Source: Burkholderiaceae bacterium (GTDB lineage: Bacteria > Pseudomonadota > Gammaproteobacteria > Burkholderiales > Burkholderiaceae). From it: a stretch of DNA of 64,000 nucleotides. Made by a program: the position numbers and the translations under genes. The stretch spans positions 1 to 64,000 of the forward strand of contig CANFOL010000012.1 in the NCBI GenBank assembly GCA_947448695.1, given 5' to 3'. Each line of letters opens with the position of its first letter. The stretch's first letter is position 1. The notes below the pieces were generated by a model. The model ran no database searches and was not told the DNA's origin. It saw only the letters and a program-made list of their open reading frames with translations. Positions 1 to 64,000 of this stretch are shown here, one piece after another.

Positions 1-69
1 AATTTGACCGCGTTTTACCTGTTCGATTGAAAGATCAGGCAGACCTAGGATAGAATCTATTTGGGACAT
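1..69 (-). CDS. N-terminal fragment of an unidentified protein (window edge)
   Basis: An open frame on the reverse strand starts with ATG at 69 and runs off the left edge after 23 codons (MSQIDSILGLPDLSIEQVKR...). The LGLPDLSIEQV stretch resembles the N-terminus of some ISL3-type transposases, but 23 residues are too few for a firm family call. It diverges from the small gene at 124. Confidence 0.35.
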   Translation of the reverse strand, partial: MSQIDSILGLPDLSIEQVKRGQI

Positions 70-123
70 GGGTATTACCTCTATTAAAAAAGTTCGTCGA
101 AAAAACTAGTTTAATAAATACCT

Positions 124-360
124 TTGTCCCCCGTTTATGATGTAGAGCCTACTGCGCTATTTACCGAGCATGAATTGACGAGGGTATTACAAATGATGCA
201 TGCCATTCAAGTGAAGCTAGGTATTACTAATGATCGTGACAGTAACATCGCCGATGCGGATTTAGAAATGGAGACTAATCCCGATGATGTTTTATCTGAA
301 ATTGCTCGTTTGGAACTTCGTGAAAAAAATCACGCTAATGGTCGACGAAAGCCGAAATAG
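124..360 (+). CDS. Small hypothetical protein (78 aa)
   Basis: A 78-residue acidic, mostly helical reading frame with a basic tail (GRRKPK). It opens with TTG at 124, and I see no strong ribosome binding site; a start at an internal ATG (MMHAIQVKLGI...) is possible. No family recognised. It converges on the alkylsulfatase gene, and an inverted repeat lies between the two stop codons. It could be a real small gene or a remnant. Confidence 0.4.
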   Translation: MSPVYDVEPTALFTEHELTRVLQMMHAIQVKLGITNDRDSNIADADLEMETNPDDVLSEIARLELREKNHANGRRKPK

Positions 361-406
361 AAAAAATAAAAAGCGAGAATTGTTGAACAATCCTCCCTTT
401 TTTATT

Positions 407-426
407 CCTCTCCAATGAAGGAGAGG
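407..426. terminator. Inverted repeat between convergent genes
   Basis: CCTCTCC (407-413) and GGAGAGG (420-426) form a perfect 7-bp stem with a 6-nt loop between the ends of the 78-aa gene and the alkylsulfatase gene. No long T run follows on either strand, although a TTTTTT tract precedes it at about 398, so terminator function is inferred from placement. Confidence 0.4.
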
Positions 427-442
427 ATCTATTGATAATTAA

Positions 443-2542
443 TTACGGATGTAACTCGGCAGCTTCTTGAACCACTAGTGGATCTAATGTTTTGAGAGGA
501 GCAGCTGTTTTTGATTTTGTCCCAGGCATCAACTCAAAATCAGGAGAGAAGCTTGTCAGACTGCTACGTAAATCTTCAAAAACTTGACGATTACCATCAA
601 ATTTAGCCTTTTTTTCAGTAATTAGCTGATCAAAGGTTTTTGTACCTGCCATCACGGAATTTAAGTCAGAACGATTGAGTGTGATTGTCAGATCAGCATT
701 TTTCGCTTGTTGACCTTTAATATTTGTCAACGCTGAATTACTTAACTCAACAACAAACTTCTCACCATTGTCCGGAGTAACAAGATTAATCACAGATTTT
801 TTACCAGACACTTTTTTCGTATCTAGAGAGATTGCTAAAGAGTTGAGCCATAGCTCAGTTGGCATCCCACGAATCATGTCCGGACCACTCGCTTTAGGAG
901 GGGTACCAGCTGGCATACCATTACGTAATTCATAGGCAGCCCCAAGGAAACTATTGCGCACACTTGGACTCTCTTTTTGATAACCGATCTGCTCAAAAAT
1001 ATCGGCTAACAAATCTTTCGCTTCAGTATTGTTAGGTTCAGCATAGACCAGTTTATTCACAATTTCCACACCCTCAAGATATTTGCCGTCATCAAAGAGT
1101 TTTTTACCACTGGCGATAATTTTGCTACTACCACCCATCATCTCCACATATAAAGGTGCAGAATCTTTCGGTGAAAGAGGTGTTAAGGTCGCAGGATTGC
1201 CATCCCAGTAACCAATATAACGATTAATCACTGCACGGCTATTGTGTTCTTCTGAACCATGGTAGCTATGGGCTGCCCATTTATTTTTTAAGCTATTTGG
1301 AAGTTTATACACGTTCTGAATTTCATTAATCGTGACACCTTTATTCGCTTGGTGTAACACTTCATTATTCAAATAAGCATAAGTATCACGTTGAGTTCTC
1401 ATGATGTCTTGGATACGGGCATTACCAAAACGTGGCCACGAGTGTGAAGCAAACATCACTTCCGCTTTCGTGCCGTAACGATAGAGGGCATTATTAATAT
1501 TCTTTGACCAAGCAAGAGCATCACGCACCAGTGCGCCACGGAGAGTGTATATATTATGGATTGTCCCAGTAATATTTTCCGCAGCCCAGAATGCCTTCAT
1601 GTCTGGGAAGTAGGTATTCATTTCCGCAGGTGCCTCAGTGCCAGGTGTATTTTGGAACTCCATTCTTACCCCATCGATTACCATTTCTTCAAAAGGCTTG
1701 GAGATGTATTTGGTGGGTGCAATCAAACCTAAATTACCTGCAGCAGTATTTTTACCAATCGATTGGTCCACGTGACCAAAAGGACTTCTTGGTAATAGCA
1801 CACCGTATTGGAAGAACATTCTTCGAGTCATCGCATTACCTGCGTAAACATTCTCAGCAACGGCTGCTTCCATAAAGCCTACAGGGGCAATAATCTGAAC
1901 TTTGCCAGCCTTTACATCAGTTTCATTGGCAACGCCACGAACACCACCGAAATGATCGCCATGAGAGTGGGAGTAAATGACGGCTACTACAGGACGCTTA
2001 CCAACTTTCTCATTAATGAAATCTAAAGCGGCTTTAGCAGTTTCTTTTGCTGTGAGAGGATCAAATACAATCCACCCTTTGTTTGACTTAACAAAAGTAA
2101 TATTTGCGAGATCGAAGCCACGCACTTGATAGATTTTTCCAGGAAGGACTTCATAGAGGCCGTAAGCCATATTCAGGACAGCTTGACGTTGTAATGAAGG
2201 ATGAACGCTATCAAAGTTTTTGCCCTGTAACAAGAATTCATAGCTGCCCATATCCCAAGCAACGTTACCGGCCTCTGCCTTAATAGATTTATAAGGAGGC
2301 GCAGCAATAAAGCCTTTTTTAGCTTCTTCAAAATCAGTTTTATCTTCAAACGGTAAAGTATTGCGCGACATTTCTTGCATTTTTATGGTGTAGCTTGAAG
2401 GATATTTCCCCTTTTTATCAAAGTGCTTTCCTTCCATAGCGCCAGGGTCGGACAGAACAGCGCCGCCCCCAGAAGCAAATGCCGTTGATACAGATAGATT
2501 GAAAACTAGAAATAATGCTTTTTGAAGTTTTGTCATAGTCAT
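443..2542 (-). CDS. Periplasmic alkylsulfatase (metallo-beta-lactamase fold, SdsA/YjcS type)
   Basis: A 699-residue secreted enzyme expected to hydrolyse alkyl sulfate esters to alcohol and sulfate in the periplasm. Residues 1-24 look like a Sec signal peptide (hydrophobic core, cleavage near AFA-SG). The binuclear zinc motif HSHGDH is at about 192-197, a dimerisation region follows, and the C-terminal ~120 residues resemble an SCP-2-like domain, the normal order for SdsA1-type alkylsulfatases of about 650-700 residues. Primary versus secondary alkyl sulfate preference cannot be read from sequence. Two in-frame ATG codons (2542 and 2536) are possible starts, neither with a strong Shine-Dalgarno. 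The gene stands alone. Confidence 0.9.
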   Translation of the reverse strand: MTMTKLQKALFLVFNLSVSTAFASGGGAVLSDPGAMEGKHFDKKGKYPSSYTIKMQEMSRNTLPFEDKTDFEEAKKGFIAAPPYKSIKAEAGNVAWDMGSYEFLLQGKNFDSVHPSLQRQAVLNMAYGLYEVLPGKIYQVRGFDLANITFVKSNKGWIVFDPLTAKETAKAALDFINEKVGKRPVVAVIYSHSHGDHFGGVRGVANETDVKAGKVQIIAPVGFMEAAVAENVYAGNAMTRRMFFQYGVLLPRSPFGHVDQSIGKNTAAGNLGLIAPTKYISKPFEEMVIDGVRMEFQNTPGTEAPAEMNTYFPDMKAFWAAENITGTIHNIYTLRGALVRDALAWSKNINNALYRYGTKAEVMFASHSWPRFGNARIQDIMRTQRDTYAYLNNEVLHQANKGVTINEIQNVYKLPNSLKNKWAAHSYHGSEEHNSRAVINRYIGYWDGNPATLTPLSPKDSAPLYVEMMGGSSKIIASGKKLFDDGKYLEGVEIVNKLVYAEPNNTEAKDLLADIFEQIGYQKESPSVRNSFLGAAYELRNGMPAGTPPKASGPDMIRGMPTELWLNSLAISLDTKKVSGKKSVINLVTPDNGEKFVVELSNSALTNIKGQQAKNADLTITLNRSDLNSVMAGTKTFDQLITEKKAKFDGNRQVFEDLRSSLTSFSPDFELMPGTKSKTAAPLKTLDPLVVQEAAELHP

Positions 2543-2778
2543 TTCATAAAAATAAAGGTTTATTAAAATTCGCCTTTTCTAATATAAATCATATTTATGA
2601 TTATTTCGTTATTTTTGCTTGTAAGTAATTAATTAATATATGATTTTTTACGAATGTTCGAATAAAAATCCCTATCGAACGGAGGATATGATCCAATTCA
2701 AAATGATTGATCGTTTAAAGCGTGGCAATTTAAGTTATTGATTTTAAATAATATTTATACTTTTTGACTTTTTTTATA

Positions 2779-2816
2779 CCGGTATATTAAAAAGACGCTT
2801 CTTTTTAATATACCGG
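2779..2816. repeat. Perfect 17-bp hairpin, intergenic
   Basis: CCGGTATATTAAAAAGA (2779-2795) and its exact reverse complement (2800-2816) flank the 4-nt loop CGCT. The flanks (GACTTTT before, AAAAGTC after) extend the symmetry imperfectly to roughly 2765-2826. It could be a terminator, a MITE-like relic or the end of a decayed mobile sequence; it lies directly in front of the ATPase remnant. Confidence 0.7.
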
Positions 2817-2828
2817 GATAAAAGTCGG

Positions 2829-3008
2829 ATGAAGAGATATATCGAACAATTCATCCTAAAAGATATCCAGAAAAAGCTCGTTATTTTGATAGGGCCTAGG
2901 CATGAGTCAAAGGCGATATAACTTGTTTATAACCTTAAGATTCCACTTAGGGCTAATGGCATCATCATTGATGACGTGGCGAGTTATTTGGCTGAGTTAG
3001 AGGCGTAA
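2829..3008 (+). pseudogene. Decayed remnant of an AAA ATPase (DUF4143-type)
   Basis: From ATG 2829 the frame reads MKRYIEQFILKDIQKK followed by LVILIGPRHESKAI, then a stop. This matches the usual start of archaeal/bacterial AAA ATPases of the DUF4143 type, where the P-loop reads GPRQVGKTT; here the lysine-threonine core is gone. A second open piece ends at 3008 (IPLRANGIIIDDVASYLAELEA, stop), plausible as the C-terminal tail, so most of the gene seems deleted. The family is recognised from memory and the homology is inferred. Confidence 0.45.
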
Positions 3009-3090
3009 AGTATTTTTTAGATAACTAACTATCTAATTCTATGAGTCAATACAGATACAAAAACAAATGTGTAAGAAACTGATCAATATT

Positions 3091-3831
3091 TTATAAATGA
3101 TCTCGCAAAAGTACACCATAACCAGGTAATGAATCTATGTGGCCAAGTATTTTTAGAGCACCCCAAAGACTGACTTGATTGGTGGTGAGAACGGGTTTAC
3201 CTATTTTTTGTTCGAGCTGGTCAATTACTTCCATCGTGAACCAATTGCCGCAAGCGAGCATGATGGCATCTACATCTGGGCCATCGAGTTCTAAAGCCAT
3301 ATCATATGCCGAAGAAGAATCAAGCCTGCCGATATCTAAATTCTTTGCAATACCGAGGGCTTTATCTCTAGGTACTTCAATCCCATTGGCTCTTAAAAAC
3401 CCAACACTAAACTCATTGATTTCATCGGTCCAGGGCGCACAAAAGGCAAGACGTTTAACGCCTAGTACTTCAAGTGCTTGAATGGTGGCAGTAGCCGCAG
3501 TTGTTGCAGGTTTTCCCGTTGAGTCTTCCATCATCTTTTTGAGGGTTTGATCGTAACCCAAACCTTTTCGTGATGACGGTGCAGTTAAGCCAAGAAGAAG
3601 TACATCTACATCGGCATCAGCAAGTGTTGCGGCTCCTTCACCTAATTTTTCGACGACTTTGATGGTGGAGTCAGCTTCTACGTGAGTCAGTTTCAAACGT
3701 GAAATGTGTAATGAAGTTCCTTTTGGTAATGCGCTATAGAATTCTCGCTCTTGAACGGTATTTGATGATGGTATTAAAGAACCAATCCGTTTTAAAACCT
3801 GAGTGCTTGACTGACTAGTTGTCATTGACAT
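3091..3831 (-). CDS. Arylmalonate decarboxylase / maleate isomerase-like protein (Asp/Glu racemase fold)
   Basis: I place the start at ATG 3831, preceded by GAAGGGG at good spacing, giving 246 residues; the frame is open to 3987 but the extra 52 residues look non-conserved. The family uses active-site cysteines: maleate isomerases have two, arylmalonate decarboxylase only one. Here the C-terminal cysteine is present (LACGNW, Cys194) while the N-terminal site reads GLTAPSSRKG (about 81-90) with no cysteine, the decarboxylase pattern. Likely role: cofactor-free decarboxylation or racemisation of a substituted malonate or related acid in the cytoplasm. It is divergent from thrS; the substrate is unknown. 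Confidence 0.7.
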   Translation of the reverse strand: MSMTTSQSSTQVLKRIGSLIPSSNTVQEREFYSALPKGTSLHISRLKLTHVEADSTIKVVEKLGEGAATLADADVDVLLLGLTAPSSRKGLGYDQTLKKMMEDSTGKPATTAATATIQALEVLGVKRLAFCAPWTDEINEFSVGFLRANGIEVPRDKALGIAKNLDIGRLDSSSAYDMALELDGPDVDAIMLACGNWFTMEVIDQLEQKIGKPVLTTNQVSLWGALKILGHIDSLPGYGVLLRDHL

Positions 3832-3947
3832 ATCCCCTTCATTATTTTTTGATTTATTTACATCATAAAGTGTTTTTAAGTGAGATTTTATTTTTTTGAT
3901 CATGTTCGTAACCGAACTAAAGGCATAAAAGGCTTGATATGCCTTAA

Positions 3948-3974
3948 TTGTTCGATGAATCAATCGTTTATAAT
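3948..3974 (+). promoter_or_regulatory. Possible thrS promoter
   Basis: A TATAAT hexamer at 3969-3974 lies 37 bp before the thrS start. The best -35 candidate is TTGTTC (3948-3953) with a short 15-bp spacer, so only the -10 element is convincing. Confidence 0.35.
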
Positions 3975-4011
3975 AATTCTTACTCAATCTACCGCGACAA
4001 ACTAAATATAT

Positions 4012-5922
4012 ATGCCAGTAGTTACCTTACCTGACGGCTCAAAACGCCAATATGAAGCTCCTTTAACTGTTGCTGAGGTTGCACAAAGTATTGGCTCTGG
4101 CCTTGCTAAAGCAGCTCTTGCCGGCAAGGTGAACCAAAACCTTGTTGACTTGAGCTACTTGATTGACCAAGATATCGAACTGGCAATTGTGACAGATAAG
4201 GATCCGGAAGGATTAGAGGTGATTCGTCACTCGACAGCGCACTTACTTGCTTATGCAGTTAAAGAATTATTTCCTCAGGCACAAGTCACCATAGGTCCTG
4301 TAATTGATAATGGATTTTATTATGACTTTGCTTATTCAAGACCATTTACTCCAGAAGATCTTCTCGCAATAGAAAAGCGCATGGCTGAGATCGCCAAGAA
4401 AGATGAAAAAGTTACAAGAAGTGTTGTGCCCCGTGATGATGCGATTAGCTATTTCAAAGGCTTGGGTGAGCATTACAAAGCCGAGTTGATTGAAAGTATT
4501 CCGCAGGGTGAAGACGTTTCTTTATATGCTGAAGGAAACTTTACTGACCTATGTCGTGGTCCGCACGTGCCAAGTACAGGTAAGCTCAAAGTGTTCAAAC
4601 TGATGAAGGTCGCAGGTGCTTATTGGCGTGGAGATTCTAAGAATGAAATGCTCCAGCGGATTTACGGGACTGCTTGGACGAAGAAGGAAGATCTTGAGCA
4701 ATATCTTCATATGCTCGAAGAAGCAGAAAAGCGTGATCATCGTAAGTTAGGTAAACAACTTGATTTATTCCATTTTCAGGAAGAGGCTCCAGGACTGATC
4801 TTCTGGCATCCAAAAGGTTGGAGTATCTGGCAGCAAGTTGAACAATACATGCGCAAGATCTATGAGAGCCATGGTTACCAAGAAGTTAAAGCACCTCAAA
4901 TCTTAGATCGTGTCCTATGGGAAAAATCAGGCCATTGGGATAACTACAAAGATAATATGTTCACGACCGAGTCGGAGAACAGAACCTATGCACTCAAGCC
5001 AATGAACTGTCCAGGTCATGTATTAATCTTTAATTCAGGGTTGCATAGCTATCGTGATTTGCCATTGCGTTTTGGTGAGTTTGGACAATGCGTCAGAAAT
5101 GAACCCTCAGGAGCACTACATGGACTGATGCGCGTCAGAGGTTTTACTCAAGATGACGGTCATATCTTCTGTACAGAGGATCAGATTCAGCAAGAAGTGG
5201 CAGATTTTGATAAGTTAGTTAGAAGTGTCTATCAAGACTTTGGCTTCAAAGAAGTCGCCGTCAAACTGGCACTGCGACCAGAAAAGCGGGTGGGTGAAGA
5301 TGCAATTTGGGATAAAGCCGAAGACGCATTACGTGAAGCCATCAAAGCATCCGGTCAAGAATGGGAAGAATTGCCGGGGGAGGGTGCTTTTTATGGCCCC
5401 AAACTCGAATATCACCTTAAAGACTCTATTGGACGATCGTGGCAGTGTGGAACCGTTCAGGTAGACTTTTCGATGCCGGGACGATTAGGTGCGGAGTATG
5501 TTGCTGACGATAATAGTCGCAAGGTGCCTGTGATGTTACACCGTGCGATTGTGGGGTCTTTGGAGCGTTTTATTGGGATTTTGATTGAAAATCATGCAGG
5601 TGCGATGCCAACTTGGTTATCTCCTACTCAAGCGGTAGTGCTTAATATTTCAGAAAATTCTGCTCAATATGCTCAAAATGTCGCACAAATACTAAAAAAA
5701 CAAGGATTTAGAGTCTTTGCAGATTTGCGTAATGAGAAAATTACGTATAAAATACGAGACCATGCTTTACAAAAACATCCTTACTTAATTGTGGTGGGTG
5801 ATAAAGAGCGTGATGGCAACTTAGTTGCTGTTCGTGCTAGAGGCGGAGTTGATTTAGGCGTTATGCCGATTGAAGACTTTTCTAGCATGCTCCAGAAAGA
5901 TATTTCTCAAAAAGATGTCTGA
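4012..5922 (+). CDS. thrS: Threonyl-tRNA synthetase
   Basis: A 636-residue class II synthetase charging tRNA-Thr in the cytoplasm. Order of domains: TGS (about 1-60), the editing domain with HSTAH (His73, His77), the catalytic core with the zinc-site stretch MNCPGH, motif 2 around [20 protein letters not shown], and motif 3 [18 protein letters not shown], followed by the anticodon-binding domain. Length is normal. It heads the translation block thrS-infC-rpmI-rplT-pheST-ihfA. No good Shine-Dalgarno precedes ATG 4012. Confidence 0.98.
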
Positions 5923-5986
5923 AAAGAGCGTCTATAAAAAGGCGAGCAGGAATGGTTATTGATTAATTGAGAGAAGAGGTAAAGAT

Positions 5987-6508
5987 ATCGCTACAGAAAA
6001 ACTGCATCGTATTAACCGGGAAATAACTGTTCCTGAAGTGCGACTGATTGGTTCCCAAGGACAAGCATTAGGCGTTTTCAAGGTATTTGATGCATTGAAA
6101 TTAGCTGAAGAGGAAGAAACTGATTTAGTGGAGATTGCTCCTACTGCAGTTCCTCCAGTTTGTAAGATTATGGACTATGGTAAGTTTAAGTATCAAGAGG
6201 CCAAGAAAGCGCATGAAGCGAAGTTAAAGCAGAAGGTGATTCAGGTAAAAGAAGTGAAGTTTAGGCCTGGTACTGATGACGGTGATTATGGTGTGAAGTT
6301 GCGAAATCTGATCCGCTTTTTAGAAGAAGGTGATAAAACCAAGATAACGCTGCGATTTAGAGGTCGTGAAATGGCCCACCAAGAAATTGGGATGCGGATG
6401 TTGGATCGTTTGAAGATAGATTTAGAGCCTTTCGGAGTTGTAGAACAATTTCCGAAGATGGAAGGCAGGCAGATGGTGATGGTGTTATCGCCTGTCAAAA
6501 AGAAGTAG
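5987..6508 (+). CDS. infC: Translation initiation factor IF-3, starting at ATC
   Basis: IF-3 binds the 30S subunit, keeps subunits apart and proofreads the initiator codon. The conserved N-terminus ([21 protein letters not shown]) is only complete if translation starts at ATC 5987, preceded by AGAGG (5974-5979 region) at proper spacing, giving 173 aa, the usual family length. A start at the in-frame GTG 6038 would lose 17 conserved residues. Rare AUU/AUC/AUA starts of infC are a known self-limiting device, since IF-3 rejects non-standard start codons. It lies 64 nt after thrS. Confidence 0.96.
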
Positions 6509-6512
6509 TGAT

Positions 6513-6569
6513 AAAAGCGTCAGCTTTTAAATAAGAGCGTAAGCTCTATGTAGTGAGAGCGTCAAGCTC
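6513..6569 (+). promoter_or_regulatory. Three tandem small hairpins in the rpmI leader
   Basis: The infC-rpmI gap contains three consecutive stem-loops: AAAAGC-GTCA-GCTTTT (6513-6528), AGAGC-GTAA-GCTCT (6534-6547) and GAGC-GTCAA-GCTC (6557-6569). Each loop starts with GT and ends in A, and the core AGCGT..AGCT repeats. Given the position before rpmI-rplT, a role as an L20 autoregulatory site or processing site is an inference. Confidence 0.55.
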
Positions 6570-6652
6570 AATAGAAGTATGGCTGGGTTTTAAAAGTGTT
6601 ATTGAATATGATAACCACCTGAGCAATACAAATTAGTGAAAAGGGAGCAATC

Positions 6653-6850
6653 ATGCCCAAAATGAAGAGCAAAAGCGGTGCAGCCAAGCGCTTTAAGGTT
6701 CGCGGAAGCGGGTCGATTAAGCGTGGACAGGCGTTCAAGCGCCATATCCTAACCAAGAAGACAACGAAAAACAAACGTCACTTACGTGGTTCTGCAGAGG
6801 TTCATGAATCCAATGTGAAATCTGTCCGTGCGATGTTGCCGTACGCTTAA
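6653..6850 (+). CDS. rpmI: 50S ribosomal protein L35
   Basis: A 65-residue, very basic protein with the typical L35 opening ([20 protein letters not shown]) and close (AMLPYA). It belongs to the large ribosomal subunit. A good ribosome binding site (AAGGGAG) precedes ATG 6653, and rplT follows after 19 nt, the conserved infC-rpmI-rplT arrangement. Confidence 0.98.
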
Positions 6851-6869
6851 TTGATTAAAGGAGAATCTC

Positions 6870-7232
6870 ATGCCTAGAGTAAAACGCGGTGTCACAGCAC
6901 GTGCCCGTCACAAAAAAGTAACCGACGCAGCCAAAGGCTATCGCGGTCGTCGTAGTAATGTATTCCGTATCGCTAAAGAAGCGGTGATGCGCGCTGGGCA
7001 ATATGCCTATCGTGACCGTCGCAATAAGAAGCGTACTTTCCGTGCTTTATGGATTGCGCGTATTAACGCAGCAGTTCGTGAACATGACTTAAGCTACAGT
7101 GTATTTATCAATGGGCTCAAAAAAGCGGAAATTGATCTCGATCGCAAAGTCTTATCTGATATGGCGATTCATGACAAGCCTGCTTTTGCTGCATTGGTCG
7201 AAAAGATCAAAACTGTTCAAGCTGCAGCTTAA
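6870..7232 (+). CDS. rplT: 50S ribosomal protein L20
   Basis: A 120-residue basic protein, full length for L20, with the start [16 protein letters not shown] and the conserved [19 protein letters not shown]. It is an early large-subunit assembly protein and, in other bacteria, the translational repressor of its own operon; the hairpins at 6513-6569 are candidate targets. Ribosome binding site AAAGGAG precedes the ATG. Confidence 0.98.
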
Positions 7233-7243
7233 GTAAGTAGTGT

Positions 7244-8302
7244 ATGGTTGACTTGGATCAACTGGTCAAAGAAGCTACTGAAAGTTTCTCCTCCACCAGC
7301 GACGCGGTCGCTTTGGAGGAGGTCAAAGCAAAATATCTCGGTAAGTCAGGTCTCTTGACAGAAATGCTCAAGGGGCTTGGTAAACTCGACCCAGACATCA
7401 GAAAAACCGAAGGTGCACGCATTAACATCGCTAAAGCTACCATCGAAGGTGCTTTACAGGCAAGGCGTGCGCAACTCGCGGATGATCTATTGCAAGCAAG
7501 ACTCTCACAAGAGGCGATTGATGTGTCCTTGCCAGGACGTGGCAGAGGGATTGGTAGTTTGCATCCTGTTATGCGCACTTGGGAGCGTGTCGAAGAAATC
7601 TTTCATTCGATTGGCTTTGATGTGGCACAAGGCCCTGAGATCGAAAATGATTGGTTTAATTTCACAGCCCTCAATAGCCCAGAAAATCATCCTGCGAGAT
7701 CCATGCAAGATACCTTCTATGTAGATGGTCATGATGCGCAGAATAAATCTTTACTGCTGAGAACCCACACCAGCCCGATGCAAATTCGGCATGCGAGTGA
7801 AACAGTTAAGCAACATTTAGCTACCTTTGGCAATCTAGATGATATGCCAGAGATTCGTGTCATTGCCCCCGGTAGAACGTATCGTGTGGATAGTGATGCA
7901 ACCCACTCACCCATGTTTCATCAAGTCGAGGGTTTATGGATTGGTAAAGATGTCACCTTTGCTGCTTTGAAAGGCGTCTATACAAAATTCTTAAAAGCTT
8001 TTTTTGAAAACGACGCACTTAATTTACGTTTTCGCCCATCTTATTTTCCGTTTACAGAACCCTCCGCTGAGATTGATATTGCATTTCCATCCGGAAAATT
8101 AGCCGGTCGCTGGCTTGAGATTTCCGGGTCTGGACAAGTCCATCCAACAGTCATTCGTAATATGGGTCTTGATCCCGAAGATTACATTGGCTTTGCCTTT
8201 GGTTCAGGACTAGAAAGACTTACGATGCTTCGTTATGGCGTTGATGATTTGCGATTGTTCTTTGAAAACGATTTACGTTTTCTCAATCAATTTCCAGCTT
8301 AG
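7244..8302 (+). CDS. pheS: Phenylalanyl-tRNA synthetase alpha subunit
   Basis: A 352-residue class II synthetase catalytic subunit that forms an alpha2beta2 enzyme with PheT. After an N-terminal coiled-coil tRNA-binding region, motif 2 ([20 protein letters not shown]) and motif 3 ([20 protein letters not shown]) are clear. It starts 11 nt after rplT, consistent with cotranscription, and pheT follows after 23 nt. Confidence 0.98.
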
Positions 8303-8325
8303 TACATATTCATTAGAGAGTTAAC

Positions 8326-10785
8326 ATGCAATTTTCCGAATCATGGCTAAGACAGTTTGTTAATCCACCGATCACGACTGATGCCCTTGAGCATTTAATG
8401 ACGATGGCAGGATTAGAAGTAGAAGAAACAAAAAAATTAGCACCACCGTTTCATTCCGTCGTTGTTGCTGAAATACTTGAAGCAACCCAACATCCGGACG
8501 CAGATCGCTTACGCGTTTGTAAAGTATCAGTAGGTAGTCTTTCGCCAGAGCCACTGCAAATTGTGTGTGGTGCGCCCAATGCCAGAGTTGGTATTAAGAT
8601 TCCGTGTGCCATGGTAGGTGCAGAGTTGCCACCTGGAGAAGATGGTAAAAGTTTCAAGATCAAGATTGGTAAATTGCGCGGTGTAGAGAGTTATGGCATG
8701 TTGTGTTCAGGTCGAGAAATTGGTTTGGGTGAAGATCATGCTGGTATCTATGAATTACCTCTAGATGCACCGGTCGGCAGTAATATTCGTGAATACTTAG
8801 GGTTAGATGACACTATCTTCACCATCAAGCTAACACCGAATAAAGCAGATTGTTTATCAGTATTTGGGATTGCTAGAGAAGTCAGCGCCTTAACTGGATC
8901 ACCCCTGCTTGAGCGTCCCAACTTTAAAGTCAAAGAAGCAATCAAAGATCGTTTAAAAGTTCATGTGCTTGATAAAGCCCTTTGTGGCCGATTTGCAGGT
9001 CGCATCGTTAAAGGCGTTAATGCTAAAGCAGTAACTCCTGCATGGATGGTGCAACGCTTAGCGAGTAGTGGACAACGAAGTATCTCGGCCTTAGTTGACA
9101 TCTCCAACTATGTGATGTTAGAGATGGGGCAACCGACGCATATTTTTGATTTAGAAAAAATCAAAGGGGACTTACAAGTTCGCTTTGCCAAGCCAGAAGA
9201 AAAAGCCCTCTTGTTAAATGGTCAAGAAGTAACCTTTGGTGATATATCTTTACCCGTCGGAGTGATTGTAGATAACCATGGGATTGAGAGTATCGCTGGC
9301 ATTATGGGGGGTGATCACTCAGCGGTTACATTAGAAACCCAGAACATTTTTATTGAATCTGCGTTTTGGTGGCCAAGTGCCATTCAGGGTAGAGCACGTC
9401 AACTAAAATTCTCGACGGACGCCGCGTTTCGGTTTGAGCGTGGTGTGGATCCAGACCGCACTGTCAAATATTTAGATTATGTTGCGCAACTCGTTCAAGA
9501 AATCTGCGGTGGTGATATTGGTCCTCTGGATGATCAGGTCTTTGAATTACCAAAAAGTCATCAAATTACCCTCCGTGTTCCGCGCGTAGAAAAGATTCTA
9601 GGTATCGTGGTGGATGGTAATCAAATCAGTGAGTACTTTGATGGTTTAGGTTTTTCGTATGCAAGAATGCATCCAGGTACGCCACAAGAAGTATTTGTGG
9701 TGGAGACACCAAGATATCGATTTGATTTACAGATTGAAGAAGATTTAATCGAAGAAGTTGCGCGTTTATACGGTTTTGAAAATATTCCGGAACTAGCGCC
9801 ACAAGCTAGTATCCGCGTCAAACCCACGAACGAGACCCAGCGCAGTATGCATGCCCTGCGTCATACCATTGCAGCACAAGATTACCAAGAAGTTGTTAAT
9901 TATGGTTTTATTGATCAAGAGTCAGAAATAATCATTAGTAACAATTCGCAAGCTATCCAAGTACTCAATCCCCTCGCGGAACAATTTGCGGTGATGCGTA
10001 GCACATTGCTTGGCGGCTTAGTGCATAACCTTAAAACCAACCTCAATCGCAAGGCAACGCGCGTTCGAATCTTTGAGATTGGACGTGTATTTACGCGTAA
10101 TCAAAACATCCAAAATGGCCCACTCAGCGTCGCTGGTATGGAGCAACCGATGCGCATCGGCTGCTTAGCTTATGGTGATGTTGAGCCAGAGCAATGGGGA
10201 AGTGGTTCTAGAAGAATTGACTTTTTTGATGTTAAAGCTGATCTAGAAGCAATCTTGCAACCCCTCACTATCATGACTCAAGCAGCGCAGCATCCACCTT
10301 TTCACCCTGGAAGAAGTGCCAAAGTTTTTAAACAAGATGCTGTAGGAAATCGTATTGAAATCGGCTATATTGGCGAACTTCATCCTAAATTACAACAGCA
10401 CTATGGTTTTGCCTTAGCCCCAGTTCTATTTGAGATTGATTTGGAGACAGTTTTAGCAATTGACTTACCTAAACTAGTCGAACCAAGTAAGTTCCCATCC
10501 GTTGAGCGCGACTTAGCAATTGTTCTCAAAGGGAGTGTGTCCGCACAACAAGTGATCGATGCCTTACACCAAGCAGCCTCTCGCTTGGTAACACATATTG
10601 CTCTTTTTGATGAATTTAGACCTACACCTGAGCGTTTAAGTGGGATGCAATTAGATGAAAAGAGTCTGGCTTTTCGAGTTACTTTGTCGGACGATACCCA
10701 GACTTTGCAGGATACTGATGTTGAAAATGCAATTAAACAACTTTTAGATCAAGTTCTTATTCAATTTTCCGCAAGATTAAGGTAG
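8326..10785 (+). CDS. pheT: Phenylalanyl-tRNA synthetase beta subunit
   Basis: The 819-residue partner of PheS, responsible for tRNA recognition and editing. It shows the N-terminal EMAP-like tRNA-binding fold (VVVAEILEATQHPDADRLRV, about 45-65), the B3/4 editing and B5 domains in the middle, and the ferredoxin-like anticodon-binding domain at the C-terminus (FPSVERDLAIVLK onwards). Length is normal for proteobacteria. Confidence 0.98.
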   Translation: MQFSESWLRQFVNPPITTDALEHLMTMAGLEVEETKKLAPPFHSVVVAEILEATQHPDADRLRVCKVSVGSLSPEPLQIVCGAPNARVGIKIPCAMVGAELPPGEDGKSFKIKIGKLRGVESYGMLCSGREIGLGEDHAGIYELPLDAPVGSNIREYLGLDDTIFTIKLTPNKADCLSVFGIAREVSALTGSPLLERPNFKVKEAIKDRLKVHVLDKALCGRFAGRIVKGVNAKAVTPAWMVQRLASSGQRSISALVDISNYVMLEMGQPTHIFDLEKIKGDLQVRFAKPEEKALLLNGQEVTFGDISLPVGVIVDNHGIESIAGIMGGDHSAVTLETQNIFIESAFWWPSAIQGRARQLKFSTDAAFRFERGVDPDRTVKYLDYVAQLVQEICGGDIGPLDDQVFELPKSHQITLRVPRVEKILGIVVDGNQISEYFDGLGFSYARMHPGTPQEVFVVETPRYRFDLQIEEDLIEEVARLYGFENIPELAPQASIRVKPTNETQRSMHALRHTIAAQDYQEVVNYGFIDQESEIIISNNSQAIQVLNPLAEQFAVMRSTLLGGLVHNLKTNLNRKATRVRIFEIGRVFTRNQNIQNGPLSVAGMEQPMRIGCLAYGDVEPEQWGSGSRRIDFFDVKADLEAILQPLTIMTQAAQHPPFHPGRSAKVFKQDAVGNRIEIGYIGELHPKLQQHYGFALAPVLFEIDLETVLAIDLPKLVEPSKFPSVERDLAIVLKGSVSAQQVIDALHQAASRLVTHIALFDEFRPTPERLSGMQLDEKSLAFRVTLSDDTQTLQDTDVENAIKQLLDQVLIQFSARLR

Positions 10786-10821
10786 CATACACTTCTAACT
10801 ATAAGATTTAAAGAGATTATC

Positions 10822-11136
10822 ATGGAAAATACCCCAACAACAATAACAAAAATAGAATTATCAGAAGCAATTTTTGATCACGTTGGACTCAATAAACGTG
10901 AAGCGAAAGAGATGATTGATGCATTTTTTGAGAATATTGCCCATCATTTAGAGCGTGGTATCGACGTAAAGATTTCTGGGTTTGGTAACTTTCAGCTAAG
11001 AAACAAAACAGCAAGACCAGGACGTAATCCGAAGACTGGACAAGAAATACCGATTAGTGCAAGAAGAGTGGTGACGTTTCATGCCAGTCAAAAATTAAAA
11101 GATGCGATAGACATTAAAGACAATAAGATAGTTTAA
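10822..11136 (+). CDS. ihfA: Integration host factor alpha subunit
   Basis: A 104-residue HU/IHF-family DNA-bending protein, with the DNA-contacting arm [20 protein letters not shown] at about 70-90. Its place after pheT is the standard proteobacterial location of ihfA (not ihfB). IHF assists many tyrosine integrases, so the host factor is encoded right beside the element inserted in the neighbouring tRNA gene; that link is only contextual. Confidence 0.95.
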
Positions 11137-11188
11137 TCATGTTGCACAGTAGTAAATATCAGTAGTATTAAACCCAAATGCACGGAAT

Positions 11189-11581
11189 ATGAATTTACCC
11201 ACTGAACTCTCCTTAAGCGATATCAAAGAAACCCAAAAGGTTACTTTGCCGCAGATACCTGCTAAGCGATATTTCACGATTGGTGAAGTAGGGGACTTAT
11301 GTGCGGTCAAGCCGCACGTACTGCGTTATTGGGAGCAGGAGTTTAATCAACTTAAACCTCAGAAGCGCAGAGGTAATAGAAGATACTATCAGCACCATGA
11401 AGTGGTGCTCATCAGAAGAATCAGAGACTTACTCTATAACGATGGCTTTACCATCCATGGTGCTAAAAATCGCTTAGAAGAGTTAGACAGTCAAGGTCAG
11501 ATTAGAACTGAACTTGAAGCTGTCTTTAATATTTTGGGTGATTTGCGTAAACTCGTAGATCATTCCAAAACATCAAACTGA
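11189..11581 (+). CDS. MerR-family transcriptional regulator
   Basis: A 130-residue protein with an N-terminal MerR winged helix-turn-helix ([20 protein letters not shown] and WEQEF, then the wing RRGNRRYY) and a short C-terminal helical region without an obvious metal-binding cysteine set. A MerR-like gene directly downstream of ihfA is the common betaproteobacterial and gammaproteobacterial arrangement; its target is unknown. It ends 17 nt before the tRNA gene. Confidence 0.9.
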
Positions 11582-11587
11582 TATAAT
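11582..11587 (+). promoter_or_regulatory. -10 element of the tRNA-Pro promoter
   Basis: A perfect TATAAT at 11582-11587 ends 11 bp before the tRNA 5' end and overlaps the stop of the MerR-like gene. No good -35 hexamer is seen 17 bp upstream, so this is a partial promoter call. Confidence 0.5.
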
Positions 11588-11598
11588 CTAAATTTCGT

Positions 11599-11675
11599 CG
11601 GGGCGTAGCGCAGCCTGGTAGCGTACTTGCATGGGGTGCAAGGGGTCGTGTGTTCGAATCACACCGTCCCGACCA
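11599..11675 (+). tRNA. tRNA-Pro (anticodon GGG)
   Basis: A 77-nt cloverleaf: acceptor CGGGGCG pairing with CGTCCCG (one G-T wobble), D arm GCGC/GCGT, anticodon stem CTTGC/GCAAG around the loop ATGGGGT (anticodon GGG), T arm GTGTG-TTCGAAT-CACAC and an encoded ACCA end. Its 3' part is the insertion site of the element to the right. Confidence 0.97.
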
Positions 11676-11676
11676 A
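11659..11676 (+). other. Left attachment core (attL) of the integrated element
   Basis: TCACACCGTCCCGACCAA at the tRNA 3' end is repeated exactly at 20423-20440. Insertion here rebuilds the tRNA 3' end, as usual for tyrosine integrases. Confidence 0.88.
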
Positions 11677-11741
11677 AATTACTAAAAAAGTTGTTCATTA
11701 TCAATAACTTAACTTTTTAGATTTCTTATTAAAAACTTCAT

Positions 11742-11764
11742 GGTGTGATACAAAGGTGTGTTAC
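11742..11764 (+). repeat. Left pair of integrase arm-type repeats
   Basis: GGTGTGATAC (11742-11751) and GGTGTGTTAC (11755-11764) are direct repeats with a 13-bp period, 65 bp inside the left attachment core and just in front of the integrase ATG. The same pair, in the same orientation, lies inside the right end. Likely arm-type integrase sites that may also regulate the integrase gene. Confidence 0.65.
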
Positions 11765-11769
11765 TTTCC

Positions 11770-13344
11770 ATGGGTTTTAACTCAAAATTTCTCGTTCAAA
11801 ATAGATTTGGAGTCTTTTACTTTCAAAAAAGAGTTCCAAATTGTTATTTAATTAAAAGTCCAAGATTACCAAAGTTAGTTAGACTATCTCTTGGAACAAA
11901 ATCAAAAAAAGAAGCAATCAAACTATCAAGGTTGATTTCAGTCATGTGGGACTTAAGAGCACAACAATATTTTGCAAATGAACAGTCATATCACGAAGGT
12001 ATGAAACTGTTTCAGCAGTATTTAAAAGCAGTTGTTCAATATCCAAAATTTGAAGATATCTCAACTCACTTTTTTGATTTGTTGGACGATGTAACTAGTA
12101 GTGATTCTCGCTTACTAGAGAACGCAGTTAATTATCATGAGTCTTTACAGATAGATAAAGGTAACAACCCATACGCTAATGAGATTCAACAGTTAAGAAC
12201 GATGTTGAGTTCAAGCAACAAAACTAATTCTTCAGTTAATTCAGTTCAATTAGATGAAGCATTTGATGAGTTCATTAGTCATCACAAAACATCTTGGAGG
12301 GAAGATGGAACGATGGAGTCTTCTTATCGTGTTTCTTACTATCCTGTTTTGAAATCAGTCATAGGAGAATCTAAGACAGATGAGATTACTAAAGCACACA
12401 TCAATCAATTCATAAAGATTGTATTGAATCTACCTGCTAATAAGTCAAAGATGGAAAAGTATCGGAATAAAGCGATGTTAGATTTCTTGACGATGACTGT
12501 TCCTGAGAAAGATAAACTCAGTCCAACTAGTCAAGAAAAATACATTAGACGAATCGCTACTTTCCTAAGATGGTTACGAACAAACGATTACACAGAAATC
12601 GATTTAGATTTACCTATAAAAGGTGTGAAGTTTGCAAAGACACGTTCAAATGAGCAACGAGCAAGTTTTACTAAAGCAGATTTGGGTAAGTTATTTAATA
12701 GTAAAGAATATTCACATGGATTACACAAGCAATCAGCACATTTTTGGGTGCCGCTTATTGGTGTATTTACAGGTGCTCGATTGAATGAGATTTGTCAGTT
12801 GCTTGTGAGTGATATTCAATTAGACGAAGAAACGAAAAGATGGGTATTTGACATTAATGATGATAAGAAAAGCGACCCCAACAAGTCATTAAAGAAACCC
12901 TATCATGCTCGACTTGTTCCTATTCATAAAAAACTGATTGAACTTGGATTCATTGAGTTTGTAGAACAACAGAAGAAGAGTAAACATAAGCGATTGTTTC
13001 CTGAATTACCGTTTGTCAGCAATAACAACAAGTATGGTGATAAGTTACAACGTTGGTTTAATCGGACTTATACGAAGAATTGTCAAATTAAGACTGTGAA
13101 TACTTCTTTTCATTCGTTAAGACATACCGTTATTACACACCTAGTCAACGAGAAGAAAATTGATCCTAATCGAATTGCAATTGGATTTGGTCAAACACCA
13201 GTAGGGGGTGTCACACAGACTGTTTATACAAAAAGACAGTCTGCTTCAAGTTACTTTCAGTATTTCGATATGATTGATTTTAGAGACTGTATTGATATTA
13301 AAAAGATAAAAGGGTGGAAATATCATCAATTTAATCGAAGTTGA
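11770..13344 (+). CDS. Tyrosine recombinase (phage-type integrase)
   Basis: A site-specific integrase of about 524 residues. The N-terminal region (FLVQNRFGVFYFQKRVP) is the DUF6538-like arm-binding type, a SAM-like core-binding domain follows, and the catalytic domain shows the first arginine in GARLNE, then SFHSLRHTVI (His-x-x-Arg), and the nucleophile Tyr in TQTVYTK. The residue usually His before that tyrosine appears to be Gln (GFGQTPVGGVTQTVY). I prefer ATG 11770; a GTG at 11758 inside the repeat is also in frame. Location next to its tRNA target is typical. Confidence 0.93.
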   Translation: MGFNSKFLVQNRFGVFYFQKRVPNCYLIKSPRLPKLVRLSLGTKSKKEAIKLSRLISVMWDLRAQQYFANEQSYHEGMKLFQQYLKAVVQYPKFEDISTHFFDLLDDVTSSDSRLLENAVNYHESLQIDKGNNPYANEIQQLRTMLSSSNKTNSSVNSVQLDEAFDEFISHHKTSWREDGTMESSYRVSYYPVLKSVIGESKTDEITKAHINQFIKIVLNLPANKSKMEKYRNKAMLDFLTMTVPEKDKLSPTSQEKYIRRIATFLRWLRTNDYTEIDLDLPIKGVKFAKTRSNEQRASFTKADLGKLFNSKEYSHGLHKQSAHFWVPLIGVFTGARLNEICQLLVSDIQLDEETKRWVFDINDDKKSDPNKSLKKPYHARLVPIHKKLIELGFIEFVEQQKKSKHKRLFPELPFVSNNNKYGDKLQRWFNRTYTKNCQIKTVNTSFHSLRHTVITHLVNEKKIDPNRIAIGFGQTPVGGVTQTVYTKRQSASSYFQYFDMIDFRDCIDIKKIKGWKYHQFNRS

Positions 13345-13354
13345 TTTGTTCATA

Positions 13355-13415
13355 CTAAGAACATGCTGAAAACCATTAGCAAACAGTTCTAAAGATGTTC
13401 TAAAACTGTTCTTAG
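13355..13415. terminator. Inverted repeats between convergent integrase and methyltransferase genes
   Basis: CTAAGAAC (13355-13362) pairs with GTTCTTAG (13408-13415), and AACAGTT (13382-13388) with AACTGTT (13404-13410); the two right arms overlap, so they compete. The motif GTTCTWA occurs three times. There is no T run, so termination is inferred only from position between the two gene ends. Confidence 0.3.
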
Positions 13416-14674
13416 AAATGAATGATATCTGGATGATAGTAGATTGTTTGTGCAATCCTAGTAACTACTCCGGTGACTAGAGCATTTCCCATAAAAAATG
13501 CTCTTCGAGTATCAGACACAGAGTCAATTTTTGTATGATTATCTGGAAATCCATTAAGTCTTTCTAGTTCCACAGGAGTTAATCTTCTATATTTACCTGT
13601 AGAGGTCAGCACAACATGTTTAAATCTAGATGCTGATTTTCCACCTTCTCCTGTAATAATTGTCCTTGATGGTTTGTTAATTGAATCAGGAAAACTAACT
13701 GGACCTTCATCGTAAGAGTATTGTGTTCCATCTTTTTTAGTTCGGATTATGCTTTTTGCATTTTTATGAAAGAACCACTTATCAAGTTCTTCATTATTGA
13801 TGAAATATTCCTCAGGAACATCGGTTTCATTAATTAGAGTATCTCCTAAAGTAAAAAAATTACCATCATGTTTAGGTGTTGATTTAAATGTGAGAACTTC
13901 TCGATTGATTGAAAGTCCAGTATTTTGAAACGGTGTAACTTTTGAGTGCGATTTATTAAAAGATTCGGTAATTGTTGGTAAATCACCATTAATAACAAAT
14001 GTTGGATGCATTGGAACATTTAAACTAGTATCGTTGCATTTGAAACCTTTCGCTAAAACACCTGATTTAGCAATCCAATCATATGGGTTTGAGTTTATTT
14101 CTTTAAAAGCATTAGTGGAATTTAAGTATCCTAGAATAAATGTTCTTTTTCTCCTTTGTGGGAATCCATATTCTGCTGCATTTATGACTCGCCATTCGAC
14201 TGCATACCCAAGGTCATTCATTGATGCAAGTATCATTGCAAAATCTCTCCCCCTCTGACTTGCAGGAGAACCAAGAAGTCTATCGACATTTTCAAGTATT
14301 ACTAAGGAAGGTCTTTTATCATGAAGAATTCTATGAATATCCCACCATAGAACTCCTTTTTTCCCAGAAATACCTTGCGCTTGATTTAAAGTTCTAGCAA
14401 CTGAATAGTCTTGACAGGGAAATCCACCTACGAGAATATCAAAATTGTCTGGAATATCCTGCGAAGAAACTTTAGAAATATCCTCATTGCTATGATTATC
14501 AGTACCCCATCTTGCTACATAAACTTTTGAAGCATGTTGGGATTTTTCATTGGGTTCCCATTGATTACTCCACACTACTTTGAATTTTTCTTCATCGATA
14601 AGGAAATTTGCTCTTTCAAATCCAATTCTAAACCCACCTACACCAGCAAAAAGTTCAATTATCTTAAAAGTCAT
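13412..14674 (-). CDS. DNA (cytosine-5-)-methyltransferase
   Basis: A 420-residue C5-cytosine methyltransferase that protects host DNA from the adjacent endonuclease using S-adenosylmethionine. Conserved motifs in order: I (ELFAGVGGFRIGFE, 8-20), IV with the catalytic Cys87 (GGFPCQDYSVA), VI (ENV, 128-130), VIII (QRRKRTFILGY), a target recognition region of roughly 150 residues, and X (FMGNALVTGVV). AAGGA precedes ATG 14674. It is last in the operon, 58 nt after the endonuclease stop. The recognition sequence is not readable from the protein. Confidence 0.95.
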   Translation of the reverse strand: MTFKIIELFAGVGGFRIGFERANFLIDEEKFKVVWSNQWEPNEKSQHASKVYVARWGTDNHSNEDISKVSSQDIPDNFDILVGGFPCQDYSVARTLNQAQGISGKKGVLWWDIHRILHDKRPSLVILENVDRLLGSPASQRGRDFAMILASMNDLGYAVEWRVINAAEYGFPQRRKRTFILGYLNSTNAFKEINSNPYDWIAKSGVLAKGFKCNDTSLNVPMHPTFVINGDLPTITESFNKSHSKVTPFQNTGLSINREVLTFKSTPKHDGNFFTLGDTLINETDVPEEYFINNEELDKWFFHKNAKSIIRTKKDGTQYSYDEGPVSFPDSINKPSRTIITGEGGKSASRFKHVVLTSTGKYRRLTPVELERLNGFPDNHTKIDSVSDTRRAFFMGNALVTGVVTRIAQTIYYHPDIIHF

Positions 14675-14732
14675 ATAAATCCTTATCAGTATTCTTATAT
14701 TTTATATGACAAGGTTAAGATGGCAATATTAT

Positions 14733-15350
14733 TCAAATGTAATCTATAACTCCAACATTATTTCTACCTTGTTTTGTATGAACTATCTTAAATGTTTGAG
14801 GTTTTTTTAAAGCAATAAAAAGTATTGGTACTGTCAACACATTTCTTAATGGATCAAGATAGGTTTTTATCTTTTCAAATTCACCAACAGCACTATCAAA
14901 CCCACCAGCAATTTTCATTTCTTCACTTGCACAAATGACAATACCAATTTTTGTTTGTATTGCTTTTTTTACGTGATTTAATTCACTAGCGATCACGGGT
15001 TTGAGTAAATTCCAAGCGATTGCTTCTCCATGATTAAATGCTACTTCGATAGAGATATCATTACCAGCAAAATCGAGTCGCCATGTTTTATTATTTCTTG
15101 GATTATATACAGGGTCTTGAAAAATTTTAGATTCTGCATGCCATCCATTTGCTACTAGTTTTAGTTTTAATACTTTATTGATTGTTTCACTAATGCTTTT
15201 TGCTTTTCTGTTGGCATTTTCAAAATGGTGAATAATCTCATCATCACTTATTGATTGAATCGTAATTAGTAAATTATCAAATATAGGTTTAAATTGAGGT
15301 TCATTTAAGATTGTTTCAGCATGTCTAAATGAATAAGTTTCAAAATCCAT
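14733..15350 (-). CDS. Type II restriction endonuclease, BglII/BstYI-like
   Basis: A 205-residue protein whose opening (YSFRHAETILN) and core (WRLDFAGNDISIEVAF, about 90-105) resemble the BglII/BstYI endonuclease family (BglII itself is 223 residues), in which an Asp...Glu-x-Gln set binds the catalytic metal. Candidate residues here are Asp98 and Glu102; the third position is Ala104 rather than Gln, which is odd. A strong ribosome binding site (AAGGAG) precedes ATG 15350. Position beside a cytosine methyltransferase supports a restriction enzyme, possibly with a GATC-centred site as in relatives (inference). Confidence 0.68.
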   Translation of the reverse strand: MDFETYSFRHAETILNEPQFKPIFDNLLITIQSISDDEIIHHFENANRKAKSISETINKVLKLKLVANGWHAESKIFQDPVYNPRNNKTWRLDFAGNDISIEVAFNHGEAIAWNLLKPVIASELNHVKKAIQTKIGIVICASEEMKIAGGFDSAVGEFEKIKTYLDPLRNVLTVPILFIALKKPQTFKIVHTKQGRNNVGVIDYI

Positions 15351-15391
15351 AAATTGCTCCTTTTATGTATTTTTAGCACATTTTTATTTTT

Positions 15392-15826
15392 TTATAAATT
15401 AAGCAATTCCTTTTTAACTAAAGTAAATTCTTCGTCATACTCCTCAAACTCTGGAAAATCCCAACTAACTCTCATATTTGGTTCTGTTTTCTTTAAATAC
15501 TCTTGACCATCATATATTTCAATCATTCGATTAATGAAGTCTTTCATTTGAATTCCAGCAGTTAAGAATGCTTCCCATATTTTAATTAATTGAGCATTTA
15601 ATATTGGTCGATAATCCAAATGAAATTTATCATTTTGAAATTGTTCTCTCAAGTAATTATTAATTGAGTCATTTCCAAATATTTTTTCAATTTCCCCATG
15701 AGTAAAAGTTTTGGAGTAGAGCGTTCTAAATGGTTCTTTATCGAAACTATGAAGGAAAATTGCAAATGCATAGACTACTTCTTTTGCAAGTTCATTTTGT
15801 GTGATTCGAGGTTTTTCATTAGTCAT
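15392..15826 (-). CDS. Hypothetical protein heading the restriction-modification operon
   Basis: 144 residues, acidic and helical, rich in Phe and Glu; no motif or helix-turn-helix that I recognise, and no signal or membrane segment. It is the first gene of a three-gene reverse-strand operon, 41 nt before the endonuclease, so it may be an accessory or control component of that system. The Shine-Dalgarno before ATG 15826 is weak. It diverges from the structured-leader gene to the right. Confidence 0.65.
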   Translation of the reverse strand: MTNEKPRITQNELAKEVVYAFAIFLHSFDKEPFRTLYSKTFTHGEIEKIFGNDSINNYLREQFQNDKFHLDYRPILNAQLIKIWEAFLTAGIQMKDFINRMIEIYDGQEYLKKTEPNMRVSWDFPEFEEYDEEFTLVKKELLNL

Positions 15827-15931
15827 TTTGTATATTCTTTTGTTCTTATTATGAACATTTTAACCCTTTGATTTTGCACTCATTTTTCTTCCAAAAAATA
15901 CAACAATTTCCATATTAATCAATGGTTTAAC

Positions 15932-15960
15932 TTGACTTTTACCCCTATTTTTGCTATAAT
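15932..15960 (+). promoter_or_regulatory. Strong sigma-70-type promoter
   Basis: TTGACT (15932-15937), a 17-bp spacer and TATAAT (15955-15960) make a near-consensus promoter reading right. The predicted transcript would start near 15967 and carry a leader of about 190 nt before the gene at 16160. Confidence 0.75.
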
Positions 15961-15966
15961 ATTAAA

Positions 15967-16130
15967 GTAGTAAATGAAGTAATCGTGCATCACATATTGA
16001 GTCCATAATGCGACTCAAGAAACCACGAAATAGTGACCACTTATAACAAAAACTAAGTCACTCCAATTTAATCATTTGAACAAAATTTCAAAACTCTTGA
16101 CTGAGTCTGAGACCCCTTTTGTTCAAAATT
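15967..16130 (+). ncRNA. Structured leader RNA or small RNA candidate
   Basis: Between the promoter and the next gene lie three inverted repeats: TTGAGTC/GACTCAA (15997-16003, 16012-16018, 8-nt loop), AGTGAC/GTCACT (16032-16037, 16057-16062) and an exact 11-bp pair TTTGAACAAAA/TTTTGTTCAAA (16075-16085, 16117-16127). No open frame fills the leader. It could be a regulatory 5' leader, a separate small RNA or a protein-binding region; no known RNA family recognised. Confidence 0.5.
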
Positions 16131-16159
16131 TATAAAACATATTTCGAAAGGTATTCATT

Positions 16160-16852
16160 ATGAAGAACAAATTAACAATTCAACAAAAGCAACAGAAACT
16201 CGCTAATCGTTGTAAAGATATTTCAGTTACGACTAGATTCATTAAAAATTATCAACTTGCAACTAAAAATGCTATTGAACAGATATTAAACATGGGTACG
16301 GCAGTAAAAGAAGTCTATGAACTATCAAAGTCTGGAGAACTTAATGTCTATGACTTGAATTACTTCTGTATGAATGTAGGTATTTCACAGAAAAGTTCAA
16401 CCTTTAGAAAATATAAAGCAATTGGTGAGAATGCAGATAAGTTTAGACTTTATATGGATAGACTTCCATCTGCATTTTCAACACTCTATGAAATTGCAAC
16501 TTTGGATGCTGACACTTTTGAAGAAATATTTATTAATGGTTATAACTGCCAAGGTTTAACTCTAAAACAGATTAAGCATCTAGCAAAAAAAAATAATCCT
16601 GTTCCTACTAAAAACAATTCAAAGACAAGTAACCCTAATTATGTATCACCAGCGTCTATGAAGAAATTGTTCAAAGTAATGAATAGATTTCCAGTTTATA
16701 TTCCTTCTACCTTAACGGAATCTAAATTAAATGAGGTGATTAAAGTCTTTGAGGACTTACAAAAAAATGGTTTGATAAGTTTTGAGACCCCAACTATCAT
16801 GAGTTATACGAATGATAAAGATGACGATAACAATTTAAGACTTGCCGCATAA
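16160..16852 (+). CDS. Hypothetical element protein, possibly DNA-binding
   Basis: 230 residues with a basic, helical N-terminal half. The stretch around TFRKYKAIGENADKF and LPSAFSTLYEIATLDADTFEEI (about 80-125) is reminiscent of DUF3102-like phage or plasmid proteins, but this is a weak resemblance from memory. A polar low-complexity linker (NNPVPTKNNSKTSNPN) separates a second small domain. GAAAGG precedes ATG 16160 at good spacing. It is expressed from its own strong promoter and structured leader, divergent from the restriction-modification operon; a regulatory or replication role is possible. Confidence 0.65.
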   Translation: MKNKLTIQQKQQKLANRCKDISVTTRFIKNYQLATKNAIEQILNMGTAVKEVYELSKSGELNVYDLNYFCMNVGISQKSSTFRKYKAIGENADKFRLYMDRLPSAFSTLYEIATLDADTFEEIFINGYNCQGLTLKQIKHLAKKNNPVPTKNNSKTSNPNYVSPASMKKLFKVMNRFPVYIPSTLTESKLNEVIKVFEDLQKNGLISFETPTIMSYTNDKDDDNNLRLAA

Positions 16853-16913
16853 CTGTAATCATATGTTTTCGAATACACTTCTAGAACAGTTTTCGATGAC
16901 ATATTGACCATCT

Positions 16914-16952
16914 TATTCATTGACCCCCATAGAGTTGATGAATAGGGGTTTT
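16914..16952 (+). terminator. Possible terminator after the 230-aa gene
   Basis: TATTCAT (16914-16920) pairs perfectly with ATGAATA (16938-16944), while ACCCC (16923-16927) can instead pair with GGGGT (16945-16949), which runs into TTTT. The two foldings exclude each other; the second resembles an intrinsic terminator with a long loop. Confidence 0.45.
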
Positions 16953-17446
16953 CAGAACACTAGAAAAAAGTTTTCCATAGGTCGGATTGAAATTCTTGGA
17001 TAATTTTTTCTTGGCAGGAACTCATGTGTATGAAATTTTTTCCTGGGGTGCTGGTACTAGTTTAACTATTTTACCTGGTGAAATTAACCTGATATCTACT
17101 TGTATAAATACTTATATGAAGCAGTATCTGTAACAAGTGAGACAAGTCCCAAGTCCCCAATTAAATCTCGTAGGAAGTGCGGTAGATTGGATAGAGACTA
17201 AGACAAAACAGATGATGAGAAGCACTAGCAACGATAAGTGCTTTAAATAAATAAATTCGTTGGGATTGGTGCTCTGAGAAAAAAGCAACACCAGATTGGT
17301 TAGAAATCGTTCATGTGGTTCTAATTGGTTCCCGTTGATTCGCAAAGCAGACGTAAAAGCAACAGGTCAACCCTCTTGCTGAAATAAGGTGTTATTTTCT
17401 ATTTCAGTTGTCTACATGATGGTGTCTGAAGATCCTATACTCAGAT

Positions 17447-17474
17447 TACACTTTGCCGAAACAGGCAAAGTGTA
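17447..17474. repeat. Perfect 11-bp hairpin
   Basis: TACACTTTGCC (17447-17457) and GGCAAAGTGTA (17464-17474) are exact reverse complements around the 6-nt loop GAAACA. No T run follows, so it is not an ordinary terminator; it lies alone in the gene-poor part of the element. Confidence 0.7.
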
Positions 17475-17530
17475 TCTAAAAATCCTGCCTCAGATAATAT
17501 TACTCTAGATTAGTTTCCATTCATTCATGT

Positions 17531-17642
17531 CACTACGTTCCATGAATAATCACTTCGTTCATGTATCTATTTTTATTAATCCAAATAAGACCACGAACGA
17601 ACGTATGTGAGTGAGTATGACGAAACGAAGTGTAGTCATACT
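17531..17642. repeat. Cluster of CACWWCGTT motifs with a hairpin
   Basis: CACTACGTTC (17531-17540) and CACTTCGTTC (17551-17560) are direct repeats 20 bp apart, each followed by CATG or ATG. AACGAAGTG (17624-17632) is the same motif on the other strand, and GAACGTATGTG (17599-17609) a diverged copy. AGTATGAC (17614-17621) pairs with GTCATACT (17635-17642). Iteron-like layout; function unknown. Confidence 0.5.
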
Positions 17643-17676
17643 TAATGTTCCGTTAAGAACAAATTAATATCCAACA

Positions 17677-17859
17677 TTAATCATAATATGGTTCTCTAGA
17701 GTATTCTTGAATCTGCTCTTGTGCCTTATGGTCACATATAGGATCTTGATAAAAATTACCTATCTTATCCAGCTTCTCTTGTAATTGGACTTTCCAAGAT
17801 TTTTTCATTAATGGTTTACCAAGAATGATTACATTTGAACCATTTGACCTAGATTTCAT
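17677..17859 (-). CDS. Possible small protein (60 aa)
   Basis: A short basic frame from ATG 17859 (a TTG at 17874 is also in frame), sequence beginning MKSRSNGSNVIILGKP. No family recognised, no clear Shine-Dalgarno, and nothing in the neighbourhood supports it beyond an open frame in a sparse region. Confidence 0.25.
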   Translation of the reverse strand: MKSRSNGSNVIILGKPLMKKSWKVQLQEKLDKIGNFYQDPICDHKAQEQIQEYSREPYYD

Positions 17860-18042
17860 AAAAGATTTAACCAATTAATTAAGACTAATAAGTTTCCACT
17901 ATTCATGGTTAGATTCCAAGTTATATAAATACCCATAAGAATTACCAATAAACCCAATATGAACCAAGATTGTCGTTAGTGATATCGCTTACCGTAGTCT
18001 TCACTTACATCTTAGTTTCTATGTCCAATTAAAGGGAGTCAA

Positions 18043-18240
18043 ATGAATTATCAAATTACCGACAAACCAAATGTTCAGTTTCCAATCCGAATCTCACATG
18101 AGTTACATACTCGATTTACTCAAGTTTCTCAAGATACTCGAATTAATAAGTCTACATTACTGAGAATTGCTATGGATAGGTTAGTAACGCAGATTCAAAG
18201 TAACGGTATAACGGCAGTGCTGAATGAGGTGTCGGAATGA
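18043..18240 (+). CDS. Ribbon-helix-helix (CopG/Arc-like) DNA-binding protein
   Basis: 65 residues with the pattern of a ribbon-helix-helix repressor: a short beta strand (NVQFPIRIS, about 9-17), helix A (HELHTRFTQVSQDT) and helix B (NKSTLLRIAMDRLV), dimerising to contact operators through the strands. AAAGGGAG precedes ATG 18043 at ideal spacing. It heads a four-gene operon and overlaps the next gene by 4 nt (ATGA), so it probably controls that operon or forms an antitoxin-like component. Confidence 0.75.
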   Translation: MNYQITDKPNVQFPIRISHELHTRFTQVSQDTRINKSTLLRIAMDRLVTQIQSNGITAVLNEVSE

Positions 18241-18422
18241 AGAAGTCGTTCAAACGATATCTTAAAGAAAATCAAGAGAGGTATTACACCACCTTAAATC
18301 TATACAAAGAGATGAGTTCAGAAGATATTGCTTATTACTTTGAACAACTACTTCCTGTCATTTATAAGTCTTTACAGAGTTCTGATGAAGTTCTTGTAAC
18401 AGTTGAAACAGTAGGTGATTAA
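18237..18422 (+). CDS. Small hypothetical protein (61 aa), operon gene 2
   Basis: A 61-residue protein with a basic N-terminus (MKKSFKRYLKENQERYY) and an acidic remainder; no recognised family, signal or membrane segment. Its ATG overlaps the stop of the ribbon-helix-helix gene in an ATGA arrangement, which argues for translational coupling and for the frame being real. Confidence 0.6.
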   Translation: MKKSFKRYLKENQERYYTTLNLYKEMSSEDIAYYFEQLLPVIYKSLQSSDEVLVTVETVGD

Positions 18423-18424
18423 TC

Positions 18425-18598
18425 ATGATTCTTGATAAGATCAATCTCAAAAGAACAATTGACCAGACTAGACCTCAAGATTTACTTGTTCTCAGTGTGA
18501 ACAACATTGAAAAAGATAGTGTAAACACCAATCTCAAAACGATTGAAAAATTCATGAATAAAAAGGATGATTATGTAATTATGGTGATGAGGAGGTGA
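18425..18598 (+). CDS. Small hypothetical protein (57 aa), operon gene 3
   Basis: A 57-residue frame (MILDKINLKRTIDQTRPQDL to DDYVIMVMRR) starting 2 nt after the previous stop. Its last codons AGG AGG TGA contain the AGGAGGTGAT ribosome binding site of the next gene, so the two are physically interlocked. No family recognised. The tight packing on both sides is the main support. Confidence 0.5.
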   Translation: MILDKINLKRTIDQTRPQDLLVLSVNNIEKDSVNTNLKTIEKFMNKKDDYVIMVMRR

Positions 18599-18605
18599 TG
18601 TAGAT

Positions 18606-19598
18606 ATGAGATTTCAAATTGAGCCTGTTAAAAGTAATTCAATTACTGAAAGATGGATTTTTAAAAAAAAAGATAAAGAAATTAAATGTGGTTATGTTTA
18701 TGACAGTGGATATTTAACATTAAAAGTCGAACCTACATTTCTTAAAACTTACAATCCAGAAATAGGAATTTGTTTAGATGACATAAAGGGATGTATTGAA
18801 CGAAATTTTAATAATAGAAAGAAAGTAATTCATTTTTCAGAAACTATTCCAGAAGAAGAAAGAAAAAAATTTCTAAAAAAATTCGAAAAGGAAGATATTA
18901 ATTATTTTTATAGCAATAAATTTCTTGGCTATGGTGGGAAATTTGACTCAAGTGAAATGTTTATCTTTGGAGAACTAATTTGTAAAAAAACTTTTGAGTT
19001 TATAGAGGATGAATTTTTAGTTAATTTGGTTTTTAAAAATATTAATTTATCTAGAGATGAAATTATTAGAAATTGTGGATATGTTAATGAAGATAATGAA
19101 TTACATTACATATTATTTTATGAAAAATTTTGTGAGGCGATTAAATGGAGAAGTTTAGATTGGGATACTCAATTTTTTTATGATTTTATAGATGAGAATA
19201 GGTCAGTATCTACGCCAACTGATTTTTTTGGAACTATTGGAGGCAGAGATATTTTGACTGTTACTGAAATAGTTGGTGACATTAATGAGATTTGGACAGA
19301 CGAAAAATTTATAAAAGTAGTTGAAGATCCTAAAGACTATAGTTGGTCGGGACCTTACGAAACGGGAAACCCTAATAATGGATCCAAGGGATACTTTTAT
19401 GGGCATAATTCTCTTGAGCAGGCATTTATGAGTTTTTCAGGCTTTATCCCAGACCTTATGAGACCTGCATACCTTGAGTTATCCTCTGAACATGAGGGAA
19501 TGGACTTAAAGGATTATTTAGAAGAATATGGCGAACATCCAATTAAACTTATAGAAATAATGTTTAACTATAATTCTTTTGTACACAACCCATACTAG
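18606..19598 (+). CDS. Hypothetical element cargo protein (330 aa)
   Basis: 330 residues, aromatic-rich and acidic overall, very AT-rich codons; no signal peptide, membrane segment, nucleotide-binding loop or nuclease motif that I recognise. A perfect AGGAGGTGAT precedes ATG 18606. The C-terminal third (WSGPYETGNPNNGSKGYFYG, then LEQAFMSFSGF) is the most distinctive part. Last gene of the operon led by the ribbon-helix-helix protein and next to the serine recombinase; as element cargo of unknown type it could be a defence, anti-defence or toxin component, which is speculation. Confidence 0.65.
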   Translation: MRFQIEPVKSNSITERWIFKKKDKEIKCGYVYDSGYLTLKVEPTFLKTYNPEIGICLDDIKGCIERNFNNRKKVIHFSETIPEEERKKFLKKFEKEDINYFYSNKFLGYGGKFDSSEMFIFGELICKKTFEFIEDEFLVNLVFKNINLSRDEIIRNCGYVNEDNELHYILFYEKFCEAIKWRSLDWDTQFFYDFIDENRSVSTPTDFFGTIGGRDILTVTEIVGDINEIWTDEKFIKVVEDPKDYSWSGPYETGNPNNGSKGYFYGHNSLEQAFMSFSGFIPDLMRPAYLELSSEHEGMDLKDYLEEYGEHPIKLIEIMFNYNSFVHNPY

Positions 19599-19651
19599 TA
19601 AATATATGATTGATATTTTCTTAAGCTTTTTTTAGAAACCTATTTTTATTA

Positions 19652-20239
19652 TCAAACATTCCCAACTACCTTATAGTAAGTCGCACATCCAATACTAAGT
19701 TTGCGACAGGTTTCTCTGACACCTACACCTTTATCTTTAAGTATAAGAACTGCTTGTTTCAGGCCATCGTTTAAAGAAGAGGGACGACCTAATTTGATAC
19801 CATTTTTCTTTGCTCTATCTAATCCCGCCACAACACGTTCTCGTATCATTTCTCGTTCAAATGATGCTAATGAACTAAAGATTCCAAATATCATTCTGCC
19901 TGAACTGGTTTGAGTGTCAATACTTTGCTGAGAAAAGAACATATCAATTTTTATTGCGTTGAGTTCATTCATTATTTCGATGAGATGAGTCACGGAACGA
20001 CCTAATCTTGAAATGTCCCAACACATCAGTAACTCAAACTTACGATGAGTGGCATCTTTCATCATTTGGTTGAGTGCTGGTCTATCTTCACGACCTTTTG
20101 AACCTGATATTCCTTTATCTTCGTAAATCTGAACAATGTTGTATCCAGATCTTTCAGCAATTTCCTTAAGAGCGAGTATTTGATTCTCAGTAGACTGTTT
20201 ATCAGTAGAAACTCTTGCGTATATTGCGACTTTTTTCAT
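19652..20239 (-). CDS. Serine recombinase (resolvase/invertase family)
   Basis: 195 residues from ATG 20239, which has GAGGG at good spacing (a GTG at 20251 is also in frame). The resolvase catalytic domain shows the nucleophile Ser11 in YARVSTDKQ, the conserved arginines in DISRLGRS, and the long E helix (SFEREMIRERVVAGLDRAK); a short C-terminal helix-turn-helix (GVGVRETCRKLSIGCATYYKVV) binds DNA. Length fits Tn3-type resolvases or DNA invertases. It may resolve multimers of the excised element or invert a segment; no matching recombination site was identified. Confidence 0.93.
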   Translation of the reverse strand: MKKVAIYARVSTDKQSTENQILALKEIAERSGYNIVQIYEDKGISGSKGREDRPALNQMMKDATHRKFELLMCWDISRLGRSVTHLIEIMNELNAIKIDMFFSQQSIDTQTSSGRMIFGIFSSLASFEREMIRERVVAGLDRAKKNGIKLGRPSSLNDGLKQAVLILKDKGVGVRETCRKLSIGCATYYKVVGNV

Positions 20240-20338
20240 GATTACCCTCACATTGTTTTGGAGTGGAGGAGGGTAACAAACGTGGATGAAATGGCAAGTT
20301 GTTCATATGTGAACAAACTTATCTCATATTGTGAAACT

Positions 20339-20361
20339 GGTGTGATACATTGGTGTGATAC
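20339..20361 (+). repeat. Right pair of integrase arm-type repeats
   Basis: Two exact copies of GGTGTGATAC (20339-20348 and 20352-20361), 13-bp period, 61 bp inside the right attachment core. They match the pair at 11742-11764 in sequence, spacing and orientation. Confidence 0.68.
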
Positions 20362-20411
20362 ATTTAATATTATTTAATAAATTACCATGTAGTAACAATA
20401 AGATACAGCGT

Positions 20412-20440
20412 TTGGTCGGGTCTCACACCGTCCCGACCAA
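20412..20440 (+). other. Right attachment core (attR) with flanking hairpin
   Basis: The 18-bp core TCACACCGTCCCGACCAA (20423-20440) duplicates the tRNA-Pro 3' end. In addition TTGGTCGGG (20412-20420) is the exact reverse complement of CCCGACCAA (20432-20440), so this end can form a 9-bp hairpin that the left end lacks. Confidence 0.85.
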
Positions 20441-20707
20441 TTAAATCAATAAGTGCCGGATGTAATCTCTGCTACGGAGGGGTGCACAATTTTTTATTTT
20501 TTTAAAACTTTCGCTTCATAGCTCTTGAAGTTATCGACCACCTGCACCACAAACTCAAGTACCGAAACTCATCCACAATCAACCCATTATGAGCTAATGA
20601 TAAGATATAAATACTCTCATTAATCGCCGTACTAAATTGATATCAATTCATTCAAGAGCCCTGATCAATGATAATCGTCTAATAATTTAATACTCAAAGG
20701 AGCGCAT

Positions 20708-21547
20708 ATGATTAACACAACATCTGTACCTGTTATTACCTCCCAAGGATGTAGTATTCCTCAAATTGGTTTTGGAACTTCTCAATTAGGCGACTGTGCC
20801 GAACTAGTTTGCCATGCCTTAAAGTTAGGATATCGACATATTGATACTGCTTGGAAATACGGCTCAGAAAAAGGAGTTGGCGAAGGAATACGTGCATCTG
20901 GTGTGCCACGAAGCGAGATATTCTTAGTAACAAAAGTCTCTCACGAATACCTCTCTAAAGATGCTTTCGCGAAATCAGTGGATGAGAGTTTAAAAAATCT
21001 TCAAGTCGATTATGTTGATATGCTGCACGTCCATTGGCCAACTATTGACAATATCCCAATGGCTGAAACAATGACTGCCTTAGCGCTAGCCAAGCAAAAA
21101 GGATTAACTCGCCATATTGGTGTAGCGAACTTTAATATTGCCCTACTTGAGCAGGCGATGTCGCTCTGTCCTGAACCCATTGTGTCTTTACAAGCGGAGT
21201 ATCATCCCTACTTAGATCAGAGTAAATTATTAGCGTTTTGTAAAAGCAAAGGGTTAATTTTTACGGCTTATTGTCCACTGGCACGTGGTCGTTTATTTGA
21301 TGATCCAGTCCTTGCTGAGATGGCAAGAAATAAAGATAAATCCATCGCACAAATTGTTTTACGTTGGCTTACTCAACAAGGGCAGATTATTCCCATTCCA
21401 AGATCGTCTAACCTTGAGCGTATTGCGCAGAACTTAGATATATTTAATTTCACGCTATCCCCATCAGAAATGGAGCTAATCCACTCACTAGCCAAACCCG
21501 ATGGAAGAATAGCAAACCCAGCTGGCAGAGCACCGCTTTGGGATTAA
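20708..21547 (+). CDS. Aldo-keto reductase
   Basis: A 279-residue NADPH-dependent reductase of the 2,5-diketo-gluconate reductase-like group. The full catalytic tetrad is present: Asp46 (HIDTAWKYG), Tyr51, Lys76 (LVTKVS) and His109 (HVHWP); the cofactor-binding end IPIPRSSNLERIAQNLDIF is typical. It would reduce a carbonyl of unknown nature in the cytoplasm. AAAGGAG precedes ATG 20708. First host gene right of the element; converges on the next receptor gene, with AGGTAAC/GTTACCT inverted repeats in between. Confidence 0.92.
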   Translation: MINTTSVPVITSQGCSIPQIGFGTSQLGDCAELVCHALKLGYRHIDTAWKYGSEKGVGEGIRASGVPRSEIFLVTKVSHEYLSKDAFAKSVDESLKNLQVDYVDMLHVHWPTIDNIPMAETMTALALAKQKGLTRHIGVANFNIALLEQAMSLCPEPIVSLQAEYHPYLDQSKLLAFCKSKGLIFTAYCPLARGRLFDDPVLAEMARNKDKSIAQIVLRWLTQQGQIIPIPRSSNLERIAQNLDIFNFTLSPSEMELIHSLAKPDGRIANPAGRAPLWD

Positions 21548-21586
21548 AAATTATCAAATCAGGTAACTGTTAAACGCAGCGGTTAC

Positions 21587-22597
21587 CTACTCAGATTTAA
21601 TTCCTGCAGCTTTAATGACTGCTGCATTACTAATGAGTTCATCCTTAATTAATTGATCAAACTGCTCAGGGCTCATTGGCATTGCTTCTGCTCCTAGACT
21701 TACTAAGCGATCTTTGACTTCGTTGTCTTGTAGCGCTTTTAAAGTGGATTGATTTAATTTATTTACAATGTCGCGGGGAGTTTTGGAAGACACCAGCATA
21801 CCGATCCAAAATAAATATTCTGATTTAGCAATACCCGCCTCTGCTAATGTAGGGACGTCCGGTAATTGGGATGATCGCTTTGGTGTGCTCACTGCTAAAG
21901 GAATTAATTTCCCTGCTTTAATCATGGGCAAGGCTGAGACTAAGGGCGCAAAAAAGTAATCTATGCGCCCAGTCATCGTCTCGGTAATTGCCTCAGGAGA
22001 ACCCTTGTAGGGCACATGAAGTGCGTCAATGCCAGTTGCTAATTTAAATTTTTCTGCGCTCATATGCGTTGCACTGCCTAACCCAGCCGACGCATAATTG
22101 AGTTGCCCTGGCTTATCTTTAGCAGCTGCTACGACATCCTTCACCGATTTATAACCTTTACTTGGCGATACAACCATGACGTTTGGGACTACTGCAAGAG
22201 GTGTCACAGCAGAAAAATCTTTCACTGGATCGTAACTTACCTTGTTGATAAGAGGCAAAACAGTGTGCGCTCCAGTATAAACAAATATAGAGTGCCCATC
22301 TGCAGGAGAATTTAAAATGGTTTGAATAGCAACAGTCCCAGCGGCTCCGGGCTTATTCTCTACGATGACAGAAACTCCAAATTCATTCTGCAATTTTTCT
22401 GCAATAGATCGAGCAATAATATCTGAGGCGCTACCTGCAGTTGCCCCAGAAATCAATTTGATTGGTTTACTCGGGAAGGTTTGGGCGAAACCGTTTAAAT
22501 GGGTTAGTCCAAGACCAATACTAAACAGCACAACATAAGTTAAATGTATTGCTTTACTTCTAGTCAATAGCCATTGAGTCATTTTTTTCCTATTCAA
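21587..22597 (-). CDS. Bug-family tripartite tricarboxylate transporter receptor
   Basis: A 336-residue periplasmic substrate-binding protein: signal peptide in the first ~37 residues, then FPSKPIKLISGATAGSASDI, where other members have the PFPPGG loop, and ENKPGAAGTVAIQTI. Bug receptors capture carboxylates or related small molecules for a TctAB-type permease. It lies 6 nt after the alpha/beta hydrolase gene and is surely cotranscribed, so the ligand is probably the substrate or product of that enzyme. Confidence 0.93.
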   Translation of the reverse strand: MNRKKMTQWLLTRSKAIHLTYVVLFSIGLGLTHLNGFAQTFPSKPIKLISGATAGSASDIIARSIAEKLQNEFGVSVIVENKPGAAGTVAIQTILNSPADGHSIFVYTGAHTVLPLINKVSYDPVKDFSAVTPLAVVPNVMVVSPSKGYKSVKDVVAAAKDKPGQLNYASAGLGSATHMSAEKFKLATGIDALHVPYKGSPEAITETMTGRIDYFFAPLVSALPMIKAGKLIPLAVSTPKRSSQLPDVPTLAEAGIAKSEYLFWIGMLVSSKTPRDIVNKLNQSTLKALQDNEVKDRLVSLGAEAMPMSPEQFDQLIKDELISNAAVIKAAGIKSE

Positions 22598-22603
22598 AGA
22601 TTA

Positions 22604-23707
22604 TTAAATGCGTGGCAAACCTAATTGCTCAGCCATCCAATCTGCTGTTCGATGTCGATATCGGTAAGGGCGATTATTCGCAATATGGTTACCATCTTCG
22701 ACAATTAATAATTCTGTTGGGCCAGAAGCCTCATCTGCCATTCGCTTGGTATCCTGCCAAGGAATTAACCGATCTAACTTGCCAGTAACTAAAAATAAGG
22801 GGCAAGTAATTTGTTGAGCAATGCCATTTTTCATCGTCAGCGTTTGACTATATTCCTTCGCCTGCGCCTCAGTCGCCAAATGACTTCTGACCCGAAATGC
22901 CTCTCGAGTTAGCGGTGGCAATTGCTCCCAAGTATCAGAAAAGTCATAAGGCCCCGCAAGACCAATACAAGCTGTCAAGCGTTTTTCAAAAGCAGCTGCT
23001 CGAGGAGCATAGTAGCCACCTAAGCTCACACCCCATAAACCAATCCGGGTATGGTCAATATCATTTCTCTGCATCAACCAGTCTACCATTGCCTTGACTG
23101 GCACCTCATAATCCCCACGAATTGGGAAATCATATTCAGCTTCACCTTGGCCTGGACCATCCACCAATAAAGTGGCCATACCTCGCGCCAAAAAAGGGAG
23201 CTCATAAGCTTCAAGCTCTTCTTTGGCGGAGTCTAGGCCTGGTACCATAATAAGTATGGGTGGTTTTTGATGATTGCTTGGTGCTCCGTTGTGATTGGCA
23301 CTATAAGGCAATCGTAAGAAACCAGCCAAAGTCTTCCCTAAATAAGGAATTTCAACGCGTACCGCTGGTGGGCGCATATGAGGTAATGCTAATTGTTTAC
23401 ATTCAACCGCCTTCATGTGAGCTGCCCGCATCTCGCCTATATCATGGACAGATACGAATTTGGCAAAATGATAATACACCGCAGCTCGAGATAAATGCTC
23501 GCTAGCACTCAAGAAAAATTGTTGCTCTAGTGCCTCTTTTCCGAGATTTTCGTGGACGAGCGCTCTTTTACTCCAAGCACTAGTCCAATCCTCCCAGCGA
23601 TCAATTCCTTGCGTCACTTCTTGAAAATCGGTCAGTAAAATACCATTCGACACAAAGCGTGGTGCCCAATGCGCAATAGCTGACTCAACTCGTGGATCTT
23701 TACTCAT
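22604..23707 (-). CDS. Alpha/beta hydrolase, pseudooxynicotine hydrolase/FrsA-like
   Basis: A 367-residue hydrolase with an N-terminal helical cap of about 130 residues and a C-terminal alpha/beta core. The nucleophile elbow is GLWGVSLGGYYAPR, the oxyanion region MVPGLDSAKEE, and the late acid and His are likely in GKLDRLIP and EDGNHIANN. This architecture is that of 2,6-dihydroxypseudooxynicotine hydrolase, a C-C bond hydrolase; the actual substrate here is unknown. First gene of a pair with the receptor downstream. Confidence 0.85.
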   Translation of the reverse strand: MSKDPRVESAIAHWAPRFVSNGILLTDFQEVTQGIDRWEDWTSAWSKRALVHENLGKEALEQQFFLSASEHLSRAAVYYHFAKFVSVHDIGEMRAAHMKAVECKQLALPHMRPPAVRVEIPYLGKTLAGFLRLPYSANHNGAPSNHQKPPILIMVPGLDSAKEELEAYELPFLARGMATLLVDGPGQGEAEYDFPIRGDYEVPVKAMVDWLMQRNDIDHTRIGLWGVSLGGYYAPRAAAFEKRLTACIGLAGPYDFSDTWEQLPPLTREAFRVRSHLATEAQAKEYSQTLTMKNGIAQQITCPLFLVTGKLDRLIPWQDTKRMADEASGPTELLIVEDGNHIANNRPYRYRHRTADWMAEQLGLPRI

Positions 23708-23921
23708 TAAACTTCTGTCTCCTTAGGCATACACTTTCATGCAAGACTCGCAAAGTACTTGCGAGAAATTGATGCTAGTGCTTTTATAAATATAGTATCT
23801 ATCATATCCAAAAAACACAACTAAGCAAACATTTTTTAAAGTGCCTCATCAACATATCATCCAAAATCTATGCGGGATTAAGTTATTTACTCAAACACGC
23901 CAGTTATACAATCTTCAGAGG

Positions 23922-24416
23922 TTATTTTGATAGGTTTTGACAAATACCTTTGTACTCAGAAATTTGTGGATTGGTGTATTCCGGCAGGAAATTGATTTCT
24001 TGCTTAGTCATTTCACCAGAAGCGCGGTTGATTAAAACCTTGACCGTCTTATCGCGTCCTTTTGTTAAGTGACTACCATTGACTCGGATGTTTTTTTCAT
24101 CGACTACAACCGACATATGTTTCACATCATTTTCACTACGATGGTTATAGGTGATAAATGAAAAATCAGGATCATCAGACTCAATGAGCCACACATCACT
24201 ATATTTGTTAGGATCATTTGAGGTAGATACGGGTACATAGGTGACCTTCATCAAAGCGTTCACTTCTTTGGGTGAAGACTCCACTATAGTTCCGTCATTT
24301 TGCGTTAAAACTGAAGTTAGGAGACCTTTACATGAGAGAGAAATTTTTTCTTTTTCTATATTCTTACTACATCCAACGAGTAAAAGAAGGGCCATCCCTA
24401 TAATAAGTATTTTCAT
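23922..24416 (-). CDS. Putative lipoprotein
   Basis: I choose ATG 24416, which places a lipoprotein signal (MKILIIGMALLLLVGC, lipobox LVGC) at the very start and gives 164 residues; the frame extends upstream to 24527 but those 37 residues would bury the signal. The mature part is hydrophilic and beta-rich with no recognised domain. It should be lipid-anchored in the periplasm. Stand-alone gene. Confidence 0.65.
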   Translation of the reverse strand: MKILIIGMALLLLVGCSKNIEKEKISLSCKGLLTSVLTQNDGTIVESSPKEVNALMKVTYVPVSTSNDPNKYSDVWLIESDDPDFSFITYNHRSENDVKHMSVVVDEKNIRVNGSHLTKGRDKTVKVLINRASGEMTKQEINFLPEYTNPQISEYKGICQNLSK

Positions 24417-24761
24417 AGGCCAACTGTACCATCTATCAATCACTTCACCGAACTTATTCATGTTGAAAAGAAAAAATACTTTTGAGAAGAGAAAGGTGGT
24501 TTGTTCTTGCGTGTACGAGTTCCCCACTTAAGGTATTGAACTGTTTAATAAAATGTAAAACTACATTGACTTGTTCACACTTCATGCTAAGAAAAAATTT
24601 AATCAATTCTTCACGAGCAGTAAATTGATTGTGGGCATTGCCGGAATCATGTAAATTAGATAAATCGAGAAAATAATCAAAAACTATTCAAATAGTTTAA
24701 ATAAGACTTAGTGAAATTTAGTCAATCACGGTGACATATAGACTGCCTTAGGAGAGTAAAA

Positions 24762-25292
24762 ATAAAAAAAATAAACCGACCCACGCCTTCACATTTCGGA
24801 ATATATGTTACTGATTTGCAGAAAATGGCAAATTTTTATCAAGAGCTATTTGGTCTTTCGGTTACTGATTCAGGGCAGCCGGAACACTTTAAACATGATT
24901 TAATTTTTTTGAGTGCCTCTAAGGAGCAGCATCATCAGCTTGTTCTTGCTTCTGGAAGACCAACAACGGCGGTATTTAGTAATGTGATGCAAATCTCATT
25001 TATGGTTCCAAATATTCAATATTTACGGGATATTTGGTCGCTAGCTGAGCGCTTAGGCGCTACAAATATTCGTGGAATTAATCATTTAAATTCACTTTCA
25101 GTTTATTTTTACGATCCAGAAAACAACACTGTAGAGGTTTATTTGGACATGCCATTCTATGTTCCTCAGCCCTATGGAGAGCCTCTTGACCTGAGTTTGA
25201 CTGATCAGGAAATTATGCAGTATTCAGAAATGAAGGCTAAACTAAACTCGGGTTTTCAAAAAATAGACCAATGGCAAAATTCCTTTGAATAA
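24762..25292 (+). CDS. VOC-superfamily (glyoxalase/dioxygenase-like) protein lacking a standard start codon
   Basis: The conserved first VOC strand with its metal-ligand His (PSHFGIYVTDLQKMANFYQELFGL) begins well before the first standard start, TTG 24816. Between the upstream stop (TGA 24732) and 24816 no ATG, GTG, TTG or CTG is in frame; ATA 24762 lies 5 nt after AGGAGAG (24750-24756), so I propose an ATA start giving 176 residues. The later metal ligands look present (SVYFYDPENNTVEVY). Related in length and ending to the VOC protein at 38349. It precedes a receptor gene by 23 nt. Alternatively the gene has lost its start. Confidence 0.7.
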   Translation: MKKINRPTPSHFGIYVTDLQKMANFYQELFGLSVTDSGQPEHFKHDLIFLSASKEQHHQLVLASGRPTTAVFSNVMQISFMVPNIQYLRDIWSLAERLGATNIRGINHLNSLSVYFYDPENNTVEVYLDMPFYVPQPYGEPLDLSLTDQEIMQYSEMKAKLNSGFQKIDQWQNSFE

Positions 25293-25315
25293 ATAACGAC
25301 TCTTAAGGAGATAAT

Positions 25316-26278
25316 TTGAGATACAAATCTTTCTTGTTTATCTTTATAAATATTTTAATTATTGATTTGGTATGTAGTAATCCATTATTAGCTCAGGATT
25401 ATCCAAATAAACCGATTCGGATTATTACCGGCTCAAGCCCTGATTTTCCAGTAAGAATTTATGGAAAAAAAATGACTGAAGCTTGGGGACAGCAAATCAT
25501 TGCAGAGTCTATTCCTACAGCCAGTGGAAAAATTGCTGCCGAAACCGTTGCAAGGTCTAAGCCAGATGGTTATACATTACTTAATGCTGTTCCTAGCCTT
25601 ATGATTGCGAATGCAGTTCAAGGTAATTATCCTGATTTGAGCAAAGACTTTACACCTGTAGCCATCACTAATTTATTGCCGTTTGTGTTTGTGGTTGCAA
25701 AAGATATTGAAGTTAATACAGTAGAAGCTTTTATTAAATTGGTCAAATCTCAGCCAGGAAAAATAAATTATGGTGCGACCAATGGAACCTTTCCTCATTT
25801 GGCTATTGAACTATTTAAATCAATGACTAAAACGGATTTTTTTCACATTCCTTTTAAAAATACAAACGATACAGCACTTGCTTTAGTTTCAGGACAAGTT
25901 CAAGTCACAGTGATACCCTATGGCAGTGTTGCAGCTTTACATCAAAGTGGGAAAGTAGTCGTTTTAGCTGTGACATCAAGTGATCGATCACCGTTACTCC
26001 CAGATATTCCTACCCTATCTGAGTCGGGTCTAAAAGGATATAACTTGTTAGGTTGGAATGCATTTGTTGCCCCAATTGGTACACCCACTGAAACGATTCA
26101 TCAATTAAACACTCATATTCGAAAGTCTTTTAAAGACCCCGAGGTTATTAAACAATTAAATGCAATTGGAAATGATCCTGGATTAGACTTAAGCCCTCAA
26201 CAACTTGGAGATTTTTTTAAAGCAGAAGTTTCAAAATGGAACAAGTTAGTTAACGAGGTTAAGATAAAAATTGATTAA
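25316..26278 (+). CDS. Bug-family tripartite tricarboxylate transporter receptor
   Basis: 320 residues starting at TTG 25316 after AAGGAGATAA, with a signal peptide ending near LLAQDYPNKPIRII. The usual PFPPGG loop is diverged (TGSSPDFPVRIYGKKM), suggesting a different ligand from the other receptors in the window. Follows the VOC gene at 24762 in a likely operon. Confidence 0.9.
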   Translation: MRYKSFLFIFINILIIDLVCSNPLLAQDYPNKPIRIITGSSPDFPVRIYGKKMTEAWGQQIIAESIPTASGKIAAETVARSKPDGYTLLNAVPSLMIANAVQGNYPDLSKDFTPVAITNLLPFVFVVAKDIEVNTVEAFIKLVKSQPGKINYGATNGTFPHLAIELFKSMTKTDFFHIPFKNTNDTALALVSGQVQVTVIPYGSVAALHQSGKVVVLAVTSSDRSPLLPDIPTLSESGLKGYNLLGWNAFVAPIGTPTETIHQLNTHIRKSFKDPEVIKQLNAIGNDPGLDLSPQQLGDFFKAEVSKWNKLVNEVKIKID

Positions 26279-26421
26279 ATGTTGTTGGTTATGAATGCAC
26301 GATTAGGCATAGCTGATTTTTTAAATGAAATACCATGGTAATTTGATAATAAACTACTCAATATGGTTCAAGAGATTAATACTAAACTCATGACTGATTA
26401 AGCGAGTATGAAAATAAAGAG

Positions 26422-28089
26422 ATGAAAAAAATGAATAAACTATTTCTCACACTATTGTCTTTACTACTTGTTTCTTGCAAAAGTATGGTTCAAGATGTCT
26501 CGAAGACTGGACCAGAATTAGTTGTACTGAACGCTAAAGTGCTCACAGTAGATACAAGGTATCCAAGAGCAGAGGCTTTTGCAGTTCAAGCGGGGAAATT
26601 TATTCAAGTCGGCAGTAATAATGAAATACAGAAACTAATTCGAGACAACACAAAAGTCATCGATGCCAGGAATAAAACGATTATTCCTGGATTAAATGAT
26701 GGTCATATCCATATGGTTCGAGCTGGAATGTATTGGCCATATGAAGTTCGATTAGATGAAGCGACGAATCTAGCAGATATACTTCAGCTCATTCGTGAGC
26801 GTGCAAAAAATACCCCCAAGGGCACGTGGATTCTAACTCTAGGAGGATGGCATCCAAGTCAAATTAAAGAAGGTCGGATGCCGACATTGGCTGAACTAGA
26901 TCAGGCCGCACCTGATCACCCAGTCTACATTCAAGCATTAAGGGAAATAGGGCAAATGAATTCCCGAGCGATACAGAAAAGTAGCATCACAGGAATAACG
27001 CCAATGCCTGCTGGAGTGAGTATTGGCAAAGAGACTAATGGTGATTTTAATGGTTTGATTAAAGGCTTTAATGGTCAAGTGTTAGCGCTTAGACAATTTC
27101 CAAAATTAAGTTTAGATGAAAAAATTGAAGGATTAGTTTTAGCAATGAAGGACTTTAACCAAGCAGGTTTGACAAGTGTCGGTGAGACATTTGGGATTGG
27201 AGTTGATGAGGGAGATTATGACATTTTGTTTGAGGCCTGGCGACGCAAGCGCATGAGCGTTCGAGTAGGATTGCATTTCCCAACCGTCAACTATAAAGAT
27301 GCCCAAAAATGGATTGCTAACTCTGTCAAAGGTAAAAGTGATGACATGTTGCTCCTCAATGGACTAGGAGAAGGTGTTTTAAATTCGGTAGGAGATGGCT
27401 ATTTTCCAAAACAATTTCCGATTAGTAACGATGCAAAAGAAGAACTTCGCCAAATCGTTGCTTTGGGCGTTCCTGATAAGATTAACTTTCAATTTCATGC
27501 AACCCTAGAAACGACGATGAATGATATGTTAGATTCATTAGAAGCGGTTGATCAAAAGACATCAATTAAAGATATGCGAATTACCTTTTTGCATGCTGAG
27601 CAAATCACACCTGCGATTATGGCAAGGATGAAGAAGTTGGGTATGGGAATACAGATGCAAAATCGACAATCTTTAGGAAGTGATTTGATGAAGACCAATT
27701 GGGGTGATAGGGCAATTGATAGCCCACCAGTTAAATCCGTCTATCAAAGTGGTATTCCATTAGCCGGTGGAACTGACGGCACTACATCATCCTCTTACCG
27801 ACCTTTTATCTCATTACACTGGTTAATCTCAGGTAAAAATTGGCGGGGTGATGTGGTCAGACCTACGCAAAAACTCACTCGAGAAGAAGCGCTTAAAATC
27901 TATACCCATGGAGGCGCTTGGTTTACTTGGGAGGAGAATAAAAAAGGCATCATAGCAAAAGACATGCTTGCCGATTTTGTTGTTTTAGATAAAGACTACT
28001 TAACCATTCCAGAAGAAGAGATTCAGTTTATCAAGCCCCTCTTGACTGTTGTTGGGGGTCGAGTCGTGTATGAGTCAAAAACTCCCTAA
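26422..28089 (+). CDS. Amidohydrolase family lipoprotein (YtcJ-like)
   Basis: A 555-residue metal-dependent hydrolase of the urease/dihydroorotase superfamily. The N-terminus is a lipoprotein signal ([15 protein letters not shown], lipobox LVSC), so the enzyme should be anchored in the envelope, unusual compared with cytoplasmic members. The metal site begins with NDGHIHM, and the late conserved Asp lies in AGGTDGTTSSSYRPF. ATG 26422 and 26431 are both possible starts. Probably hydrolyses an amide, formamide or N-acyl compound; substrate unknown. Downstream of the VOC/receptor pair, 143 nt away. Confidence 0.85.
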   Translation: MKKMNKLFLTLLSLLLVSCKSMVQDVSKTGPELVVLNAKVLTVDTRYPRAEAFAVQAGKFIQVGSNNEIQKLIRDNTKVIDARNKTIIPGLNDGHIHMVRAGMYWPYEVRLDEATNLADILQLIRERAKNTPKGTWILTLGGWHPSQIKEGRMPTLAELDQAAPDHPVYIQALREIGQMNSRAIQKSSITGITPMPAGVSIGKETNGDFNGLIKGFNGQVLALRQFPKLSLDEKIEGLVLAMKDFNQAGLTSVGETFGIGVDEGDYDILFEAWRRKRMSVRVGLHFPTVNYKDAQKWIANSVKGKSDDMLLLNGLGEGVLNSVGDGYFPKQFPISNDAKEELRQIVALGVPDKINFQFHATLETTMNDMLDSLEAVDQKTSIKDMRITFLHAEQITPAIMARMKKLGMGIQMQNRQSLGSDLMKTNWGDRAIDSPPVKSVYQSGIPLAGGTDGTTSSSYRPFISLHWLISGKNWRGDVVRPTQKLTREEALKIYTHGGAWFTWEENKKGIIAKDMLADFVVLDKDYLTIPEEEIQFIKPLLTVVGGRVVYESKTP

Positions 28090-28107
28090 AACTTTTTAAG
28101 CTTCAAC

Positions 28108-28224
28108 ATGGAAATGGAAAAAGTAGGTATTCGTGAATTTCGATCTGGACTAGCTGAATTCATCGCTTCTAATTCAGTGGTTGCAATCACTCTATATAGT
28201 CAACTGCAGACTATTTTTTCATGA
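28108..28224 (+). pseudogene. Truncated Phd/YefM-type antitoxin
   Basis: A 38-codon frame starts MEMEKVGIREFRSGLAEFIA and then SNSVVAIT, the standard N-terminal DNA-binding strand-helix of Phd/YefM antitoxins, normally followed by a conserved RHG(Q)...Y segment and about 50 more residues. Here the frame switches to unrelated sequence after VAIT and stops within the 3' end of the opposite-strand dehydrogenase gene. No toxin gene is next to it. Remnant of a toxin-antitoxin locus. Confidence 0.6.
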
Positions 28225-29287
28225 CCCCTTGGATCGTAAGTAACATTTCCTGAGCATCTAGCAAACCATTCATCCGAGATCCACCGCCTAAATGAGGCGT
28301 CAGAATCACTTGATGCATGTCGAGTAAAGGTTCATTTTCTGCCGCAGGCTCTGTATAGTGCACATCGGATGCTGCTCCTGCAAGACGCCCAGTCTGTAAA
28401 GCCTCTACTAAAGCGTCATGACTCACAATCGGAGCTCTTGAAGTATTAATTAAAAAAGACCCTTTTGGCATGAGTGCTAAAGATGATGCATTGACCAAGT
28501 CTTTCGTTGCTTCGGAGAAAGGCACATGAACACTGACAAAGGTCGACTCAGAAAATAAGTTTGTAAATGAGCGGTACTCAACCCCTAAACGGGACTCTTC
28601 CTCAGGACTGAGAGCTTGACGTTTGTGGTACAGAACTTTCATACCAAAAGCTTTTGCCATTATTGCAACTTCTTGACCAATCTCACCACAACCAAGCAAG
28701 CCCAAAGTACAGCCCCTCAGAGTCAATAGCTGCGGTACTCGGGCAAAATTAGCCCCCGCAGTATGACGCGTATCGTAAGGCCTAAATCCAAAGTTGGCAG
28801 CGGCTAAACGATCTTTCGTGATTAAGCCATTAATTAACGGCAACCTTTTAGCAAGCGCTAAGATACACATCATCGTATGTTCAGCCATTGCCGTATTGGT
28901 TCTTCTACGTAGCGTAAATAAAGGCATGCCATGATCTTTGCAGGCTTGCTGATCGATATTGTCCAGATTCGTACCAAATTTATAGACAACAGATAATTGT
29001 TTGCCCATCTCAAGTTCAGTTTTACCAACCTGTAAACTTTCAACAATCAAAATATGTGCATCTGGCAAATATTGATGCATCTCTTCTTGACTATTAATCA
29101 GCTTTACGTCTGCTGGGTACAACTGATCTAAAGATCCCCGAATGGCACTAAGCCAACCCGGAAAATCGGGTTGGTCCGTGGAGTTAAAGTCAGCAAAAGC
29201 GTCTAAGCGCTCTTGACTTGTTGCTTGACTCAGAATCACTTGAACCAAACGGAGAATACGATCTTCTTCTACTAAAATGCATGGCAT
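28211..29287 (-). CDS. D-isomer-specific 2-hydroxyacid dehydrogenase
   Basis: 358 residues, NAD(P)-dependent oxidoreductase interconverting a 2-keto acid and a D-2-hydroxy acid. The nucleotide-binding fold shows GLLGCGEIGQEVAIMAKAFG; catalytic Arg is in NTSRAPIV, Glu in YTEPAAENEPLL and His in LTPHLGGGS. Last gene of the receptor-MmgE/PrpD-dehydrogenase operon, 31 nt after the PrpD-like gene. Confidence 0.92.
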   Translation of the reverse strand: MPCILVEEDRILRLVQVILSQATSQERLDAFADFNSTDQPDFPGWLSAIRGSLDQLYPADVKLINSQEEMHQYLPDAHILIVESLQVGKTELEMGKQLSVVYKFGTNLDNIDQQACKDHGMPLFTLRRRTNTAMAEHTMMCILALAKRLPLINGLITKDRLAAANFGFRPYDTRHTAGANFARVPQLLTLRGCTLGLLGCGEIGQEVAIMAKAFGMKVLYHKRQALSPEEESRLGVEYRSFTNLFSESTFVSVHVPFSEATKDLVNASSLALMPKGSFLINTSRAPIVSHDALVEALQTGRLAGAASDVHYTEPAAENEPLLDMHQVILTPHLGGGSRMNGLLDAQEMLLTIQGVMKK

Positions 29288-29318
29288 AACAAACCCTTTT
29301 TAAATAGTGGTGCGATGA

Positions 29319-30701
29319 TTACACAGTAACCAACTGCATAAGTGTTCGAATCGAATGTTTGCCGTCCTGCATATAGGCCAGAGTATCTTTGGCGCGATCT
29401 AATGACATATGCATCTTTGCACAGTCAAGAAATTTTTGTTTCAAGTCAGTTTCAGATGCTGGATTTTTCGGTGAACCCTTATGAATCGGAACAGTCTCAG
29501 AGAAGATTTGTCCATCAAGTGTTTCAATGACGAGAGTTACAGGTTGCGCAAAGGGAGCTTTTCTAACCTCAGGAATATCTTCCGACAGATGAGGTGGAAC
29601 GTTTACTTCAATTAAATCAATGATGCTTGTAATTTCTGGACGGTTGACCATCGCATCACTAAAAGAATGCAGAGTAGGTCTGCCGTCTAAGAGGCTTGTA
29701 GCGATGCAGTACTGTAAAGAAGCTTTTGCTTGAAGACCATTGGTTGGATGGGTATGAATCAACGTTCTTGGAAATAAAAAGCTCACATCACAACGAATTG
29801 ATTTGATATCTTTAGGCAAAATATGATGACGATCCTGAATCGCTAATGCACAGTCAACCGCAAAGAGAGGGGGACGACCACAAGGGTAGAGCTTAAATGT
29901 CGCGCCTGGTGAGACAATCATGAAAGGTTTACCCCACTCATTTAAGTTCTGCTCGAGTAAATCAGATGTCCATTCTCTAGAAAAAACCTCACCTAGATTC
30001 ATGGGGCCATCAAAAATTTGAGGATCACCTGTAAACCCTTTTTGCGCAAGTTGTGCGGCTCGAACACCATTACTTGCAGCCATACCGCTATGCATCGACA
30101 TCGTCATGGTTCCAAAATTACGACGTACACCACCCATCATGGAAGTAACTATACCTAGTGCATGAGCCATTTTTTCATCACTTAGTTTTAAGAGGATGCC
30201 ACTTGCTACAACCGCAGCTAAAGTACCTTGCGTCGCAGTTGCGTGCCAACCCATTTCATAATGCGAAGGATTGATTAGAGTACCCAGTCTACATTCCACT
30301 TCATAGCCAATCACAAAAGCCTTAAGTGCTTCATCAATTGTTTGATTATTGAGTTCAGCTAAAGCCAAAACCGCAGGTAGGAGCGGTCCAGAAGGATGGC
30401 CGCGCATTTCTGCTTGGTTGTCATCAAATAACTGCAGACTAATCATCGTGCCATTGACTAAAGCAACATCAGCTGGACGGGATTTTTCACCATAACCAAT
30501 CACCGTACTTTGACCCTGCGCCGATGGCTCAATGGTCAGTGATCGTAATATATTAATGGGCTCTTCTTGATACGCAGTCAGAGCCGTCGCTAAACTATCA
30601 ACCAGACATTTACGTGCCGCATTGATTTCTAGTTCACCGATTTGTTGAGGTAATTGATGTAAGCAAGTATGGATGAGTTTTTGGGTAATATGTTGCAACA
30701 C
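29319..30701 (-). CDS. MmgE/PrpD family protein
   Basis: 460 residues, all-helical N-terminal domain plus a C-terminal lid, the fold of 2-methylcitrate dehydratase and cis-aconitate decarboxylase. Recognisable stretches are KCLVDSLATALTAYQEE and GHPSGPLLPAVLALAE. Members remote from prp genes usually act on other tricarboxylic or unsaturated acids; the adjacent receptor and 2-hydroxyacid dehydrogenase suggest a short pathway for an imported carboxylic acid. Confidence 0.9.
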   Translation of the reverse strand: MLQHITQKLIHTCLHQLPQQIGELEINAARKCLVDSLATALTAYQEEPINILRSLTIEPSAQGQSTVIGYGEKSRPADVALVNGTMISLQLFDDNQAEMRGHPSGPLLPAVLALAELNNQTIDEALKAFVIGYEVECRLGTLINPSHYEMGWHATATQGTLAAVVASGILLKLSDEKMAHALGIVTSMMGGVRRNFGTMTMSMHSGMAASNGVRAAQLAQKGFTGDPQIFDGPMNLGEVFSREWTSDLLEQNLNEWGKPFMIVSPGATFKLYPCGRPPLFAVDCALAIQDRHHILPKDIKSIRCDVSFLFPRTLIHTHPTNGLQAKASLQYCIATSLLDGRPTLHSFSDAMVNRPEITSIIDLIEVNVPPHLSEDIPEVRKAPFAQPVTLVIETLDGQIFSETVPIHKGSPKNPASETDLKQKFLDCAKMHMSLDRAKDTLAYMQDGKHSIRTLMQLVTV

Positions 30702-30734
30702 AATCTCCTATTGATTCTTCATGGTTGTTCAGAT

Positions 30735-31751
30735 TTAATCCGTTGTAATGTTGGACTCTTTAATAATTTTTGACCACTTCGCTATATCTTTTTGGATAAA
30801 GTCTTTAAATTGTGTGGGAGTATACGTCGGCATCTGTTCAAAACCTTCTTTAAAAAGACGCTCTTTTACATCGGGCAGTTTCATGATGGCGTAGATTTCA
30901 GCATTCATTTTGTTAACAATGTCTGCGGGAGTATTGGGTGGTGCAAAGACACCTAACCAGTTACTTGCTTCGAAACCATTTAAGCCGCTTGATGCAATGG
31001 TTGGTATTTTAGGCGCAAGCGGGGAAGGTTTTAAACTCGAAACACCAATTGCGGTGAGCTTACCTGATTCGAGGAAAGGTAAGACAGAAGTCAATCCCAT
31101 GAGCATGACTTGCACATTGCCGCCAAGAAGATCATTAATCGCTGGTGCCGCCCCCTTGTAGGGAATACGTGTTATTTGCACACCCGCTAATCGGTTAAAT
31201 TGCTCCATCGATAAATGACTCGTACTCCCATTACCAGAACTTGCATAGTTCAGTTTTCCAGGATTTTCTTTTGCGAATTGAATCAGTTCATTGATACTTT
31301 TGATATTCAGAGAAGGGTTAACGACCATTACACTCGAGAGTGTTGAAGTCAGAATGACAGAAGATAAATTTTTCAGAGGATCAAATGAGGAGTTACTAAA
31401 AATAGGATTCACGCTAATCGGACCCGATGTCGTGTATAAAAACGTATAGCCGTCGGCAGGCGCTCTTGCAACGAATTCAGCGCCAATACTGCCACCTGCA
31501 CCAGGACGATTATCAATAATCACAGGTTGTTTCCAGCGAGTACTTAATTTTTGACCAACAATACGCGCTTGCACATCTGCAGGCCCACCTGGTGGAAATG
31601 GCACAATGAATTGAATCTGTTTATTTGGATATGTAGCTTGAGTTTGAGATTGCGCACTTTGACTAAAAAGAAAAGCCATACCGTACGAAGCCAATATAGC
31701 CAAAACAAGTAATTTGTTACGAATGCAATAAACAAATTGATCTGATATCAA
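30735..31751 (-). CDS. Bug-family tripartite tricarboxylate transporter receptor
   Basis: 338 residues with a long signal peptide (hydrophobic LLVLAILASYGMAFLF), then TYPNKQIQFIVPFPPGGPAD and the DNRPGAGGSIGAEFVA signature of periplasmic Bug receptors. It is the promoter-proximal gene of the operon with the MmgE/PrpD and dehydrogenase genes, 33 nt upstream, so it likely feeds them. Confidence 0.94.
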   Translation of the reverse strand: MISDQFVYCIRNKLLVLAILASYGMAFLFSQSAQSQTQATYPNKQIQFIVPFPPGGPADVQARIVGQKLSTRWKQPVIIDNRPGAGGSIGAEFVARAPADGYTFLYTTSGPISVNPIFSNSSFDPLKNLSSVILTSTLSSVMVVNPSLNIKSINELIQFAKENPGKLNYASSGNGSTSHLSMEQFNRLAGVQITRIPYKGAAPAINDLLGGNVQVMLMGLTSVLPFLESGKLTAIGVSSLKPSPLAPKIPTIASSGLNGFEASNWLGVFAPPNTPADIVNKMNAEIYAIMKLPDVKERLFKEGFEQMPTYTPTQFKDFIQKDIAKWSKIIKESNITTD

Positions 31752-32019
31752 TGTAAAGTCTCCAAGATATTAATGAGTGTTTGATCATTATCGCAAATTA
31801 ATAAGAATCTGCCTTAAAACCTTTCGATTACGAATCGGGAAATTGCCATACCAAAGCCCAATCAATCTCTCTAGAATAACTTAGGATTTTTCATCTTGAT
31901 TGGAGCAGTCATACCTATAGCAATCAGATGCGCATGCACTCACGGATTCATGGATTTATCACAAGGTGTAATAAAATGGATTCAAACATCAATAACATCT
32001 TCTATTCGAGACCATCCCC

Positions 32020-33000
32020 ATGCTGAAAAAACTCCCCCGTCATTTGTTCTGGAAATTGTTATTCGCAGCCATCTTATCTCCCGGCTTGGCGAGTGCTGAT
32101 AATGCCTATCCCAATCGTGCAGTTCGATTAGTGATTCCTTTTGCTACTGGGGGTAGTAATGATATTGTGGGGCGTTTTATTGCGGATCAATTACAAAAGC
32201 GCTTAGGAGAGCCCTTTGTCGTGGATAACCGTGGCGGGGCAGGTGGTACCTTGGGTACCGACTTAGTCGCCAAGTCTAAGCCCGATGGTTATACCCTACT
32301 ATTAATTTCTACACCCCATACCGCAAATGCTTCTTTGTATAAAAAATTAGCCTATAACCCGATCAAAGATTTTTCTCCGATAGCAAGACTAGGCTCTGCT
32401 CCGCAAGTAATAAGCGTGTATCCTGGATTGCCCGTCAAAACCCTCCCCGAGTTGATAGCCTATGTCAAAGCTAGACCAGGCCAAGTCAATTTTGTTTCTT
32501 CAGGGGTTGGTAGTTCCCAGCATTTAGTAAGCGAAATGTTTGCAAGTCAAGCTGGTTTGCAATTGGTTCACGTCCCATACAAAGGCGCAGGTGCAGCTCT
32601 TGCCGATGTGGCTGCTGGTCATGCTCAAATTTCAGTTGGTACCATTTTGCAAGGCTTACCATTGATTAAGGCCGATCGTTTACGCCCCCTTGCCGTGAGT
32701 GGCAATAAACGTCAGCCCGTGCTTCCGGATGTTCCTACGGCTGCTGAAGTCGGCCTCAAAGGATATGATGCAGATAATTGGTGGGGCATATTGGCGCCAG
32801 CAGGCACCCCTGCTGAAGTGATACAAAAGTTGTCGACGACCATTGCAGATATTTTATCTAAACCAGAGACTATTAAAAAATTAGCCGATGAAAGTGCCAC
32901 AGTTGCCTATTTGGGCCCTGATGAGTTTGGTAAGTTTATGGAAACAGAATCTCAAAAATGGGCACAACTGATTAAAAACCTAAAGATACAACCTGAGTAA
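32020..33000 (+). CDS. Bug-family tripartite tricarboxylate transporter receptor
   Basis: 326 residues: signal peptide MLKKLPRHLFWKLLFAAILS... cleaved near GLASA-DN, then YPNRAVRLVIPFATGGSNDI (PFPPGG reads PFATGG) and DNRGGAGGTLGTDLVAKSKPDG. It lies 14 nt before an enolase-superfamily gene and is divergent from the receptor at 30735, with a 268-bp shared upstream region. Confidence 0.94.
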   Translation: MLKKLPRHLFWKLLFAAILSPGLASADNAYPNRAVRLVIPFATGGSNDIVGRFIADQLQKRLGEPFVVDNRGGAGGTLGTDLVAKSKPDGYTLLLISTPHTANASLYKKLAYNPIKDFSPIARLGSAPQVISVYPGLPVKTLPELIAYVKARPGQVNFVSSGVGSSQHLVSEMFASQAGLQLVHVPYKGAGAALADVAAGHAQISVGTILQGLPLIKADRLRPLAVSGNKRQPVLPDVPTAAEVGLKGYDADNWWGILAPAGTPAEVIQKLSTTIADILSKPETIKKLADESATVAYLGPDEFGKFMETESQKWAQLIKNLKIQPE

Positions 33001-33014
33001 ATTGATAGAAGAAC

Positions 33015-34139
33015 ATGATGAAAGCAAAAATAACGCGGATTGAGACTATTCCTTTAAAAGTCAAAATGGAAAAAGTTGCGACGGGCTCAACCTTGAAACT
33101 GTCCCATCGTTGCACGATTTTGACCCGTATCCATACGGATACTGGAGTGATTGGCGAATGTTTTAATGGCAATGACGATGCCTTGCAAGCATCTGTGATT
33201 CAAATGATTCAAGAAGAAATGGCACCCATGTTAATTGGTCATGAAGTGGCAGCCATTGAAGATGCTTGGTTATTAACGCGCAAAGCCACAGAGCCATTTT
33301 TACGCGATCGCCGTATTGCACTTCGTGCACAGTCATGTATTGATAGTGCTTTGCATGACGCCATCGGTAAGCTCGTCAATCTTCCCATCAATGTTTTATG
33401 GGGTGGTGCAAAAAAACAGATACGGGTATTTGCCATTGGCGGTTACTACCGCGAAAAAGATGATTTAGTTGGACTACAACAAGAAGTCGAAGAACTCAAA
33501 GCATTTGGGATACATGGACTTAAATTAAAGATGGGTGGTAAGAGCCCAAAAGAAGATGCATTGCGTGCTGAGACGGTTCGCAAAGCTGGCGGTGATGATT
33601 TTATTTTGGGCTGTGATGCCAATCAAGCTTGGAGCCTTGCGCAGGCCCTTGAGTTTGCCAAAATCACCAAAGATCTCAATCTCACTTGGTTGGAAGAGCC
33701 TTGTAAATGGGATAACGACCGTGCAGAAATGGCTTTAGTTCGCTCGATTACAGGGGTTCCTATTTCTGCAGGTCAAAGTGAATTAACACGATTTGGTTGT
33801 CGTGATTTAATGCAGGCGAATGCCATTGATATTTGTAATTTTGATGGCAGTTGGGGTGGGGGGCCAACAGAGTGGCGCAGAGTAGCACATATTGCTCATG
33901 CTTTTGGAGTCAAAGTGATGCAACATCTTGAGCCACAGTTTGGATTGATGATGTCAGCAGGTGTACCAAATGGAACTTACGGCGAAGTCATGCTCCCATG
34001 GCGTGACCCTTTCTTTTATCGCTTAATTGCGAATCAAGCTAAAGAGCCCTTCAAAGATGGAATGTATACATTACCCACTGAACCTGGATGGGGGATGGTC
34101 ATTGATCAGGATTATTTACAATCAGTCATAATCGATTGA
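33015..34139 (+). CDS. Mandelate racemase/muconate lactonizing enzyme family protein (enolase superfamily)
   Basis: 374 residues: N-terminal capping domain, then the (beta/alpha)7-beta barrel. The general base region is GLKLKMGG (KxK type), and metal ligands lie at GCDANQAW (Asp), WLEEP (Glu) and ISAGQSEL (Glu). A His near the end of the barrel is seen in VKVMQHLEPQ. Such enzymes abstract a proton next to a carboxylate and racemise or dehydrate acids such as sugar acids. Paired with the receptor 14 nt upstream. Confidence 0.92.
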   Translation: MMKAKITRIETIPLKVKMEKVATGSTLKLSHRCTILTRIHTDTGVIGECFNGNDDALQASVIQMIQEEMAPMLIGHEVAAIEDAWLLTRKATEPFLRDRRIALRAQSCIDSALHDAIGKLVNLPINVLWGGAKKQIRVFAIGGYYREKDDLVGLQQEVEELKAFGIHGLKLKMGGKSPKEDALRAETVRKAGGDDFILGCDANQAWSLAQALEFAKITKDLNLTWLEEPCKWDNDRAEMALVRSITGVPISAGQSELTRFGCRDLMQANAIDICNFDGSWGGGPTEWRRVAHIAHAFGVKVMQHLEPQFGLMMSAGVPNGTYGEVMLPWRDPFFYRLIANQAKEPFKDGMYTLPTEPGWGMVIDQDYLQSVIID

Positions 34140-34344
34140 GCAAATACAAAGTTTGCAATAAATAAAAAACATAATATAAGAAATATTTTCATGATTCAAT
34201 CTTCATACAATAATGATAAAAATATAGGATTGATATGAAATTAAAGAACTCATTCTATTAAACATAGTTAATAAAATGATATGAGGTCATCCAGCTTACT
34301 AGAGGCAAAGTCCTTTATCCACCGATACTATGAAAGTTAGAATA

Positions 34345-34376
34345 CAAGCTTGAAGGGTGTATACCCAACAAGCTTG
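34345..34376. terminator. Inverted repeat between convergent genes
   Basis: CAAGCTT (34345-34351) pairs with AAGCTTG (34370-34376), and inside it GGGT pairs with ACCC around GTAT, giving a two-part hairpin just before the stop of the molybdenum hydroxylase gene. Placement suggests a transcription end point; no T run follows. Confidence 0.45.
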
Positions 34377-34382
34377 TGTCCA

Positions 34383-36617
34383 TCATACCGATTTTGATAA
34401 TTGTTCTTTCATTGCTTGTTTGACACTTTCCGGAGTAAACGGCACCGTTCTCATTCGAACACCAATAGCGTTATAAATTGCATTTGCTATTGCTGCCGGG
34501 ATCGTCGTTGGTGTTTGTTCACCTGCACCCCAAGAAGGTGTACCCGGTTGATCAATCATAACGGTATGTACTTTAGGGACCTCATTAAACCGAATGATGG
34601 GATAGCTTGCCCAGTCGACACTCTTAATTTCGCTACCTGACCACTGAACTTCTTCCATGAGGACGCGACTCACTGTTTGGATTGCCCCACCTTGGATTTG
34701 ATTTTCCACGCCATTGGGGTTAATCATCTGACCGCAATCATGGGCAATATATAAATCAGTGACACGCACTTTGCCAGTTTTTTGGTTCACTTCAACATCA
34801 GCAACAGTCGCAACATAGGTAATTGAATTGTTATAGCGCACATAGGCAATTCCACGACCTTTCGCAATATTACCCTTTGATTTTGCTTTAGTCGATGAAG
34901 CTGTTGTATCCCATTTTGAGAGATTCATGACCGCACGTAACACATGAATTGCGCGAGGGTCATTGGTGTGTTTTAAACGAAACTCAGCTGGATCTATCTT
35001 GGCAAGAGTCGCCATTTCATCCATAAAAGCCTCATTACCGAAACTATTCTCAATTCTGCCAGGACTTCTTAAATGAGAAGAACGTAAAAAAGTTTGTGCC
35101 ACATGCTTCGTATTCACGTAAGCATTCGGGAAAGCATAAGGAGAGGCACTGTTTTGGAATAAAAACCCCACCCAGTTACCCGGACGTGGGATGCCAGTAT
35201 CATTAGCCGCAAGAAGAGGGAAGTCGAGCGGTTTCAAAAAGGCGATGGCATTGGATGCGATATAAAAATCACTCTTCCATGCGTTAATATTGCCTTTATC
35301 ATCCAGACTCGCTTCGAAATCCATCGTTCTTGGCGGACTTTTTGGCGCCAAGGCGGTTTCATCATGCCGCATCCACTGTAAGCGCACGGGTTTTCCAATC
35401 GCCATCGAAACAAGAGCCGCATCAGCCGTTGCATCTTCATGGCCATTACGACCATAACAACCTGAACCATCTAGATAGACCAGACGAATCGATTCCTTGG
35501 GTAAACCGGTGATGACAGACAACTCATGTTGCATCGAGTGCGTTGCTTGCGAAGCGCTCCATGCTATTAACTTACCATCTTTATAATCAGCAACCGCACA
35601 AGAAGGACCAAGAGAGGCATGTGTTTGCACGGCAAAGTTATAACTTGCTTTGAGTTTCTTAGGACTATTACTCAGGATTGGTTCTACAGCACCAATTTTT
35701 TGGGTAGCGTCTTCCTTCGCAAGAGGTAAATTTCTCCAATGATCAAAAACAGTTGCTTTAGCAGGTAAATCAGCACCTTTTGACCAATTCACTTTTATGG
35801 CACGAGACGCTTTCACTGCAGCCCATTCAGAGGATGCCACAACTGCTAAAAAGTTGTTTTTATGTACCACTTGTAAATAACCATTGATTTTCTTTGCGTC
35901 ACTATCATCGAAGCTTTCTAATTTAGCGCCAATAAAGTCAGATCGAATGACACGAGCATGGACCATGCCAGGTAATTTGAAGTCATGCATGTACGGAAAT
36001 TCACCAGTTACTTTTTCTGGAATATCGATTCGCGGTATCGATTTACCAATAACTTGGTATTCTTTGTAATTTTTTAATTTCACTTTTTGATCAACGGAAA
36101 TTTGGAAGCCATCACCAATTAAATTGCCATAAGAAACCTTTTTATTAGGATCATTTTTCGAGACCACAAAACCATCTTTGAGGGTCAGCTCCTCGACGGA
36201 TTGATTCAAGGATGCAGCACCTTTTTTCAGTAAAGCTTCCCGCGCGTTAGCAGCAGCGATGCGTAATTCACTACCACCTTGGGATATGGATATAGCCGCA
36301 CCAGTAAGCCACTGATCAGGCGTTGTGGCTGTATCGCCCATGATCATTTCAATCTGATTAAACGGGGTATACAACTCATCTGCCACGATTTGCGCTAAGG
36401 CAGTTTTGACACCAGTTCCTAAATCAACCTTTCCAGCGTAAACCGTGATTTTGCCATTCTTGTCAATACTTAACCAAGAATCGAGTGCGCCGCGATCAAC
36501 ATTTTTTGCAGGTGCTAAAGAGGGCATTGAAGCAGCTAGCGTATTGAAAGAAAAGCTGACAAGTAATAAGCCTGATCCAGTAGATTTTAAAAAGTCACGA
36601 CGGGTAAATGCATTCAT
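34383..36617 (-). CDS. Molybdopterin-binding subunit of a xanthine oxidase-family hydroxylase, Tat-exported
   Basis: 744 residues resembling the large subunit of isoquinoline 1-oxidoreductase and periplasmic aldehyde dehydrogenases. A twin-arginine signal (TRRDFLKSTGSGLLLVSF) is at the N-terminus, so the folded Mo-cofactor enzyme goes to the periplasm. The catalytic Glu is in SWGAGEQTPTTIP near the C-terminus. With the 2Fe-2S subunit 31 nt upstream it forms the two-subunit type without an FAD subunit; electrons would pass to a cytochrome that is not encoded here. Substrate: an aldehyde or N-heteroaromatic (inference). Confidence 0.92.
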   Translation of the reverse strand: MNAFTRRDFLKSTGSGLLLVSFSFNTLAASMPSLAPAKNVDRGALDSWLSIDKNGKITVYAGKVDLGTGVKTALAQIVADELYTPFNQIEMIMGDTATTPDQWLTGAAISISQGGSELRIAAANAREALLKKGAASLNQSVEELTLKDGFVVSKNDPNKKVSYGNLIGDGFQISVDQKVKLKNYKEYQVIGKSIPRIDIPEKVTGEFPYMHDFKLPGMVHARVIRSDFIGAKLESFDDSDAKKINGYLQVVHKNNFLAVVASSEWAAVKASRAIKVNWSKGADLPAKATVFDHWRNLPLAKEDATQKIGAVEPILSNSPKKLKASYNFAVQTHASLGPSCAVADYKDGKLIAWSASQATHSMQHELSVITGLPKESIRLVYLDGSGCYGRNGHEDATADAALVSMAIGKPVRLQWMRHDETALAPKSPPRTMDFEASLDDKGNINAWKSDFYIASNAIAFLKPLDFPLLAANDTGIPRPGNWVGFLFQNSASPYAFPNAYVNTKHVAQTFLRSSHLRSPGRIENSFGNEAFMDEMATLAKIDPAEFRLKHTNDPRAIHVLRAVMNLSKWDTTASSTKAKSKGNIAKGRGIAYVRYNNSITYVATVADVEVNQKTGKVRVTDLYIAHDCGQMINPNGVENQIQGGAIQTVSRVLMEEVQWSGSEIKSVDWASYPIIRFNEVPKVHTVMIDQPGTPSWGAGEQTPTTIPAAIANAIYNAIGVRMRTVPFTPESVKQAMKEQLSKSV

Positions 36618-36648
36618 AAAGATTCCTTAATGTATTAAGAAGATGAGC

Positions 36649-37110
36649 TTAAGCAGCATTCAAGTAGCGTCTAACAGCCGCTACAATTCTTTGATGGGTG
36701 CCACAGCGACATAAATTGCCAGATAAAGCTTCAGCAATTTGGGCATCCGTTGGCTTTTTATTCTTTGACAAGAAAGCGCTGGCAGTCATAATCATGCCAT
36801 TGATACAATATCCACATTGAACCGCTTGTTCATCAATAAAAGCTTGTTGTAATTTTCCGGGGTTAGCGGATGTTCCAAGACCTTCGAGAGTTGTAATCTT
36901 TTTTCCAACAACTGCTGCGGCTGGAGTTACACAAGACCTGACAGCCTGATTATTGACTATTACTGTACAAGCGCCGCATTGGCCTAAGCCACAGCCAAAT
37001 TTAGGCCCTTGAATATTTAGTTCATCACGAAGTGCATACAGAAGGGGGATATCATCATCCGCATTTAGCGACAAACTTTTGCCGTTCACTTGTAAGCTTA
37101 TTTGAGCCAT
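36649..37110 (-). CDS. (2Fe-2S) subunit of the molybdenum hydroxylase
   Basis: 153 residues with both iron-sulfur clusters of the xanthine oxidase family: the ferredoxin-type cluster (FGCGLGQCGACTVIV, then a later Cys in VRSCVTP) and the helical-domain cluster (QCGYC and CRCGTHQRIV). It shuttles electrons from the Mo site of the protein encoded downstream. No signal of its own; the family is exported by hitch-hiking on the Tat-signal partner. First gene of the pair. Confidence 0.95.
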   Translation of the reverse strand: MAQISLQVNGKSLSLNADDDIPLLYALRDELNIQGPKFGCGLGQCGACTVIVNNQAVRSCVTPAAAVVGKKITTLEGLGTSANPGKLQQAFIDEQAVQCGYCINGMIMTASAFLSKNKKPTDAQIAEALSGNLCRCGTHQRIVAAVRRYLNAA

Positions 37111-37297
37111 GTTGACCTCTTCATAAAATAATAAAAATATTAGAAATACGATATTAGAAATTATCTAACAAGAGTATCAATATCAGGGAAAACTCTAGTA
37201 TGTATGGACGACCAGCAAAAAAACATGACTCGTCAGAAACAGATATATTATGTTTCTAGGAGCAGTTTTTACACATCGATACGATATTGGAGCCATG

Positions 37298-38287
37298 ATG
37301 AGATCACGTTTTTTATTTCTAATAAGTGTTATTTTTTCTTTTGGTTTGCTCCTGCAGAATAGTTTCGCAGCAGATGCTATAGGTAATTCATATCCTACTC
37401 GACCAGTGAAAATCATTGTTCCTTACGGTCCTGGTGGTGGGTCTGACATCATCATTCGGGCGATGCAAAATAAGCTTGCTGAAACATTAGGACAAGCCAT
37501 CATTGTTGAGAACAAACCAGGCGCTAGTACGATTTTAGGAACCGATTTTGTGGCTAAAAGTACTCCGGATGGTTATACGGCGCTTATTGTTGATATGGCA
37601 TTCTTGGTCAACCCTAGTTTATTTGCCAAACTCCCTTACGATAGCCAAAAAGATTTTATCCCTGTGATCGAATTAGTTTCGACACCCTCCATCATGTTGG
37701 CCTCAAGTAAGATGCCCTTCAAAAATCTAAAGGAGTTTATCCAACTTGCCAAAACATCTCCGAGTAAGTTGAGTTATGCCTCTGCGGGATTTGGTACCGG
37801 AGGGCATATGGCCAGTGAGATGCTCAAAGTCGTGGCAGGCATTGATTTGGTCCATGTGCCTTATAAGGGGGCTGGACCTGCGATGACCGATACCTTAGGC
37901 GGCCATGTCAGTATTTTGTTCACAACTGTCGGCGCCGCAAAACCATATGTCGAATCTGGACAAATCATTGGTTTAGGAATCACCAGTGAAAAGCGTGCAG
38001 AGGCCTTATCTCAAGTACCGACCTTTGCTGAACTTGGTTATCCCGCGGTCAATGCTAATATTGTCTGGGGGATCTTTTTACCGGCTGGGGTACCAAAAGA
38101 AATTGTTCAAAAAATCAACACAGCATTTAATGTGAGTTTGCAATCTCCAGAAATGAAGCAACGCCTCACCGAATTAGGATTTACGCCGGCTGGTGGTAGT
38201 TCTGCACAATGGACAACAGAAGTTACAAAACTGACCAATAACTGGTCGAAAATAGTGAAGCAAGCCAATATCAAGCCAGAACAGTAA
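37298..38287 (+). CDS. Bug-family tripartite tricarboxylate transporter receptor
   Basis: I start at ATG 37298, 5 nt after GGAG, giving 329 residues with a clean signal peptide (MRSRFLFLISVIFSFGLLLQNSFA). Then NSYPTRPVKIIVPYGPGGGSD and ENKPGASTILGTDFVA. The frame is open to 37250 but the extra N-terminus is not signal-like. Divergent from the molybdenum hydroxylase operon, so it may serve that pathway. Confidence 0.93.
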   Translation: MRSRFLFLISVIFSFGLLLQNSFAADAIGNSYPTRPVKIIVPYGPGGGSDIIIRAMQNKLAETLGQAIIVENKPGASTILGTDFVAKSTPDGYTALIVDMAFLVNPSLFAKLPYDSQKDFIPVIELVSTPSIMLASSKMPFKNLKEFIQLAKTSPSKLSYASAGFGTGGHMASEMLKVVAGIDLVHVPYKGAGPAMTDTLGGHVSILFTTVGAAKPYVESGQIIGLGITSEKRAEALSQVPTFAELGYPAVNANIVWGIFLPAGVPKEIVQKINTAFNVSLQSPEMKQRLTELGFTPAGGSSAQWTTEVTKLTNNWSKIVKQANIKPEQ

Positions 38288-38348
38288 GAAGTCCTAATCC
38301 AATACTTGCAACGGGTAGGGATCAGGCGGATTAAGTTGATTAAGCAGA

Positions 38349-38876
38349 CTACAGGTTTTGTTCACCTAAAAGTTTAAAATCAATGACCCCGCTTTCACCA
38401 TACTCAGCGACTAAAGCTTGTACGCGAGCCATGATATTTTCTTCAGAGTCATTAAAATCAAGGCCTTGTAAAAATCCTTGACGGGCTTTAAGACCCGTTG
38501 GCCAATATACCTCACAGATATTTGCATCAGGATCTTTAAAGTAGCAACTCACGGCATTACCGTGTGTCACGGTATAGATGACTGTGACATTGTTGGCAAC
38601 AAAACGTTTCCAGTATTCAATCACATCGCGAAGTGAATACACTCTGAAGGAGATTTGCTGTAAAAGGCGCACGTCATTGGGCACATTTCTGCCTGAAGCG
38701 AGTAACACTTCGTGGTGTTCTTCCTCAGGGTGGGATGACATAAAAATGAGACCAGCAGGACGATCTTCATCGCTCACTTGAAGACCTAGCATATCGCGGT
38801 AAAACGCGATGGATGTTTCTAAATTTTGAACATGGATACCGACATGCGCTAGGCGTTCGATGGCTGGAATATGCAT
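38349..38876 (-). CDS. VOC-superfamily protein (extradiol dioxygenase/glyoxalase-like)
   Basis: 175 residues with two VOC beta-alpha-beta modules: metal-ligand His in LAHVGIHVQNLETSIAFYRDM, a second in HGNAVSCYF, and a Glu in NICEVYWP. The C-terminal tail (DFNDSEENIMARVQALV) is shared in style with the VOC protein at 24762. Lies 73 nt downstream of the FAD monooxygenase on the same strand, which suggests ring hydroxylation followed by a VOC-type step on an aromatic compound (inference). Confidence 0.85.
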   Translation of the reverse strand: MHIPAIERLAHVGIHVQNLETSIAFYRDMLGLQVSDEDRPAGLIFMSSHPEEEHHEVLLASGRNVPNDVRLLQQISFRVYSLRDVIEYWKRFVANNVTVIYTVTHGNAVSCYFKDPDANICEVYWPTGLKARQGFLQGLDFNDSEENIMARVQALVAEYGESGVIDFKLLGEQNL

Positions 38877-38949
38877 CAGTGTCTCCTGAAAATTGTGTTG
38901 GAATTATGAAATTATTATCCTACATTTTCCAAACAGGTAAAACAACTAC

Positions 38950-40608
38950 TTATTGCAAATTCCAACCAAGTGCACGTTTAAGTACTTCCAAAGCTTGATC
39001 ATCGTGGTCGCCACGCCAAGCAACAATTTGATCAGGTCGGATCAATACGAGCTTTGCTTGATAAAGACTATGGATATCTGGGTGGGGATGGTGTAACACT
39101 TGAAGATCGATCCCGTACTGAATTGCTGCTTGAATAAAGGCATCATGCTCACTTGCTTGCTCACCAAGACATAAGAGTGTCCAATTCATCCCAAAGGTAT
39201 CAAATAAAGACAAGTCATCATTGATCCAAAGATGTGGGGGGCGACCACCTGGTTTCGCGCAAGGCTCATACACGTTTGCTTGATCCAAAGGCTCGGGAAT
39301 TGCTTCTGATGCGATGATCGGGGAGTTGCTATAGCGCGTCCCAAAAGTGATACCAGGAATATTAAATTCTTTTCTAGCATGATCATTGAAATGCTGGCTT
39401 GCCAGTTCACGATCAGCAATGCCTTTGGGCGTGTCGAGTTCAAAATCATGGCTAACCTTAAATAAGCCAACCGAATCCGCAAAACCCCTTGCGTAGGTTG
39501 TATTGCGTTTCGCAATGGGGGATCGCTCTAAAGTATAGGTATCTAATAACTGTTTTGGTGAATGACCATGAATTACGCTAGCCAATTTCCAACCCAGATT
39601 CACTGCATCTTCAACGGCCGTGTTGTAGCCCAAGCCACCCGTTGGCGTGAACAGATGAGCAGCATCACCCATCAGAAAGATGGGTCCATCTGACATTTTT
39701 TCCGTGTAAAGCGCATGTCCAGCAGTCCAGGTTAAATAGGACAGGATATCCACCTCAAGGTCACAGCCTAAAGATTCGCTGATGACTTGATATGCATTCT
39801 TGTGATCCCAATCACTCGCTGTTTCATCCTCATGCAAGGAAGCATGAAACGCGAATTCATCTACACCATTGACTGACATGAGGAGTGAACGACGTTCATT
39901 ATTGACGGTGACGTACATCCAAGATCTAGAGTGCGGTATTTTGGTAAATAAATCAGGTGAGCGAAAATATACAGCGAACATGAGTCCGCCCATATAGCCA
40001 CGTTTGACACCCGTATCGCCGCTATAAGAAATCCCTAAACTTTGGCGCACTCCACTACGAGGGCCATCAGCACCAACTAAATATTGACAGCGTACATGGG
40101 TTTCTGGGGAAGACTCATCAACAGGTTGTATCCATGCGTCTACATGATTGGGGTGACGCTCATAGCGAGTCATTTTCCACGCAAAACGAATATCATTTGT
40201 CGACCATTTTTCAGCATGCTTACGCAGAATAGGTTCCACATATTTTTGTGAGATACGGTGAGGTAATTCAGCAGCACTCCAAGATCCTCCCATTTTCCGC
40301 ACATTCAGACTTGCTTGCGCGGAAGTGGGTAAAGATAAACGCGCAAGTTCATATGTACTATAGCGGGTGAAATAAGCAATATCGGTGGGGTGGTCAGGGG
40401 GTAATCCAGATTGCCGAATTTCATTGGCAAAACCATGACGACGGTAATATTCCATCGTTCGAGCTTGAGTCGCATTTGCTTGGGGGTTAAATGCCGTCGA
40501 TGGCTTTGCATCGACGAGTAAAGTAGGAGTATTGCGAGCCCCTAATTCATTTGCGAGCATTAAACCACTAGGACCACCACCAACAATTAAAACTGGAATC
40601 TCAATCAT
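38950..40608 (-). CDS. FAD-dependent aromatic monooxygenase (PHBH/phenol hydroxylase group)
   Basis: 552 residues. The FAD-binding GxGxxG is at the start (PVLIVGGGPSGLMLANELG), the NAD(P)H/FAD DG motif in YLVGADGPRSGVRQSLG, and the second FAD motif in FLMGDAAHLFTPTGGLGYN. The thioredoxin-like C-terminal region fits the TfdB/2,4-dichlorophenol 6-monooxygenase-sized members. Expected to hydroxylate an aromatic ring in the cytoplasm with NAD(P)H and O2. First gene of a pair with the VOC gene. Confidence 0.93.
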   Translation of the reverse strand: MIEIPVLIVGGGPSGLMLANELGARNTPTLLVDAKPSTAFNPQANATQARTMEYYRRHGFANEIRQSGLPPDHPTDIAYFTRYSTYELARLSLPTSAQASLNVRKMGGSWSAAELPHRISQKYVEPILRKHAEKWSTNDIRFAWKMTRYERHPNHVDAWIQPVDESSPETHVRCQYLVGADGPRSGVRQSLGISYSGDTGVKRGYMGGLMFAVYFRSPDLFTKIPHSRSWMYVTVNNERRSLLMSVNGVDEFAFHASLHEDETASDWDHKNAYQVISESLGCDLEVDILSYLTWTAGHALYTEKMSDGPIFLMGDAAHLFTPTGGLGYNTAVEDAVNLGWKLASVIHGHSPKQLLDTYTLERSPIAKRNTTYARGFADSVGLFKVSHDFELDTPKGIADRELASQHFNDHARKEFNIPGITFGTRYSNSPIIASEAIPEPLDQANVYEPCAKPGGRPPHLWINDDLSLFDTFGMNWTLLCLGEQASEHDAFIQAAIQYGIDLQVLHHPHPDIHSLYQAKLVLIRPDQIVAWRGDHDDQALEVLKRALGWNLQ

Positions 40609-40862
40609 GTATATATTTCAATGTTATTGCATCATGGAAGCTCACCCGACTAATGAGAACAGTAAAAGTGGTGTCTTGAATCGCCTCACAGTTTAACACT
40701 TCGTTACCTAATTTGTTGATTGCCATGTTCTCTTTTCAAAGCAAGGATAACTTCTTCAATCGTTACTTCTATGCTTTTAGAAATATCCTTCTTATGAATG
40801 AATTTAATCAACTTTAACTTAGGTAGTTAAGGATAAGAAACGGACTTTATTGGCGCAGCAAA

Positions 40863-41828
40863 TTAATCAGATTTAATATTAGACTGTTTAGCAACACCAC
40901 TCCATTTTTTAAATTCGGATTTTAATATTTGATCAAATTCCTCTGGAGAACTATTGACCATATCGATGCCTAATTTATTCATTTTTTCACGGATATCTGG
41001 CGCGTTCATTGCTACTTTAATGTCACTTTGGATTTGAGCGATGATGGCTTTGGGCGTTTGAGATGGTGCAAGAACTCCGGCCCACAAAGCTGTTTGGAAT
41101 CCGGGTACTCCAGCTTCTGCAATGGTAGGTACTTGAGGTAGTAGAGTCGAGCGTTTTGATCCCGTGTAGGCTAGAGGTTTTAATTTACCTGATTCAATTT
41201 GCTGTAATGCTTGGGAAGGGCTTCCTAAATTTAGATCTACGACACCCGACATGGCGTCCATCATCGCAGGTGCGCCCCCAATATAAGGTACGTGGATCAT
41301 CTTGATGCCAAGATTCGTACTGAGCAACTCAGTTGATAAATGATGCACAGTACCTTCACCGGGAGTTGAATACGTGATGGTTCCTGGCTTGGACTTGGCT
41401 AGAGTTGCAAGTTCATTTAGATTGTTAGCTGCGAACTTCGGATTAGCCATGATCAGTAAAGGTGAATCACCTACAAAAGTGACAGGCGCAAAATCTTTTA
41501 AAATATCAAAAGGTAATTTAGGTTTGATAGCGGCAAGAATCACATGGTTAGTTAATACAACTAAAATCGTGTGCCCATCTGCTGGCGCTTTGACTAAAAG
41601 GTCTGCAGCAATAGTGCCGGCTGCGCCTGGTCGGTTGTCGACAATCACAGATTGTTTCCATTGCACAGCAAGTCTTTCCGATAGAGCGCGAGCCACAATG
41701 TCTGCCATACCCCCTGGAGGAAAGCCAACTAAGATTCGTACGGGCTTATTAGGGAACGTATCTGCATGGGCATGATGTAAAAAAAAACAAGCAAGCAATA
41801 ATGTAATTTTGACAATTTTTGATTTCAT
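40863..41828 (-). CDS. Bug-family tripartite tricarboxylate transporter receptor
   Basis: 321 residues, signal peptide cleaved near HHAHA-DT, then FPNKPVRILVGFPPGGMADI and DNRPGAAGTIAADLLVKAPADG. Its ATG overlaps the stop of the upstream enolase-superfamily gene in an ATGA (41825-41828), so it is translationally coupled to the two enzymes and very likely imports their substrate. Confidence 0.95.
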   Translation of the reverse strand: MKSKIVKITLLLACFFLHHAHADTFPNKPVRILVGFPPGGMADIVARALSERLAVQWKQSVIVDNRPGAAGTIAADLLVKAPADGHTILVVLTNHVILAAIKPKLPFDILKDFAPVTFVGDSPLLIMANPKFAANNLNELATLAKSKPGTITYSTPGEGTVHHLSTELLSTNLGIKMIHVPYIGGAPAMMDAMSGVVDLNLGSPSQALQQIESGKLKPLAYTGSKRSTLLPQVPTIAEAGVPGFQTALWAGVLAPSQTPKAIIAQIQSDIKVAMNAPDIREKMNKLGIDMVNSSPEEFDQILKSEFKKWSGVAKQSNIKSD

Positions 41829-42997
41829 AAAACAGTCTCCTGATGATGTATTAGCATATTTGAAGCAAGTTCAAGAAGCGGTAAAACACCGATACCTGAT
41901 GTTGAATTAAGTTCAATCTTACCTGACACTACATTGGGTAAGGGATGTGCTAAGAGGTTTCTTAAGGGGTTATCATTCACATCCATTTCGAGTAAACCAT
42001 CACCACCAAGTGCACAAAGGAGGTGGGCAGAAGCCATCAGTCCTAGACCACTTCCTAACCAATGAGGGCAATAGGTTTTGCCAGAGTCGATCGCTTTTTT
42101 GGCAACTGCATAATTTGCGCTGATACCACCCCATTTACCAACATCAGGTTGCATGACATCTAACCAAGCTGCATGAGTATCAAAATCTTGATCGCGTAAA
42201 TTTTCGCCACCTGCTAAGGGTTTGTTTAAAAGTTCACGACAGAATTGCCACTCATGTGAGCTTCGATCGACTTGCAGAGGTTCCTCAATCCAATGAAGGG
42301 GGAAAGGGTGAAGGAGTAGGGATATTTCTCTTATTTTTTCTATGTTCCAACCTTGATTAATATCCACCATGAGAAGTTCCTCAGGGCTTAATGTCGCACA
42401 AATCTTTTCTAATATGGGAATATCAATATGAGGTCCAAAGCCAATTTTTTGTTTAAATGCTCGAAAGCCATTTTCCCTTGATTGCTCGACCACTTCAGCG
42501 CCATCAGCAGGATTTAGACCACTGGCATAAACCGGAAGAGGGTGTAATTTACCACCTAAACATTCAGCAAGAGGAAGATGTTGTTTTCTTGAATATAAAT
42601 CCCAAAAAGCACAATCAAGTCCTGCAATCGCTGCCGAGAATGGCCCAAATTCAGCCGTTTGGAGTTGTAGTGTATGGGTTTTGCTTTGCAGCCAGTACCA
42701 GCATTCACTAGGTGTTCGAAATGATTGACCTTGTAATAAATTGCTCAGGCTTTGATGCACTATATTTGCCCTGTGAGGCGCGCTAAAAGATGGCATTGTT
42801 GCATAAATCTCACCCCAGCCAAAAGCGCCGTCTTGGTCTTCAATTCTAATTAATAAAGCAGAACGCACGTTCAGAGTTGCCAAGGTAGACACTACTGGTT
42901 TAGCAACCTGAGCTTGATAAATAAAAGTTTCGATACGACGAATCTCAATAGGGTCAAGAAGATGAGTGGGCGTTGCTAATCGATTTAAGTCAATCAT
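41825..42997 (-). CDS. Enolase-superfamily enzyme 2 (mandelate racemase/muconate lactonizing type)
   Basis: 390 residues with the capping domain and barrel. Barrel signatures: GFRAFKQKIGFG (KxK base), LLMVDINQGW (Asp ligand), WIEEPLQ (Glu ligand) and LAGGENLR (Glu ligand), and a late His in TYCPHWLGSG. The start ATG follows the previous gene's TAA with no gap (TAAATG), and the end overlaps the receptor start by 4 nt. Substrate probably an acid brought in by that receptor. Confidence 0.92.
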   Translation of the reverse strand: MIDLNRLATPTHLLDPIEIRRIETFIYQAQVAKPVVSTLATLNVRSALLIRIEDQDGAFGWGEIYATMPSFSAPHRANIVHQSLSNLLQGQSFRTPSECWYWLQSKTHTLQLQTAEFGPFSAAIAGLDCAFWDLYSRKQHLPLAECLGGKLHPLPVYASGLNPADGAEVVEQSRENGFRAFKQKIGFGPHIDIPILEKICATLSPEELLMVDINQGWNIEKIREISLLLHPFPLHWIEEPLQVDRSSHEWQFCRELLNKPLAGGENLRDQDFDTHAAWLDVMQPDVGKWGGISANYAVAKKAIDSGKTYCPHWLGSGLGLMASAHLLCALGGDGLLEMDVNDNPLRNLLAHPLPNVVSGKIELNSTSGIGVLPLLELASNMLIHHQETVL

Positions 42998-44089
42998 TTA
43001 AGGCACTCTAAACTTTTCAATAATATCAAGATCAGGATCGTAACCTAGGCCGGGACCTGTAGGGATTTTTAGAAGACCATTCTTCATCAAAATAGCATCA
43101 CCTAAAGGGTTGTCCGCCATCTCAGCAAAAGAGTATTCAATCATCGTAGGCTCTTTAAAGCACGCAGTCATATGTAAGGTAGCTAAAAACCCTGGGCCAA
43201 AGTAGGGAGAGTGAGGCATCACTGGAATAGAGTATTCATTGCACATTTGAATGATTTTCATCATTTCTGTAATACCACCTATTTTGGTCACACTAGGTTG
43301 AGCGAAATCTACCGCACCTTGACGTAACATTTCAGAAAAATGATGCGTACTGATATTGTTTTCACCAGCCGCAATTGGAGTTTTTTTCAATTTACGTACT
43401 TGTGACAGACTGGTAAAGTCCTCTGGCGGCCAGATCGGTTCTTCTAGCCAAAGTAATTGATATGGCTCTAATTGGTCGAGCATATTTTGAGTTTGTTCGA
43501 ATGACCAGGGACAATTTACATCCATCATCAGTGGGACATCCATGCCCATCACCTTTCGAGCGGCTTGAACATGCTCAGCACCTAATTCATGTAACTTGAT
43601 TGCAGAAAATCCCTGGGAAAGCGCACGATCCGTATTTCGTTGAACCAAATCTGTAGTGCCATAGCGCATTAAACTAGCATACGCGGGTAATGTTGCATGC
43701 CGCGAACCACCAAGTAACTCACTTATAGACTGTTGAGATGCTTTGCCAGCAAGATCCCAAAGAGCAATATCTAATCCTGAGAGTGCATAAGTCACAGCAC
43801 CTGAACGCCCTAAGATATGAAGTTGCTTTTGTAAGTTCATCATTAAGTTAGCAATATCTTTCTCATCTTTGCCGAGAATGAGGGGAGTTACTAAATACTC
43901 AAATGCTTGTCTTGTAGCGGGCCAAATAGATAGACCGAATGCTTCTCCCCAACCGACTAAACCTGCATCGGTTTCGATTCGAATAAGCAAAATATCCATC
44001 ATTCGTGGAATCCCAGCAAACATTGGTTTAGGCCCACCTATTTCGAATGGAAGTCGAATCGGGATTGCTTGAGCTTGCACAATCGTCAT
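42998..44089 (-). CDS. Enolase-superfamily enzyme 1 (mandelate racemase/muconate lactonizing type)
   Basis: 363 residues. Barrel signatures: GFSAIKLHELG (the KxK position reads KLH, typical of the mandelate racemase-like or dehydratase subgroups), PLMMDVNCPW (Asp), WLEEPIWPP (Glu), IAAGENNIS (Glu) and a late His in IPVMPHSPYFGPGF. First gene of the enzyme-enzyme-receptor operon. The difference in base motif from enzyme 2 suggests consecutive or stereochemically different steps. Confidence 0.92.
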   Translation of the reverse strand: MTIVQAQAIPIRLPFEIGGPKPMFAGIPRMMDILLIRIETDAGLVGWGEAFGLSIWPATRQAFEYLVTPLILGKDEKDIANLMMNLQKQLHILGRSGAVTYALSGLDIALWDLAGKASQQSISELLGGSRHATLPAYASLMRYGTTDLVQRNTDRALSQGFSAIKLHELGAEHVQAARKVMGMDVPLMMDVNCPWSFEQTQNMLDQLEPYQLLWLEEPIWPPEDFTSLSQVRKLKKTPIAAGENNISTHHFSEMLRQGAVDFAQPSVTKIGGITEMMKIIQMCNEYSIPVMPHSPYFGPGFLATLHMTACFKEPTMIEYSFAEMADNPLGDAILMKNGLLKIPTGPGLGYDPDLDIIEKFRVP

Positions 44090-44233
44090 ACTTGTCTCTT
44101 TATTATTTGACTTTAGGTCATCTTATATATAAATAAAGTATACCTGAGGCTTTTAATTATTTTTCTTGAATGGATTGGAATCAAATCAATTCAAGTTAGA
44201 ATAAGTCACATAAAAAATATAACTGGAGACCAT

Positions 44234-45217
44234 ATGCTGATGAGGCATTTTTTTCGCATCCTAATTGCCATGGTTTGCTTTGGGGCGATGGCGTCAACAA
44301 GCTTTGCGCAAAATGTTATTGACTATCCAAATCGCCCTATACGGATCATTGTGGCATTTCCACCTGGTGGATCACCGGACTTTACTGCACGAGTGATTGG
44401 GCAGCAAATAGGCGCTATTTTAAAGACAAGTGTGGTTGTTGAAAACAAACCTGGATCAGGTGGCAATTTAGGTACGCAGCATGTGGCATCTAGTAAACCC
44501 GACGGTTATACCCTCTTAGTCAATTCTTCAGCATTTACGGTAAATCCTAGTTTATACGGTGCCAAAGCAGGATATAGTCCAGAAAAAGACTTCGCAAATA
44601 TTGTTGTAGTTTCCAAACAAGCCAACGTGGTATCCGTTAATGAAAAAATCCCTGTCAAGAGTCTAAAAGATTTAAAAACATTTTCTATTACAGAGAAATT
44701 AGCATTTTCCACTCCTGGAAGTGGCACAACACCTCATTTAACCTGCGCCAATATATTTCATGGAATTTGGAAGCAAGATATTATTCATATTCCTTACAAA
44801 GGGGCAGGCCCTGCTTCCTTGGCAGTTGCAAGCGGAGAAACCCCCATAGGTTGTACCGCCGCCTTTGGTGTATTGCAATTTGCTAAGCAAGGTAAAGTAC
44901 GAATCTTAGCGATTTCGAGTGATAAGCGTATACCGCAATTGCCAGATGTACCAACATTTATAGAATTAGGTTACCCACAGATTAATGATTACACATTAAG
45001 TGGTTTTTATGCGCCTAAGGGAACACCACCAGAAATTCTTGAAAAACTCAACCAAGTCATTAATCAAGCATTAGAAGTACAAGAAGTCAAAGATAAATTT
45101 GACACCGCAGGGCTAATATCTGTAGGTGGCACAATTGCGCAGACCAATCAAATGATCAGCTCTGAACTCAAGCATTGGGAGCATGTTGTTAAGATCACGC
45201 GAGCAACCGCAGATTAA
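44234..45217 (+). CDS. Bug-family tripartite tricarboxylate transporter receptor
   Basis: 327 residues, signal peptide ending at STSFAQN, then YPNRPIRIIVAFPPGGSPDF and ENKPGSGGNLGTQHVASSKPDG. GGAGA precedes ATG 44234. It is divergent from the enolase-superfamily operon and converges on the ketopantoate reductase-like gene, so its enzymatic partner is unclear. Confidence 0.94.
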   Translation: MLMRHFFRILIAMVCFGAMASTSFAQNVIDYPNRPIRIIVAFPPGGSPDFTARVIGQQIGAILKTSVVVENKPGSGGNLGTQHVASSKPDGYTLLVNSSAFTVNPSLYGAKAGYSPEKDFANIVVVSKQANVVSVNEKIPVKSLKDLKTFSITEKLAFSTPGSGTTPHLTCANIFHGIWKQDIIHIPYKGAGPASLAVASGETPIGCTAAFGVLQFAKQGKVRILAISSDKRIPQLPDVPTFIELGYPQINDYTLSGFYAPKGTPPEILEKLNQVINQALEVQEVKDKFDTAGLISVGGTIAQTNQMISSELKHWEHVVKITRATAD

Positions 45218-45223
45218 GCTAAA

Positions 45224-46270
45224 TTAGTTTGTGGCGTAGGATTTTGTGAGGGCAATAGCCAGATCGATATTACTCAGATTTGCCGGAATGATTTGTTGCT
45301 CGATTTGTCTCATGAGCTCGACGATGGCCCGGTTAGCTGGTGTTGGTATCTCAAGCCTCATGCCGTGCTGAGAAATAAGTCCATTGAGATGGGGAGTTTC
45401 TGTACGACGTTTTTTAATTACATCTTGAGTCACTGCATTTTGGGATTTTTTACCAATATGTTCAAGAAGGGTTGAGACGAGTTTTTCAGCAATAACTTTA
45501 GGATCTTGCCCCATTTCTTCATTAGATAATCCAAAGATACCTTCAAGTTGATATCCTAGTGCCTGTCCGACCGCTATTGCCTCGATACCAATCTGTAAAA
45601 CAAGTTCACGCATATGAGGCAATTGCAAAGCTTCATAAGACTCGGCCTTAAGCATTGCAAAAGGCGCCAAGACCATGGCATTGGTGACAAGTTTGGTCCA
45701 CTTCGCACCTTCGATATTCGTCGTAATATCCACCGTTGCAACATGTGACAACAGATTTTTTATTTCCTCTAATCGCGGTGTTCGTTGACCATCGAGTTCA
45801 CCAAGTCCCATCCAAGTGCGTGAAGGTGGAGTTTTTCTTTTGATGACACCAGCCTGAAAACTTTCTGCAGATAATTCTAAAACACAGCCAATCGTTCGAT
45901 CACTTCCTACAATTTTTGCAATGTCTTGATTCATCATGCCATTCATGAGCACCACCACTATGCTACTAGGGTGAAGATAAGGAAGTATCAATTCGGATAA
46001 CCACTTCGCTTCCCCCGCTTTGGATGCCAAGAAAACAATATCAAAATGATCGATTGGTAAACCAGCCAATTCGTGGAGGTGGATTGCTTGTAAAGGACCT
46101 GTACTGTAATCGCCAGCCACACTTGTAATGTAAAGCCCCTGTTTTCTCATGACATCAATTACTTCAGGCCATGGATCAATGATGCAATGTTCAATCCCTG
46201 CTTGCGAAAAATTGGCGCTAACACAACCGCCAATGGCACCAGCGCCAAGAATCGCTATTTTTTTCTTCAT
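45224..46270 (-). CDS. Ketopantoate reductase family protein (PanE/ApbA-like)
   Basis: 348 residues. The NADP-binding loop is KIAILGAGAIGGCVSANFS; the conserved Lys is in GAKWTKLVTNAM. The family reduces 2-dehydropantoate, but paralogues in catabolic regions often act on other 2-keto acids, so the pantothenate role is not assumed. It follows the VWA gene by 24 nt on the same strand and may be cotranscribed with the MoxR cluster. Confidence 0.85.
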   Translation of the reverse strand: MKKKIAILGAGAIGGCVSANFSQAGIEHCIIDPWPEVIDVMRKQGLYITSVAGDYSTGPLQAIHLHELAGLPIDHFDIVFLASKAGEAKWLSELILPYLHPSSIVVVLMNGMMNQDIAKIVGSDRTIGCVLELSAESFQAGVIKRKTPPSRTWMGLGELDGQRTPRLEEIKNLLSHVATVDITTNIEGAKWTKLVTNAMVLAPFAMLKAESYEALQLPHMRELVLQIGIEAIAVGQALGYQLEGIFGLSNEEMGQDPKVIAEKLVSTLLEHIGKKSQNAVTQDVIKKRRTETPHLNGLISQHGMRLEIPTPANRAIVELMRQIEQQIIPANLSNIDLAIALTKSYATN

Positions 46271-46294
46271 TTCAAGTTTCCTTATGCGAAATCA

Positions 46295-47353
46295 CTAAAT
46301 CACTCTACCAAAGCGTGAAAAACTAATGCCGCATCCCAATGCAATCAGTAATAATCCAAGGCCCATGACAGGTGCTGTAATTTCAGTTAAATGTTGTCGC
46401 TCAAAACGAATCGTTAAACCTAAAGAGTCATAAATACTCTTCAAATCTTCTGGTTTTGTTGCCAAGTAATATTCGCCCCGCGTACCATTCGCAATTTTTT
46501 TCAGACTCGTTTCATCTAAACGTACACGCATCGACATCCCTTGCGATTGGATTACACTACCCTCAGTAGTACCTACACCAACCGTATGGATTTTGACCCC
46601 ATGATTTGCCGCAAGTTCTGCCATTTTGAGGACATCAGGCCCCATATTACTTTGACCATCCGTGATTAACATGATTGCCATGGATTGATTAGAACCCGGT
46701 TCCATATTGACTTGATTCGTAATCTGAGGGAGAGTGGCTGATGGCTTGCTTGAAGGCCCTTGTTCGGATTCAGTAATAATTTTTTCTGCATCTATACCTG
46801 AACCAGGTAATAAATTCGCAAGAGCAATTACAATCCCACTTCCTAGAGCTGAACCCGGTTGCAGCGGAATATTATCTAAGGCCTGCATCAAGGTAATACG
46901 ATCACTTGTTGGTGCTTGTCGAAGTGCCGCAGTACTTGCAATGGTGACAATACCAATGCGCATTTGCGGGGGTTGATCTTTGATAAATTGCTTCACTGCA
47001 GTCATCGTGGCATCAAATCGACTAGGCTTGATATCATCCGCTCGCATACTACCTGAGGTGTCAATTGCAATCATAATCGTATCTAAACGACTCGGAACAT
47101 ACAGCACAGCGCGTGGTCTAGACATAGCAAACAGCATGGCACATAGACCTAGTAATAAAAATAGGGCGCTCAATAATTGCCAACGTTTGGCATGACGCAG
47201 TTGTGAGGTTTTGCCACTTAGTTGTTGAAGACGATAACTTAGTGAAGAAACTGGTGATTTGGAACGCCAATACAAAACCAGAAGTAAAGGCACCAAGGCC
47301 AATAGATACAATGCAAAAGGCCATTGAATGGAAAGGGTGTCGAATGTAAACAT
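46295..47353 (-). CDS. VWA-domain membrane protein (BatA/BatB-like)
   Basis: 352 residues: two membrane segments at the N-terminus (near 10-30 and 60-80), a von Willebrand A domain with the metal site DTSGS (IAIDTSGSMRADDIKPSRFD), and a C-terminal membrane segment (LLLIALGCGISF). This is the Bat-protein layout found with MoxR ATPases. It comes 8 nt after the DUF58 gene. Role in envelope stress, chaperoning or metal insertion is typical for the family but unproven here. Confidence 0.88.
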   Translation of the reverse strand: MFTFDTLSIQWPFALYLLALVPLLLVLYWRSKSPVSSLSYRLQQLSGKTSQLRHAKRWQLLSALFLLLGLCAMLFAMSRPRAVLYVPSRLDTIMIAIDTSGSMRADDIKPSRFDATMTAVKQFIKDQPPQMRIGIVTIASTAALRQAPTSDRITLMQALDNIPLQPGSALGSGIVIALANLLPGSGIDAEKIITESEQGPSSKPSATLPQITNQVNMEPGSNQSMAIMLITDGQSNMGPDVLKMAELAANHGVKIHTVGVGTTEGSVIQSQGMSMRVRLDETSLKKIANGTRGEYYLATKPEDLKSIYDSLGLTIRFERQHLTEITAPVMGLGLLLIALGCGISFSRFGRVI

Positions 47354-47361
47354 GTCGGCTC

Positions 47362-48342
47362 CTAGACTGCAATATTTATTTGATGAACCTTGGCGGGTTT
47401 ACGTTTACGCAGTTGCATAAAGCGCAATAAAGCATCCTCCATCGGTTCATTGGTATTGAGTTCTAAACAGTCAGTGCCTGTTTGCGTAAAGCTTGCAATT
47501 AAACGATCTGTTTGAGCTTGAGCAATACTTTGATATTTTTCCTGAAAACTTAGATCATTCACATCCACAAATAGTTGTTCGCCCGTCTCTAGATCCTCTA
47601 GGATGCATAAACCCAAAGGTTCTAACACTGATTCAAGCGGGTCACATAAACGCACCGCAATCACATCATGAGATTTACCTAACTTGCCGAGAGATCGCTC
47701 CCAATGTGGTTCACTAATAAAGTCGGAAATGATAAAAATGGTTGATCGTTGCGGTATTAGTGCTATGGCGGTATTCAATAACACCTTTAAATCAGTTGCT
47801 TGGGATTGAGCATCGGTGCGCGTATTTAATAAAAGGTTAAGTAATTGCATCAAATGGGCTTTACCTGTTCTAGACGGTAAGATATGATCTACGCTGTTGC
47901 TAGCACCGGTCATCAGCATGGCACCAATGCGATTACCCCGTCTACCCAGTAATCGAGCCATCGTGCCGACAAAACTGGTTGCTAGCATTCGTTTCGTTTG
48001 GTTCTGCGAGCCAAACTCAGTTGAGCGCGAAAGGTCGACTAAAAACCAAGCGCTCATTTCTCGATCCTCTTGATGCTCGCGAACATAAGGTACTTGCATT
48101 CTGGCAGTCACATTCCAATCGATATGGCGCACATCATCATGTGCTTGATACTCCCGCAGATCTGCTAATTCCAATCCGCTACCTTTAAACCAAGTACGAT
48201 AGTCTCCTTGTAATTGACCATCGAGTCGCCTGAGAGTAGTCCACTCCAGTTGCTTGAGGAACTGTTCCGGATGGATGTGAGGATTCTCTGGCGAAACAGG
48301 CGCGCTTGATTTGTTCGCAAGCGACTTGAAAAAATTAAGCAT
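47362..48342 (-). CDS. DUF58 domain protein
   Basis: 326 residues with the DUF58 signature (DWNVTARMQVPYVREHQEDR) and a degenerate VWA-like fold (FLVDLSRSTEFG). Always found with MoxR ATPases; presumed to be part of the same complex. Its start overlaps the stop of the moxR-like gene by 8 nt, so the two are coupled. Confidence 0.9.
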   Translation of the reverse strand: MLNFFKSLANKSSAPVSPENPHIHPEQFLKQLEWTTLRRLDGQLQGDYRTWFKGSGLELADLREYQAHDDVRHIDWNVTARMQVPYVREHQEDREMSAWFLVDLSRSTEFGSQNQTKRMLATSFVGTMARLLGRRGNRIGAMLMTGASNSVDHILPSRTGKAHLMQLLNLLLNTRTDAQSQATDLKVLLNTAIALIPQRSTIFIISDFISEPHWERSLGKLGKSHDVIAVRLCDPLESVLEPLGLCILEDLETGEQLFVDVNDLSFQEKYQSIAQAQTDRLIASFTQTGTDCLELNTNEPMEDALLRFMQLRKRKPAKVHQINIAV

Positions 48343-49357
48343 CTAATGGTAATGCTTGAGTAGGTACCGGGATTGCTTTGAGGATTTGTCGCAACACATC
48401 ATCGGCAGTTTTACCCTGAGCAATGGCCTCATAGGAGAGCACGAGGCGGTGACGTAAAACATCCAAAACAAGATCTTGAATATCTTGCGGAAGAACGTAG
48501 GAGCGACCTCTTAAAAAAGCTAGAGCACGAGCTCCTTCGATGAGACTGATTGTTCCCCTTGGACTTGCGCCAAAGCTGATGAGCGGACTTAATTCATTAA
48601 GGGCGAAGTGTTCTGGATGACGCGTTGCGGCCACAATTTTGACAGCATACTGAATCAACGCTGGATCCACATAACCGGTTTTACAGGTCTGTTGAAGTTG
48701 TGCTAACTCATCTGTTGAAGCCATACTGGCGAGTTCAATGGCGCGACCGATTTGGCGCTCTACAATCACAAACTCCTCTGTCTCCGATGGATAACCAACG
48801 ATCACTTTCATCATAAAGCGGTCCACCTGTGCTTCCGGCAAAGGATAGGTCCCCTCTGTTTCAATCGGGTTTTGGGTAGCGAGAACGATGAAGGGCATTG
48901 GCACGCGATGGGTCTGACCTGCGATCGTCACTTGCCGTTCCTGCATCACTTCTAATAAGGCGCTTTGCACTTTAGCTGGAGCGCGGTTGATTTCATCGGC
49001 TAAAAGAAGATTCGCAAATACGGGCCCCAATACAGTACCAAATTCACTAGTTTTTTGGTTATAGATTCTGGTGCCAATCAAATCAGCAGGCAAAAGGTCA
49101 GGCGTAAACTGTATTCGAGAAAACTTACCCTGCACCACTTTGGCAAGTGAGTTCACGGTTAAAGTTTTTGCAAGACCTGGAACACCCTCAATCAAAATAT
49201 GGCCACCGGCAAGTATTGCAATCAGAACACGTTCTAAAAATGCATCTTGTCCCACCACAACGCGCTTGACCTCATAGAGAATACTTTGCATTTTGGCAGC
49301 ATGCTCGTGTTGAGAATTCATATTTTGCTTACCTGACCATTGACTATTTTCTGACAT
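48335..49357 (-). CDS. MoxR-family AAA+ ATPase
   Basis: About 340 residues from ATG 49357 (CGGAAA lies upstream); the longer open frame to 49486 would overlap the protease gene and is unlikely. Walker A GVPGLAKTL, Walker B LLLADEINRAP, sensor 1 VLATQNPIETEG are all present. MoxR ATPases act as chaperones on VWA-protein partners such as those encoded next to it. It begins 19 nt after the protease stop. Confidence 0.93.
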   Translation of the reverse strand: MSENSQWSGKQNMNSQHEHAAKMQSILYEVKRVVVGQDAFLERVLIAILAGGHILIEGVPGLAKTLTVNSLAKVVQGKFSRIQFTPDLLPADLIGTRIYNQKTSEFGTVLGPVFANLLLADEINRAPAKVQSALLEVMQERQVTIAGQTHRVPMPFIVLATQNPIETEGTYPLPEAQVDRFMMKVIVGYPSETEEFVIVERQIGRAIELASMASTDELAQLQQTCKTGYVDPALIQYAVKIVAATRHPEHFALNELSPLISFGASPRGTISLIEGARALAFLRGRSYVLPQDIQDLVLDVLRHRLVLSYEAIAQGKTADDVLRQILKAIPVPTQALPLDA

Positions 49358-49376
49358 AAAAATTTCCGATAAATAA

Positions 49377-50291
49377 TTAGAAAGGGGGAATACCAACTGC
49401 TGAACCTGCGCTCTCGATCGTAATCGCAAAGCCAATACCAATAAATGTTTTTTCTGTAGAGGATGGGTTGAGTAAAGCCGTGACAATACCGACTAATTCG
49501 CCAGCAGCGTTAATCAAGGGGCCGCCAGAATTACCTTGATTGATGGCAGCATCAAATTGGATTAAGTTTCGTAATTGAGCACCATTTTCACCAGTGAATT
49601 CACGACGCAAACCTGAAACAACACCCGCAGTGACCGAAGGGCCAATGCCAAACGGAAACCCAACCGCTACCACGTCCTCACCATATTTTAGTTGAGCACT
49701 AGAACCAAGGGTTGCGGGTAACAAATCATCTGGAAGCTTTTCAGGTTTTAAGATCGCCAGATCATTGTGCGGATGAACAGCAACTACTTTGGCATTGGCC
49801 TTTGTGCCATCATAAAAAATCACTTCGACCCGATCAGATCCTGCAATTACATGATAGTTGGTCAAAATAGTCCCATCTTCCATAACGACGACACCAGTCC
49901 CTAAAGCCCCATCCTCTTTTGGATTTTTTTTCGAGTCTTTCTTTTTTTTCTCATCTGACTCGATTTTAAAAGCCCTTACCATTACAACTGAAGGCATGAT
50001 TATTTGTGCGGCTTTTGTTGCTTTGGAGGGAAGCTCTTTGGTATTTAGAGTTTTTAAAACAGCTTCATCAATGATGTCTTGTGTGAGTAGCTTTGGCTTT
50101 TGAGAAAACGTACTCCAACCAAAAAATAACGTACTACTGAGCAAAATACCTGCGATAAAAAAAATGAAAGGGGTATTGCGAATCGATTGCCAGCGGGTGC
50201 GCATATTTTTCATCGATAATGGACTCGAAGGTTCTGGTTCGGTAGAGGCTGTTGGTGGGAGTCTGCGACTATAAATCGACATTTTTTTCAT
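49377..50291 (-). CDS. Membrane-anchored trypsin-like serine protease (DegS/HtrA type, no PDZ)
   Basis: 304 residues: one membrane segment (about 40-58) then a periplasmic protease domain with the complete triad His147 (TNYHVI), Asp177 (HNDLAIL) and Ser255 (GNSGGPL). A lysine-rich insert (DEKKKKDSKKNPK) precedes the protease core. No PDZ domain follows, unlike DegP/DegS. First gene of the MoxR cluster, which hints that it works with the ATPase-VWA system or senses envelope stress. Confidence 0.9.
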   Translation of the reverse strand: MKKMSIYSRRLPPTASTEPEPSSPLSMKNMRTRWQSIRNTPFIFFIAGILLSSTLFFGWSTFSQKPKLLTQDIIDEAVLKTLNTKELPSKATKAAQIIMPSVVMVRAFKIESDEKKKKDSKKNPKEDGALGTGVVVMEDGTILTNYHVIAGSDRVEVIFYDGTKANAKVVAVHPHNDLAILKPEKLPDDLLPATLGSSAQLKYGEDVVAVGFPFGIGPSVTAGVVSGLRREFTGENGAQLRNLIQFDAAINQGNSGGPLINAAGELVGIVTALLNPSSTEKTFIGIGFAITIESAGSAVGIPPF

Positions 50292-50365
50292 AATGAAACA
50301 TTAGCACAAGTCAGTTTAGGATACTATTAGAGAAAATAAGAAGAGAACTCAAGAGATAATTTGAT

Positions 50366-51409
50366 ATGCACTTTATTTGGCCTCAGGCATTTTGGTTAAT
50401 GGTCCTAGTACCTATCTTCATATTCATCTATTGGTGGATGTTGAAAAGACGGCGTATCAATACCGTACCGTTTTCTTCGTTGCAGGTAGTCAAACAGGCA
50501 GTTCATTGGCGTTCTAGTATGCGTCGCCACATACCACCTTGCATGCTATTACTTGCCATCATTTTTGGTGTGGTTGGTATATCAAGACCTACAGCAACCG
50601 TCAGTTTACCAGCGGATTACATGACATTGGTTCTAGCCATCGATGTGTCGCGCAGCATGTTAGCGGAAGATGTTAAACCGAATCGTATCAAAGCTGCCCA
50701 AGCAGCGGTCAAAGAATTTATTGAGCAATTACCAAGAGACATACGTGTAGGGATTGTATCTTTTGCAGGCACTGCACAACTCGTTCAGACAGTGACGGAG
50801 TCACGTACTGACTTAGTGGAGGCAGTGGATCGTTTCCAGTTACAAAGGGGAACTGCGACCGGAAGTGGATTGTTGTTGGCATTAGCAACCTTAATGCCTG
50901 ATTCTGGAATTAATTTAGAGTCCTCTATTTATGGTGAAAACTTTGGTCGCCCAGATCCTGCAAAACAGGTAGAGCCCAAAAAAACAGTTCCACAACATCA
51001 GCCTGTACCCCCTGGTTCTTATAGTGCTGGAGCCATTGTCTTATTATCTGATGGTCGAAGAACGACAGGTCTTGATCCATTGGAGGTCGCTAGAAAAGTT
51101 TCACAATATGGCGTCAAGGTCTATACCGTAGCTTTTGGCACTCCGGATGGTTTTATTCCTGGTTATGATGGCTATTCTTTTTATGCAAAAGTCGATGAAG
51201 AAGCGTTGCAAGCGATTGCAAAAATTACACAAGGAGAGTTCTTTCGCGCTAGCAATGGAGATGACCTCAAGCAAATCTATGAGCATTTATCGAGCAAGTT
51301 TCGAATAGAAACGAAAGAAACTGAGATTTCCGTTATTTTTTCTGCTATCGCACTTGCCTTAGTATTGGGAGCAATTTGTTTATCCCTTATTTGGTTTAAA
51401 CGAGTATAA
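50366..51409 (+). CDS. VWA-domain membrane protein (Bat-like), divergent
   Basis: 347 residues, the same layout as the VWA gene at 46295: N-terminal membrane segments, VWA domain with DVSRS (LAIDVSRSMLAEDVKPNRIK), C-terminal membrane segment (AIALALVLGAICLSLIW). A Pro/Lys/Gln-rich stretch (QVEPKKTVPQHQPVPPG) interrupts the middle. It is transcribed away from the protease-MoxR operon with 74 bp between starts, so the two Bat-like proteins are probably under shared control. Confidence 0.88.
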   Translation: MHFIWPQAFWLMVLVPIFIFIYWWMLKRRRINTVPFSSLQVVKQAVHWRSSMRRHIPPCMLLLAIIFGVVGISRPTATVSLPADYMTLVLAIDVSRSMLAEDVKPNRIKAAQAAVKEFIEQLPRDIRVGIVSFAGTAQLVQTVTESRTDLVEAVDRFQLQRGTATGSGLLLALATLMPDSGINLESSIYGENFGRPDPAKQVEPKKTVPQHQPVPPGSYSAGAIVLLSDGRRTTGLDPLEVARKVSQYGVKVYTVAFGTPDGFIPGYDGYSFYAKVDEEALQAIAKITQGEFFRASNGDDLKQIYEHLSSKFRIETKETEISVIFSAIALALVLGAICLSLIWFKRV

Positions 51410-51620
51410 GATTCCCTGCAGAATTGTTCCATTCAATTGGGGTCATGTAAGGATGAAGTGCAAAGTTAATTAAGAATTAGTGTTCAATCAACAACCTTGA
51501 TAGTTCGGGATGCTTTAGAGTAGGTAGGATCTCAACTACAAAGAAATCGGTAATACCTGATTAATCTTTTGCTACAAAGTCGTTAGATTATTGCTTGTTC
51601 AACTTTTCCACGACAAAACC

Positions 51621-51938
51621 ATGCTTAACCTAACATTACTTTATTTCATACTAATTGGGACCTATTATTTGGGACGTAAATATTTACCTAAAATACATGC
51701 TCTCATTAAAACTTTGAGTCGGATGATGAAAAATCAACCGCTATTTATCATGGCATCTCTCATAACTTGTTTTATTTTGATGCATCCTGAAAAAGAACTA
51801 CTGACAAACAAAATACTCCAACTAGAACTTGCACAAGAAGGCGTTAGTCATCTTCCTGAAGAATATAGGGAACTACTGCGGGGATCCGAAACAGAGATTT
51901 TGCTGTACCGAATATTAACTTTGTTACTCGCAGCATAA
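51621..51938 (+). CDS. Small membrane protein (105 aa)
   Basis: From ATG 51621 (a TTG at 51591 is also in frame) a 105-residue protein with two hydrophobic segments (LTLLYFILIGTYYLG and FIMASLITCFILM) and a soluble helical tail. No family recognised and no good ribosome binding site, but a strong terminator follows its stop directly, which supports a real transcript. Confidence 0.5.
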   Translation: MLNLTLLYFILIGTYYLGRKYLPKIHALIKTLSRMMKNQPLFIMASLITCFILMHPEKELLTNKILQLELAQEGVSHLPEEYRELLRGSETEILLYRILTLLLAA

Positions 51939-51964
51939 AAAGCACTCCGAGAGAGTGCTTTTTT
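51938..51964. terminator. Bidirectional intrinsic terminator
   Basis: AAAAGCACTC (51938-51947) and GAGTGCTTTT (51953-51962) form a 10-bp hairpin with loop CGAGA followed by more T residues. It sits between the convergent small membrane protein and lipoprotein genes and can serve both. Confidence 0.85.
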
Positions 51965-51974
51965 CAGAAATGAA

Positions 51975-52193
51975 TTATCTTAATTGGTTTAAAACACATG
52001 CTTCATATGGTTTTGAGCCAACCGTAAGTCCCATACCAACACAGCGTTGAACGGCATTTGAAAAATTTTCTGCCATTTCGGCATTTGATTGAGTGCGGGC
52101 TTTGGCAGGTTTTGCCTGATGAGCATGCATTTGATCAGCACAAGCGCCTAAGAAAAGAGAACTAAGAATTGCTAGGGTAGATAATTTTTTCAT
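51975..52193 (-). CDS. Small putative lipoprotein
   Basis: 72 residues with a lipoprotein signal (MKKLSTLAILSSLFLGAC, lipobox LGAC) and a mature part holding two cysteines (RCVGMGLTVGSKPYEACV) that could form a disulfide. No family recognised. The terminator at 51938-51964 lies at its 3' end. Confidence 0.7.
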   Translation of the reverse strand: MKKLSTLAILSSLFLGACADQMHAHQAKPAKARTQSNAEMAENFSNAVQRCVGMGLTVGSKPYEACVLNQLR

Positions 52194-52583
52194 GGTTGAT
52201 GAATGGTAGTGAGGAAGAAGTTATGTAAAGCCTGATTGTGGTCCGATGTCAGCGATTAAATCTTGATACTTAGCGAACTCCATACAACATAAATGATGTT
52301 TGAATTGTTTCACTAGTTTGAGTTTGTGTATCGCCTTGCCTTATTAGATTGTCAGATTAGAACACTCAATCAGCAGCTAGTTTACCTTCTTCAATAGAGC
52401 TCTAAATTGAAGCTCGAAAATAGTGTAGGGCAAATCATAAAAAATCGATTTTAGACCAACTATTTCTCGATTTTATTTATTATTTACATAAGCATTCATT
52501 TTAAAAACATCCAAAGTGTAAGAATTCTTGAAATTCGATTTAAAATGTTTAAAACTTTAAAAGATTAAATCAGGGAGACAAAT
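52194..52583. other. Intergenic region before the CocE-type gene
   Basis: No gene is seen. It contains the inverted repeat CTTCAAT/ATTGAAG (52389-52395 and 52406-52412) and an AT-rich tract toward 52584 that probably holds the promoter of the hydrolase-receptor operon; I cannot assign hexamers with confidence. Confidence 0.5.
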
Positions 52584-54329
52584 ATGCAAGCTTGGAAATC
52601 AGAAGTAAAAGATAGTATGCACATAGATTGGGATATGCCGATCGTAATGGATGATGGGTTGGTATTGCGGGCCGATATATTTCGTCCAACGCACGCTGGT
52701 AAATTTCCTGTGATTCTTTCTTATGGCCCCTACGGTAAAGGTTTGTCCTTCCAAGAAGGTTATAAAACTGCTTGGGAAATCATGGAAAAAGAAAACCCAG
52801 ATGTGATGCGTGGAACAACGAATAAGTATCAAAACTGGGAAGTGGTTGATCCTGAAAAATGGGTGCCTGATGAATATGTCTGTATTCGTATAGATTCCCG
52901 TGGAGCCGGACGATCACCAGGGTTCATGGATCACAATAACGCTCGTGAAACTAAAGATATTCATTTATGTATCGAATGGTTAGCTAAGCAAGAATGGTGT
53001 AACGGTAAAGTAGGAATGAATGGTATTTCCTACTACGGCAGTAACCAATGGCGCGCAGCTGCTAGTAAACCTAAGCATTTAGCTGCTATTTGTGTATGGG
53101 AAGGGTGGAATGATAACTATCGCGAATCCAATCGTCATGGTGGGATAGCTTGCTCCTTCCGTAAAAATTGGCTGGATATGCAAATTAAAACTGTGCAACA
53201 CGGCGTTGGAGATCGAGGTAAGAGAAATCCCAATACCGGCGAGACCGTTTGTGGACCTGAGACTTTAACGCACGAAGAGCTCTTAAAAAATGTTGAAGAT
53301 ATTTGGAAACGCGTCATTGATAATGAAATGATTAATGATTGGTATATGGAGCGCACAGCCAATCTTGATTTAGTAGATATTCCAGTATTAAGTGCGGCGA
53401 ACTGGGGTGGTCAAGGCCTGCATACCCGTGGAAATTTTGAAGGTTTTGTCAGATCCAAATCCAAGCAAAAATGGTTAGAAGTGCATGGCGGTTCGCATTG
53501 GGCGCCGTTTTATACGGATTATGGAATTGCAATTCAGAAACGTTTTTTTGACTATTTCCTGAAAGGCAAAAAGAATGGCTGGAATAAGACGCCACCAGTT
53601 TCCCTGTTGGTTAGAAGTCCTGGTGAAAAATTTGAGCCGCGTGCTGAGCAAGAGTGGCCGCTCAAGCGCACTCAGTGGTTTAATCTCCATTTAGATCCAA
53701 CGGCAAAAAGTTTTAGTCAAAAGCCTCTTAAAGAAAATGCACAAGTTACCTATGACATGATGGGTGATGGCGTCACATTTAGATTCCCACCTCAGAAACA
53801 AGCAGTTGAGATTACAGGTCCGATGGCATTAAAACTATTTATCTCATCATCCACCGTGGATGCAGATATTTTTGCTGTCTTTAGAGTGTTCGATCCACAA
53901 GGTAAAGAGGTTTTGTTCCACGGTGCACTTGATCCAAAAACTCCGGTAGGACAAGGTTGGTTACGTGCATCTCACCGCAAATTAGATAAGAAAAAGAGCT
54001 TGCCTTATCGCCCATGGCACAGCCATGACGAAAAGCAGCCCCTCACGCCAGGCCAAGTGTATGAACTTGATGTAGAAGTTTGGCCAACCTGTGTTGTGGT
54101 GCCTGTGGGCTATAGCATCGCCTTATCGATTCGCGGTCGTGATTATGAACATGATGATGATGCCGCAGTTTTATCGAATATGAAAAATCCGATGAAAGGT
54201 TGTGGCCCGTTTGTCCATGATGATGAGCAAGACCGCCCACCGGCAATCTTTGGTGGTAAGGTGACATTGCATATGGGGCCTAAGCATCCTGCTAAGTTAT
54301 TAGTTCCGGTGATTCCAAAGAAAAAATAA
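52584..54329 (+). CDS. CocE/NonD family hydrolase (X-Pro dipeptidyl-peptidase type)
   Basis: 581 residues: alpha/beta hydrolase core with the nucleophile in VGMNGISYYGSNQW, the late His in GGSHWAPFY, and a C-terminal jelly-roll beta domain beginning near RTQWFNLHL. The family includes cocaine esterase, X-Pro dipeptidases and glutaryl-acylases; substrate is an ester or amide of unknown nature. No signal peptide, so cytoplasmic. AGGGAG precedes ATG 52584. A receptor gene follows after 33 nt. Confidence 0.92.
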   Translation: MQAWKSEVKDSMHIDWDMPIVMDDGLVLRADIFRPTHAGKFPVILSYGPYGKGLSFQEGYKTAWEIMEKENPDVMRGTTNKYQNWEVVDPEKWVPDEYVCIRIDSRGAGRSPGFMDHNNARETKDIHLCIEWLAKQEWCNGKVGMNGISYYGSNQWRAAASKPKHLAAICVWEGWNDNYRESNRHGGIACSFRKNWLDMQIKTVQHGVGDRGKRNPNTGETVCGPETLTHEELLKNVEDIWKRVIDNEMINDWYMERTANLDLVDIPVLSAANWGGQGLHTRGNFEGFVRSKSKQKWLEVHGGSHWAPFYTDYGIAIQKRFFDYFLKGKKNGWNKTPPVSLLVRSPGEKFEPRAEQEWPLKRTQWFNLHLDPTAKSFSQKPLKENAQVTYDMMGDGVTFRFPPQKQAVEITGPMALKLFISSSTVDADIFAVFRVFDPQGKEVLFHGALDPKTPVGQGWLRASHRKLDKKKSLPYRPWHSHDEKQPLTPGQVYELDVEVWPTCVVVPVGYSIALSIRGRDYEHDDDAAVLSNMKNPMKGCGPFVHDDEQDRPPAIFGGKVTLHMGPKHPAKLLVPVIPKKK

Positions 54330-54362
54330 CAACATATCAAATGTTTTCATAAGGAGATAATC

Positions 54363-55352
54363 ATGAAAGTATCAATTCAAAAGCGCTTTACTGTTAGAAC
54401 GGGTATGGCGATTGCGTTGGCTATTGCATGCCCACTAACATTTGCTCAAAGCAGTAATTATCCTAATCGTCCGATTAAGATTGTGATTCCATTTCCACCT
54501 GGGAATACGACCGACATCATGACACGTTTAATTGCCCCTAAATTACAAGAACGATTAGGGCAGCCGATTGTTGTTGAGAATAAGGCAGGAGCTTCAGGAG
54601 TTATTGGCATGGATTTTGTTGCCAAATCAAAGCCTGATGGATATACGATTGTTGCCTCACAGGGAGGTAATATGGTGGTATTGCCACATACCAGTAAAAA
54701 TATTAACTACAGCCCCCTCAATGATTTCACCTCAATTGCGTTATCGACATACAACTATCAGGTTATTACCGCTAACAATCAAGCGCCTTTTAAAACTTTT
54801 GGGCAAATGATTGATTGGGCTAAGGCCAATCCAGGTAAATTAACGGTTGCTTCGAATGGTGAAGGAGGGTTCCCTCATTTGGTATTTGAGCATTTAGCTA
54901 AAACAGCTGGGATCACTTTCACGCATGTGCCATACAAGGGGACTGCGGCGATTATCACTGACCAAATTGGTGGTCAAGTCATGGCCTCTGTCGATGGTGT
55001 TAGCGGTCCAGCACCGCACGTTCGCTCAGGCGCGATTCGTTTATTAGCGATTTCAAATAAGACTAAAGTCTCGGAGTGGCCTGGTGTGCAGACGGTTTCA
55101 GAAACGATTCCGGGTTGGACATCCAATGGTTGGTTTGCATATTCGGGCCCTGCTGGAATGCCAAAAGACATTACCTTAAAACTTAATCAAGAGATTAACC
55201 GTGCAATGAACTCTCCTGAAGTGGTTGAACAGCTCAAGCAGTATGGGCTCGAAGTTGTTTCCGAGTCCCCAGAGTATTTTGAAAAAGTATTAAAAGAAGA
55301 CTATGCAAGGTACGGTAAGCTAGTGAAAGATATTGGCTATCAGCCACACTAA
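54363..55352 (+). CDS. Bug-family tripartite tricarboxylate transporter receptor
   Basis: 329 residues, signal peptide cleaved near LTFAQ-SS, then YPNRPIKIVIPFPPGNTTDI and ENKAGASGVIGMDFVAKSKPDG. AAGGAGATAATC precedes ATG 54363. Cotranscribed with the CocE-type hydrolase and closed by a strong terminator, so the two form a self-contained uptake-and-hydrolysis unit. Confidence 0.95.
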   Translation: MKVSIQKRFTVRTGMAIALAIACPLTFAQSSNYPNRPIKIVIPFPPGNTTDIMTRLIAPKLQERLGQPIVVENKAGASGVIGMDFVAKSKPDGYTIVASQGGNMVVLPHTSKNINYSPLNDFTSIALSTYNYQVITANNQAPFKTFGQMIDWAKANPGKLTVASNGEGGFPHLVFEHLAKTAGITFTHVPYKGTAAIITDQIGGQVMASVDGVSGPAPHVRSGAIRLLAISNKTKVSEWPGVQTVSETIPGWTSNGWFAYSGPAGMPKDITLKLNQEINRAMNSPEVVEQLKQYGLEVVSESPEYFEKVLKEDYARYGKLVKDIGYQPH

Positions 55353-55376
55353 TATAGACTTCAATTTAGAAAAGAC

Positions 55377-55400
55377 GATGCCACAAATGTGGCATCTTTT
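55377..55400. terminator. Bidirectional intrinsic terminator
   Basis: GATGCCAC (55377-55384) and GTGGCATC (55389-55396) pair around AAAT, with TTTT after and AAAAGA before. It lies between the receptor gene and the convergent porin-like gene. Confidence 0.88.
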
Positions 55401-55415
55401 GATCTGACCTAATTT

Positions 55416-56345
55416 TTAAAACTGTATCGCATACCGAATTGTTAGCAACCGAGTTTGGATAAACCCATTTTCAACTACCATATCCCGACCATACTGTAAT
55501 GAAAATTTACCGAAATCTGTATAAGCTATTCCACTTAATAGAAAGCGTTGGGTGTTAATCACATTATTTTGGTAGACATTGTTAATTTCAGTTGCCCCAC
55601 CTGTGGCATAAAAGTAGGAAGCACCCACAGTAAAGGTTTGATTAATTGTATAGATGGGGCCAAGCTGTATTGTGGTTAAAGGTTTTTGAGTTAAAGGAAC
55701 ATTGGTCGCTGATCCACAGGCTTCTGCACATTGGGGATTACCTCCGTACCAAATGGTATCGACAGCTATCATGCCATCTAGATTTCCAACGATTGCTTTT
55801 TGCAAGCCAATTTGCAAAGCAGTCTTATAACGATTTTCACCCATATTAAATGTCTGCGTATTGGAATAACTGCCAGAGGGAACTATAAGGAATCCTGCTA
55901 CTCCAAAATAAGTGCGATTTTCTCGATTGACATAAGGCCAAATCGCAGTGGCTAATGAAAAATCACCAATGCCAGTACTTGTAGGATAACTTGCGATCGA
56001 CCCCCCTGGTTGAATACTACCGTATGGAATTTGGATATAAGAGACTGCGGGAAGATTTGCCAGCGTATAAGTGCCAATTAATCTTGGGGTTATGCTTTGG
56101 GCATTTACTAGAGGGCTACCAAATGGTCTAGTAGATACAACGGAACCATTCTTATAGTAAGCGCTATTTTCTGTGTCATTGTAGGATATCTGTACAAAAC
56201 GCTTGTCTGGCAAAGGAGCTACGATATCGTTTGGTTGTAAGTCAATTCCTTGACCTAAAAGAGGGTAAAGAATCAGCATACAAAGAAGAAGTCTATTTAA
56301 AGCTGTCTTCATTGGTTTTGATACGAGCATTACACGAAATAACAT
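55416..56345 (-). CDS. Outer-membrane MetA-pathway-type transporter (PF13557-like beta barrel)
   Basis: Up to 309 residues; a signal peptide is seen around LNRLLLCMLILYPLLGQG and the mature protein has alternating beta strands ending in an aromatic residue (RYAIQF), typical of an outer-membrane barrel. Stretches like GIGDFSLATAIWPY and YRTALQIGLQK-like NRYKTALQIG match proteins annotated with phenol meta-cleavage degradation, thought to be hydrocarbon or aromatic uptake channels. An internal ATG (MKTALNRLL) at about 56312 may be the true start, because it places the signal first. Confidence 0.75.
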   Translation of the reverse strand: MLFRVMLVSKPMKTALNRLLLCMLILYPLLGQGIDLQPNDIVAPLPDKRFVQISYNDTENSAYYKNGSVVSTRPFGSPLVNAQSITPRLIGTYTLANLPAVSYIQIPYGSIQPGGSIASYPTSTGIGDFSLATAIWPYVNRENRTYFGVAGFLIVPSGSYSNTQTFNMGENRYKTALQIGLQKAIVGNLDGMIAVDTIWYGGNPQCAEACGSATNVPLTQKPLTTIQLGPIYTINQTFTVGASYFYATGGATEINNVYQNNVINTQRFLLSGIAYTDFGKFSLQYGRDMVVENGFIQTRLLTIRYAIQF

Positions 56346-56437
56346 ATGGTAGATGGCTCACTGTATTCAATGGCTAATTTTAGCTTTTTAATGGGGGTTT
56401 TGCCTGAAAAATCCGCAAAAGTAGTAAGATTACATCC

Positions 56438-57868
56438 ATGAAATATGCAAATGAAGTCATTTTTTTAGCTTTTACTTTAGTGCTTTCTGGTATTTTCTTA
56501 TCATCATTGCCGTATGTTGGGAGGCGTACATCAAGTAATGCTAATAACTATTGGTTGATTGCTCTTGTCCTCAATATAGTTGCTTTTTTATTATTTGCAT
56601 CGGCGTCATCTATTGGCCTGGTTCTACTAACATTTGCTAATACCCTTTTTTTCGCAAGCTATTTTTTCCTTTTTATATTTTTTCGTGCTCTGAATAGTAA
56701 GCCTGTAGAAAAAATAGTTACTTTGTCACCATTGCTATTTATCGCTTTTGGTGCTGTCTTAGAGTGCTTACGTCAGTTTGGGGTCTTTCAGGATAGAGTC
56801 TTATTTGTTATTTCATTCTTGATATTTTGTTTAATCGGAATATTGTATGAATTATTTCAAGTGCGCAAACGCGAGAGCTACATTCAGATTGAATTTCTCA
56901 TATTTACCTTTTGTACAGAGATAGTCCTTGGTGTGGTTCGTGTTTGGGTACTGCTAGAAAATACGGGCAATTCCCCGCAATCGATCTATACAGAGCCATT
57001 CCTTACTACAATAATTAGATGGTTTGGAGTTTCCTTGTCTGTCCTTTCTTATATTTCAATCAATGGTTTTCTGACTGAAAAATTAGCCCAATCGAATGCG
57101 GCAAATCTTGAAGATAGTAAGAGGGTAACTAACCTTTTGATTGAGCGCGATTCGATGATTGCCCTATTGCTCAAGGCCAACAAGTCCTCATCTACCGAGG
57201 CCCTATCCGCTTCTATTGCGCATGAGCTCAACCAGCCCCTGAGCGCTTCTTTGTTAAATATTCAGTTTTTGAAGATGCTTCATGAGTCAGGTAAGTTAAA
57301 GCCCGAATTAGTTGGGCAAATTGTTGGTCAACTAGAAAAAGATGCCAAAAGATCAGGAGAGGTTATTCAATCTCTTCGCTCGATTTTCATTAAAGATGAC
57401 GCAGTTCAAGAAGCTATTCATGTTCATGAGGTTATTGAGAATGCCTTGGCAATTTACAAATCAGATCTTCTTTCAAAGAATATTGAAATACAGACAGATT
57501 TCAATAAAGATTTAGTAATTTTCTGCCATAAAGGGCAGCTTTTACAGCTATTATTAAATTTGATCAATAACGCCATTCAGGTCTTGAATAGTTCTGATTC
57601 GGCCAATAAGTTCATCTCTTTCCATGGTTATCATCAAGATGAGCAATATCTTTTAGAGATTAGGGACAATGGGCCCGGAGTCCCTAAGGAAAAACAAGCT
57701 CACCTTTTTGAGTTACTAAGTAGTGATAAATCAAACGGCATGGGTATTGGATTATGGCTGTGCGCATATATTATGAGGAATGCTGGTGGGAAAATTACTT
57801 ACCAAGATGCTTTAGGAGGCGGTGCTACATTTACCCTTAGTTTTCCGATGACTCGTGAAGATATGTGA
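56438..57868 (+). CDS. Membrane sensor histidine kinase
   Basis: 476 residues. Six or seven membrane helices occupy roughly residues 5-210 with no recognisable extracytoplasmic sensor domain; then the dimerisation helix with the phospho-accepting His262 (SIAHELNQPLSA), N box (LLNLINNAIQVL), G1 (IRDNGPGVP) and G2 (GMGIGLWLC). The integral-membrane sensing region suggests a signal in or at the membrane. Pairs with the regulator 85 nt downstream. Confidence 0.93.
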   Translation: MKYANEVIFLAFTLVLSGIFLSSLPYVGRRTSSNANNYWLIALVLNIVAFLLFASASSIGLVLLTFANTLFFASYFFLFIFFRALNSKPVEKIVTLSPLLFIAFGAVLECLRQFGVFQDRVLFVISFLIFCLIGILYELFQVRKRESYIQIEFLIFTFCTEIVLGVVRVWVLLENTGNSPQSIYTEPFLTTIIRWFGVSLSVLSYISINGFLTEKLAQSNAANLEDSKRVTNLLIERDSMIALLLKANKSSSTEALSASIAHELNQPLSASLLNIQFLKMLHESGKLKPELVGQIVGQLEKDAKRSGEVIQSLRSIFIKDDAVQEAIHVHEVIENALAIYKSDLLSKNIEIQTDFNKDLVIFCHKGQLLQLLLNLINNAIQVLNSSDSANKFISFHGYHQDEQYLLEIRDNGPGVPKEKQAHLFELLSSDKSNGMGIGLWLCAYIMRNAGGKITYQDALGGGATFTLSFPMTREDM

Positions 57869-57953
57869 AGTAAATTACAACATCCTCTTGTCGTAGGATG
57901 TGCATTCTCACTAGAATTGACATAATACGGATACATCATTACTTTGTTTATTT

Positions 57954-58589
57954 ATGACTCGCGACATCACTCCTCACGCCATCCAAAATTCATCAAAACA
58001 TATCTTTTTAATTGATGACGATGAATCTATACGTGTTACCTTAAAGACAATGCTGGAATTTTTAGGTTATCAAGTTTATGTCTTTGAATCAGCGCTTGAA
58101 TTTCTAAAAATTTCAATACAGGTTGCACCCGCGGTCATCATTACGGATATGCGGATGCCGGATATGAATGGCGTGGAGTTGCAAGCTGAATTATTAAAAC
58201 GTGGCAGAAAAATCCCTATTATTTTTATCAGCGGAGAGAGTACCCTGCCACAAACTATTTCTGCCATGAAGCAAGGGGCAATTGAATTTTTAATTAAGCC
58301 TTTTGAGAGAGATCAGTTCATGTCCGCCATAGTGCGTGGCTTAGAACAAGATGCTGCCTATATGCGCTCATTTATAGAGCAGGTTGCTTTAGAAGAGGGG
58401 TTAAAAAGTTTAGCCCCAAGGGAGCGTGAGGTTTTTGAGCTGCTTGCTTTGGGTTTTAATAATTCGCAAATACAAGAAAAGCTACAAATTGCACTCCCGA
58501 CAGCTAAACAATATAAATCTGAAGTAATGCGCAAGCTCAATTTAAGTTCCCTAGCGCAACTCATCGCTTTAAAAAATGGCCGTCATTAG
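57954..58589 (+). CDS. Response regulator, FixJ/NarL-like with LuxR-type DNA-binding domain
   Basis: 211 residues: receiver domain with acidic pocket Asp21-Asp23, phospho-acceptor Asp65 (VIITDMRMPDMNG) and Lys115 (FLIKPFERD), then a LuxR-type helix-turn-helix (LAPREREVFELLALGFNNSQ and KQYKSEVMRKL). Cognate partner of the kinase upstream. Target unknown; nearby candidates are the EamA transporters and the two-partner secretion genes, the latter preceded by palindromes. Confidence 0.94.
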   Translation: MTRDITPHAIQNSSKHIFLIDDDESIRVTLKTMLEFLGYQVYVFESALEFLKISIQVAPAVIITDMRMPDMNGVELQAELLKRGRKIPIIFISGESTLPQTISAMKQGAIEFLIKPFERDQFMSAIVRGLEQDAAYMRSFIEQVALEEGLKSLAPREREVFELLALGFNNSQIQEKLQIALPTAKQYKSEVMRKLNLSSLAQLIALKNGRH

Positions 58590-58651
58590 AGGAAGTTTCG
58601 ACTTCAATCAACCACGTAAAGTTTGGCCTTTAAATAGTTCAACCTACCCAA

Positions 58652-59569
58652 TTATGTTTGATGAGTCTCAGGTAGTTTATTCTTCATCAAGAGCCAAACT
58701 GAAATGATGACCAATACTAGGCCACACACCTGAAAAATACCTATTTTTTCTTGTAAAAAGTACCATCCCATAAAAAGAGTTGATACGGGGCCTAAAATTC
58801 CAGCCTGAGAAGTTAAGGAAGAGCCTATTCTCATGATTGAGATCATAATTAATAAGATTGGAAAGACCGTACAAAATAGAGCGTTAGCTAAACTAAGTAT
58901 GTAAACCTCTGATGGCTGATCAAATAATTGATCTGGTGCCATCAGTGTGATTTGAAGCAGGCTAAAAACTGCTGAAAAACTACTGGCATAGGTGACTAAT
59001 CGAATACTCCCAACTCGCTTAACCATCTCCCCTGAAAAAATTAAATAATTAGCATATAAACAGGCGCTTACAAAGACCAAGCTAACCCCTAGCCAACCGT
59101 CATTTCCTTTAGTATCTAAATCTTCGATAAAAGCCAAAACGACCCCGAGGTAACCAATCACAATTGAAATCCATTGAAGTCTTGAAATGGGCTTGTGAAG
59201 AAAAAAATATGAAATCAAAATAACAATTGCAGGTGTTAGATAGAGCACGATTCTTTCTAGACCAGCCGAAATGTAATATAGACCTAGAAAATCAAGGTAG
59301 CTAGATAAAAAATAGCCACTAAATCCTAACCACATTAATTTCATGACATCAATAAGTGTTATTTTTGTATTGGGCTCAAAATTTCTTGAAAAATAATAAA
59401 CAATCCAAAACATCGGAAATGCAAAGATCATTCTCAAGGCCAATAAAACTTCTGAAGATACTCCATATCGATAACTGAGTTTTACTAAGATGGCTTTACC
59501 AGAAAACAGAATAGATCCAGCAATAGCAATTGCCATGGAAAATAAATACGATCGTCTATCTTCGGTCAC
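58652..59569 (-). CDS. EamA-type (DMT superfamily) transporter
   Basis: 305 residues, about ten membrane helices in two EamA repeats, inner membrane. Members export amino acids, metabolites or toxic compounds; substrate unknown. Divergent from another EamA gene at 59796, with low identity judged by eye, so not a recent duplication. Confidence 0.9.
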   Translation of the reverse strand: MTEDRRSYLFSMAIAIAGSILFSGKAILVKLSYRYGVSSEVLLALRMIFAFPMFWIVYYFSRNFEPNTKITLIDVMKLMWLGFSGYFLSSYLDFLGLYYISAGLERIVLYLTPAIVILISYFFLHKPISRLQWISIVIGYLGVVLAFIEDLDTKGNDGWLGVSLVFVSACLYANYLIFSGEMVKRVGSIRLVTYASSFSAVFSLLQITLMAPDQLFDQPSEVYILSLANALFCTVFPILLIMISIMRIGSSLTSQAGILGPVSTLFMGWYFLQEKIGIFQVCGLVLVIISVWLLMKNKLPETHQT

Positions 59570-59795
59570 AAAATGGATGGTTTAGTTGTTATCTGCGTAA
59601 CTGCCAATGATAATTTAACTTTAACAATTAAAGTTAAATTTTTAACTTACGCGATTTTAGGTCACTGTCTAATCAGCCTATAATGATATGAGGTAATAAA
59701 ACCCTAAATGCCCATTCATACTCCGCTAGACGTTTATTAAACTCAATTTACTGAAGTATGTTATTGCTAATAGCTAAACCAATATAAGACACTTC

Positions 59796-60692
59796 ATGAA
59801 ATCATCGATATCTCTCACTGCATTTTTCATGCTTTTGCTCATCGCTGCAATTATGGGGGCAAATCATGTCGCAGCTCGTTTTGCGTTTAATGACTCGGTC
59901 AATGTGGTTACCGCTGTATTTTTTAGAAGTATCGTTACAGCGATGATCATTTTTATTCTTTTATTAAGACGTGGCATCTCAACGAAGATTTCCAAAGAGT
60001 ATCGCATGACATTTTTGACTATTGGTACATTAATAGCTATACAAAGCTATTGTATTTATTCATCGGTTTCTCTCATACCCGTTGTTTTAGCATTACTGGC
60101 TTTTAATACACATCCTTTATGGACAGCCTTATGGTCTCGAATTTTGTATCGACGCAAGGCGGAGCCTCTTGTTCTCAAATCTATGCCTATCATTCTTTTT
60201 GGGTTAGCCCTAGCACTTGATGTATTTGGAACAGCATCAGGCCTTGGAGCTGTAGCTCAGTGGCAATCTATTGGGGAAGGGGTATTTTATGCCCTGTTGG
60301 GTGCTGCCTCATTTGGCCTTGCATTGGTATTAACAGAACATAAAACCAACAACATTAATTCTCTAGTTAGAACTGCATACACTCTGGCAATTGTGACTGC
60401 ACTCGCTACTCTGCTTGGTTTTTTTCAAGGTGGCTTAACCCTTCCCATTTCGACAAATGGTTGGTTGGGGCTTGTCGGGCTTACTATTCTCTATGGTACT
60501 GGATTTACGATGATGTTTAGTCTATTGCCACGCTTAGGGGTTGTCGGTAATTCTGCAATTATGAATGTGGAACCTATTTTTGCGCTCGTCTTTGCATGGA
60601 TACTATTAAATCAAAAGATATCTATTACACAAATCGTTGGGGCACTCATTGTTGTAGGTGCTGTAATCGTGATTGGCTTACGAAAAAAATAA
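59796..60692 (+). CDS. EamA-type (DMT superfamily) transporter
   Basis: 298 residues, about ten membrane helices in two EamA repeats (first repeat starts MGANHVAARFAF; second ends QIVGALIVVGAVIVIGLRKK). Inner-membrane exporter of unknown substrate. It starts a forward-strand stretch that then has no gene for about 1 kb. Confidence 0.9.
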   Translation: MKSSISLTAFFMLLLIAAIMGANHVAARFAFNDSVNVVTAVFFRSIVTAMIIFILLLRRGISTKISKEYRMTFLTIGTLIAIQSYCIYSSVSLIPVVLALLAFNTHPLWTALWSRILYRRKAEPLVLKSMPIILFGLALALDVFGTASGLGAVAQWQSIGEGVFYALLGAASFGLALVLTEHKTNNINSLVRTAYTLAIVTALATLLGFFQGGLTLPISTNGWLGLVGLTILYGTGFTMMFSLLPRLGVVGNSAIMNVEPIFALVFAWILLNQKISITQIVGALIVVGAVIVIGLRKK

Positions 60693-61534
60693 ACATGTTT
60701 TTAACGTCATTGGTTCTCTCCTTCCATGATTTTCAAAAATAGCAATCATATTGAAAAAACTTTTTTAGTCGATCAATCGCGATAAAAAGTGCTACTAATG
60801 ATAAAACTACATTTAGAGTAATAGAGCGCTTTGGTAGGGATCTTTTTTGTATTAAATTCCCCGAATGACTTACTTGAAATAATTGGACCTCTTTCATTCC
60901 GTTTGTTATTAAGATGCTTTAAATTTTTTCACATTTAGAACCTTGTCCCGCCAGGCCTCATTCTAGATTAGTTATGTGATCTTTTTAAAGCGGCAAGATT
61001 CTTTTCTCGGCCTACTAGTTCTTGATCAATCCTTAACCGATTGAAGATATAGCTACTAACTTATAGCTCAATTAAAGCCTTATTCTTAGTACCATTCGTT
61101 TTAGCCATTCTCAATTTAGCAAGATCAATAACTATAGCCAATTTTTATCTCCCCAATCTCAATCGTTGATACATCTTTTGTTTAGGGATTGGCTTATGCA
61201 TTCAATATTCACCATCACGAATGACAGTCGCAGTACGAATCAACCAAAAGCCTAGCTCTGGAGCTGAACACAAAATCTAGCGACCAGCATGTTCTTAAAC
61301 TCATAAGATTTGTCAGTCTGATTCAATTAATCTTACAAATAGGTGATTTAGTCATGCTGCATTTTTCTCTTGCGCAAGCGGGAGTAGGATGCTCTATAAG
61401 AAAAAATGACAATTAGCTGGTTTATTGTGAAAAGTTAGCAAATAGCAAACTCAGTTTTTATCTTTAGGTGACTAATAAAAGAGAAACACATTAAAAATGC
61501 ACCATATTTGTGCATAAATGTTTAGAAAATTTAC

Positions 61535-61563
61535 TTGATAAAGTTAGAGTCATACTTTAGTAT
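61535..61563 (+). promoter_or_regulatory. Possible promoter of the two-partner secretion operon
   Basis: TTGATA (61535-61540), a 17-bp spacer and TAGTAT (61558-61563). The -10 hexamer lies inside the first palindrome, so a bound dimer would block it; this is a candidate only. Confidence 0.35.
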
Positions 61564-61594
61564 GAGTGGTTGAAATAGTCATACGTTCGTATGA
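61550..61594. promoter_or_regulatory. Twin palindromic operators TCATAC-N4-GTATGA
   Basis: TCATAC-TTTA-GTATGA (61550-61565) and TCATAC-GTTC-GTATGA (61579-61594) have identical half-sites and spacing, with centres 29 bp apart. This is the form expected of two sites for a dimeric regulator upstream of the secretion genes. Confidence 0.6.
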
Positions 61595-61622
61595 TTCTTC
61601 TAAAATTAGTTTGATATAAATG

Positions 61623-61713
61623 TTAAGTTACCGACTCGCAAATCAGGTAAAAAATTGACTTTTAGTTGTGAGGTAGCAGAAGTAGGTTAAGTTTTCGACT
61701 TGAAGATCAAGTA
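61623..61713 (+). repeat. Two imperfect 27-bp direct repeats
   Basis: The segment starting at 61623 (TTAAGTTACCGACT...) recurs at 61687 (TTAAGTTTTCGACT...), 64 bp later, with about 20 of 27 positions matching by eye. They lie between the palindromes and the tpsB start. Confidence 0.45.
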
Positions 61714-61761
61714 GTTATTCAAGGGGTGGCTTGTTTTCTTTAATTTATTTTTTTCTTATAC

Positions 61762-63501
61762 ATGCTATTTCTTTACAGTCGGTTGAACTTTTTAAAAAAT
61801 ACCTTTTTTATACTTATTAAAAGTATAAAAAAAATAGTCTTATTGTTGATTTTTTCTGCCAATTTTTCTTTTGCAGCACCAGATGCAGGTTCTATCCAAC
61901 AGCAGATTGAGCGCGAGCGAGACTCTACCCAAGCTTTTCCTAGATCTACTATTGTTGAAAAAGAAAAACCCCAATTAGCCAATAAGCCTTTAATCGGCCC
62001 CACCTTCACGGTTCGTGAATTTATTTTTGAGGGGAATACTCTATTAGGTAGTGATCAGCTATCAAGCTCATTAGCCACATGTTTAAATAGAGAAATTGAT
62101 TTTCAAGGCTTGAAATCTTGTGGGGTCTTAGTCACCGAGGAGTACCAATCTTTGGGTTGGGTGGCAAAAGCTGTGATTCCTCCGCAGGATGTTATTGATG
62201 GTAAGGTTGTCGTCAAAATTATCGAAGCCCGTTTTGGCGGCGTTACTATTGTTGGTCCCCTTCCTCAAAGGGTACGTGATACTCACTTATTGAAAATCTT
62301 TGATAACTATCAAAAAACTGATGATTTGCTAAATATGAATGAGCTTGATAGGGCTCTGCTTTTAGCCGATGATCTACCGGGAGTAGGTGTGACCGGAAAT
62401 TTAGATCAAGGTGAAACCGACGGATTAACAAACTTAGTCCTTCAACTCGCAGATGAGCCTCTTGTTACAGGGAATGCTTCATTGGATAATTTCGGCTCCA
62501 CATCTACAGGATTAAATCGCGCAAATGCTAACTTCATAGTTAATAGCCCTCTAAGAATTGGGGACTTGTTAAACATTAATACAATGGCATCTCAAGGAAC
62601 TCGTTATATTCGCGTTGAAGAAACTGTCCCGGTAGGTTACAGCGGTTTAAGGGTTGGTGTAAATGCATCTCACTTGCAATATCAATTGACAGATGCCCAG
62701 TTTTCCACTCTTGGAGCAAATGGTCTTTCTCAAACGGTTGGCTTATCTGCTGATTTTCCTGTAATCAGGACTCGCCAAAAAAATCTTAACGCCACCTTTA
62801 ATTTTGATAATAAATTTTACTTAAACCAAGCTAATGGTTCTACAACTTCTGACTATTCCAGTCGTTCGGTCTCTTTTGGAGTCAATGGAAATACTTTTGA
62901 TGAGTTTCTTGGCGGTGGAGCAAATTATGCTTCCCTTACGTGGACTGTGGGATATCTTGACTTAAATGGATCAGGGAATCAGTTAAGTGATTCCATTACA
63001 GCGAACACTCAGGGAAATTTTACGAAGGCTCGTTACTCGATTAGTCGTCAACAGAAGTTAACCCCCGAGTTGTCTGCTTATGCCAATTTTACTGGTCAGA
63101 TGACTCAGCGTAACTTAGACTCTTCCGAGAGTTTTTATCTCGGCGGGATCACTGGTGTCCGGGCCTATCCAACCAGTGAAGGCCGTGGTTCTCAAGGGCA
63201 ATTGTTAAATCTTGAATTACGAAGACAATTACCAAACGGATTTAATTTTTCAGGTTTTTTTGATTGGGGACGCGTTACGACTTATCCGAATAATAGCTTT
63301 ACTGGATCTCCAAACCCTAATGAATTTGATTTAAAAGGTTATGGCTTATCCTTAACTTGGCAAACAAATTCTGGCGCTACTCTTAAAGGCTTATGGGCAA
63401 GACGTTATGGAGAAAACCCAAATCCTGGAATATATGGAACTGATCAGGACGGAACTTTAGTAGTTAATCGATTTTGGTTAAGCGCTTCACTTACATTCTA
63501 A
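61762..63501 (+). CDS. Two-partner secretion transporter (TpsB, ShlB/FhaC/HecB family)
   Basis: 579 residues. After a signal peptide (hydrophobic IVLLLIFSANFSFAA) come POTRA domains (first from FTVREFIFEGNTLLG, second from GKVVVKIIEARFGGVTI) and a 16-strand outer-membrane barrel ending ...WLSASLTF. The conserved TpsB loop motif appears as GGITGVRAYPTSEGRGSQG. It exports the TpsA protein encoded immediately downstream. No clear ribosome binding site precedes ATG 61762, so the start is tentative. Confidence 0.94.
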   Translation: MLFLYSRLNFLKNTFFILIKSIKKIVLLLIFSANFSFAAPDAGSIQQQIERERDSTQAFPRSTIVEKEKPQLANKPLIGPTFTVREFIFEGNTLLGSDQLSSSLATCLNREIDFQGLKSCGVLVTEEYQSLGWVAKAVIPPQDVIDGKVVVKIIEARFGGVTIVGPLPQRVRDTHLLKIFDNYQKTDDLLNMNELDRALLLADDLPGVGVTGNLDQGETDGLTNLVLQLADEPLVTGNASLDNFGSTSTGLNRANANFIVNSPLRIGDLLNINTMASQGTRYIRVEETVPVGYSGLRVGVNASHLQYQLTDAQFSTLGANGLSQTVGLSADFPVIRTRQKNLNATFNFDNKFYLNQANGSTTSDYSSRSVSFGVNGNTFDEFLGGGANYASLTWTVGYLDLNGSGNQLSDSITANTQGNFTKARYSISRQQKLTPELSAYANFTGQMTQRNLDSSESFYLGGITGVRAYPTSEGRGSQGQLLNLELRRQLPNGFNFSGFFDWGRVTTYPNNSFTGSPNPNEFDLKGYGLSLTWQTNSGATLKGLWARRYGENPNPGIYGTDQDGTLVVNRFWLSASLTF

Positions 63502-63505
63502 TCAT

Positions 63506-64000
63506 ATGATGCCAATTTTTGCAGACAACTCGTACCGGCAAGTTCGGAAAATTACCCAAAAAATTCTCTTTGGGTGGATTACTGCTATTGCCGTGAGTTT
63601 GGTGGGCTTGTCTTTACAAATTGCGATCTCAGCTACGCTACCCCCACCGGCTGTTAATCAGTTACCGACTGGAGCCAAGGTTGCATCTGGAACCGTTAAT
63701 TTTTCCCAAACACAGACTCCAACAAGTGCATCGCTTAATGTTACCCAATCGACCAACAATGCAATTATTAATTGGGGTACTTTTAATTTAGGAGCCAAAG
63801 CAAGCGTCAATTTTATTCAGCCAAACCAATCAAGTGCTGTTTTAAATCGAGTGTTAGATTCGAATCCTAGTCAAATTTATGGCAATATCAGTTCAAATGG
63901 CCAAGTCTTTTTTACAAATCCGAATGGCATCTATTTTGGTCCTTCAGCAAGCGTATCTGTCGGGAGTTTTTTAGCAACGTCTAGCAGTATTTTAGATAAA
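63506..64000 (+). CDS. Two-partner secretion exoprotein (TpsA), N-terminal part
   Basis: 165 codons are present before the window ends. A long N-terminal extension and signal (RQVRKITQKILFGWITAIAV and onward) is followed by the TPS secretion domain: LPTGAKVASGTVNFSQ, then NWGTFNLGAKASVNFIQPNQ, VLNRVLDSNPSQIYGNI and the NPNGI motif (FFTNPNGIYFGPSASV). The full protein is probably a large filamentous haemagglutinin- or adhesin-like repeat protein. It starts 4 nt after tpsB; ATG 63506 and 63509 are both possible. Confidence 0.94.
   Translation, partial: MMPIFADNSYRQVRKITQKILFGWITAIAVSLVGLSLQIAISATLPPPAVNQLPTGAKVASGTVNFSQTQTPTSASLNVTQSTNNAIINWGTFNLGAKASVNFIQPNQSSAVLNRVLDSNPSQIYGNISSNGQVFFTNPNGIYFGPSASVSVGSFLATSSSILDK

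Follow-up and report, generated by a model that had tools for sequence, protein, structure and literature searches.

The analysed window, a stretch of 64,000 nucleotides from a Burkholderiaceae bacterium, carries an integrated island of ~8.8 kb at a tRNA-Pro(GGG) gene, with a GC content of 32.1% compared with ~41% in both flanks. The features of the locus are as follows (coordinates, strand, description).

11599..11675, +, tRNA-Pro(GGG), the integration site (ARAGORN; Rfam tRNA, 55.6 bits)
11659..11676, +, attL core, 18 bp, exact repeat
11742..11764, +, two arm-type repeats GGTGTG[AT]TAC (11742-11751 and 11755-11764)
11758..13344, +, tyrosine integrase, 528 aa (PF00589, 1.1e-9, over the cut-off; PHROG integrase, 1.8e-26)
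13412..14674, -, m5C DNA methyltransferase, cargo (PF00145, 5e-67; PADLOC type II methyltransferase, 5.3e-156)
14733..15350, -, BglII-like restriction endonuclease, cargo (PF09195, 1.3e-7, over the cut-off)
15392..15826, -, unnamed ORF of 144 aa, cargo (weak PADLOC scores only, 0.0068 and 0.03)
15932..15960, +, putative sigma70-type promoter TTGACT-N17-TATAAT ahead of ORF230
16160..16852, +, ORF230 (family comparison)
17103..17110, +, TATAAATA box of T4 late-promoter type ahead of the RNA
17116..17503, +, structured noncoding RNA (core 17294-17503; 5' end placed from the box, 3' end provisional)
17924..17931, +, TATAAATA box ahead of the ribbon-helix-helix (RHH) operon
18043..18240, +, RHH protein, 65 aa (PF12651, over the cut-off)
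18237..18422, +, ORF61, small backbone protein (relatives in L087 and L156)
18425..18598, +, ORF57, small backbone protein (51% identity to the L062 copy; L129 copy, 2.4e-16)
18606..19598, +, ORF330, cargo of no assigned function (partly common to L151 and L087)
19652..20251, -, serine resolvase-type recombinase, 199 aa (PF00239, 1.4e-44)
20339..20361, +, two arm-type repeats GGTGTGATAC (20339-20348 and 20352-20361)
20423..20440, +, attR core, 18 bp, exact repeat

The methyltransferase and the endonuclease constitute a type II restriction-modification pair, and the 144-aa ORF beside them had no relative among the 26 loci screened. A DUF6538 match of the integrase fell slightly below the Pfam cut-off. 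DUF3102 was matched by three of the 15 aligned members of the ORF230 family, the window ORF230 not being one of them, and the related locus L062 has TTGACA-N17-TACAAT ahead of its own ORF230 copy. The RHH protein is 45% identical to that of L062, and the serine resolvase is 51–59% identical across eight related elements. Single-sequence structure models were poor (pLDDT 46.5 for ORF230 and 34.9 for ORF330). Searches of ten ORFs against Pfam, PADLOC, NCBIfam and PHROGs (ORF57 excluded) found no structural, conjugation or relaxase gene, which bears out for these ORFs the original prediction that structural phage and conjugation genes are lacking. An integrative mobilizable element would be recognised by its own relaxase, which was not among the ten, whereas the features expected of a satellite, an integrase and regulators but no virion genes, were found in the same searches.

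Insertion site and element family

The core TCACACCGTCCCGACCAA is identical at both ends of the island (0 mismatches). The left copy is made up of the 3' end of the intact tRNA-Pro(GGG) and one further base. No third copy occurs in the window with up to 3 mismatches allowed (0.01 expected), two copies arose in 0 of 100 shuffles, and the whole genome contains no other exact copy, so that the recurrence of the tRNA end noted originally is both exact and confined to these two places. All four arm-type repeats of the window lie inside the island, two per end and equally spaced, and are likely arm sites of the integrase.

The island was compared, in part as had been proposed, with relatives holding an empty site. 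Genome G149, whose 4.2 kb of sequence past the tRNA was aligned across the junction, has a single core copy (1 mismatch) and provides a clear empty site, in which the tRNA is followed by ~156 bases absent from the window and then by the window's right flank. G126 agrees, as right-flank sequence adjoins the tRNA there, which fits an empty site. G046, G150 and G126 have one exact core copy each on contigs that stop 1.3–1.5 kb past the tRNA, and could therefore carry a far second copy. The island is an integrative element at a tRNA gene with both end repeats and an empty site; the earlier view of a complete integrated element with exact ends is upheld by G149, by the four arm-type repeats and by tRNA repeats of 18–48 bp in the family.

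Related islands are present in 18 of 186 genomes of the same genus, and the window-type resolvase in 15 of the 186. Exact tRNA repeats of at least 18 bp bound six elements, the window's included, among the 10 loci examined; the tRNAs of L129, L131 and L054 had no repeat of at least 13 bp, and that of L086 one of 14 bp only. The family comprises tRNA-site islands of ~9–14 kb, for which no published name was found. Among phage records, the integrase had five matches, all partial, and ORF230 and ORF330 had none; scans of the viral_contigs set returned no true relative.

Late-promoter-type boxes and a structured RNA

Positions 16853-18042 (~1.2 kb), upstream of the RHH gene, are free of genes. The original prediction made no mention of this stretch. 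It encodes a conserved structured RNA, which model R2, built without the window, recovered from the window with 130.4 bits (E 2.9e-35). The RNA was found at 10 places in nine of the 186 genomes, five of these places being the model's own members. Pair cells were kept at 87.6%, compared with 74.8% in shuffles and 31–44% when the alignment was slid, 29 pairs showed double changes, and the sense strand was favoured (76 G-U vs 24 A-C cells). L114, a short contig that carries an integrase, also has the RNA, and an RHH gene was looked for there and not found. An R1 hit of 17.8 bits in L153 was not repeated by R2 and was left uncounted.

Four relatives in the genus reached the cut-off of Rfam RF01712, the Methylobacterium-1 RNA, with 47.7–56 bits; three lie in elements with an integrase and a resolvase, and the fourth is L114. 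The window copy did not reach the 40-bit threshold, and within 11500-20500 there was no RF01712 match even at E 5, where Rfam returned only the tRNA plus chance miRNA and snoRNA scores. Judging by its relatives' matches, the window RNA is related to this orphan RNA of Rfam. Identity with GOLLD or ROOL was rejected for want of an Rfam match. RF01712 was found in 0 of 2 and 0 of 17 genomes near L002 and in none of 274 genomes from the class, where the controls were silent as well, so these absences are unproven. Methylobacterium as a source of further RF01712 copies was not adopted, with one match in 397 genomes around L002, below the cut-off (29.6 bits), at a locus (L117) without an R1 match. 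A pattern search for the RNA led to the IMG/VR contig L133, which turned out to be a phage tail-type region and scores at chance level (6 bits).

The RNA and the RHH operon each lie downstream of a TATAAATA box that has no -35 element with it. The motif [TC]ATAAATA stands ahead of the RHH gene in all 10 elements of the window lineage in which that gene was found, and three of the ten boxes read CATAAATA; the RHH genes of L113 (no Pfam match) and L128 (not searched) were called by pattern and place, and L086, L151-L155 and L157, which have the window-type resolvase and no accepted RHH gene, were left out of the counts. A 61-aa ORF of L154, scoring 1e-3 to the L113 protein, was not taken as an RHH gene. 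The commonest 7-mer, ATAAATA, occurred in 9 of 15 stretches ahead of the RHH gene and 8 of 11 ahead of the RNA, compared with a shuffled maximum of 5, the stretches having been picked after the motif had been noticed. It also occurs in L156 and L129, both examined after the motif had been recognised. The box is absent ahead of the RHH gene in L099, L104, L102 and L130-L132, and ahead of the RNA in L129, L130 and L132.

TATAAATA is a spelling of the T4-type late-promoter box, and within 49 kb of pf16 phage sequence it occurs three times, always in the orientation of the structural genes. As far as described in the available text of PMC2988020, T4 late promoters consist of a TATA box of 8 bp in the -10 position and have no -35 element. 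As read from sequence, the island boxes have this design, an 8-bp TATA box in a fixed place with no -35 element; in contrast to the promoters of phage T4, they stand in bacterial islands.

Clamp genes in relatives and a possible T4-like helper

A T4-like clamp loader lies beside the ORF230 relative in 4 of the 26 loci, accompanied by a T4-like sliding clamp in two. Sister elements carry loader and clamp (L099, L104) or the loader alone (L102), and this sister lineage is without boxes. Box and clamp-type gene occur together in L103 only, and weakly in L156; none of the island's own genes encodes a clamp. In the PDB, the L103 loader matched archaeal RFC small subunits at 9e-24 vs T4 gp44 at 5.4e-16, and it is 34–37% identical to those of T4-like phages (best 12 of 2501 records). 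It is read as T4-like because PHROG 168 agrees and because a clamp neighbours the loader in L099 and L104. The clamp-like protein of L156 (PHROG 223, E 0.0016) was too weak to be counted and had no match in phages, the PDB or the pf16 protein at 25317-26030. ORF230 relatives on plasmids are confined to three Azospirillum records; in one of them (L105), the relative adjoins a ParA-like ATPase, with a terminase further along, so clamp genes do not neighbour every ORF230 relative.

Since the family combines a structured RNA with T4-type boxes, the island is probably a hitch-hiker switched on by T4-like phages, which are common in water. Its most likely identity, which we consider narrowly probable, is a complete integrated satellite of T4-like phages, transcribed late in helper infection and probably packaged as multimers. 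The satellite moved by a helper that was suggested originally gains support in direction from the boxes and from the clamp genes of relatives, which point to T4-like phages as the helper; no helper, excision, transcript, induction or virion was seen in this sequence analysis.

The course that follows, from use of the promoters by a helper through excision, replication and packaging to the role of the resolvase, is our inference. In cells that are not infected, host promoters would drive ORF230 and probably the integrase. Upon infection by a T4-like helper, a gp55-type sigma factor and the gp45 clamp would recognise both boxes, activating the structured RNA together with the RHH operon late in infection. 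The element would be excised and then copied by the helper replisome, and probably packaged as multimers in a helper head of unaltered form. Once they are injected, the serine resolvase may cut the multimers into monomers, one of which the integrase would insert at the tRNA end, and the restriction-modification pair and other cargo may repay the host. More tentatively, the whole family could well be wired into the T4-like late programme, its RNA and RHH genes being expressed from gp55-type promoters and the shortened clamp loaders and clamps of sister elements capturing or poisoning the machinery. If so, a host island would read its helper's clock through two 8-bp boxes, and its RNA, made late by the satellite, would act on helper replication, packaging or translation.

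It is unlikely that the boxes are instead host sigma70 or RHH-controlled promoters unrelated to T4-like phages, with another phage or none as helper. The -35 match at the boxes is at chance level (best 2.93 vs 2.99 in shuffles, 15 of 17 boxes), whereas ORF230 has a textbook sigma70 promoter, the box is retained where the flanks of the element are dissimilar (L128, L131), and T4-like clamp genes occur in relatives; yet TATAAA is a single base off the host -10 box TATAAT, the upstream block CCACTATC...GATTCC, partly common to the RHH promoters, might serve as an operator or as the binding site of an activator, and elements with clamp genes are mostly without the box. Rather improbable is conjugation in trans, in which a relaxase supplied by a plasmid or ICE in the same cell would move the element from an origin of transfer in the gene-free stretch with the RHH protein as relaxosome helper. 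The RHH gene does adjoin a long noncoding stretch and no structural gene was found in the ORFs searched, but what is conserved is an RNA-type structure that favours the sense strand, the T4-type boxes and clamp genes would be left unexplained, and no relaxase is among the ten ORFs, although this explanation needs none. A decayed defence island that is no longer mobile is highly improbable, since the ten named genes are open, the ends and arm repeats intact and the tRNA complete, even though damaged relatives exist (a remnant in G015 and a stop inside the ORF230 relative of G160).

Relation to known satellites and RNAs

As far as the available text of PMC10803314 describes them, the PICMI satellites of Vibrionaceae are small and integrase-based, with defence cargo, a virulent helper and no capsid remodelling genes; they are defined by an integrase, AlpA, a primase and a fis site, and one is packaged as an 8-copy concatemer in full-size particles. 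The island resembles them in size, integrase, defence cargo and lack of capsid remodelling genes, but differs in its structured RNA, RHH operon, resolvase and tRNA site. The PICMI marks AlpA and DUF3987/DUF5906 primase had no Pfam match in the ten ORFs, and the site is tRNA-Pro, not fis. The PLE satellites of Vibrio cholerae have an integrase of a different type from the island's. In the available text of PMC7567579, they produce abundant noncoding RNA, with expression timed to the helper ICP1, and the term "late promoter" does not appear; a noncoding RNA in a satellite is the likeness, whereas the helper ICP1 and the RNA itself differ. Tycheposons and VEIMEs, which PMC10803314 also mentions, are among the closest known systems and were set beside the island by description only. 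No satellite tied to T4-like late promoters was found in the open-licence literature.

For the Methylobacterium-1 RNA, the table in the available text of PMC2864571 gives Methylobacterium and marine samples as sources and marks it as neither cis-regulatory nor a switch. The conserved RNA described here differs in extending past the Rfam model, with a sub-threshold copy in the window. If the link to T4-like phages is true, a class of RNA that was listed in 2010 but given no role would acquire a home in mobile islands, together with a promoter and a timing that can be tested.

Ends of the island and its gene content

The exact 18-bp repeat that the original prediction placed at the ends of the island was confirmed; it is improbable by chance, and no third exact copy occurs genome-wide. 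The left copy forms the 3' end of tRNA-Pro(GGG), which is intact. The features concerned are as follows.

11599-11675 (+), tRNA-Pro(GGG)
11659-11676, left attachment core (attL)
15948-16143, conserved untranslated leader before ORF230
16160-16852 (+), ORF230
17103-17110 (+), box before the RNA
17116-17503 (+), structured RNA (5' end predicted from the box, 3' end provisional), core 17294-17503
17924-17931 (+), box before the RHH gene
18043-18240 (+), ribbon-helix-helix (RHH) protein, followed by ORF61, ORF57 and ORF330
20423-20440, right attachment core (attR)

The expected empty site was found in a same-genus relative. Genome G149 has a single core copy with one mismatch in the 4.2 kb examined beyond the tRNA, and the window's right flank comes after this tRNA, past about 156 bases absent from the window. 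Genomes G046, G150, and G126 each have one exact core copy on contigs that stop 1.3-1.5 kb past the tRNA; right-flank sequence adjoins the tRNA in G126, and no right-flank match was found within the 1.3-1.5 kb to the contig end in G046 and G150. The GC content of the island is 32.1%, against about 41% in both flanks. The motif GGTGTG[AT]TAC has four copies in the window, all inside the island, two near each end at equal spacing, as expected of integrase arm sites, for which they are candidates. In genome G015 (L054:9922-10277), a tRNA-Pro(TGG) precedes a 276-bp segment that is 90% identical to the island's left end and contains a truncated integrase. This is what is left of a sister element at a different proline tRNA, so the integrase lineage used the sister tRNA too.

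The island encodes an integrase, an m5C methyltransferase and a BglII-like endonuclease (by family, a predicted type II restriction-modification pair), an unnamed 144-aa protein, ORF230, the RHH protein, ORF61, ORF57, and ORF330, as well as a serine resolvase-type protein whose gene points to the island centre. Named genes account for about 77% of the island, and 1,190 bp between ORF230 and the RHH gene hold no convincing gene. As predicted, no structural phage or conjugation gene was detected among ten searched ORFs, a set that includes one doubtful ORF of the noncoding stretch and excludes ORF57. The leader before ORF230 is conserved in the related loci L062, L086, and L087, contains an inverted AGTGAC...GTCACT motif, and is perhaps a second RNA element.

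A family of related islands

Among 186 same-genus genomes, ORF230 relatives occur in 22 (E 0.001), the window-type resolvase in 15 (16 places, E 1e-45), and the RNA in nine (10 places); the RNA or the window-type resolvase is present in 18. Judging by gene content, the genus may be Polynucleobacter. Exact tRNA-end repeats of at least 18 bp were found in six of the ten loci examined for them; the repeat is 14 bp at L086, and none was found at L129, L131, or the L054 remnant.

Exact tRNA-end repeats of at least 18 bp (locus, repeat, tRNA, span)
Window, 18 bp, tRNA-Pro, 8.8 kb
L097, 20 bp, tRNA-Ser, 10.4 kb
L087, 46 bp, tRNA-Met, 13.6 kb
L103, 46 bp, tRNA-Met, 12.4 kb
L128, 46 bp, tRNA-Met, 11.5 kb
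L112, 48 bp, tRNA-Met, 9.3 kb

Integrases and cargo vary between elements, the cargo comprising restriction enzymes of other types (L097, L130), DnaJ and HNH proteins (L128), or a carbonic anhydrase (L113). By contrast, the RHH protein, the small ORFs, and the resolvase recur, the last with 51-59% identity to the window copy in eight other elements; the pattern is the mosaic of a living mobile family. A backbone protein with a WGD...FDDWW motif is encoded at L087:8280-8933, L097:10514-11371, L103:11039-11737, L128:10684-11316, and L153:2617-3300; the four copies searched had no PHROG function, and no relative was found in the window island. Within the L087 cargo, a SAM-I/IV riboswitch match (55.2 bits) lies at 17369-17468, and the element region of L129 encodes a flagellin N-terminus fused to lactonase-type repeats (7480-9324). 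Longer ORF230 relatives (about 300-350 aa) were found at L088-L095, L098, L100, and L101, most with a tRNA-Phe or tRNA-Pro/Arg within some kb. Two alphaproteobacterial contigs, L001 and L002, carry a remote integrase relative at a tRNA, L002 also with a serine recombinase nearby, and are possibly distant kin.

A structured RNA and its upstream boxes

A search of window positions 11500-20500 against Rfam returned nothing besides the tRNA. The window sequence is alignable with four relatives that reach the cut-off of RF01712 (Methylobacterium-1 RNA) at 47.7-56 bits, namely L087, L112, and L113, which are elements with an integrase, an RHH-position gene, and a resolvase, and L114, a 7.6-kb contig with an integrase and the RNA, where the RHH gene was not found. 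A core covariance model including the window (R1) matched 10 places, of which five belong to the model itself. With the window left out of model building, the resulting model (R2) scores it at 130.4 bits and, in seven loci searched, matched L128 (198.6), L129 (138.1), L131 (40.2), L130 (36.2), L132 (32.2), and L097 (21.0 bits), with no match in L153; of these matched loci, the five other than L128 are divergent. In the ten-sequence alignment, 87.6% of paired cells pair, versus 74.8% with partner shuffles and 31-44% with slid partners, figures favoured by the fitting of the alignment to the model; the leave-out match of R2 is independent of that fit. Double changes occur in 29 of 54 pairs versus 8-12 with slid partners, and none of 500 partner shuffles reached four of the five measures, the fifth, the count of further pair types, being reached by 34. 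G-U cells (76) outnumber A-C cells (24): pairing is 87.6% on the strand oriented to the RHH gene and 77.7% on the opposite strand. An RHH-position gene lies downstream on the same strand, at 139-726 bases, in 10 of 11 RNA places (those of R1 plus L097), the exception being L114. The RNA is not universal in the family, because L062 and L103 have ORF230 and RHH yet no R1 match. The RNA may act as an antisense or decoy against helper functions, as a signal for packaging, or as a primer of replication.

The island holds two copies of TATAAATA, one lying 191 bases upstream of the RNA core and the other 119 bases upstream of the RHH start. Among 7-mers, ATAAATA is the most frequent both in 15 RHH stretches (-140 to -60; present in nine) and in 11 RNA-core stretches (-220 to -140; eight), whereas no 7-mer exceeded five in 500 shuffles. 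All these stretches were picked once the motif was already recognized. The box lies at -95 to -119 of the RHH gene in all ten elements of the window lineage, defined by a window-type resolvase or RHH with an accepted RHH-position gene. It reads TATAAATA before RHH in the window, L087, L112, L113, L128, L103, and L129, and CATAAATA in L097, L062, and L156 (L156 and L129 were inspected after the motif was noticed). It is absent before RHH in six others (L130, L131, L132, L104, L102, and L099) and before the RNA in L129, L130, and L132. Matches to a -35 hexamer are at chance level (2.93 versus 2.99 shuffled) across the 15 of 17 boxes for which upstream sequence was available. By sequence, a textbook sigma70 promoter precedes ORF230 in both the window and L062.

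Probable relation to T4-like phages

The T4 late box is spelled TATAAATA. In 49 kb of the T4-like phage pf16, used as a control, this sequence occurs three times, all on the structural-gene strand and each no more than about 40 bases from the gene that it precedes (major head, baseplate wedge, and a long unnamed gene), and the reversed motif occurs once. As described in the literature, T4 late promoters consist of an 8-bp TATA box with no -35 element, and the sliding clamp, loaded on DNA by its loader, contributes to their activation (PMC2988020). A T4 gp44-type clamp loader (213-221 aa; PHROG 168, E 2.7e-43 to 2.8e-47) directly follows the ORF230 relative in L103, L099, L102, and L104, four of 26 loci screened. 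The profile has 314 residues and all four matches stop at residues 208-209, each loader thus lacking its final third. Two of the 26, L104 and L099, also encode a full-length sliding clamp (PHROG 223, 1e-40 and 1.9e-36). Against a T4-like link, clamp genes are absent from the window island, and L103 is the only locus where a box co-occurs with a clamp-type gene with certainty.

The most probable reading of the island is that it is a satellite of T4-like phages. ORF230 and the integrase would be made before infection, and late transcription of the helper would switch on the RNA and the RHH operon; the island would then be excised, replicated by the helper, and packaged with the capsid unchanged. 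The capacity of a T4-like head is many times 8.8 kb, and multimers would therefore be expected, which the conserved serine protein, putatively a resolvase rather than an invertase, would cut into monomers. One PICMI was demonstrated to be packaged as a concatemer of eight copies (PMC10803314). Satellites are already known as a kind; the present analysis demonstrates site-specific integration, a family, an RNA, and boxes. The open-licence literature searched yielded no family that combines T4-type late boxes and a structured RNA, and no genomic setting for Methylobacterium-1 RNA.

The islands L099, L102, L104, and L096, each with an ORF230 relative, form a sister lineage. The first three combine the shortened gp44-like loader with an RHH protein of another type, and the clamp of L099 and L104 is gp45-like. 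The lineage carries serine recombinases, including ones of 563-573 aa in L099, L102, and L096, and L099 and L102 each adjoin a glmS-like gene.
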